This document shows positions 1-26,489 of a stretch of DNA of 26,489 nucleotides, one piece after another. Numbering within the stretch: position 1 is the stretch's first letter; the number at the start of each line of letters is the position of its first letter. The notes beneath the pieces were generated by a model. The model saw only the letters and a list, made by a program, of their open reading frames with translations, was not told where the DNA came from and did not search any database. This DNA is from a virus, in IMG/VR virus record IMGVR_UViG_3300025890_002629, positions 1-26,489 of that record; one strand, given 5' to 3'. The position numbers and the translations under genes were made by a program.

Positions 1-46
1 CCTGACGGGTACTTACTAGACAAACATCTAAAATAAGGAATTTTTT

Positions 47-2323
47 ATGAAGTCGTTTTCAGGTTTTATTAAAAGCACTCTATTAGAATTTACAGAAGGG
101 CCAACTATTTTTTCTGGATATAAAGTAGAACCACACACGGAATACTATATGCCTGGTGGTAGTGAAAAATCAAAAGAAATAGTACCTCTAATATCATTAG
201 AACATGTTGCGGCCGAAGATGATAAGGAATCTGGAGTAAAAAAAGGAGAAACTTCGCATGATTTTTTTGCCTTAGAAACACTTCATGGTAGACTCAAACC
301 CCCACCAAAGAAAAATACACTTACAGATGCACATGCAATCATGGAAGATTATGATAAGGATTTAAAAGCATTGTCGTTTAATCCAAGTACAAACTATCAT
401 GGCAACAACACTTTTATAAATGAAATTATTTCCAAACTAAAGAACATTGGAATTCATGGAACTAATGAAGGTGGTAAGGTAGATAAAAAAGCCATGAAAT
501 ACGTTTTAGACCACATCAATCATATTATCTTAAATGAGAATGGATTAAAAGGTCATTTAGAAGCATTTAATAAATTGAGTGAAAGAACATTCAATGTAGT
601 AAGAAGTGACAAGACATATCGTTCTCTGCCTGCTAGACTAGAATCAGAATTATCACATGTTTTTGATAAAGGTATTCCAATGGATTTAATTTATGATGCA
701 GAAAACAACGTGATAAGAACAGGAGGAAAGGATGCTTTAATAGTAATGTTTAAAAAGGCAAAAGACATTATATCTGAAACATTTAATACTGCAGAAGCAA
801 AACCTTTATTGCATAGAGGATTTTTATATGATGAAGGTGGAGTTGCAGATCCAGATGAACTCAAGAAATACCTTAAAGGTGAAAAAAGTATTGAGCCAGG
901 TCTATTAAAAGCATTTAAAGAACGTTCTTCTAAACCATTGTCAAAAGAAGATAATCAAAAGATATTTGTAAATTTTGTTAAAACATTTGCAAAGAAACTA
1001 AAAAATACTTTCAAAATTCAATATGATTTTGAAAACATGGCTACAATGACAAATTTACCTGCTTCTAAAATTGAATTAATTTTTGGTGAGAAAAAATCAT
1101 CTGAAGAAGTAAAAGAAATTAACCATCAATTTCAAAACGCAAAGAAAGAAGCATTGCATGATGTTTTCCATAATGAATCTCAAGGATTAAAATTGTACAT
1201 GGACTTGAATAATGGTAAATTTGAAAAAGTAAACATTACTAACTTCTCAAAAGTTGTTAGTTCTATGCATCGTTATTTTGCTAAATCATCAGGGGCTGAC
1301 ACTGGTGTTGCGGGTTTATTTAAGGTAAGTGCTGTCAATACAGCTTTGGGTAAAAATGTAAAGGTATCCAATACTCAAAAGAAAGAAGATGCACTTGATG
1401 CTAACAAAAAGCTAAGTTCAACAGAGGGTACTGTAATGGATTTTACATTACCGGCATATCGTGGTTTAGTTTTAATGAAAAGACCTTGGAAAGATATCTA
1501 TGGTAAACAACATCCTGCAAATTCATTAGCAGTAGTCAATACATGTCCTGCTGCGGGTGCATGTAAGAATTTCTGTTATGCTACAAAAGGTGGATACATT
1601 ATGTTTGGTAGTCCACAATTGCAAGCTGCAAAAATGTTAACTAAATTGGTTAATGAGCCAGAAAAATTTAAGCAAGAAATGATTAAGGCAATCAAAACAG
1701 CCAGTGCAAATAAAAAGTTAACTCTTCGTTGGCATGATGCTGGCGATTTCTTCACAACAGGTTATTTTGAACTTGTTATGGATATTGCTAAACAAACACC
1801 AGATGTATTGCACTATGCATATACAAAACGTGCCGACTTGTTGAAAAAGTCCATCTCTGGTGAGATTTCAAAAATTCCAGACAACTTTGTGTTTGATATT
1901 TCAAAAGGTTCAATCTATGATAAATCTTTGTCAAAAGAACTTATTAAAGATGGATTGAAATTCTCTGATGTTACTCCTACTAAATTTAAGAAGAGTGAGT
2001 TAACACCAGAAATAATAAGTCAATTAAATGGTAAGAAGGATATAGACGTTAGAAAAGAAGAAGTTGTGTTTAAATTTCCATCCAAAGATGAACTTAAAAC
2101 TTTAGATGGTAAGAAAGATGATGTCTATAGAGATTTACATGAAGGATATATCATGGCATTAAAACATGTATATGGTTTTAATATTCCAATTAAAACATAT
2201 ACAGAGATGACCAAGATTAAAGAAGGTTCAGAAGGTAAGTTCCATGTATTAGTTTATGGAGATGATGGTGATGCTGGAGCATTCCGTAAGGATGTTGTTG
2301 GTTCACTACTTGTAATACACTGA
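47..2323 (+). CDS. Large phage protein with C-terminal GP88-like domain and capsid-targeting-like N-terminus
   Basis: This 758-residue protein starts at an ATG preceded by an AAGGAA ribosome-binding site. The C-terminal part (about residues 470-758) resembles the phage GP88 domain named after mycobacteriophage L5 gp88. It has a cysteine cluster, C500-x5-C506-x3-C510-Y-A, followed by R561-W-H-D-A-G-D-F. The molecular function of that family is not known to me. The first residues (MKSFSGFIKSTLLEF) resemble the MKTYQEFIAEA capsid-targeting peptide of T4 internal proteins, and LLE fits the (L/I)xE cleavage consensus of the T4 prohead protease gp21. The middle (residues 90-460) is lysine-rich and not recognised. 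The next gene follows after 1 nt, so they are likely co-transcribed. I infer a virion-associated or internal protein. The GP88 call is fairly secure and the packaging role is speculative. Confidence 0.72.
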   Translation: MKSFSGFIKSTLLEFTEGPTIFSGYKVEPHTEYYMPGGSEKSKEIVPLISLEHVAAEDDKESGVKKGETSHDFFALETLHGRLKPPPKKNTLTDAHAIMEDYDKDLKALSFNPSTNYHGNNTFINEIISKLKNIGIHGTNEGGKVDKKAMKYVLDHINHIILNENGLKGHLEAFNKLSERTFNVVRSDKTYRSLPARLESELSHVFDKGIPMDLIYDAENNVIRTGGKDALIVMFKKAKDIISETFNTAEAKPLLHRGFLYDEGGVADPDELKKYLKGEKSIEPGLLKAFKERSSKPLSKEDNQKIFVNFVKTFAKKLKNTFKIQYDFENMATMTNLPASKIELIFGEKKSSEEVKEINHQFQNAKKEALHDVFHNESQGLKLYMDLNNGKFEKVNITNFSKVVSSMHRYFAKSSGADTGVAGLFKVSAVNTALGKNVKVSNTQKKEDALDANKKLSSTEGTVMDFTLPAYRGLVLMKRPWKDIYGKQHPANSLAVVNTCPAAGACKNFCYATKGGYIMFGSPQLQAAKMLTKLVNEPEKFKQEMIKAIKTASANKKLTLRWHDAGDFFTTGYFELVMDIAKQTPDVLHYAYTKRADLLKKSISGEISKIPDNFVFDISKGSIYDKSLSKELIKDGLKFSDVTPTKFKKSELTPEIISQLNGKKDIDVRKEEVVFKFPSKDELKTLDGKKDDVYRDLHEGYIMALKHVYGFNIPIKTYTEMTKIKEGSEGKFHVLVYGDDGDAGAFRKDVVGSLLVIH

Positions 2324-2324
2324 T

Positions 2325-2591
2325 ATGAAACTTGGTTCTCTAGTACCAAATTATATTAAAATAGGAATCACTGCTGGTTTTACTGTAGCAACTGTCATAT
2401 CTGTAAGTTTAGTTGAAACATTTTTTGATATAGATATCAGTAGACCAGCAATGATTCATGAGATACATAATGTAGAGGATGAGTTAAATAATTTGCGTAG
2501 AGAGAACATAAACCTTAGAACAGTTGTTATTTTAATGAGTGCTGAAAATCGTAATGAACATGTTATACAATTACTTTTAAATAATGAATAA
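2325..2591 (+). CDS. Small membrane-anchored coiled-coil protein
   Basis: This 88-residue protein starts one base after the stop of the GP88-domain gene, which suggests translational coupling. Residues about 11-30 form one hydrophobic membrane segment (IKIGITAGFTVATVISVSLV). A charged stretch around residues 47-63 (EIHNVEDELNNLRRENINLR) has heptad-like leucines and asparagines and probably forms a coiled coil. There is no lipobox and no enzyme motif. I do not recognise the family. It lies between two large proteins with capsid-targeting-like N-termini, so a role in the virion or at the host membrane is possible but not shown. Confidence 0.6.
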   Translation: MKLGSLVPNYIKIGITAGFTVATVISVSLVETFFDIDISRPAMIHEIHNVEDELNNLRRENINLRTVVILMSAENRNEHVIQLLLNNE

Positions 2592-2609
2592 TTTTACAAG
2601 CAGCAATCA

Positions 2610-4310
2610 ATGATGAAATTTAGAGAATATCTTGAAGAAGAAAAGAAACTTCCAACTAATCTCAAGCCTTCTTTGTTTTTAGGTGAAAAAGAAGTATGGG
2701 AAAATTTGGATCAATATAAAAATGATCTTCACCAAGGAATAGATAATTTAAAAAATGAATTGATTACAAAAGACCACAAACAAGTTCTTCATAATCTTGT
2801 AAGCAATCCAGATGGCAACTGTTTAAGAAATACAAGTTTTAAAAAAGCCAGTGATATGAGTACTGCTTTTGTAAACAAAGTGAGCAAAGATTTTGGTGAA
2901 GCAATTGGTCCAATAAAGATTCTTGAAGACCCTGATTTCATGCCTTGGATTAACGCATACAAAAAGATACACATTCCAAAGAAATCTAATGAGCCGTTTT
3001 TAGATTATACAATTACAGACAAAGATAATATTGAACATAAGATTTCTGCAAAGTCCGCAAAAGCTTCCGGAAATACAGTTAAAACTCCGAATATAATTTC
3101 TGCAATTGAAACTGCATTAAAAAAGAAAAAAAGTTCTTATATTATACAAAAATTATTTACAAACAAAGATAGTAAGTATAATAAAGAATATGAATTGCTG
3201 GTCAAAATTTTTGACTACATTGAGCAAGAGAAAGCACCGCAAGGTTATCTTAAAGTTGCCGCATTACTTGACAATCATTATGGTGATAAAAAATATTATA
3301 ATAAAATAGAAAAATTAAAAGATGAATTTTATAATAAGTTACCAACTGGAAGGAAGGCAGACTATACGGCAATAAAAACGCCAGATGGCGGAAATGCGGA
3401 TTTATTAATGAAAGAAGCTGATAAAATCATAAAAAGATACTCATCTCCTCCCTACCCAATTAATGTTGCATTAAAGATTTTAATTAATATTGTATTCAAA
3501 GATGAAGTTTATTTCGCAAAATTTGGAATCAATACAAATGGCACAACAGTATGGGAAGTTAGAGGTAGAAGAACAAATTATTCTAATCTATATTTGAGAA
3601 ATAAAACTGGAACTACACTATACACAAAGTTACATTTAGATTCTAAAGGAGCAAGAGGAGATGAAAAGATTGGATTGAGAATAGAAGAGACGGAGTTTGG
3701 TGAAGAAAACTTATTAAATGAAAGTAAAAATAAAACATCAATTGAACTGCTTGATTGGCCTAGAGCAGATGAATTTACAGGATTAAAAATGAAACACTAT
3801 GAAAAAATTAAAATAGCAAGAGAACATGCTAAAGTCTTAGGTACTGGTTCAACAAGAGTTGCTTTTGAAATTGATTTTAAAAATAAACCAACCGTAATGA
3901 AGATTGCAAAGAACGAAAAAGGATTACGACAGAATTTAGCCGAAGCTAACTTATATAATAAGTATAAAGGTACTCCACCATTCGCACCACCATTGATTGA
4001 TTGGGATGATAATGATGATGCAGATGTTTCATGGATTCATATCATGAAAGCCGCAAAATATGAAGAGAGTGCTTTCTTTAGACATTTTGATACTTCATTT
4101 ACAGTATTCAGTAGAGTACTTTCCAAGTATATCAACAAACAAGAAACAAATGAAATAAATAATAAGATTAAGAAATTCATAGAGTTTGTAGAAGATAATG
4201 ATTTAATGCTTGGAGAATATAGACAGAAAAGTAATTGGGGTATATGGAATTCAAAGCCAGTCATTCTTGATGCAGGTGTTACTAAAACAAATCAAGAATT
4301 GACTTTATAA
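2610..4310 (+). CDS. Protein with C-terminal kinase-like fold and capsid-targeting-like N-terminus
   Basis: The protein has 566 residues. Two adjacent ATGs give MMKFREYLEEE, and the second gives a better match to the T4 capsid-targeting peptide, with LEE as a possible gp21-type cleavage site. The C-terminal 160 residues look like a divergent protein-kinase or phosphotransferase fold. They contain a glycine-rich loop (VLGTGSTRVAF, from residue 409), a lysine strand (VMKIAK, K431), and a following helix with a conserved-type Glu (NLAEANLY). An Asn (N542 in NWGIW) and an Asp (D554 in VILDAG) sit where the catalytic Asn and the DFG Asp would be. No HRD motif is obvious, so activity is uncertain. 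Residues 120-160 (KISAKSAKASGNTVKT) are unrecognised. I infer a virion-delivered enzyme analogous in placement to T4 Alt, but of a different fold. Confidence 0.65.
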   Translation: MMKFREYLEEEKKLPTNLKPSLFLGEKEVWENLDQYKNDLHQGIDNLKNELITKDHKQVLHNLVSNPDGNCLRNTSFKKASDMSTAFVNKVSKDFGEAIGPIKILEDPDFMPWINAYKKIHIPKKSNEPFLDYTITDKDNIEHKISAKSAKASGNTVKTPNIISAIETALKKKKSSYIIQKLFTNKDSKYNKEYELLVKIFDYIEQEKAPQGYLKVAALLDNHYGDKKYYNKIEKLKDEFYNKLPTGRKADYTAIKTPDGGNADLLMKEADKIIKRYSSPPYPINVALKILINIVFKDEVYFAKFGINTNGTTVWEVRGRRTNYSNLYLRNKTGTTLYTKLHLDSKGARGDEKIGLRIEETEFGEENLLNESKNKTSIELLDWPRADEFTGLKMKHYEKIKIAREHAKVLGTGSTRVAFEIDFKNKPTVMKIAKNEKGLRQNLAEANLYNKYKGTPPFAPPLIDWDDNDDADVSWIHIMKAAKYEESAFFRHFDTSFTVFSRVLSKYINKQETNEINNKIKKFIEFVEDNDLMLGEYRQKSNWGIWNSKPVILDAGVTKTNQELTL

Positions 4311-4315
4311 AACAC

Positions 4316-4344
4316 TTGACATTTTAATTTAATTGTGCTATGAT
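4316..4344 (+). promoter_or_regulatory. Sigma70-like promoter of the NTF2-like gene
   Basis: The -35 box TTGACA (4316-4321), an exact 17-bp spacer and the -10 box TATGAT (4339-4344) lie just after the stop of the kinase-like gene. The -10 contains an ATG (4340), so that ATG cannot be the start of a transcript made from this promoter. Confidence 0.8.
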
Positions 4345-4357
4345 TTATATTGATAGA

Positions 4358-4672
4358 ATGACAAATTATTTTAAGTATATAAACAAAAAAGATTTAGAGA
4401 AATTTTCTGATTTGTTTGATGATGCTTCTGTTTACTATAATTGGAATACAGTTTATTCTGGTAAGCCAACAATTATTGACCTATTTCATAAATATTTCAG
4501 TGAGGAACCTGACCAAGTATGGCATATAGATGATTATGCAATAAATGAAAGAAATACAGTTTTTGCAAAATGTTCTGTCATGTATCATTTTAAAGACGAT
4601 ATAAACGTGGCTAAAGTATTTAAATTCAATTCAGAAGGTAAAATAAATTTAGTACAGGTATATAAGCAGTAA
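4358..4672 (+). CDS. NTF2-like / SnoaL-type small protein
   Basis: This is a 104-residue protein when started at the ATG at 4358. The in-frame ATG at 4340 lies inside the -10 box of a strong promoter, so I prefer 4358, which leaves a very short leader. The sequence pattern fits the NTF2-like fold used by SnoaL and limonene-epoxide-hydrolase-type proteins. An N-terminal helix (YFKYINKKDLEKFSDLFDD) is followed by SVYYNWN, GKPTIIDLFHKYF, and alternating strands ending in INLVQVYKQ. The substrate cannot be read from sequence. It is followed after 7 nt by a VOC-family gene, so the two small-barrel proteins probably share a transcript. Assignment to the fold is moderate and the biochemical role is unknown. 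Confidence 0.65.
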   Translation: MTNYFKYINKKDLEKFSDLFDDASVYYNWNTVYSGKPTIIDLFHKYFSEEPDQVWHIDDYAINERNTVFAKCSVMYHFKDDINVAKVFKFNSEGKINLVQVYKQ

Positions 4673-4679
4673 GGAATAC

Positions 4680-5084
4680 ATGAGTAACAGATTTCATCTA
4701 GCACTAGAAGCAGGTAATTTAGAAAACACACTACCTTTTTATACGGATATTTTAGGATGCACTCTTGATATGAAAGAAGAAGGAAGATGGCAAGATGTGG
4801 ATTTTTGGGGAAATGAATTAACTTTACATCAATCAATACCTAGAACTTATCCAGAAAGAACAGGGCATAAAGTAGAAATGGGTGTTGTGCAAGTACCCCA
4901 TTTTGGAGTACATCTTCCGTTAGATGAATTTAATGAAGTAAAGAAAAGAGTTGAGGAAAGTGTTGGCTTTTTAGATAAACCGTATATACGTTTTGAGGAT
5001 ACAGAATATCAACAAGAAACTTTCTTTGTTGAAGATCCTAATTACAATGTACTTGAAATTAAAAGTATGGTTCAACCAAGGTAA
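4680..5084 (+). CDS. VOC / glyoxalase-fold protein
   Basis: The 134-residue protein begins after a TAAGGAATAC ribosome-binding region that overlaps the end of the previous gene. It has the vicinal-oxygen-chelate layout of two beta-alpha-beta-beta-beta units. The first contains FHLALEAGNLENTLPFYTDILGC, the second FGVHLPLDEFNEVKKRVEE, and it closes with FFVEDPNYNVLEIKSM. Candidate metal ligands are His6, the His in LTLHQS, the His in FGVHLP and the Glu in LEIKSM, which match the usual VOC positions. Members include glyoxalase I, dioxygenases and antibiotic-resistance proteins, so the reaction is open. It sits in a small accessory operon between the kinase-like gene and the tmRNA. Confidence 0.75.
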   Translation: MSNRFHLALEAGNLENTLPFYTDILGCTLDMKEEGRWQDVDFWGNELTLHQSIPRTYPERTGHKVEMGVVQVPHFGVHLPLDEFNEVKKRVEESVGFLDKPYIRFEDTEYQQETFFVEDPNYNVLEIKSMVQPR

Positions 5085-5086
5085 AA

Positions 5087-5560
5087 ATGGAATATGTAAA
5101 TTTGACTATAGAAACAATGATGGATTTGATTAGGGAATTAATGGAGGAGCAAAGACTTGACCCACAGGATTTTATGGAGATATCTCTAAATTATGCGACT
5201 GATGAAGAAATAATGGCTTATACTCAACATTGGCATTACGAAGGTGATTTTGAGGATTTTGAGATTGATAACGGTTCCACAAGAAGAAAAGCTATAATAG
5301 ATTCCTTATATGATGGTAAATATGATTATGATGGTTTAACATCTATTCCAATAATTTTCCAAGTTTGGGAAAAAGAAAAAATTTTTGAGTTTTGTGAAAA
5401 AGAAAATATTTCTTACATTTTTACAAAAGAATTTCTATGTGACCCTGATAATAATTTCAAGTGTATTCCGATGAAAGTAAAAGTCGAATTGGGTTGTGCG
5501 GCAGATTATTTTATGAGAAAGTACGGAAGTAAAACAAACGAAAGTGAGAATGCTACATGA
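5087..5560 (+). CDS. Acidic hypothetical protein
   Basis: This 157-residue, strongly acidic protein starts 2 nt after the VOC gene stop. Its N-terminal 30 residues form probable helices (MDLIRELMEEQRLDPQDFMEISL). Residues 45-60 are very acidic (HYEGDFEDFEIDNG). The C-terminus has three cysteines but no recognisable zinc motif. I do not recognise the family. Its stop codon overlaps the start of the next small gene (ATGA), so the two are translationally coupled. No enzyme motif is visible. Confidence 0.6.
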   Translation: MEYVNLTIETMMDLIRELMEEQRLDPQDFMEISLNYATDEEIMAYTQHWHYEGDFEDFEIDNGSTRRKAIIDSLYDGKYDYDGLTSIPIIFQVWEKEKIFEFCEKENISYIFTKEFLCDPDNNFKCIPMKVKVELGCAADYFMRKYGSKTNESENAT

Positions 5561-5724
5561 AAAGAAAAAAAGGACGTAAAGCATCTAAGCGTACAGTAAA
5601 ATGTACAATTTGTACGACACATCGTTGGAAAGGTAATATGGAATGTGCTGATGGTCGTTGGAATATTAGCACATTAAAAAGAAAACAATCTGCAAATGAG
5701 CAGATAAAAGAATTTACTTGTTGA
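5557..5724 (+). CDS. Small basic CxxC protein
   Basis: This 55-residue protein starts at the ATG of an ATGA overlap with the preceding gene. It begins with a very basic tail (MKRKKGRKASKR), followed by C16-T-I-C19-T-T-H-R-W and later C30. The CxxC plus His/Cys arrangement could bind zinc or RNA, as in short basic phage and ribosome-associated proteins. Its TGA stop is directly next to the acceptor piece of the tmRNA. Codon use matches its neighbours. Real expression is supported by the coupled start and the motif, but the function is unknown. Confidence 0.6.
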   Translation: MKRKKGRKASKRTVKCTICTTHRWKGNMECADGRWNISTLKRKQSANEQIKEFTC

Positions 5725-5884
5725 CCTGAGAAGATAATCGCTACGGACCCGAGTTGCGATACTCGGCGGCTCCACCAAGATAACATTTTACGAAGTGTTA
5801 TGTTAGGGGCCGAACAGATTAGACGTTGGGTGAAAATATCAGAGAGAGTAAAGAGGGTGATGACCGTCATCAAACTTCATAGTC

Positions 5885-5932
5885 GCAAACAATAATGACT
5901 ATACCTCTGCACAAGTAGCAATGGCTGCCTGA
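5885..5932 (+). other. tmRNA proteolysis-tag reading frame
   Basis: The resume codon is GCA at 5885, and the frame reads ANNNDYTSAQVAMAA then TGA (5930-5932). It is 15 residues, starts with AN as most tags do, and ends in hydrophobic-Ala-Ala (MAA), the type of C-terminus recognised by ClpXP. It directly follows the conserved ATAGTC upstream of the resume codon. Confidence 0.88.
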
Positions 5933-5947
5933 TGTAGACGAGGATTA

Positions 5948-5984
5948 GGGTTGTTCCTTGTCACCAAAACAACCCAGCTTTTTT
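5948..5984 (+). terminator. Rho-independent terminator of the tmRNA
   Basis: GGGTTGTT (5948-5955) pairs with AACAACCC (5968-5975) around a 12-nt loop and is followed by AGC and six T residues (5979-5984). It ends the tmRNA transcript just upstream of the phosphate transporter gene. Confidence 0.85.
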
Positions 5985-6015
5985 ATTAACCCGTGTATAA
6001 TTATGAAAGGAGTCA

Positions 6016-6981
6016 ATGGATGCAACATTACTCTACACAATCGTAGGTTTTATACTCGCAAGTTATTCAGTTATTGCTAACGATTCAGTTCAAACGCTAG
6101 GCACATGGATAGCAAGTAATTCAGATAAATTTAAATGGTATGTGCTTTGGATAGCATCTAGTACTGTATTGGTACTTACTTTATGGTATGGATGGTATAC
6201 AAACAATGGTGACATATCATATGGTAGATTAGATAAGATTCCATATCAAACTATTGAATGGTATCATGCGGTAGCCCCACTCATTCTTGTAGTTCTTACA
6301 AGATATGGAATTCCAGTTTCAACAACATTCCTTGTATTATCAGCATTCGCAAGTACTGTAGTTCTGGAAAAAGTTCTACTTAAATCCGCTATGGGATATA
6401 TTGTTGCTGCAGCAAGTGCATATCTCATATGGATTGTTGTTTCTAGATTTTGGGAAACAAAGAAAGATATACCAGAGAGTCATGATAAATGGTGGCGCAT
6501 TGCTCAATGGTGTACAACTGGTTGGTTATGGTTCACTTGGTTGAGTCATGACATGGCAAACATTGCAGTATTCTTGCCGAGGCAACTATCACTAGAAATG
6601 TTGATGGTAATTAGTTTAATTTTTATAATTGGTCTTGGATTTATGTTTCATGAAAAAGGTGGGAAGATTCAAGAGATTGTACTAAGCAAAACTAATACTA
6701 ATTATGTTCGTTCTGCTACACTTGTTGATTTGATTTATAGTATCATATTATGGTACTTTAAAGAATACAATAATATTCCGATGTCAACTACATGGGTATT
6801 TGTTGGATTGTTAGCAGGTAGAGAACTAGCATTTGCAACTACAAAAGGTAAGTACAAATTTAAAACTGTCTTTCCTTTAGTTGGTAGAGATTTCTTTAAG
6901 ATGATGATTGGATTGGCTCTGTCAATTGCAATTGTTTTAGCAATTCACGGATTTGCTTTTGATGGTTTAGCTAATCTTTAA
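6016..6981 (+). CDS. PiT-family (PHO4) inorganic phosphate transporter-like membrane protein
   Basis: The protein has 321 residues with about nine or ten hydrophobic segments, and starts after a strong AAAGGAG site. It shows the duplicated PiT signature. The first half has ANDSVQTLGTW (N22, D23), matching the GANDVANA-type motif, and later GIPVSTTF. The second half has SHDMANIAVFLP and IPMSTTWVFVGLLAGRE. PiT proteins take up phosphate with a cation at the inner membrane. At 321 residues it is shorter than cellular PitA (about 500) and seems to lack the long central loop. During infection it would raise phosphate supply for nucleotide synthesis, and phosphate limits growth in the ocean. The stop overlaps the stop of the convergent tail-gene cluster. 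Specificity for phosphate is inferred from the family. Confidence 0.78.
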   Translation: MDATLLYTIVGFILASYSVIANDSVQTLGTWIASNSDKFKWYVLWIASSTVLVLTLWYGWYTNNGDISYGRLDKIPYQTIEWYHAVAPLILVVLTRYGIPVSTTFLVLSAFASTVVLEKVLLKSAMGYIVAAASAYLIWIVVSRFWETKKDIPESHDKWWRIAQWCTTGWLWFTWLSHDMANIAVFLPRQLSLEMLMVISLIFIIGLGFMFHEKGGKIQEIVLSKTNTNYVRSATLVDLIYSIILWYFKEYNNIPMSTTWVFVGLLAGRELAFATTKGKYKFKTVFPLVGRDFFKMMIGLALSIAIVLAIHGFAFDGLANL

Positions 6982-7778
6982 AACTCACCACCGTATATTA
7001 TAGCCGGTCTCACTTGAGAACTGGCTATATTTTTGAATGTTCCTTCTCTTTGCATTAAAATTTCATCAGTTTCTAAAGGTAATGTTATATTTACATCTTC
7101 CATTGATGAAACTGTTTGATGATCATTTTTAAATGTTATAAACTTACGTTTAAATTCATCTTCCTCTATTTCAAAAGAAATACCATCTCCTTTTATATAC
7201 AAAGTATCTGAATATTCAGCATTAAGTGTACGATTTGCATTATCTGATATTTCATTTACAACAGATACTGCACTGAATGCATTGTGATTTACATTTAATT
7301 TGGTATTATCACGATTTACACTAAATCCAGAATTCGCTTCAAAGTTTAATTGGTCAAATCCAGTAGAATTAAAAGAACCAGATTTTATATTGAATCCTGT
7401 AAATCCATAAGAACTTAAATCAGGAGGAACAACATCTTCTGTTACATCTTTGTATATATTTGAAACTAAATTTAAAGTTTTAGTTTTTTCATCTTCATTT
7501 ATACCAGTAGAATAAACACTTGCAAATTTTATTTTAGTTAATTCATCATTATCCACTCTGCTGTTTGTGGGTATATCATATAACACAAAATTTGCATCAA
7601 TATTATGATTTGTATTTGACAAATTAAACGCATTGATTTGATCTATCGCACCAGTTTCTAATTGAGCATTATCAATATTTTGTGTAACGTTTTTTGTTAT
7701 AGTAAGTTCAGATGTAGTTATATCTATATTTGAACTATAACTTAATGTATTTCTTATTTTTTGAAGTGAATTTGACAT
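6978..7778 (-). CDS. Putative tail/fibre-associated structural protein
   Basis: This 266-residue protein is the last gene of the minus-strand block. It is rich in Asn, Ser, Thr and Asp, low in Cys and without membrane segments. It shows repeated short strand-like stretches (SYGFTGFNIKSGSFNSTGFD, then NFEANSGFSVNRDNTKLNVN), a composition typical of beta-rich fibre or baseplate proteins. I do not recognise a specific family. Its position behind other fibre-like genes and a T4-late-like promoter supports a virion role. Its stop codon overlaps the stop of the convergent transporter gene, leaving no room for a terminator between them. Confidence 0.6.
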   Translation of the reverse strand: MSNSLQKIRNTLSYSSNIDITTSELTITKNVTQNIDNAQLETGAIDQINAFNLSNTNHNIDANFVLYDIPTNSRVDNDELTKIKFASVYSTGINEDEKTKTLNLVSNIYKDVTEDVVPPDLSSYGFTGFNIKSGSFNSTGFDQLNFEANSGFSVNRDNTKLNVNHNAFSAVSVVNEISDNANRTLNAEYSDTLYIKGDGISFEIEEDEFKRKFITFKNDHQTVSSMEDVNITLPLETDEILMQREGTFKNIASSQVRPAIIYGGEF

Positions 7779-7783
7779 ATTTT

Positions 7784-8119
7784 TTAGAATGTAAATGTTG
7801 GCATTACATTCACTTGTCCTTGTAATAACATAGACCTTACACCAGTAGTGTGAAGTAACACTACATCATAATTATAATAACCAGGAGGTATAGTTTTAGT
7901 AATTGTAGAATCCATAAACAAAACAAAATCAGTTGTATTTTTTAAAACTTCAAATTGCCAATATTTTTTTGATTCATAATTTTTTCTCATTTGAGCAAAC
8001 AATGCATAACCAATAAGTGAATCAGGTGCTGATTCTATTTCAGTACATTGTATACCTTTTATAAAATCAGTACCTGTATATAAATCTAATATTGATAAGT
8101 TAGTTTGCTGAAAAGCCAC
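7784..8119 (-). CDS. Ig-like/BppU-type baseplate or fibre protein (putative)
   Basis: This 111-residue protein follows the pattern of small phage beta-sandwich proteins found near fibres and baseplates. A residue-rich first strand pair (LDLYTGTDFIKGIQC) is followed by GYALFAQMRKNYESKKYWQFEV. It closes with IPPGYYNYDVVLLHTTGVRS and LQGQVNVMP, matching the common form G-x-Y-x-Y-D-V-x-L...G-V-x(4)-L-x-G-x-V-x-V-x-P. The resemblance to BppU-N-terminal-type domains is by pattern only. It lies 5 nt upstream of the next structural gene, in the minus-strand late block. Confidence 0.6.
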   Translation of the reverse strand: MAFQQTNLSILDLYTGTDFIKGIQCTEIESAPDSLIGYALFAQMRKNYESKKYWQFEVLKNTTDFVLFMDSTITKTIPPGYYNYDVVLLHTTGVRSMLLQGQVNVMPTFTF

Positions 8120-8132
8120 TGATTATACCTTT

Positions 8133-8315
8133 TTAAAATTGAGGTGATTCTTCTTCTTGTAGTTTTGCTTCTTTTTTCAATTCATTAATCATAGCTATTG
8201 CACCAAAATTCATAAGTTTTTGTTGAGACAATTGCTCAATTCTTTTATCAATCTCTTCTTGCATTTTTTTTATTTCTTCAAATTTGTCATCAAGCCATTC
8301 AGTTGTTATTTGCAT
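8133..8315 (-). CDS. Short coiled-coil protein
   Basis: This is a 60-residue protein when started at the ATG whose first base is 8315, preceded on the minus strand by TAGGAT. A longer frame would start at 8387 inside the upstream gene and add an unlikely hydrophobic stretch, so I reject that start. Residues 5-35 (EWLDDKFEEIKKMQEEIDKR) are highly charged with regular hydrophobic spacing, predicting a coiled coil, and the C-terminus is acidic. It may be a small accessory component of the fibre assembly or an oligomerisation factor. The function is not established. Confidence 0.6.
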   Translation of the reverse strand: MQITTEWLDDKFEEIKKMQEEIDKRIEQLSQQKLMNFGAIAMINELKKEAKLQEEESPQF

Positions 8316-8325
8316 GAATAAAATC

Positions 8326-8796
8326 CTATTCAAAAAGTTTAATTTTAAATTGTGATATATCAAATCTATCAATAATATTAATATCATTAATATTTGTTCT
8401 ACCCGTTTTTACTATAACATAATCAATTTCTTTTTCTGATATTATTCCAAAGTTAGGCGGTTCTCCAAAATTTTCAAATGATTGTATATTTATTTCTGTA
8501 TTATAGGTGTTACTGCTAAAATTATTTGTAAAGGTGAATTTAAATTCTCCTGTATTAATTTTTTGATAACTATCAATATTTGTACTATTTATTGTGTTAT
8601 TTGCTTGTGGGAAATACGTTGCTTCAGCAAAATTTTGATGAACTACCGCATTTGAATTAAAACTATCTATTTGATTGTTTGCATTTTTAAAGAAAAGTTT
8701 ACCATCACTAATATTGATAGCTAGTTCACCGGTTTCCAAAGAACTTGGGACTCTACCGACTACATTAGAATTCTTAATCTTGACAATATTTGCCAT
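8326..8796 (-). CDS. Tail fibre-like protein with GELAIN-type repeat N-terminus
   Basis: The 156-residue protein begins ANIVKIKNSNVVGRVPSSLE and continues TGELAINISDGKLFFKNAN. This is the N-terminal signature often seen in phage tail-fibre proteins (P-x-x-L-x-x-G-E-L-A-x-N-x-x-D-G-K-L-F-x-K). The remainder is Asn-, Thr- and Ser-rich and probably beta-structured, with no chaperone domain at its own C-terminus. The upstream gene encodes a stand-alone S74-like domain, ending 2 nt before this start. Together the two may represent a fibre built from separate polypeptides. The fibre call is supported by motif and context, and the receptor is unknown. Confidence 0.68.
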   Translation of the reverse strand: MANIVKIKNSNVVGRVPSSLETGELAINISDGKLFFKNANNQIDSFNSNAVVHQNFAEATYFPQANNTINSTNIDSYQKINTGEFKFTFTNNFSSNTYNTEINIQSFENFGEPPNFGIISEKEIDYVIVKTGRTNINDINIIDRFDISQFKIKLFE

Positions 8797-8798
8797 TC

Positions 8799-9158
8799 TT
8801 ATTTTTTAAATATATTTAAAAAAGATAATTCTGAATCAGAAGTATTTTTTATTGTTTTTGATTCCAATTCTTTTATTTTATTATGTGCTAGTTTTAAATT
8901 AAAATTTAATTCTTTAATAGCAGAAATTAATAAAGGAATTATTTTAATGTAATTTACACTTACAATATCACCACGTTCATTCAATTTAACTAACTCAGGA
9001 TAAAATTCAATTACATCTTCAGCTAATAAACCTGGTATATTTTTTTCTATTTTATCGTAATTATTTGTTGTATCGTATACAATTGGATTAAATTTATCTG
9101 TTAATTTTAATCCATTCTTTAAAGATTTAACATTTTGTATTTTCTCAAAACTATTCAT
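8799..9158 (-). CDS. Stand-alone S74-like intramolecular-chaperone domain protein
   Basis: The 119 residues are almost only the pattern of the Peptidase S74 / endosialidase-type chaperone domain. PGLLAEDVIEFYPELVKLNE is followed by VSVNYIKIIPLLISAIKELN and a C-terminal coiled coil (LAHNKIKELESK). In the family this domain sits at the C-terminus of fibres, helps trimerise them and cuts itself off at a Ser within an SDxRLK-N motif. Here the equivalent start is MNSFEKIQNVKSLKNGLKL, so the canonical Ser-Asp is not clearly present and there is no upstream fibre part. It could be a trans-acting or degenerate chaperone. It lies directly upstream of a fibre-like gene. Confidence 0.68.
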   Translation of the reverse strand: MNSFEKIQNVKSLKNGLKLTDKFNPIVYDTTNNYDKIEKNIPGLLAEDVIEFYPELVKLNERGDIVSVNYIKIIPLLISAIKELNFNLKLAHNKIKELESKTIKNTSDSELSFLNIFKK

Positions 9159-9193
9159 AAATTTTATTTTTTTTAAAAAAAGACTTGACTTTT

Positions 9194-9589
9194 TTAATTG
9201 ACTACTGTATTATATAAAACTACAACACTAGACCCATTTACTATCGCATCGTGAAATTGAACAACGGAATAATTAGAATAAGCTACAATCTGATAGTCTC
9301 TAATAACTATGTTTCCTGTGACCTCACTATTTGCTGATGGTGCTTTTAATAGTCCATTTACAAAAACTAATGCACTATAAATATCAGTAGCATGAGCTAA
9401 TTGAAATAAAGTTTCGTTGTCGGGATCTGGATCGCCAGATATAAAACTTTCAATATGATTAAATATTTTTGGTCTAGCTAAATCTAAATCTCTTTTTGAT
9501 ATAGCATCTGTAGGTTCAACCGCAGTGCCAACATTTTTAATACGAAAATTACTAAGATTTAAATCACGATCCATTAAAGTTTCTGACAT
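9194..9589 (-). CDS. Tail fibre / virion attachment-type protein
   Basis: This 131-residue protein is the first gene of the minus-strand structural block. Its N-terminus (DRDLNLSNFRIKNVGTAVEP, then TDAISKRDLD) matches the repeated fibre motif I-x-N-V-x-x-P-x-x-x-x-D-A-x-x-K-x-x-(V/L)-D of many phage tail fibres. The second half is a compact beta-rich region (IYSALVFVNGLLKAP, IVIRDYQIVAYSNYSVVQFH). No enzymatic residues are visible. A T4-late-like box lies 46 nt upstream on the same strand. I infer a small fibre or adaptor component and cannot say which. Confidence 0.68.
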   Translation of the reverse strand: MSETLMDRDLNLSNFRIKNVGTAVEPTDAISKRDLDLARPKIFNHIESFISGDPDPDNETLFQLAHATDIYSALVFVNGLLKAPSANSEVTGNIVIRDYQIVAYSNYSVVQFHDAIVNGSSVVVLYNTVVN

Positions 9590-9634
9590 TATATCGACTC
9601 TTTAAATAGTTATTGAATACAGATTCCCTTAGAA

Positions 9635-9642
9635 TATTTATG
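9635..9642 (-). promoter_or_regulatory. T4-late-like promoter box for the structural cluster
   Basis: On the minus strand this reads CATAAATA, one mismatch from the T4 late promoter TATAAATA. It lies 46 bp upstream of the first minus-strand structural gene in the short divergent region, and no sigma70-like -35 accompanies it. It is consistent with the gp33-like coactivator encoded at 22784. Confidence 0.5.
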
Positions 9643-9669
9643 TTTTAAATTATTTATCAAAAAAGTATT

Positions 9670-10335
9670 ATGATTTTAGCAAAACCTGAATTTATTTTTT
9701 CTGATTTGAATACGAAAACGATTGATACAAAAAGGTATTATGTCACACCTGAAGGTAACAAGTTCATCTCAATTACTACCTTACTTGGACATTTTAAAAA
9801 GAAATCAATTGCACAGTGGAGAAAAAGGGTCGGAGAAAAAGAAGCAAACAGAATTACCGCAGAGTCAAGTTCAAACGGCACTAGAATGCATTCCGGTCTT
9901 GAGTTATACTTGGACGGGAAAGATCATAAACAATACGTTGAAACCAAAGAAGAAGAGGTTCAATTTGATTGTATAAAAAATCATTTAGATAATCATCTAC
10001 AAGAAACATGGTATCAGGAAATACCATTATATTCCAATCAACTTGGAGTTGCAGGCCGTGTTGATTTAATCGGACTATATAATAACATGCCTACAATTAT
10101 TGATTTTAAAACTTCACGTAAGTTGAAAAAGAAACAATGGATTGAAGATTACTTTATGCAAGCTACTTTTTATAGCATGGCATTTTTTGAATTAACTAAT
10201 TACCCAATCAAAGATATTGCAATTTTAATTTCCGTAAACAAAGGGGAAGATTTTCAAGTTTTCCATGAAAAAGTCGGAAACTGGATGAAACCTCTTCATT
10301 CAAAAATTAAAGAATATAAGGGTATTTTCTTATGA
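9670..10335 (+). CDS. PD-(D/E)XK (RecB/MGME1-like) exonuclease
   Basis: The 221-residue protein carries the catalytic core of a PD-(D/E)XK nuclease. D132 lies in GVAGRVDLIG, and D145-F-K147 in TIIDFKTSRK. The downstream helix motif Q164-x3-Y168 (QATFYSMAF) is typical of RecB/Cas4-like exonucleases. An N-terminal helix has GTRMHSGLELYL, where the His matches the position used by the RecB/MGME1 group. Such enzymes in T4-like phages trim or degrade DNA ends during replication and recombination. There is no four-cysteine iron-sulfur cluster, so it is not a canonical Cas4. It is the first gene of the plus-strand block that diverges from the structural genes, and its stop overlaps the next start (ATGA). 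Confidence 0.8.
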   Translation: MILAKPEFIFSDLNTKTIDTKRYYVTPEGNKFISITTLLGHFKKKSIAQWRKRVGEKEANRITAESSSNGTRMHSGLELYLDGKDHKQYVETKEEEVQFDCIKNHLDNHLQETWYQEIPLYSNQLGVAGRVDLIGLYNNMPTIIDFKTSRKLKKKQWIEDYFMQATFYSMAFFELTNYPIKDIAILISVNKGEDFQVFHEKVGNWMKPLHSKIKEYKGIFL

Positions 10336-10523
10336 GTAAAAATCAATTAATATATAAGCAAGCTAAGAATTTACAAAAGGCTATGCCCAAAGATAGCAAA
10401 GTTTACATTCATTGGGATGCACATGATAATCCAGTAGTATTACCTACTAAACAACGTGGTTATGGAGTTATAAATGTCGTAAACCTATCTTCTATTTTAA
10501 ATAAACAATGTTGGTTAGGATAA
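10332..10523 (+). CDS. Small hypothetical protein
   Basis: This 63-residue protein starts at the ATGA overlap with the nuclease gene, so its translation is probably coupled. It is basic at the N-terminus (MSKNQLIYKQAKNLQKAMPK) and beta-like after residue 23 (KVYIHWDAHDNPVV). I do not recognise a family and see no catalytic or metal-binding motif. A role linked to the upstream nuclease is possible by position only. Confidence 0.55.
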   Translation: MSKNQLIYKQAKNLQKAMPKDSKVYIHWDAHDNPVVLPTKQRGYGVINVVNLSSILNKQCWLG

Positions 10524-10527
10524 AAAA

Positions 10528-10872
10528 ATGATACCGAATCATGCAGAATATATGAAACATTCGGGTAATGTAGTACAATATGTAGTAGAGGAAATTGATG
10601 GCACTAGATGCATAGTAAAATTTAAAGTTGAAGATTTTTCTATACTAGAATTTATAATTCATAATCAACCAAAATTAACACAATGTGAGGTATCATCTGA
10701 TTATGATACAGAAGATGACTGGCTTTCCTTTGAGGTAGATAATGGAGGAACTGAGATTTGTCTTTTCTTGATGGAAAATATATTTATGGAACATATATTA
10801 TGGGAAGAAATTGATGATTACTCTGAAGATAATATTATTAGAATACTCATACCAAATTTAAAAAATTATTAA
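10528..10872 (+). CDS. Acidic hypothetical protein
   Basis: This 114-residue acidic protein starts 4 nt after the preceding gene. It has alternating beta-like segments (VVQYVVEEIDGTRCIVKFKV, LSFEVDNGGTEICLFLMENI) and acidic turns. I recognise no domain. It ends 8 nt before a strong promoter (10881), so it is the last gene of the nuclease operon. Small acidic phage proteins sometimes inhibit host DNA-binding enzymes, but nothing here shows that. Confidence 0.55.
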   Translation: MIPNHAEYMKHSGNVVQYVVEEIDGTRCIVKFKVEDFSILEFIIHNQPKLTQCEVSSDYDTEDDWLSFEVDNGGTEICLFLMENIFMEHILWEEIDDYSEDNIIRILIPNLKNY

Positions 10873-10880
10873 AAAAATCC

Positions 10881-10909
10881 TTGACTTTTGTAGACAGAGG
10901 TGATATACT
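10881..10909 (+). promoter_or_regulatory. Sigma70-like promoter with upstream A-tract
   Basis: TTGACT (10881-10886), a 17-bp spacer and TATACT (10904-10909), with the TGA immediately before the -10 box. A run of seven A residues followed by TCC lies directly upstream, similar to the promoters at 12281 and 20092. It drives the small basic gene at 10945. Confidence 0.8.
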
Positions 10910-10944
10910 CTGTCCTGTTGATTAATTCTAATATGGAGTTTCTT

Positions 10945-11178
10945 ATGGCTAGAACATTCCGCAATCCAAACGCTAAATTCAGAATTTATCGCAAACCTCG
11001 CCACAAGTCCGCTCTGAGAGCAAAGACAGATGGTTATGGAATTCGCCCAGGTGCAGTTCCTCCCACCAACTATGATGATATATCTTTGTCAGCACAACAT
11101 GAAGATTTCCGTTTTTACAAACTTGAGCGGAAGTATGATCGCAAATTTGAAAACCTAAGAAGAAATAATGAAATATAA
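10945..11178 (+). CDS. Small basic hypothetical protein
   Basis: This is a 77-residue protein when started at the ATG at 10945, which has GGAG six bases upstream. A GTG at 10900 is in frame but lies across the -10 box of the promoter, so it cannot be used. The protein is rich in Arg and Lys (ARTFRNPNAKFRIYRKPRHK) and could bind nucleic acid. Codon use is more GC-rich than in the neighbouring genes, as in the other genes that directly follow this promoter class. No family is recognised. Its end overlaps the next gene by 11 nt. Confidence 0.62.
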   Translation: MARTFRNPNAKFRIYRKPRHKSALRAKTDGYGIRPGAVPPTNYDDISLSAQHEDFRFYKLERKYDRKFENLRRNNEI

Positions 11179-11962
11179 TTATGAAGTAGAAGAATTGAGA
11201 AAACAAGAATCAGTGATGTTTGTTGAAAAATACCACTATTCTCCAATCATGCCTAAACTAACAAAACATTATCTAGGATTTTACGTTAACAAAGAATTAA
11301 AAGGAGTATTAACTTTAGGTTGGGGAACACAACCTAAACAAACAATCAAAAAACTGTTTCCCCATCTTGACACTCAAGATTATTTTGAAATCGGAAAAAT
11401 GTGCATGACCGATGATATGCCGAGAAATTCTGAATCTCAAATGTTATCCAAAACAATTTCATGGTTAAAAGAAAACAAACCCGAAAAATTGTTTCTCTAT
11501 ACTATGGCAGATGGAATCATGGGTAAATGTGGTTATGTTTATCAGGCTTCTAATTTTTATTTTGGTGAAGGATATAAAACTTCCGTCTACATGATGGATA
11601 ATGGTGAGAAGTTACATCCAAGAGGAAGTAAACAACTGTTAAAAGAAAATTGTGTTTTCTCTAAAAGAGATAAATTGTTTTGGATGACAAGAGATTTCAT
11701 GAAGCATAAGAATATCAAACACATAGAAGGTTTGATGTTTCGTTACATTTATCCGCTATCAAAAAAAGCAAAAAGAATTATGAATCAAGATTCAACTTTG
11801 ATGTGGGATAAAAACTATCCAAAGGATTATGATTTGAAATGGTTTGATAAGACTGAATCTCCAAAGATTGAAATTTCTCAACCAGCTTTTACCTATGAAG
11901 ATATGAAATATAATCCGCAAGCAAAAGAAAAATTCGAATTTCCACTTGACATTTTTAACTGA
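11168..11962 (+). CDS. Mom-like DNA modification acyltransferase (GNAT-related), putative
   Basis: The 264-residue protein resembles phage Mu Mom and related GNAT-fold proteins found in phages. Near the N-terminus is KYHYSPIMPKLTKHYLGFYV, then the strand-turn KGVLTLGWGTQPKQT, then DYFEIGKMCMTDDMPRNSES, FLYTMADGIMGKCGYVYQAS and NFYFGEGYKTSVYM. Mom converts adenine in phage DNA to a carbamoylmethyl derivative and protects it from restriction. The order of HYS, the G-rich strand, the EIG/RN segment and YxAS-N-(F/Y) fits the Mom-like group better than ordinary acetyltransferases. A generic GNAT enzyme remains possible. The C-terminal 70 residues are lysine-rich and divergent. Its end contains the promoter for tRNA-Tyr. 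Confidence 0.6.
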   Translation: MKYNYEVEELRKQESVMFVEKYHYSPIMPKLTKHYLGFYVNKELKGVLTLGWGTQPKQTIKKLFPHLDTQDYFEIGKMCMTDDMPRNSESQMLSKTISWLKENKPEKLFLYTMADGIMGKCGYVYQASNFYFGEGYKTSVYMMDNGEKLHPRGSKQLLKENCVFSKRDKLFWMTRDFMKHKNIKHIEGLMFRYIYPLSKKAKRIMNQDSTLMWDKNYPKDYDLKWFDKTESPKIEISQPAFTYEDMKYNPQAKEKFEFPLDIFN

Positions 11963-11973
11963 GATGATATGAT
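11946..11973 (+). promoter_or_regulatory. Promoter of tRNA-Tyr
   Basis: TTGACA (11946-11951), 16-bp spacer, TATGAT (11968-11973), with a TGA just before the -10. It lies inside the 3' end of the preceding coding sequence and 22 bp before the tRNA. Confidence 0.78.
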
Positions 11974-11995
11974 CTTAACATGATGAGAAAACATT

Positions 11996-12081
11996 GGGGA
12001 GATGTCCGAGTGGTTAAAGGAGGCAGACTGTAAATCTGTTGGCAATCGCCTACGTAGGTTCAAATCCTACTCTCCCCACCA
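11996..12081 (+). tRNA. tRNA-Tyr (anticodon GTA)
   Basis: This is an 86-nt class II tRNA. The acceptor GGGGAGA (11996-12002) pairs with TCTCCCC (12071-12077), then ACCA is encoded. The anticodon loop CTGTAAA gives GTA. A long variable arm, as in bacterial tRNA-Tyr, and the T-loop TTCAAAT are present. Confidence 0.95.
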
Positions 12082-12098
12082 ACATTTTAGGAGACAGT

Positions 12099-12284
12099 AT
12101 GACTTTTGATTTAAGCAGATGTGTAGCTGACCCAAATGTGAAAAATCCTTCCACCCGTCAAGATACCATTGAGCGATTGCGCAAAGAAATTGCTGAGTGG
12201 GACACCACAAGACTAGCACAGCAAGGCAGAGCAGGAAAAAGAAGACTGCAAGGAATTCTGGAAGATTTAGAAAAAAACCCTTGA
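12099..12284 (+). CDS. Small hypothetical protein
   Basis: This is a 61-residue protein starting at 12099 after TTTTAGGAGACAGT, a clear ribosome-binding site. An in-frame ATG at 12039 lies inside tRNA-Tyr and is rejected. The sequence has an amphipathic helix region (RQDTIERLRKEIAEWDTTRL) and a basic patch (GRAGKRRLQG). It probably shares the transcript with the tRNA from the promoter at 11946. Base composition is more GC-rich than in the upstream genes. Its TGA stop lies inside the TTGACA box of the next promoter. I recognise no family. Confidence 0.6.
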   Translation: MTFDLSRCVADPNVKNPSTRQDTIERLRKEIAEWDTTRLAQQGRAGKRRLQGILEDLEKNP

Positions 12285-12308
12285 CATTTTTGTCAGAGGT
12301 GATATGAT
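12281..12308 (+). promoter_or_regulatory. Sigma70-like promoter with dyad in the spacer
   Basis: TTGACA (12281-12286), 16-bp spacer, TATGAT (12303-12308). TGACA-TTTT-TGTCA forms an inverted repeat running from the -35 into the spacer. A tract of seven A residues precedes it. The stop codon of the upstream gene is the TGA inside TTGACA. ATTGAGTGAG starts 7 bp after the -10. Confidence 0.82.
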
Positions 12309-12355
12309 CTGATCATTGAGTGAGTGACTGATTCCCAACCCCAATGAGATTCAAA

Positions 12356-12703
12356 ATGGCTTACATCAGCGCAGAAGACACCAAGGCAATTCGCAAAGCA
12401 CTGAAGACCTCTCTTCCTCAATTCAAATTCTCAGTTCGTAATAGTCGCTATACTAGTGTGACTGTCACCATCGTTTCTGGTCCAACCGACTTTGGTTGTG
12501 GTAGTCATGCGCAAATGAATGAGTACTACCCAGACAAGTACGAGAGTGCCGACACCTTCAAAAAGATTGTTGAAATCACCAACACCGCAGGTTCCCGACC
12601 AAACTATGATAATTCTGATGCAATGACCGACTACTTTGATGTTGGGTATTATACCACCTTCCAAGTCGGAACTTGGGAAAAGCCATTTGTAAAAACCGCA
12701 TAA
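12356..12703 (+). CDS. LPD29-like polyvalent-protein-associated domain protein
   Basis: This is a 115-residue protein when started at the ATG at 12356 (MAYISAEDTKAIRKALK). The ATG four codons upstream (12344) is also possible, but TGAGA is better spaced for 12356. The pattern (Y-I-S-x-x-D-T-K-x-I-R-K-A-L-K...F-K-F-S-V-R, then S-G-P-T) matches the LPD29 domain known from large phage and mobile-element polyvalent proteins, where its role is unclear. Here the domain stands alone. Codon use is clearly more GC-rich than in flanking genes, and the gene follows a strong promoter, suggesting high expression or a different origin. Membership is a pattern call. Confidence 0.65.
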   Translation: MAYISAEDTKAIRKALKTSLPQFKFSVRNSRYTSVTVTIVSGPTDFGCGSHAQMNEYYPDKYESADTFKKIVEITNTAGSRPNYDNSDAMTDYFDVGYYTTFQVGTWEKPFVKTA

Positions 12704-12717
12704 TTCCGGTTTTCCCC

Positions 12718-12745
12718 TTGACACTTTCAGCGAAGCTGCTATACT
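12718..12745 (+). promoter_or_regulatory. Promoter of the AAA+ gene
   Basis: TTGACA (12718-12723), 16-bp spacer containing the dyad CAGC-GAA-GCTG, and TATACT (12740-12745). ATTGAGTGAG begins 7 bp after the -10, exactly as in the promoter at 12281. Confidence 0.8.
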
Positions 12746-12757
12746 GGTTATATTGAG

Positions 12758-12780
12758 TGAGGAGTGAGAGACACTCCTCA
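12758..12780 (+). promoter_or_regulatory. 5'-leader stem-loop upstream of the AAA+ gene
   Basis: TGAGGAGTG (12758-12766) and CACTCCTCA (12772-12780) are perfect reverse complements around the loop AGAGA. It lies a few bases after the predicted transcription start and 31 bp before the ATG. No T-run follows, so it is not a simple terminator. Confidence 0.75.
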
Positions 12781-12810
12781 GATTTCTGACCCTCTGAAAG
12801 AGAGATTGAC

Positions 12811-13788
12811 ATGGCAAAGCGAATCACACTTGACACATTCAGCAAAGGCATCGTTTCACATTATGGAAAAGACGTTCTGAGCCGAGCCGAAATCAAGTCA
12901 TACGCTTCTTACAAAGGTGTTGGAGTTCCCGGTGGTTGGAACGACAACGTAGTTGGTCGCAATCAGTATAAGTTCAGTGCTGTAGATGTTGCCCGTGCCT
13001 CACGCACCAAGATTGATTACGCAAAACTTGGTAAAGATGCCGGCACAGATGAGATTTTTGAAGACTTGGAAATGTTGATGGATGTTGTTACCAAGAAAAA
13101 AATTAACTCCTTGATTGTAACTGGCAATGCCGGTATTGGTAAAACACATACTGTAATCAATGCGTTAGAAAGCAAGCGCATGATAAAAGATACAGACTAC
13201 ATTGTTCTAAAGTCCAAGATTTCTCCGCTTGGTTTGTACATGACTTTGTTCCTGCATCATGACAAAGTGATTGTGTTTGATGATTTGGATGATCTGTTCA
13301 CCAACGATGATTGTGCCGCTATTCTCAAAGCAGCACTAGATTCTTACGATGTCCGTGAGATTTCTTGGTCTTCTAAGAAGATGGTCAATGTTGTTGGTAT
13401 GAAAAACGATTCTCGCAGAACCGTAGAGAGTGAAGCCCGTGCCTCACTGATGAATGGTGAGACAGATGTTGCTCTACCAAATCGTTTCACCTTCAAAGGT
13501 CAAATCGTGTTCATTTCCAACCTGTCAGCAGACAAGTTTGACAAAGCAGTTCAATCACGCTCAGTATGCATTGACCTGACTTTGAATGATACACAAGTAT
13601 TCTCACGTATGAAGAGTATCGTCCACAAGTTGACCAATGGCAGAATTGCAGAGAAAGCATTGTCAAGTATCATTGATAAGTACAATGAAGGTTCTCTCGC
13701 TATGCCAAACATGAGAACAGTTTTGAACTACGCAAATGTTCTCTCATCCGGCGTCAAGAATGCAGACCGCTTGAGCAAGTACTGCTAA
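12811..13788 (+). CDS. Phage AAA+ ATPase
   Basis: This 325-residue protein has a clear P-loop ATPase core. Walker A is G105-NAGIG-K111-T112, Walker B is VIVFDD (D157, D158), and the sensor-1 strand is QIVFISN. An arginine-rich segment follows (VQSRSVCIDL), likely holding the Arg finger. The N-terminal 90 residues (MAKRITLDTFSKGIVSHYGK) form a separate domain that could bind DNA or a partner. The substrate is unknown; comparable phage ATPases act on DNA, on protein complexes or in remodelling. It has its own strong promoter and a 5' leader hairpin, and its codon use is GC-richer than the surrounding genes. No nuclease, helicase or protease motif is visible. Confidence 0.78.
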   Translation: MAKRITLDTFSKGIVSHYGKDVLSRAEIKSYASYKGVGVPGGWNDNVVGRNQYKFSAVDVARASRTKIDYAKLGKDAGTDEIFEDLEMLMDVVTKKKINSLIVTGNAGIGKTHTVINALESKRMIKDTDYIVLKSKISPLGLYMTLFLHHDKVIVFDDLDDLFTNDDCAAILKAALDSYDVREISWSSKKMVNVVGMKNDSRRTVESEARASLMNGETDVALPNRFTFKGQIVFISNLSADKFDKAVQSRSVCIDLTLNDTQVFSRMKSIVHKLTNGRIAEKALSSIIDKYNEGSLAMPNMRTVLNYANVLSSGVKNADRLSKYC

Positions 13789-13795
13789 TAACCAA

Positions 13796-13811
13796 GGAGG
13801 TGTAAGCCTCC
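13796..13811 (+). promoter_or_regulatory. Small stem-loop between AAA+ gene and next gene
   Basis: GGAGG (13796-13800) pairs with CCTCC (13807-13811) around a 6-nt loop. The GGAGG arm looks like a strong Shine-Dalgarno sequence, but no start codon follows within 20 bp. The hairpin may protect or hide the region before the gene at 13827. There is no T-run. Confidence 0.45.
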
Positions 13812-13826
13812 GTTCCAGAGATTATT

Positions 13827-14012
13827 ATGTTCACTTACAGACTTAGAATTAAGACTGTTGAAAATCAAATCGTTGTTGTTGATGGGTATCAGAAGAATGG
13901 TATATTGTCTAAACGAGCCGCTGAACAGATTGTCAGAGAAGAACTAGCCGACCCTAGACATGTATCTGCAACTATTTACAATGAAATCGGTAAGAAAATC
14001 TATTCACGATAA
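13827..14012 (+). CDS. Small basic hypothetical protein
   Basis: The 61-residue protein has a beta-hairpin-like start (FTYRLRIKTVENQIVVVDGY) and a basic helix (LSKRAAEQIVREELADPRHV), then TIYNEIGKKIYSR. It follows the AAA+ gene after 38 bp and probably shares its transcript. Base composition is intermediate between the GC-richer island upstream and the AT-rich genes downstream. No family is recognised. The compact strand-helix-strand layout would suit a small nucleic-acid-binding or partner protein, but that is only shape-based. Confidence 0.55.
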   Translation: MFTYRLRIKTVENQIVVVDGYQKNGILSKRAAEQIVREELADPRHVSATIYNEIGKKIYSR

Positions 14013-14020
14013 GAGGTAGT

Positions 14021-14512
14021 ATGGGATTAGATATGATGGTTCATGAGGTAAGTTTATTTGACATCAAAAATATGAGTGATTTTTGTCAAAGAGTTATTGA
14101 TAGATGTTATCCAATTTATAATGTTCATAACGATGAAATGCTAAAGATTGACTTAGAAAACATCATCAATGAAGACCCTACGTTTTCGATTCCTTGGAAT
14201 CTTGGACGAGAACTTTGTTATTGGAGAAAGCATCCAGATTTGCATGGTTGGATGCGGAATTTGTATTATGAAAAAGGTGGAACAGGTGATTTCAATGGTC
14301 ATTCAATTGTACTGACTAAGGAAAATGTTCTACAATTGAGAAAAGACATTGAAAAACGAAAACTTCCACATACGCAGGGATTCTTTTTTGGTGAGTCATA
14401 TACAGACCCAGATGATTATCAATGGCGTGATGAGCATGATCAAGAATGTATTGAAAAGATGTTGAAAGCTATTGATAACAAAAGTTTGATTTACTACACT
14501 TCAAGTTGGTAA
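14021..14512 (+). CDS. Conserved phage protein of the MGLDM / GFFFG family
   Basis: This 163-residue protein has features of a widespread phage and bacterial family of unknown function. It starts MGLDMMVHEV, has a central CYWRKHPDLHGWM, then LTKENVLQLRKDI, and ends with QGFFFGESYTDPDDY and SLIYYTSSW. These blocks (MGLDM, W-R-K-x-x-x-x-H-x-W, GFFFG, Y-x-S-S-W) occur in that order in the family. Database entries for it are sometimes mislabelled as an unrelated enzyme. The preceding gene ends 8 bp upstream. The conserved Trp, His and Asp residues suggest an enzyme or ligand-binding role, but none is established. Confidence 0.68.
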   Translation: MGLDMMVHEVSLFDIKNMSDFCQRVIDRCYPIYNVHNDEMLKIDLENIINEDPTFSIPWNLGRELCYWRKHPDLHGWMRNLYYEKGGTGDFNGHSIVLTKENVLQLRKDIEKRKLPHTQGFFFGESYTDPDDYQWRDEHDQECIEKMLKAIDNKSLIYYTSSW

Positions 14513-14516
14513 TAAC

Positions 14517-14882
14517 ATGAAAAGAATCCGTGGTGGAAAACAAACTCCGAAAGAGAAACTTGAACAAGAACATAAACAATATAACAAGGAGATGAGACAA
14601 CTACATTGCCATCATTTGCAGAAAAGTTTTGATGAATATGTAAAGTATAAATACGGTTACTCAGTGGTGAAGCAAAGAAAGTTACCAACTGAGGAGAGAC
14701 TATACCGCAGACCAGAGCAGAACATTCCTAGTCTGAATAGTAGTCTTGTTCCAGTGTGCAAAACAAACAACACCCAATACACTGGTTCGTTAGTAACAGG
14801 AGTAGCAACCATGCATAAATCAAATGCTGTTCCTGTTATTAATCCTGACCAAGCAAGAGACTTGGCCACAATGAGAAGATAA
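14517..14882 (+). CDS. Conserved T4-like phage protein with MHKSN motif
   Basis: The 121-residue protein is basic at the N-terminus (MKRIRGGKQTPKEKLEQEHK) and has a CHH segment (QLHCHHLQK). Its C-terminus, GVATMHKSNAVPVINPDQAR followed by DLATMRR, matches a motif seen in T4-like marine phage proteins (G-x-x-T-(M/L)-H-K-S-N-x-V-P-...-A-x-D-I/L-A-x-M-R-R). I recall that family as having no known function. It follows the previous gene after 4 bp and precedes the PRPP synthetase gene. The helix at residues 8-45 is strongly charged. Confidence 0.62.
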   Translation: MKRIRGGKQTPKEKLEQEHKQYNKEMRQLHCHHLQKSFDEYVKYKYGYSVVKQRKLPTEERLYRRPEQNIPSLNSSLVPVCKTNNTQYTGSLVTGVATMHKSNAVPVINPDQARDLATMRR

Positions 14883-14898
14883 TTATTAATGGGTAACT

Positions 14899-15822
14899 AT
14901 GCATATAATCAGTGGTTCGCAAAATCAATTAATGGCAACAGAGATTGCCAAATACTGTTCTACAAATCTTTGTGATATTAAAATTTCAAGATTTGCAGAT
15001 GGTGAAGTATATGTAGAAATTAATGATAATATCCGTGGTAAGGAAGTGTTCATTGTACAATCTACATTAGGTGATGCTAATATTATGGAACTTCTTGTGA
15101 TTATTGATGCTTGTAAACGTGCAAGTGTAAAAGAAATCACAGTTGTCACACCATATTTCGGCTATGCTAGACAAGATCGAAAATCAAAATCCAGAACTCC
15201 AGTTACAGCAAAATTAATCGCAGACATGTTGCAAGTTGCAGGTGCTAATCGTATAGTCACTGTAGATTTACATGCTGGTCAAATTCAAGGATTCTTCAAC
15301 ATACCAGTTGATGACTTGACTGCAAGACCTGTATTTCTCAGAGACATACGTGAGTGTAGAATACCAGATATGTGTATTGTATCACCTGATGTTGGCGGTG
15401 CTGTACGCACCAGATTGTTTGCAAAAAAACTAAGTTCACCAATGGCTATTATTGATAAGCGTAGAGAAGAAAGGAATAAAAGTGAAGTAATTAATATTGT
15501 TGGTGACGTTAAAGATAAAAACTGTATTATTGTTGATGATATTGCTGATACATGTGGTACTTTAGTTAACTGTGCGAATGCATTGTTGACACAAGGAGCA
15601 ACTTCTGTTAGAGCATATATTACACATGGAGTGTTGAGTAAGAATGCAGAACAGAAAATTATTGATAGTAGTATTGAAGAACTTGTAATTAGTAATACCA
15701 TTCAAAAAGATTGTGATGCTGTTTGTCATACCAAGGTAAGACAGATTAGTTTGAATGAATTGTTAGGTGAAGCGGTACGTAGAATTGTTAATAAGGAAAG
15801 TGTTTCATCTTTATTTTATTAA
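14899..15822 (+). CDS. prs: Ribose-phosphate pyrophosphokinase (PRPP synthetase)
   Basis: This full-length enzyme of 307 residues (E. coli Prs has 315) makes PRPP from ribose-5-phosphate and ATP in the cytoplasm. Diagnostic parts are all present. These are the N-terminal SRFADGEVYVEI, FGYARQDRKSKSRTPVTAKL (ATP and flexible-loop region), VTVDLHAGQIQGFF with its metal-binding His, VSPDVGGAVR, and the PRPP-binding motif IIVDDIADTCGTL (D213, D214). It is followed after 15 bp by purB, and pyrF, purC and rpiB are in the same region, so it probably supplies PRPP for phage-directed nucleotide synthesis. No catalytic residue is obviously missing. The gene is AT-rich like its neighbours, so it has long been adapted to this genome. 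Confidence 0.95.
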   Translation: MHIISGSQNQLMATEIAKYCSTNLCDIKISRFADGEVYVEINDNIRGKEVFIVQSTLGDANIMELLVIIDACKRASVKEITVVTPYFGYARQDRKSKSRTPVTAKLIADMLQVAGANRIVTVDLHAGQIQGFFNIPVDDLTARPVFLRDIRECRIPDMCIVSPDVGGAVRTRLFAKKLSSPMAIIDKRREERNKSEVINIVGDVKDKNCIIVDDIADTCGTLVNCANALLTQGATSVRAYITHGVLSKNAEQKIIDSSIEELVISNTIQKDCDAVCHTKVRQISLNELLGEAVRRIVNKESVSSLFY

Positions 15823-15837
15823 TTACATGGTTTAAAT

Positions 15838-17124
15838 ATGCATGAGAGATATATTGATAAAGAAATGGCTGAAATATGGAGTGATGAAAATAAATTCAAA
15901 ATTTGGTTTGATATAGAAAGATATGTTTGTGAAATAAATGCCAAGTTAAAACACATTCCAGATTCTGTAAGCAAAACAATGTTAATGAAAAAAGATGAAT
16001 GTTTTCATGAAAACTTCATTTCAGAAATCAATGATATAGAATCTGTAACAAAACATGATATCATTGCTTTTCTAACACATTTATCAAATGTAATCGGAGA
16101 TGACGCAAAATATATTCATTATGGTATGACAAGTCAAGATTTAATTGATACAGGTCTTGCGATACAACTAAGAAATTCAATTAAATTGATAATTGATAAG
16201 CTGAAATCATTAAAACAATCTTTTAAAAAACAAGCACTAGAACATAAAAATACTTATTGTGTTGGACGTTCACATGGAATACATGCCGAACCAATGACAT
16301 TCGGTTTAAAATTGTTGAGTCATTTTGCAGCATTTGATAGATGTGAAAAACAGTTAAGTGAAAATTTAAATAATTTTTTGAGAATAAAATGTAGCGGTGC
16401 AGTTGGTACTTTTTCTATGATTGAACCAACCGTAGAGGAAACACTTTCAAATAAAATAGAAATATATACTGAAGATATTTCAACTCAAGTAATTCCTAGA
16501 GATAGAATCGCATTATTAATATCTCATCTTTCAATTACTGCCAGTTGTATTGAACGATTTGCTGTAGAAATTCGACATCTACAAAGAACCGAAGTTGGAG
16601 AAGTTATAGAATCTTTTACTGCCGGACAAAAAGGTTCAAGTGCAATGCCACATAAGAAAAATCCAATATTAACTGAAAATCTTACCGGTCTATGTAGAGC
16701 AATAAGAATGGCAATTATTCCAGCTTTAGAAAATATTGCTCTTTGGCATGAAAGAGATATTAGTCATTCTAGTGCAGAAAGAATTATATTACCAGATACT
16801 TTTGTTCACTTAGCTTTTGCATTAAATAGAACCAAACAGGTTGTTGATAATATGAATGTAGATAAAAATCGTATGTTAAAAAATTTACAAAGTTCTGATA
16901 TGGTTTATTCACAACAAGTGTTATTGTATTTAATTAAAGAAAAAGGATATTCAAGAGAAGATGCTTATAAGATAGTTCAAGAATCTGCACATAGTGGTGG
17001 AGATTATTTTAAAATCAGTTTCAAAGATAGAAAAATACTAAGTTTGGATGAAATTAATGAGATATTCAACCCCAAAAATTATATGAAGAATGTGGATTAT
17101 ATCTATAATAAAGTGTTAAAATGA
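15838..17124 (+). CDS. purB: Adenylosuccinate lyase
   Basis: The 428-residue protein has the length and layout of bacterial PurB in the fumarase/aspartase superfamily. It contains the region-1 HYGMTSQDLIDTG, the GRSHGIHAEPMTFGLK block with its catalytic His, and the superfamily signature GSSAMPHKKNP (from G266) with the mobile serine loop. It also has HERDISHSSAERIILPD. The enzyme acts twice in purine synthesis: SAICAR to AICAR plus fumarate, and adenylosuccinate to AMP plus fumarate. The first product step follows PurC, which is also encoded in this window. It shares a 4-nt ATGA overlap with the following gene. Confidence 0.95.
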   Translation: MHERYIDKEMAEIWSDENKFKIWFDIERYVCEINAKLKHIPDSVSKTMLMKKDECFHENFISEINDIESVTKHDIIAFLTHLSNVIGDDAKYIHYGMTSQDLIDTGLAIQLRNSIKLIIDKLKSLKQSFKKQALEHKNTYCVGRSHGIHAEPMTFGLKLLSHFAAFDRCEKQLSENLNNFLRIKCSGAVGTFSMIEPTVEETLSNKIEIYTEDISTQVIPRDRIALLISHLSITASCIERFAVEIRHLQRTEVGEVIESFTAGQKGSSAMPHKKNPILTENLTGLCRAIRMAIIPALENIALWHERDISHSSAERIILPDTFVHLAFALNRTKQVVDNMNVDKNRMLKNLQSSDMVYSQQVLLYLIKEKGYSREDAYKIVQESAHSGGDYFKISFKDRKILSLDEINEIFNPKNYMKNVDYIYNKVLK

Positions 17125-17483
17125 GTACTGACCTCAAAGAATTGAAAAAAGTATTAGAAGTACAATCAAGACAAAAATTACATAAAGATATTAAATATAA
17201 ATTTTTGCCGTCTTTAGGCTTAAAGGATATTATTCAAGGATTTAGAAATCCTAAAAATAAAGATTTTATAGGAGTTCTTCATTTTAAATGGAAGAGTGAT
17301 GAAAATGGTCAATATGATTATCATTCTATTTGGTATGATACAGAAGAAGATGCTATAGAAACAATTTATAACATAAAAAATAGTAAGATTTATGATGAAA
17401 AAATGTTAATAGAATCTATAATGTGGAATATTCAAAAATTATATATGAAGCCGGTGGAAGATAAGAATATTTTGTTGAATTAA
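17121..17483 (+). CDS. Hypothetical protein
   Basis: This 120-residue protein starts in the ATGA overlap with purB, so translation is coupled. It contains a basic N-terminal helix (LKELKKVLEVQSRQKLHKDI), a beta region (DFIGVLHFKWKSDENGQYDY) and a C-terminal helix. No catalytic motif or known domain is visible. The link to purB suggests a role in, or regulation of, the nucleotide block, but the function is unknown. Its stop is 6 bp before tRNA-Gly. Confidence 0.55.
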   Translation: MSTDLKELKKVLEVQSRQKLHKDIKYKFLPSLGLKDIIQGFRNPKNKDFIGVLHFKWKSDENGQYDYHSIWYDTEEDAIETIYNIKNSKIYDEKMLIESIMWNIQKLYMKPVEDKNILLN

Positions 17484-17489
17484 AAAAAT

Positions 17490-17565
17490 GCGACAATGGT
17501 GTTAAAGGGCAGCACATTTGTTTACCAAACAAAAGGAGTAGGTTCAAATCCTTCTTGTCGCTCCA
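17490..17565 (+). tRNA. tRNA-Gly with unusual anticodon ACC
   Basis: This is a 76-nt tRNA. The acceptor GCGACAA (17490-17496) pairs with TTGTCGC (17555-17561), followed by discriminator T and encoded CCA (17562-17565). The T73-CCA end and the GCG start fit tRNA-Gly. The anticodon stem TTTGT/ACAAA (17517-17521, 17529-17533) leaves the loop TTACCAA, so the anticodon is ACC (17524-17526) instead of the usual GCC or TCC. The T-stem (GTAGG/CCTTC) has one T-T mismatch. It is either a wobble-expanded tRNA or partly degenerate. Confidence 0.8.
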
Positions 17566-17580
17566 AAAAATAAGGTTAGT

Positions 17581-17883
17581 ATGCAAGAAAGTCCAATTAA
17601 CACATTGCAACAGTTAATGATCATAACAGCAGAAGAGTGTGGTGAATTAACTCAAAGGTGTAGTAAAATCATTCGTAAATACAAAAGTATAGATGAGATT
17701 GCGGAAGACCAGCGTGTTAAATTAATAGAAGAAGCTGGTGATGTACTTTGTATGTTAGAACTTATGGTATCACATAATATCACCACATGGAAAGAGTTAT
17801 CAAATAGAGTTGAAATTAAAAAAGAAAAGCTTAAACTATGGAGTGAACTTATAAAGAAAGAAGATAATGATGAATATAAATAA
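17581..17883 (+). CDS. MazG-like all-alpha NTP pyrophosphohydrolase
   Basis: This 100-residue, all-helical protein matches the single-domain MazG/dUTPase-type pyrophosphohydrolases. The motif EECGELTQRCSKIIRK (E-E-x-x-E) is followed later by LIEEAGDVLCMLELM (E-x-x-D), which gives the acidic magnesium site. Such enzymes remove pyrophosphate from NTPs or dNTPs. In marine phages MazG homologues have been linked to nucleotide-pool or ppGpp control, though that role is debated. The gene lies 15 bp after tRNA-Gly and overlaps pyrF, within the nucleotide cluster. Confidence 0.78.
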   Translation: MQESPINTLQQLMIITAEECGELTQRCSKIIRKYKSIDEIAEDQRVKLIEEAGDVLCMLELMVSHNITTWKELSNRVEIKKEKLKLWSELIKKEDNDEYK

Positions 17884-18475
17884 AAAAATTATTGTTGCTC
17901 TAGATAATTATTCCATACAGATGACAGAAGAAATTATGTCACATTGGAAAGATAAAGTTTATGGTTTTAAATTGAATCATACACTTTATCCATATGTGCA
18001 TAAACAAGACTATAATATTTTTTGTGATTATAAATTGTTTGATATTCCAAATACAATGTGTCATGTGATTGAACATTTAATAGATACGGGTGCCAATATA
18101 GTAACAGTTCATATGGCTAATAATGATAAGGCATTAGATGTTTTGTCAAAGTATGTTGACAAAATTAAAATAGTGGGTGTATCTCTTCTTACAAGTTGGG
18201 AAGATGTTGATTGTTTATGGAAATTTGGATTGAAACCAGAGCAATTGTATGAGCATACTGTAATTGAAATGGAACGTAGAGGTTTTTGGGGAATGATTTG
18301 TTCACCACAAGAACTAACACTTCCGGTTGTTCAGAATTCTAAGATTAAAAAAATTTGTCCCGGCATAAGATATGATATAAATGATACACAAGATCAGATA
18401 AGAGTTGCGACACCAGAAAAGGCATTGGCAGATGGTGCAGACTACTTAGTTATGGGAAGGAGTTTTTTCAACTAA
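17867..18475 (+). CDS. pyrF: Orotidine 5'-phosphate decarboxylase
   Basis: The 202-residue protein decarboxylates OMP to UMP, the last step of pyrimidine synthesis. It has the catalytic D54-x-K56-x-x-D59-I segment (DYKLFDIPNT). Also present are the NIVTVHMAN strand, KICPGIRYD (phosphate-binding loop region) and the terminal YLVMGRSFF, matching the GR-S motif of the family. The Asp-Lys-Asp tetrad elements that can be checked are intact. Two adjacent ATGs (17867, 17870) can serve as start. The gene overlaps the 3' end of the MazG-like gene by 17 nt, so the two are translationally linked. Composition is like the rest of the phage. Confidence 0.92.
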   Translation: MMNINKKIIVALDNYSIQMTEEIMSHWKDKVYGFKLNHTLYPYVHKQDYNIFCDYKLFDIPNTMCHVIEHLIDTGANIVTVHMANNDKALDVLSKYVDKIKIVGVSLLTSWEDVDCLWKFGLKPEQLYEHTVIEMERRGFWGMICSPQELTLPVVQNSKIKKICPGIRYDINDTQDQIRVATPEKALADGADYLVMGRSFFN

Positions 18476-18504
18476 TAAATAAAAAAATTTAAATATAGAC
18501 TAAT

Positions 18505-19458
18505 ATGGAAAAAAATATTTTAAATGAAGGAAAAACTAAACAAATTCTTAAATATAATGACAGTACGGTGGGTTATAAAAATTTAGTAAAGGTAACTACT
18601 AAAAATATTTTAACAGCAAATGATGCTGTTAAAAAAGAAGAAGTTGATGTAGCAAGAGATAAAACAAATCAAACATGTAATGTTTTTAAATATTTAGAAC
18701 GCAATGGTATAAAAACTTGCTTTATTTCTCAACTAGATGATTATAGTTTTGTTTCTAAAAGATGTAAAATGATGCCATATGAATGTGTAGTGAGAAGAAG
18801 GGCATTTGGAAGTTTTTTAAAAAGACATGAACGTGTAGTATCAGGAGAAAAATTCACACAACCACATATAGAATTTTTTCATAAAATGTCTGTAATTCCT
18901 GCTTATGCCAAAAATGATTATGGCATGATGTCTCCTTGGCCGCAATTGATGGAAGAATCTAAAGCAAGAGATTTGTATTTAAAAAATGGTGAATGGATTG
19001 TTCATATAGAAACAGATCCTATCATACATTTTAATTTTACTGAGTGGAATAGATTAGGTGAAGATCGTCATTCTAAAGAAGGTTTTAAATTAGATTTATA
19101 TCCTGCAAAAAAACCGATAAAATTAGAGGATAGATTGATAAGTATAGATTCTACATTTACAGTTTCTGAATTATATAAAATTGAATCTATTATGAAAAAT
19201 GTATTCATATTTTTAGAAAAAGCATGGAGTAAATTTGATATTGAATTGGTTGATTTAAAAATAGAATTTGGTTATGATTATGATAATGATGAATTAGTAG
19301 TTAGTGATGTAATTGATAACGATAGTTGGAGGATTTGGCCGAAAGGAGATTCTGAAAATCAATTAGACAAACAGAGTTTCCGTGATGGAGAAAAATTAGA
19401 ATCAGTTAAGAAAAAATATTCACAAGTTACTGAATATACTAAACAATTTTTAATGTAA
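18505..19458 (+). CDS. purC: Phosphoribosylaminoimidazole-succinocarboxamide (SAICAR) synthetase
   Basis: The 317-residue enzyme ligates aspartate to CAIR with ATP to make SAICAR, which PurB (encoded 1.4 kb upstream) then cleaves. It has the EGKTKQI ATP-binding start, ANDAVKKEEV, NGIKTCFIS, VVRRRAFGSFLKR, and LVDLKIEFGYD plus VVSDVIDNDSWRIWP near the end, followed by DKQSFRDG. These are the SAICAR-synthetase signatures. It is longer than the common bacterial form (about 240) because of an insertion around residues 110-180, so it resembles the longer class. An AT-rich 29-bp gap after pyrF contains AATAAATA and no obvious sigma70 promoter. Confidence 0.95.
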   Translation: MEKNILNEGKTKQILKYNDSTVGYKNLVKVTTKNILTANDAVKKEEVDVARDKTNQTCNVFKYLERNGIKTCFISQLDDYSFVSKRCKMMPYECVVRRRAFGSFLKRHERVVSGEKFTQPHIEFFHKMSVIPAYAKNDYGMMSPWPQLMEESKARDLYLKNGEWIVHIETDPIIHFNFTEWNRLGEDRHSKEGFKLDLYPAKKPIKLEDRLISIDSTFTVSELYKIESIMKNVFIFLEKAWSKFDIELVDLKIEFGYDYDNDELVVSDVIDNDSWRIWPKGDSENQLDKQSFRDGEKLESVKKKYSQVTEYTKQFLM

Positions 19459-19489
19459 TTTTTAAATTTTCTAAGGATATCGTATTATA

Positions 19490-20053
19490 ATGAGTGATAT
19501 TTGGCTAATCAGTGATACACATTTTTCTCACAGAAATATTTTAAAGTTTGTAGATAAAAATGGTGAATTAATCAGAGGCAATCGTTTTTCTTCTGTAGAA
19601 GAAATGAATGATTGTATGTATGACAATTGGAATGACCTTGTTAAGCCTACGGATGAAGTATATCATCTTGGTGATTTGATTATGGGAAAGGATGAAAATT
19701 TTGTAAAGAGATTTAAATCACTGAATGGCGAAAAAAGAATAATTGTTGGTAATCACGATAATATCAAATGGATTGTCAAGGAAGATTTATTCAAAGATGT
19801 TTTGATGTGGAAAACAATGAGAGAACATAATCTATTGTTAACTCATGTTCCAATTGATAAAAGTGGACTAAGAAGATATGAAGATAATGGTGAGAATAAA
19901 TTATATATTAATGTTCATGGTCACATACACCAGAATTTAAGTCCTACCAAACATCATCGTTGTGTTTGTGTAGAATGGACAGATTACAAACCCATTCCTA
20001 TTGAAGAAGTTGAAGCATTGAATAATTATGTAGCTGGAGAAAATGATGTTTGA
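19490..20053 (+). CDS. Calcineurin-like metallophosphoesterase
   Basis: The 187-residue protein carries the full metallophosphoesterase motif set: D-x-H (SDTHFSHRNIL), GDL (VYHLGDLIMG), GNHD (IIVGNHDNI), H (LLLTHVPI) and G-H-x-H (VHGHIHQNL). These residues bind a dinuclear metal centre and hydrolyse phosphate esters. The substrate is not determined; small phage and bacterial members act on nucleotides or phosphodiesters. It follows purC after 31 bp and precedes the tRNA-Leu promoter. A nucleotidase or end-processing role would fit the neighbourhood but is inference. Confidence 0.85.
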   Translation: MSDIWLISDTHFSHRNILKFVDKNGELIRGNRFSSVEEMNDCMYDNWNDLVKPTDEVYHLGDLIMGKDENFVKRFKSLNGEKRIIVGNHDNIKWIVKEDLFKDVLMWKTMREHNLLLTHVPIDKSGLRRYEDNGENKLYINVHGHIHQNLSPTKHHRCVCVEWTDYKPIPIEEVEALNNYVAGENDV

Positions 20054-20091
20054 AAGAGCCGCATATCTAAAAAAAAAATAAAAAAAAGTCC

Positions 20092-20119
20092 TTGACATTT
20101 CTGTCAGATGTGATATAGT
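20092..20119 (+). promoter_or_regulatory. Promoter of tRNA-Leu with spacer dyad
   Basis: TTGACA (20092-20097), 16-bp spacer, TATAGT (20114-20119). TGACA-TTTC-TGTCA forms the same inverted repeat as at 12281, and an A-tract ending in GTCC precedes it. The -10 lies 20 bp before the tRNA. Confidence 0.8.
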
Positions 20120-20139
20120 ATTATGAATGAATGATTATT

Positions 20140-20227
20140 GCGGCTGTGGTGAAATTGGTAAACACCGCGGACTTAAAATCCGCCGACCTAATACGTCTTG
20201 CCGGTTCAATTCCGGCCAGCCGCACCA
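20140..20227 (+). tRNA. tRNA-Leu (anticodon TAA)
   Basis: This is an 88-nt class II tRNA. The acceptor GCGGCTG (20140-20146) pairs with CAGCCGC (20217-20223), with encoded ACCA. Anticodon stem GCGGA/TCCGC and loop CTTAAAA give anticodon TAA, which reads UUA, a codon frequent in this AT-rich genome. Confidence 0.95.
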
Positions 20228-20230
20228 CTA

Positions 20231-20238
20231 GATAAATA
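20231..20238 (+). promoter_or_regulatory. T4-late-like promoter box
   Basis: GATAAATA is one mismatch from TATAAATA and lies 46 bp upstream of the ATG at 20285, the same distance as the minus-strand late-like box from its gene. No sigma70-type -35 is paired with it. Confidence 0.4.
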
Positions 20239-20284
20239 TTGGTATATGTGTTTAAAAATATAACAATATAAAGGAAATTTAAAT

Positions 20285-20725
20285 ATGGCTAATTTAGATG
20301 TTGTAATATACTATATGGGTTCTGGTAAAGAATATGGACGAGATAAAAAAACATTAATGACTTATATTCAAAAAAATTATGAACAAAATGTAAGAGACTT
20401 GATAAAAGAATACTATCAAAATACTTTAAAAGAAATTCCACCTTCTTTAACTATAAAAAATGTTTATTATCCAGATATGCATGAAGGATTTTTTCCTACA
20501 AATAGTTTTCAAATGGACCTAGTTTTAGAAAATAAAGATGCAAATTCTGACATTTTTAAAGGTTTAAATTTACATGAAGTTGATTCTAAAAATTTATCAC
20601 CTCAAGAATTAGTTAATTTCATTAAAGGCTCCGCAAGACTAAAATCTACAGAAATTAATGTAGAGGACATTGAAGACAATGGTCATCTGATTTTGAGAAC
20701 ATATCCAGTACCAGAAAGTGCTTGA
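20285..20725 (+). CDS. Hypothetical protein
   Basis: The 146-residue protein starts after an AAAGGAAATTTAAAT ribosome-binding region. It has an N-terminal beta/alpha region (LDVVIYYMGSGKEYGRDKKT), a charged helix and a C-terminal EDIEDNGHLILRTYPVPESA. It lacks membrane segments, cysteines and known motifs. A T4-late-like box 46 bp upstream could make it a late gene, and then a virion or assembly role would be possible, but the protein itself does not show it. Its TGA stop is inside the TTGACT of the next promoter. Confidence 0.58.
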   Translation: MANLDVVIYYMGSGKEYGRDKKTLMTYIQKNYEQNVRDLIKEYYQNTLKEIPPSLTIKNVYYPDMHEGFFPTNSFQMDLVLENKDANSDIFKGLNLHEVDSKNLSPQELVNFIKGSARLKSTEINVEDIEDNGHLILRTYPVPESA

Positions 20726-20750
20726 CTTTTTATATTAAGTCTGATATAAT
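20722..20750 (+). promoter_or_regulatory. Sigma70-like promoter of the coiled-coil gene
   Basis: TTGACT (20722-20727), 17-bp spacer, TATAAT (20745-20750). The TGA of the preceding gene is embedded in TTGACT. The gene at 20784 has AAAGGAG seven bases before its ATG. Confidence 0.82.
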
Positions 20751-20783
20751 AATTATTATTAAACACACACAAAGGAGATTATT

Positions 20784-21368
20784 ATGCAAGTTAATTTAAG
20801 AAAAGCTTCCGCCCTTCAGTCCGAAATTTCTTCAACCTTACGTGAGATTGAGGTATCTCCTTACTTGGTCTTTGAAGACCGAGATCGTGTTGCAGAAGAG
20901 ATGGAGGAAAAAACCCAAGAGTGGAAAGATAATATTCTCCGCAAGCAGACATTGAATGCCGTATTGTATTCAATCCGTGAGAAGGTTGGCAACGCAAATA
21001 TAGCCAGTGGTGTGTCCAAATTATTGTGTGAAGAACGCCGCATAAATGCCGATATGCATTGGGTTGAGGCAATTCTGGATAAATGTAAAGGTGAGAAATA
21101 CTACACTGCAGATGAAATTGTGGCCAAATTGGACCAACTTGAAAAGAAGGGTGAGGATAGAGAAACATATTTCTCACGCCGAAATGCATATGCTGCGAGT
21201 AGTGTGTTAATTACTAAAGAAGAATTAGCGGAATATCGCAAAGAGATGAGTGGGCTTAAAAAGCAACTCCGTAAAATAAACGATACTTTGTTGGAACTCA
21301 ATATTTCAACAGAGATTAGTTTATCGGACAAGGAGGTGACGGTCCTGGAAACAGAAGACCTTCTCTAA
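20784..21368 (+). CDS. Coiled-coil hypothetical protein
   Basis: This 194-residue protein is mostly helical and highly charged. It has two coiled-coil candidates, around residues 28-50 (FEDRDRVAEEMEEKTQEWKD) and 150-175 (KEELAEYRKEMSGLKKQLRK), and begins MQVNLRKASALQSEISS. I do not recognise a functional domain. It has its own consensus promoter and a strong AAAGGAG site, and its codons are more GC-rich than those of surrounding genes. High expression is therefore likely, and a structural or scaffolding-type role is possible. It could equally be an early host-takeover protein. Confidence 0.62.
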   Translation: MQVNLRKASALQSEISSTLREIEVSPYLVFEDRDRVAEEMEEKTQEWKDNILRKQTLNAVLYSIREKVGNANIASGVSKLLCEERRINADMHWVEAILDKCKGEKYYTADEIVAKLDQLEKKGEDRETYFSRRNAYAASSVLITKEELAEYRKEMSGLKKQLRKINDTLLELNISTEISLSDKEVTVLETEDLL

Positions 21369-21587
21369 CTTGTCTGTAGTGGAAAGGAGAATGAAGTAAG
21401 AAACTCCAAAAGCCAACTGGTTGATACACCAATCTACAGAACGTCTTTTGCTCCTTGGATAAATAACATTGTATTTTGCTCCGAGGTTATGAGACATTTT
21501 GCTTTTTTTGTGGTTTGTTGATTGCTTATTGTCTTTTGTTTAACCGTTTCCGATTTATTTTCTTTTCCACACTTCAATCTTCAATAG
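21369..21587 (+). other. 219-bp gap without a recognisable gene; possible structured RNA
   Basis: No open frame of useful length is seen. Visible elements are TCTGTAG (21373-21379) and CTACAGA (21434-21440), which could form a long-range stem. TTTTGCTCC occurs twice (21446, 21474), plus a third TTTTGCT (21497). A GATAAATA late-like box lies at 21458-21465. The second half is pyrimidine-rich. AAGGAGAATGAAG is followed at once by a TAA stop. It may be an untranslated leader or small RNA. Confidence 0.35.
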
Positions 21588-22049
21588 ATGTTATATTTCA
21601 TATATGGAACCTTAAAAAAAGGTTGTATCAATCATGAATTAATAAAAAATTGTAAATTTGTTCATACTGCAATAACTGATGGTTACATTTATGAAAATAA
21701 CATTCCTTTCTTTGTACCAGGTCAAAAAGAATATATTTGTGAATATGGTACTACTAACTATCAAGAAGATGTGCGTAGGTATACACATTGTTCTAGAAAG
21801 CTGAACAATTTTAAACCAGAACATAGTGTCTATGGAGAAGTGTATGAAATATATGATTATCATACATGGGGTTCTTTAGATTATTTGGAAGGATTTTCAG
21901 ATACAGATAGTGATTTATATAAAAGATTTTTATATCCAGTTTTGATAAATAATAGGTTAGACCATGCGTGGATTTTTGGATTACTTGATTTCAATACAAA
22001 AGATTATGATTTTCTAGAATTAAATAATTGGGGCAGATATACATGCTAA
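21588..22049 (+). CDS. Gamma-glutamylcyclotransferase-like (GGCT/AIG2) protein
   Basis: The 153-residue protein has the GGCT-fold start LYFIYGTLKKGCINHELI, matching the Y-G-T-L-(K/R)-x-G-x-x-N-H nucleotide-like loop of the family. Later come HSVYGEVYEIYDYHTWGSLD and YLEGF with the conserved acidic residue. Family members cyclise gamma-glutamyl amines or peptides. Many short bacterial and phage members have no defined substrate. The start codon has little Shine-Dalgarno sequence upstream. Its stop overlaps the start of the inner-membrane spanin gene, so it is in the lysis operon by position. Confidence 0.75.
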   Translation: MLYFIYGTLKKGCINHELIKNCKFVHTAITDGYIYENNIPFFVPGQKEYICEYGTTNYQEDVRRYTHCSRKLNNFKPEHSVYGEVYEIYDYHTWGSLDYLEGFSDTDSDLYKRFLYPVLINNRLDHAWIFGLLDFNTKDYDFLELNNWGRYTC

Positions 22050-22432
22050 TAAAATTATATGCAACAATAATCTTGCTTACAAGTATTTTTGGTGGTGTAT
22101 ATTATGCATATAATCATTATGTTAATTTAAAAGAAGAACTTGAATTGAAAACAACGGAAGCTATAAGATATAAAGAAAGTTTAAAAGATTCTGAAGAAGC
22201 TATAAGTGTATTAACACAACAGCAAATAAGAATACAACAAGAAACTTTGAAACTTCAACAATCTTTACAAAAAGCTGAAGGTTATAATACTGAACTGCAG
22301 AGAAAATTAAATGATCATAATCTTACTAAACTATCTTCAAAAAAACCTGGTCTCATTGAAAAAAGAATAAATGATGCCACTTCTAAAATCTTTAGAGAAT
22401 TGGAAGAAATTACTTCTACTAATTCCAATTAG
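22043..22432 (+). CDS. Putative inner-membrane spanin (Rz-like)
   Basis: This is a 129-residue protein when started at the ATG at 22043, overlapping the GGCT-like gene. Residues 3-24 form a single N-terminal membrane segment (IKLYATIILLTSIFGGVYYA). The rest is a long charged coiled coil (KDSEEAISVLTQQQIRIQQE and onward). That is the architecture of i-spanins, which sit in the inner membrane and bridge to an outer-membrane lipoprotein to disrupt the outer membrane at lysis. An overlapping lipoprotein gene follows. Sequence identity with Rz is not claimed; the call rests on topology and gene order. Confidence 0.72.
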   Translation: MLIKLYATIILLTSIFGGVYYAYNHYVNLKEELELKTTEAIRYKESLKDSEEAISVLTQQQIRIQQETLKLQQSLQKAEGYNTELQRKLNDHNLTKLSSKKPGLIEKRINDATSKIFRELEEITSTNSN

Positions 22433-22784
22433 TTTATTACTTAATAGTTGTAGTAGTAATCAGCCTGAAATAAAAAAGCCTGAAGTTATTATTAAGACTA
22501 AGGTGATTGAAAAGAATATTCCGATTCAAGCCCGTCCGAAAGGATTGACCTTGAGCAAAGACATCACATGGTATGTGATAACACCTGAAACTATAGATGC
22601 TTTTGATGAAAAGTTGAAGAAGGAGCAGGGAAAGGAATGGGTATTTTATGCAATAGAAGTGAAAGATTATGAAAGATTATCTTTAAATGTTGCTGAAGTG
22701 CGTAGATACATTTTACAACAAATGAATATAATAGAGTATTATGAAAATTCTATTCAAGATAATAACACAAAACAGGATAAGTAA
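22371..22784 (+). CDS. Putative outer-membrane spanin lipoprotein (Rz1-like)
   Basis: The 137-residue protein has a lipoprotein signal peptide. A basic start is followed by KKLLLLIPISLL and the lipobox LNSC with C27 as the lipidated cysteine, followed by SSNQ. Beyond it is a proline- and lysine-containing linker and a globular part (KDITWYVITPETIDAFDEKL, FYAIEVKDYERLSLNVAEVR). I recall this second part as similar to conserved marine phage lipoproteins annotated as Rz1-like. It is much longer than lambda Rz1. The start lies inside the i-spanin gene (62-nt overlap), the typical nested arrangement of spanins. The ATGATG start has only weak ribosome-binding sequence. Confidence 0.75.
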   Translation: MMPLLKSLENWKKLLLLIPISLLLNSCSSNQPEIKKPEVIIKTKVIEKNIPIQARPKGLTLSKDITWYVITPETIDAFDEKLKKEQGKEWVFYAIEVKDYERLSLNVAEVRRYILQQMNIIEYYENSIQDNNTKQDK

Positions 22785-23056
22785 TGTTTGAAACTATTGA
22801 AAGTTTCCAAAAGAAAATTTATGTTTTACAACAAAAAACAAATCAAAGTTTAATTGAAACTATAATTCAATTTTGTGATGAAAGAAAAATAGAGTACGAA
22901 AGTGTAGCACCTTTTATTTCAGGAAAACTTAAATCAGATATTAGGGAGGAATTTGAACAACTTAATTTCTTGCCAAAAACGAGGAAGTTTCCAAACATCT
23001 TCAGTAACTCAAGAAGAGGTAAAAGAAAGTTATCAAGCAATCAAATTGCACTTTAG
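22784..23056 (+). CDS. 33: Gp33-like late-transcription coactivator
   Basis: The 90-residue protein matches the short gp33-like proteins of T4-like marine phages. The pattern is S-L-I-E-T-I-I-x-F-C-x-x-x-x-I-E-x-E-x-V-A-x-x-I-x-x-K-L-K-x-x-I-x-x-E-x-x-x-L-N-F-L-P-K. T4 gp33 binds host RNA polymerase and couples late transcription to the replication clamp. The gene order here, 33-59-32, is that of T4, which strengthens the call. Its start overlaps the stop of the lipoprotein gene, and its 3' end overlaps the helicase-loader gene by 104 nt. The basic tail after residue 65 has no counterpart that I recall and may result from the overlap. Confidence 0.72.
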   Translation: MFETIESFQKKIYVLQQKTNQSLIETIIQFCDERKIEYESVAPFISGKLKSDIREEFEQLNFLPKTRKFPNIFSNSRRGKRKLSSNQIAL

Positions 23057-23597
23057 TAGTAAAAATTATAATTATAAAAAATATAATGGAAAGGTAAAAA
23101 AACAAAATTTTAATGATATTATTCCTTATGCTCTTATTGCAAAGGGAAAATACAAGACAGATTTTCCAGATTTTTTTATTCCAGGACTTTTTCAAAATCC
23201 AAAAATTAATATAGAATATTTTTTAACAGATGATTATAATGCTTTATGGAAATATTGGACAAGTTACCAAAAAGCACCAAAATATTTTTTTGAAAGAGAA
23301 TTAGAGGAAATTAAAAATTATTTGGAAAAAAAGAATAATGGATTCAATGAAATATTTAAAATAGAAGAAAATACGTTACCTATGATTTATAAATTTATTA
23401 TTAAAAATGAAGTTTCTCCACAAACAGTCTTATATATTGACCAAGTTTTAAATTTTATAAATCCGTTAGAAAGTAAAATATCCGAAAAAATATTTTATCC
23501 TATTTTAAATCAAAGATTGAATAAGATGAAAGCATTTATAAAAAATCAAGAAACTAGTTTTTTAAAAAAAATTATGAAAAATGTATTTTTTTCTTGA
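22953..23597 (+). CDS. 59: Gp59-like DNA helicase loader
   Basis: The 214-residue protein matches T4 gp59 in length (217) and pattern. AIKLHFSSKNYNYKKYNGKV corresponds to the LMIKQHMNGKYDVIKYNW region of T4. PYALIAKGKYKTDFPDFFIP and NALWKYWTSYQKAPKYFFER correspond to the middle of the T4 protein. Gp59 loads the gp41 helicase onto gp32-coated forks. The start codon is TTG at 22953, inside gp33, with GGAGG just upstream (22945-22949). No ATG start lies in the right place, so TTG is the best choice. The stop TGA is embedded in the TTGACT of the gp32 promoter. Confidence 0.82.
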   Translation: MNNLISCQKRGSFQTSSVTQEEVKESYQAIKLHFSSKNYNYKKYNGKVKKQNFNDIIPYALIAKGKYKTDFPDFFIPGLFQNPKINIEYFLTDDYNALWKYWTSYQKAPKYFFERELEEIKNYLEKKNNGFNEIFKIEENTLPMIYKFIIKNEVSPQTVLYIDQVLNFINPLESKISEKIFYPILNQRLNKMKAFIKNQETSFLKKIMKNVFFS

Positions 23598-23622
23598 CTT
23601 TTGTGAATGATTCTGTTATGAT
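23594..23622 (+). promoter_or_regulatory. Promoter of the ssDNA-binding protein gene
   Basis: TTGACT (23594-23599), 17-bp spacer, TATGAT (23617-23622). The stop TGA of the helicase-loader gene overlaps the -35 box. The ATG of the gp32-like gene lies 48 bp downstream, with AGAGG before it. Confidence 0.82.
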
Positions 23623-23669
23623 CTATAATGTTTTCGTTTGTTTATAAACTCCTATAAAGAGGCTAAACT

Positions 23670-24596
23670 ATGTCAGATTTCAAATCAGCGTTAAAATCAA
23701 GAATGTCACGGCTTTCTTCAATGCAAGCTAAATTAGAAAAAGAAGCAAAGGCATCTTCTTATGAAGATAATCGTTTTTGGAAATTGGAAGCAAAAGATGG
23801 TGTAGGTTCCGCTATCATTCGATTTCTTCCTCCTGCTCCAGACCAAGAAGACGAATATGTAAAGTACTTTAGACATGAGTTTAAAGGCCCTCATGGTTGG
23901 CTAATTGATAATTGTTTGACAAGTATTGGCAAAGACTGTCCAATTTGTCAAGCTAATAATGAATTGTGGAGTCAAGGTGGTTCTGAAAATGAAGACCTCG
24001 CTAGAACTCGCAAAAGAAAAACAAAATATGTTTCTAATATTTTAGTTGTTCAAGACGGAACAAATCCTTCAAATGAAGGCAAAGTATTTTTATTTCAATA
24101 TGGTCAAAAAATCTTTGAATTTATTCAAGAAAAAATTAATCCTCCTGCACCAGAATTTTCTGATATGAAGCCAGAAGAACCTGCTTATATCTTTGATTTT
24201 CTTGAAGGATGTAATTTTAGATTACGAATGAGAAGAGAAAAAGGTTATATCACTTATGATAAATCTTCTTTTGATAGTCCAACCCAACTTGCTGAAACTG
24301 ATGAAGAAATGGAAGCAATTTGGAGATCTGAACATCCACTTTCTGAATTTACATCGGATGATTATTACAAATCTTATGAAGATTTGAATAAAAGATTCCA
24401 GTCAGTAACGGTTGGTAATAACAAATCAAATTATTCTAAAAATGTGTCTGAAAATGCTGCAAAAGAAACTGTAGTAGAATCAGATACACAACCAACTAAA
24501 AAATCTGTTCCTGATTTTGTAACTAAATCAGATAGAGTAACAGCGCCTGATGTAGTTGATGAATTGGCATTTTTTGAAAAACTAGCAAGCGAATAA
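23670..24596 (+). CDS. 32: Gp32-like single-stranded DNA-binding protein
   Basis: The 308-residue protein (T4 gp32 has 301) coats single-stranded DNA during replication, recombination and repair. The basic N-terminus (MSDFKSALKSRMSRLSSMQA) would mediate cooperativity. The OB-type core carries the zinc ribbon: His75 in GPHGW, Cys82, Cys90 and Cys93 in a H-x6-C-x7-C-x2-C spacing, equal in order to T4 His64, Cys77, Cys87 and Cys90. The C-terminus is acidic (DVVDELAFFEKLASE), the usual protein-interaction tail. It has its own strong promoter and a strong terminator, so it can be expressed independently of gp33 and gp59. Confidence is high. Confidence 0.93.
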   Translation: MSDFKSALKSRMSRLSSMQAKLEKEAKASSYEDNRFWKLEAKDGVGSAIIRFLPPAPDQEDEYVKYFRHEFKGPHGWLIDNCLTSIGKDCPICQANNELWSQGGSENEDLARTRKRKTKYVSNILVVQDGTNPSNEGKVFLFQYGQKIFEFIQEKINPPAPEFSDMKPEEPAYIFDFLEGCNFRLRMRREKGYITYDKSSFDSPTQLAETDEEMEAIWRSEHPLSEFTSDDYYKSYEDLNKRFQSVTVGNNKSNYSKNVSENAAKETVVESDTQPTKKSVPDFVTKSDRVTAPDVVDELAFFEKLASE

Positions 24597-24607
24597 CCTT
24601 AAAAGTT

Positions 24608-24634
24608 TGAGCGGAGTAAATTCCGCTCATTTTC
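24608..24634 (+). terminator. Rho-independent terminator after gp32
   Basis: TGAGCGGA (24608-24615) pairs with TCCGCTCA (24622-24629), an 8-bp stem with a 6-nt loop, followed by TTTTC. It lies 12 bp after the gp32-like stop codon. Confidence 0.85.
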
Positions 24635-24645
24635 AAAAATACTTA

Positions 24646-24804
24646 ATGTCATCTGACTATATATTTTATCTAATAAATTCTATTCTTACTATCGTATTAT
24701 TATATCCAGAAATAATTGATAAATTAATGATAGACATCAATGTTATAATTTTTATAATTATGGACGAATCTAAAAATTTATCAAAATTTTTAATTTTATT
24801 CTAA
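24646..24804 (+). CDS. Possible small hydrophobic protein
   Basis: A 52-residue frame from the ATG at 24646 carries two hydrophobic stretches (YIFYLINSILTIVLLYPEII, INVIIFIIM). It has no visible ribosome-binding site and lies just after a terminator, in very AT-rich DNA where chance open frames occur. A TTG start at 24607 would be inside the terminator and is rejected. It could be a small membrane protein or not a gene at all. Confidence 0.3.
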   Translation: MSSDYIFYLINSILTIVLLYPEIIDKLMIDINVIIFIIMDESKNLSKFLILF

Positions 24805-24814
24805 ATTTAAAAGT

Positions 24815-25258
24815 ATGCTTGATATTAATTCAATATCAATTGCTAGTGACCATGCGGGTTACATAGTTAAAGATATGATTGTTGATTTTTTAAAAAATGA
24901 TTTAAAATTATCCTCCGTTTTAAATCTAGGTTGTGATAGTTCAGATTCTGTAGATTATCCCGATTATTCAAAAAAAGTCTGTTCTAATATTTTAAATGGA
25001 ATATCTAATTATGGTATTTTAGTTTGTGGTACCGGAATAGGAATGAGTATGGCCGCAAATAAAATATCAACTATACGTGCTGCTCTATGTAAAGATGCAT
25101 ACGCTGCAATTATGACAAGACAACACAATAATGCAAATGTTTTATGTATTGGTGCAAGAAACACCGACCCTAATACAATTAATGAAATCGTACATGCCTT
25201 TTTAGTTACTAATTTTGATGGTGGTAGGCATCAGAAAAGAATTAGTAAATTTTCTTAA
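24815..25258 (+). CDS. rpiB: Ribose-5-phosphate isomerase B
   Basis: The 147-residue protein interconverts ribulose-5-phosphate and ribose-5-phosphate. It has all the blocks of the RpiB/LacA family: IASDHAGYIVK, DSVDYPDYSKKV, GILVCGTGIGMSMAANK (C71 is the position of the catalytic Cys), IRAALC, RQHNNANVLCIGAR (H104, N105, N106) and DGGRHQKR. The length is standard (about 150). It provides the substrate for Prs, encoded 10 kb upstream, so the two complete a pentose-phosphate to PRPP route on the phage. It begins after the gp32 terminator, and the downstream gene starts 4 bp after it. Confidence 0.94.
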   Translation: MLDINSISIASDHAGYIVKDMIVDFLKNDLKLSSVLNLGCDSSDSVDYPDYSKKVCSNILNGISNYGILVCGTGIGMSMAANKISTIRAALCKDAYAAIMTRQHNNANVLCIGARNTDPNTINEIVHAFLVTNFDGGRHQKRISKFS

Positions 25259-25262
25259 TTTG

Positions 25263-25901
25263 ATGCGAATGTATAATATAAAAGAAAATTTTCTAGATGA
25301 TGATGAAACTTGGCTAAGATGCCATATAGATGATTTGTGGATTTTTGATAAGTTAATAGTTTCTAAAAAATTAGGTTATGTATGTGGTCCACATGGTGTA
25401 AATGTTCCTCAAAATGGCAAATATATTGTAAGACCGTGTGTGAATTTAATGTCAATGGGTAGAGGAGCTTTTTTTCAAGAACTTTATGTTAATGATAAAA
25501 ATAAAATTCCTAATGGTCATTTTTGGTGTGAAATTTTTAAAGGGAGACATTTAAGTGTAGATTATGAAGATGGAAATCAAATTCTATGTGTTGAAGGATT
25601 TAGAAATAAAAATAATCCTATTTGGAAATGGGATAAATGGATAAGAACCTATGATAAAATAGAATTTCCAGATATCCTCAAGAACCTGAAAGGTAAATAC
25701 AAATACTCTAATATAGAGATGATTGATGGTAAAATTATTGAAATTCATTTGAGGTTAAATTCAGATTGGGTAGAAATGGATTATTATCAAACATCTGAAA
25801 TGATTCCTATTTTTAAAGGTATGAAAAATATTGAATATATGAACTATAATTATAAAGATTCACCTTGCTATCTAAGAAAAGGTTTTTATTTTAAAAATTA
25901 A
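25263..25901 (+). CDS. Conserved phage protein, possibly ATP-grasp-like
   Basis: This is a 212-residue protein when started at the ATG at 25263, which directly follows rpiB. An in-frame ATG at 25215 would overlap rpiB deeply and is less likely. Notable blocks are KYIVRPCVNLMSMGRGAFFQ, HFWCEIFKGRHLSVDYEDGN, ILCVEGF and YSNIEMIDGKIIEIHLRLNS. The last block resembles the N-x-E...E-x-x-x-R metal-site strands of ATP-grasp enzymes, and KYIVRP resembles the lysine strand. This is a weak pattern call and no family is certain. Its pairing with rpiB suggests a metabolic role. Confidence 0.6.
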   Translation: MRMYNIKENFLDDDETWLRCHIDDLWIFDKLIVSKKLGYVCGPHGVNVPQNGKYIVRPCVNLMSMGRGAFFQELYVNDKNKIPNGHFWCEIFKGRHLSVDYEDGNQILCVEGFRNKNNPIWKWDKWIRTYDKIEFPDILKNLKGKYKYSNIEMIDGKIIEIHLRLNSDWVEMDYYQTSEMIPIFKGMKNIEYMNYNYKDSPCYLRKGFYFKN

Positions 25902-25914
25902 ATAGGAGATTTTA

Positions 25915-26088
25915 ATGTTAGTTAAATTACTTTGTTTTATATCAGGTGTTGCTATTTCTGCAGGAGTTGGAGTTATAAGTCCTCAAATATATGAAAAAGC
26001 ATTGGTAGACTTTGAAAATATTGTTTACCCAATTATAGAATGTAATGCACAGTCACTTGCTGATTTAGACAATAGATTTAAATTCTGA
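25915..26088 (+). CDS. Small membrane protein
   Basis: The 57-residue protein starts after AATAGGAGATTTTA, a good ribosome-binding site. Residues 3-22 are one hydrophobic segment (VKLLCFISGVAISAGVGVIS), followed by a short acidic part (YEKALVDFENIVYP) with one Cys. It may be a signal peptide or a single-pass anchor. It precedes the SbmA/BacA-like gene by 30 bp and could be a small partner, but no function is known. Confidence 0.55.
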   Translation: MLVKLLCFISGVAISAGVGVISPQIYEKALVDFENIVYPIIECNAQSLADLDNRFKF

Positions 26089-26118
26089 TTTTTTTATGAA
26101 TTATTATAAAGGAATAGT

Positions 26119-26489
26119 ATGTTTCGTTTTTTCTATGATAAACGCTGGAGATGGTGGAGTACGTTAGGTACATTCACTATCCTTGCTGCTATCTGGTATA
26201 GTGTACAATTAGATGTGCAAATTAATGAGTGGTTTGGTAGGTTTTATGATGCTCTTCAAAAAGCATTATCACAACCAGGTTCTGTTAGTTATGAAGAGTA
26301 TTATGGATACATGTATGACTTCTTTAGCATAGCAGGTATCTATATTATTGTGAATGTCATCTTCAACGGATTTTTAGTTAATCACTGGACATTCCGTTGG
26401 CGGCAAAGTATGGCAGATTATTATCATGAAAATTGGCAAAAAGTGAGACACATTGAGGGTGCTAGTCAACGTGTTCAAGAAGATACATT
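26119..26489 (+). CDS. SbmA/BacA-like peptide transporter (5' part, runs off the window)
   Basis: The visible 123 residues match the SbmA/BacA family. A start like YDKRWRWWSTLGTFTILAAI is followed by QINEWFGRFYDALQKALSQP, NHWTFRWRQSMADYYHENWQ and KVRHIEGASQRVQEDT. In E. coli SbmA the corresponding stretches include YWSILGTALIIF, FYDLIQTALSSP, VFRWRTAMNEYYMANWQ and LRHIEGAAQRVQEDT. SbmA/BacA is an inner-membrane importer of peptides. Alphaproteobacterial BacA is important in host interactions and lipid A very-long-chain fatty acid traits. The first membrane segment of SbmA is missing here, since the protein starts about 85 residues later. AAAGGA precedes the ATG. The 3' end lies beyond the window. 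Confidence 0.85.
   Translation, partial: MFRFFYDKRWRWWSTLGTFTILAAIWYSVQLDVQINEWFGRFYDALQKALSQPGSVSYEEYYGYMYDFFSIAGIYIIVNVIFNGFLVNHWTFRWRQSMADYYHENWQKVRHIEGASQRVQEDT

Follow-up and report, generated by a model that had tools for sequence, protein, structure and literature searches.

The window analysed here (the whole viral record IMGVR_UViG_3300025890_002629, 26,489 nt) comes from a T4-like phage and carries, on its + strand, a real gene for a two-piece, circularly permuted tmRNA that appears to be intact. In a scan of the whole window against 4227 Rfam families, the model tmRNA_permuted (RF04321) matches positions 5714–5932 end to end with 87.7 bits (E = 7.7e-16; cut-off 47), a score below those of the sampled alphaproteobacterial genes with listed scores (98–167 bits). 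The alphaproteobacterial model (RF01849, alpha_tmRNA), with which the first-pass annotation had proposed to check its own reading of the locus, matches 5670–5979 at 55.4 bits (E = 5.1e-13), only 5 bits over its own cut-off of 50, while the models for beta (46.4 bits; cut-off 84) and cyano tmRNA (30.1 bits; cut-off 70) both score under their cut-offs; the closest Rfam group is alphaproteobacterial. ARAGORN calls three tRNAs in the window and no tmRNA. The model score is accompanied by the gene order and acceptor pairing of a permuted tmRNA, a G3-U70 pair, an encoded CCA, a resume codon, a tag frame with a small hydrophobic end and a stop, and a pseudoknot, the latter counted on the 3′ pseudoknot (5939–5975) only.

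The acceptor piece comes first. It begins at about 5714, where the RF04321 match starts, with the 5′ strand of helix P2 (5714–5745), followed by an 18-nt T-arm, CCGAGU-UGCGAU-ACUCGG (5749–5766), and by the 3′ acceptor strand CGGCUCC (5767–5773), the discriminator A73 (5774) and the encoded CCA (5775–5777). The T-arm can be drawn as 6 bp with a 6-nt loop or as 5 bp with an 8-nt loop and is one nt longer than usual. The coding piece opens with the 5′ acceptor strand GGGGCCG (5806–5812), before which a cut by RNase P is expected; all seven pairs of the acceptor stem (5767–5773 with 5806–5812) form. The third-position G-U acceptor pair marks alanine tRNA and tmRNA, and here this alanine identity pair, G3-U70, is the wobble pair G5808-U5771. 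Then follow a D-loop of 9 nt (5813–5821), which has 10 nt in almost every alphaproteobacterium sampled, and the 3′ strand of P2 (5824–5851), placed by the RF04321 model and by its pairing with the acceptor piece; 16 of the 17 proposed P2 pairs form, the single mismatch being U5742 × U5827. Between CCA and the coding piece lies a spacer of 28 nt (5778–5805), expected to be lost on maturation, with a 9-bp hairpin (5780–5801) that stacks on the acceptor stem in the predicted precursor. The first-pass annotation, which put the acceptor half with CCA to 5777 and the coding half from 5806, was right about coordinates and anatomy; its overall span, 5725–5985, takes in the elements but starts too late, as the 5′ strand of P2 reaches to about 5714.

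The tag frame runs from 5885 to 5932 (GCA to the stop codon TGA at 5930–5932) and its direct translation is ANNNDYTSAQVAMAA. The resume codon is embedded in a hairpin, AUAGUC/GACUAU (5879–5902), that folds alone with z = −1.8 and puts UAGUC directly before GCA; the complete resume motif UAGUC-GCA-AAC is intact. UAGUC also precedes the resume codon in E. coli.

The inverted repeat behind the tag, which had been taken for a terminator, is better read as the conserved 3′ pseudoknot of the tmRNA. It is part of an H-type pseudoknot (5939–5975) of two interlocking helices, S1 (CGAGG/CCUUG, 5939–5943/5956–5960) and S2 (GGGUUGU/ACAACCC, 5948–5954/5969–5975). A terminator scan scored no terminator-like site on the + strand at the repeat, and the T-run at 5979–5984, earlier seen as the terminator tail, is absent from the close relative described below, in which the interlocking helices are kept; we have therefore rejected the terminator. 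A similar motif, CCTTGTTAnCAAAACGCCCC, occurs in four viral contigs (L057–L060) that are near-copies of one another.

The surroundings are those of a phage. The window encodes a single-stranded DNA-binding gp32 of T4 type (phrog_224, 7.5e-85), a Mom-like modification protein and a phrog_1250 protein weakly similar to a DnaC-like helicase loader. The best phage matches of gp32 are cyanophage proteins with about 40–47% identity (the nearest about 44%); the type of the tmRNA suggests, without proving it, a link to alphaproteobacteria. A small + strand ORF of 55 amino acids (5557–5724; CxxC...HRW) has a stop codon that overlaps the 5′ end of the tmRNA, is kept in the relative, and has no Pfam, PHROG or phage-record match. 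Directly after the tmRNA, a gene for a membrane protein (6016–6981) shows a weak match to the phosphate transporter family PF01384 (24.5 bits, below the cut-off of 33.7). Genes for nucleotide synthesis are found between 14899 and 25258 (PRPP synthetase, adenylosuccinate lyase, SAICAR synthetase and a LacAB/RpiB-type isomerase), and the start of an SbmA/BacA-like peptide transporter (PF05992, 2e-44) at 26119–26487 belongs to a gene that runs off the window end.

An exact pattern for the T-arm found one other viral contig, L025, part of a record of 146,510 bases. Synteny with this 146.5-kb viral contig, together with gp32 and the Mom-like gene, places the tmRNA on a phage genome, as had been claimed. 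That the window is a bacterial contig misfiled as viral, a thought that its mere 26 kb and its metabolic genes may raise, is scarcely credible against these same three observations. The genes flanking the tmRNA in L025 share 71–76% DNA identity with the window, and the section that comprises the small upstream ORF and the tmRNA 81%; a DNA match to the start of the 6016–6981 gene lies about 1 kb past the tmRNA in L025. Within the tmRNA gene, identity is 98% in the acceptor piece (the T-arm having the same letters), 93% in the spacer, 87% in the coding piece before the tag, 73% in the tag and 88% in the 3′ pseudoknot region.

Base pairing is preserved throughout this divergence: 58 of 59 proposed pairs form in the window and all 59 in L025. 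Five pairs are changed and all of them are paired in L025, one by a double change in the spacer hairpin (A5783-U5798 to G-C). P2 differs between the two in three pairs, each of which pairs in L025, giving 17 pairs out of 17. All 12 pairs of the 3′ pseudoknot form in both, one being altered from A-U to G-U, and the six pairs of the resume hairpin are unchanged. The acceptor stem and spacer hairpin fold at −21.0 kcal/mol (z = −4.0) in the window and −23.4 kcal/mol (z = −4.7) in L025. Over the whole gene, six of 33 substitutions fall in paired positions, which make up 118 of 264 positions (P = 0.001), and with the tag excluded six of 20 (P = 0.04), figures that come from one sequence pair and from helices selected in part by looking at both sequences, and are thus supportive rather than independent proof.

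The tag frame is likewise retained. The tag of L025, ANNNDYAPVLAAIAA, ends with TAA instead of TGA and keeps the frame, the ANNNDY start and the Ala-Ala end despite substitution of 13 of 48 nt, with drift in the middle residues and synonymous changes in the last alanines; the first-pass annotation's intact frame is borne out. In trials with 13 random substitutions, frame and Ala-Ala survived in a fraction of 0.09 and, with the ANNNDY start in addition, of 0.00016, the latter figure to be read knowing that the resume hairpin also constrains the 5′ end of the tag.

These comparisons bear on the idea that the gene is a passenger or a decaying copy derived from a host, either an attachment-site remnant or a pseudogene. 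Host ssrA genes can serve as prophage integration sites (PMC9004378) and the window scores below bacterial genes, as such a copy might; we consider it very unlikely nevertheless, since the gene is whole and no fragment, occupies an equivalent site in both of the diverged phages, and has changed mostly outside its stems, with or without the tag.

Among 109 distinct genes of viruses and bacteria whose acceptor stems are fully paired (7/7), pair 5-68 is found as C-G, G-C, U-A or A-U, and pair 6-67 as C-G or U-A, a tally that leans to pairing because the stem finder took the best-pairing candidate and required GGGG and CTCC, leaving only pairs 5–7 informative. Within these bounds, the acceptor strands covary across relatives, as expected for the pairing first proposed. 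Covariation within the subfamily of the window is thin, L025 being the one close relative found. A presumed third relative, L081, proved to be a chance match within a coding gene, and a protein-based search with the upstream gene yielded no further loci.

The elbow is the part of tmRNA bound by SmpB, and its proportions in the window depart from the bacterial ones. D-loop and T-arm measure 10 and 17 nt in 54 of 57 distinct bacterial elbows and in eight of 20 viral ones, a contrast that is a lead, the bacterial sample being alphaproteobacterial only and drawn partly from best-scoring matches. The window shares its combination of a 9-nt D-loop and an 18-nt T-arm with L025 and with the viral tmRNAs L069 and L072; the combination was not found among the 57 distinct alphaproteobacterial elbow pairs sampled; an 18-nt T-arm occurs in one of these, there with a 10-nt D-loop. 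The exact T-arm pattern has no match in 84,980 bacterial and archaeal genomes. A bacterial source of the long T-arm was also sought with a second pattern, GGGGCCGAANAGATTNGACG, and was set aside; of its three matches, L084 and L085 are not tmRNA-like, and the third is L086. Elbows of viral permuted tmRNAs vary, with 9/18, 9/17, 10/16 and 11/16 all represented (the window, L069, L071 and L072 among them).

A pattern search of viral sequences followed by RF04321 put 22 of 50 tested contigs over the cut-off. Of 20 viral loci above the RF04321 cut-off (L056–L077 and L089), 11 go without a tmRNA call by ARAGORN, among them all three 9/18 loci of the set, so that counts of phage two-piece tmRNAs based on ARAGORN are probably lower bounds. 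One could go further and see in the re-proportioned 9/18 elbow the mark of a viral class of its own among permuted tmRNAs, missed by ARAGORN, which would engage host SmpB in an altered way and compete with the host tmRNA, or escape its control, during infection; we advance this tentatively and think it rather doubtful.

The divergent elbow could also suit a dominant-negative decoy, an RNA that would bind host SmpB or ribosomes and blunt or divert host tagging, in the manner of the TLD-only RNA of mycobacteriophage DS6A, which lacks a tag and is recorded as a tmRNA inhibitor (PMC11915505, PMC4131195). Such an RNA would need no tag frame, resume motif or 3′ pseudoknot, and all of these are retained in two diverged phages. 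The maintained tag in particular makes a decoy less likely, and we regard it as decidedly improbable beside an RNA that works in tagging.

Tag sequences offer a further comparison. Among 111 alphaproteobacterial tags extracted by script from sampled genomes, 96 start with ANDN. The ANNN start of the window and L025 is unusual, yet it is present in one bacterium (L179). Phages differ amongst themselves: the phage Melnitz and the viral loci L063 and L064 have ANDN, and the Pelagibacter phage HTVC008M has ANFN. The departures in the window, L025 and HTVC008M could be taken for re-coding, by which the phage RNA would displace host tmRNA and its tag would be handled differently by host adaptors (SspB), sparing or redirecting degradation. 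The bacterial ANNN, the phages that retain ANDN and the Ala-Ala degron end kept in the window all speak against this, and we hold it to be improbable. Nor does the comparison give evidence that the tag is adapted to proteases of the phage or the host, as had been suggested at first.

We return to a functional rescue RNA. tmRNA releases ribosomes that have stalled and marks their incomplete products with a tag, and the window has the parts that a working one needs: alanine identity, CCA, P2, resume signal, a tag with a degradable end and the 3′ pseudoknot. The gene is likely a functional circularly permuted ssrA of a T4-like phage, by which stalled ribosomes would be rescued during infection. 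Extrapolating from its anatomy, its conserved pairing and tag frame and its phage context, we would expect transcription of a single precursor that RNase P cuts before G5806; tRNA 3′ processing would expose CCA at 5777, and the 28-nt spacer would be discarded, the acceptor and coding pieces being held together via the acceptor stem and helix P2. Charging would be with alanine (G3-U70, A73).

SmpB (PF01668) was detected neither in the window, which is a fragment, nor in its 146.5-kb relative, the same search being positive in 10 of 14 control genomes; a self-contained rescue system, with tmRNA and SmpB on the same genome, was accordingly found in neither, and host SmpB is presumably used. It would bring the RNA to ribosomes halted on mRNAs that are broken or lack a stop codon, translation would resume at the GCA of the phage tag and add (A)ANNNDYTSAQVAMAA, and the ribosome would be released. 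The likely benefits are that translation capacity could be sustained while host mRNA is destroyed, and that truncated proteins could be cleared by host proteases reading the Ala-Ala end. Support of ribosome recycling in infection appears the most economical role.

Two-piece tmRNAs of phages were themselves published in 2022, when that of Melnitz was described along with 53 two-piece structures found by ARAGORN among 18,146 phage genomes, 50 of the 53 coming from marine or aquatic samples (PMC9004378); a list of 2025 holds 79 unique phage tmRNAs of all forms (PMC11915505). The gene in the window is a new, divergent instance of a type already described, which adds a clean, conserved case to the little-studied ribosome-rescue RNAs of phages and, if functional, offers a compact system in which to study why phages bring along a rescue RNA and tag of their own. 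With the Caulobacter-type alphaproteobacterial tmRNA (RF01849), it shares gene order, G3-U70, CCA, resume hairpin, 3′ pseudoknot and Ala-Ala end, but not the elbow or the ANDN start of the tag.

Melnitz (a Methylophilales phage, MZ577097; RF04321 score 113.4 bits) is also a T4-like myophage with a permuted ssrA of alphaproteobacterial type and its own tag, ANDNYVPVDYALAA, but has a 142-nt spacer, a 10-nt D-loop and a 17-nt T-arm. It carries a reported glutamine riboswitch (PMC9004378); none was found at threshold by the Rfam scan of the window. HTVC008M (KC465899), isolated on SAR11, has a permuted tmRNA at 145161–145370 (90.6 bits with RF04321; loci L089 and L091), which is absent from the annotated features of the record and differs from that of the window by its 10/17 elbow, a 49-nt spacer and a shorter tag, ANFNEYALAA. 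A peroxiredoxin gene lies about 1 kb downstream of it, and L025 encodes a 54% identical homologue shortly after its own tmRNA, a hint that the two loci share an ancestor.

Huge phages also carry ribosome-rescue genes, tmRNA and, in some genomes, SmpB (PMC7162821), unlike the window and L025, where no SmpB was found. One further viral contig (IMGVR_UViG_3300014508_000071, 54,545 bases; L127 and L217) encodes a terminase-like protein, a permuted tmRNA and a full-length SmpB (1.5e-50), with an RNase R-like protein (RNB, 3e-104) adjoining SmpB, two ClpP-like proteases, a sigma factor, DnaJ and a glutaminyl/glutamyl-tRNA synthetase (features at 8070–8516, 8732–10630 and 16114–16343 of L127, and at 1776–3353, 6656–7219 and 8491–9348 of L217), a gene set with the appearance of a rescue-and-degrade kit.
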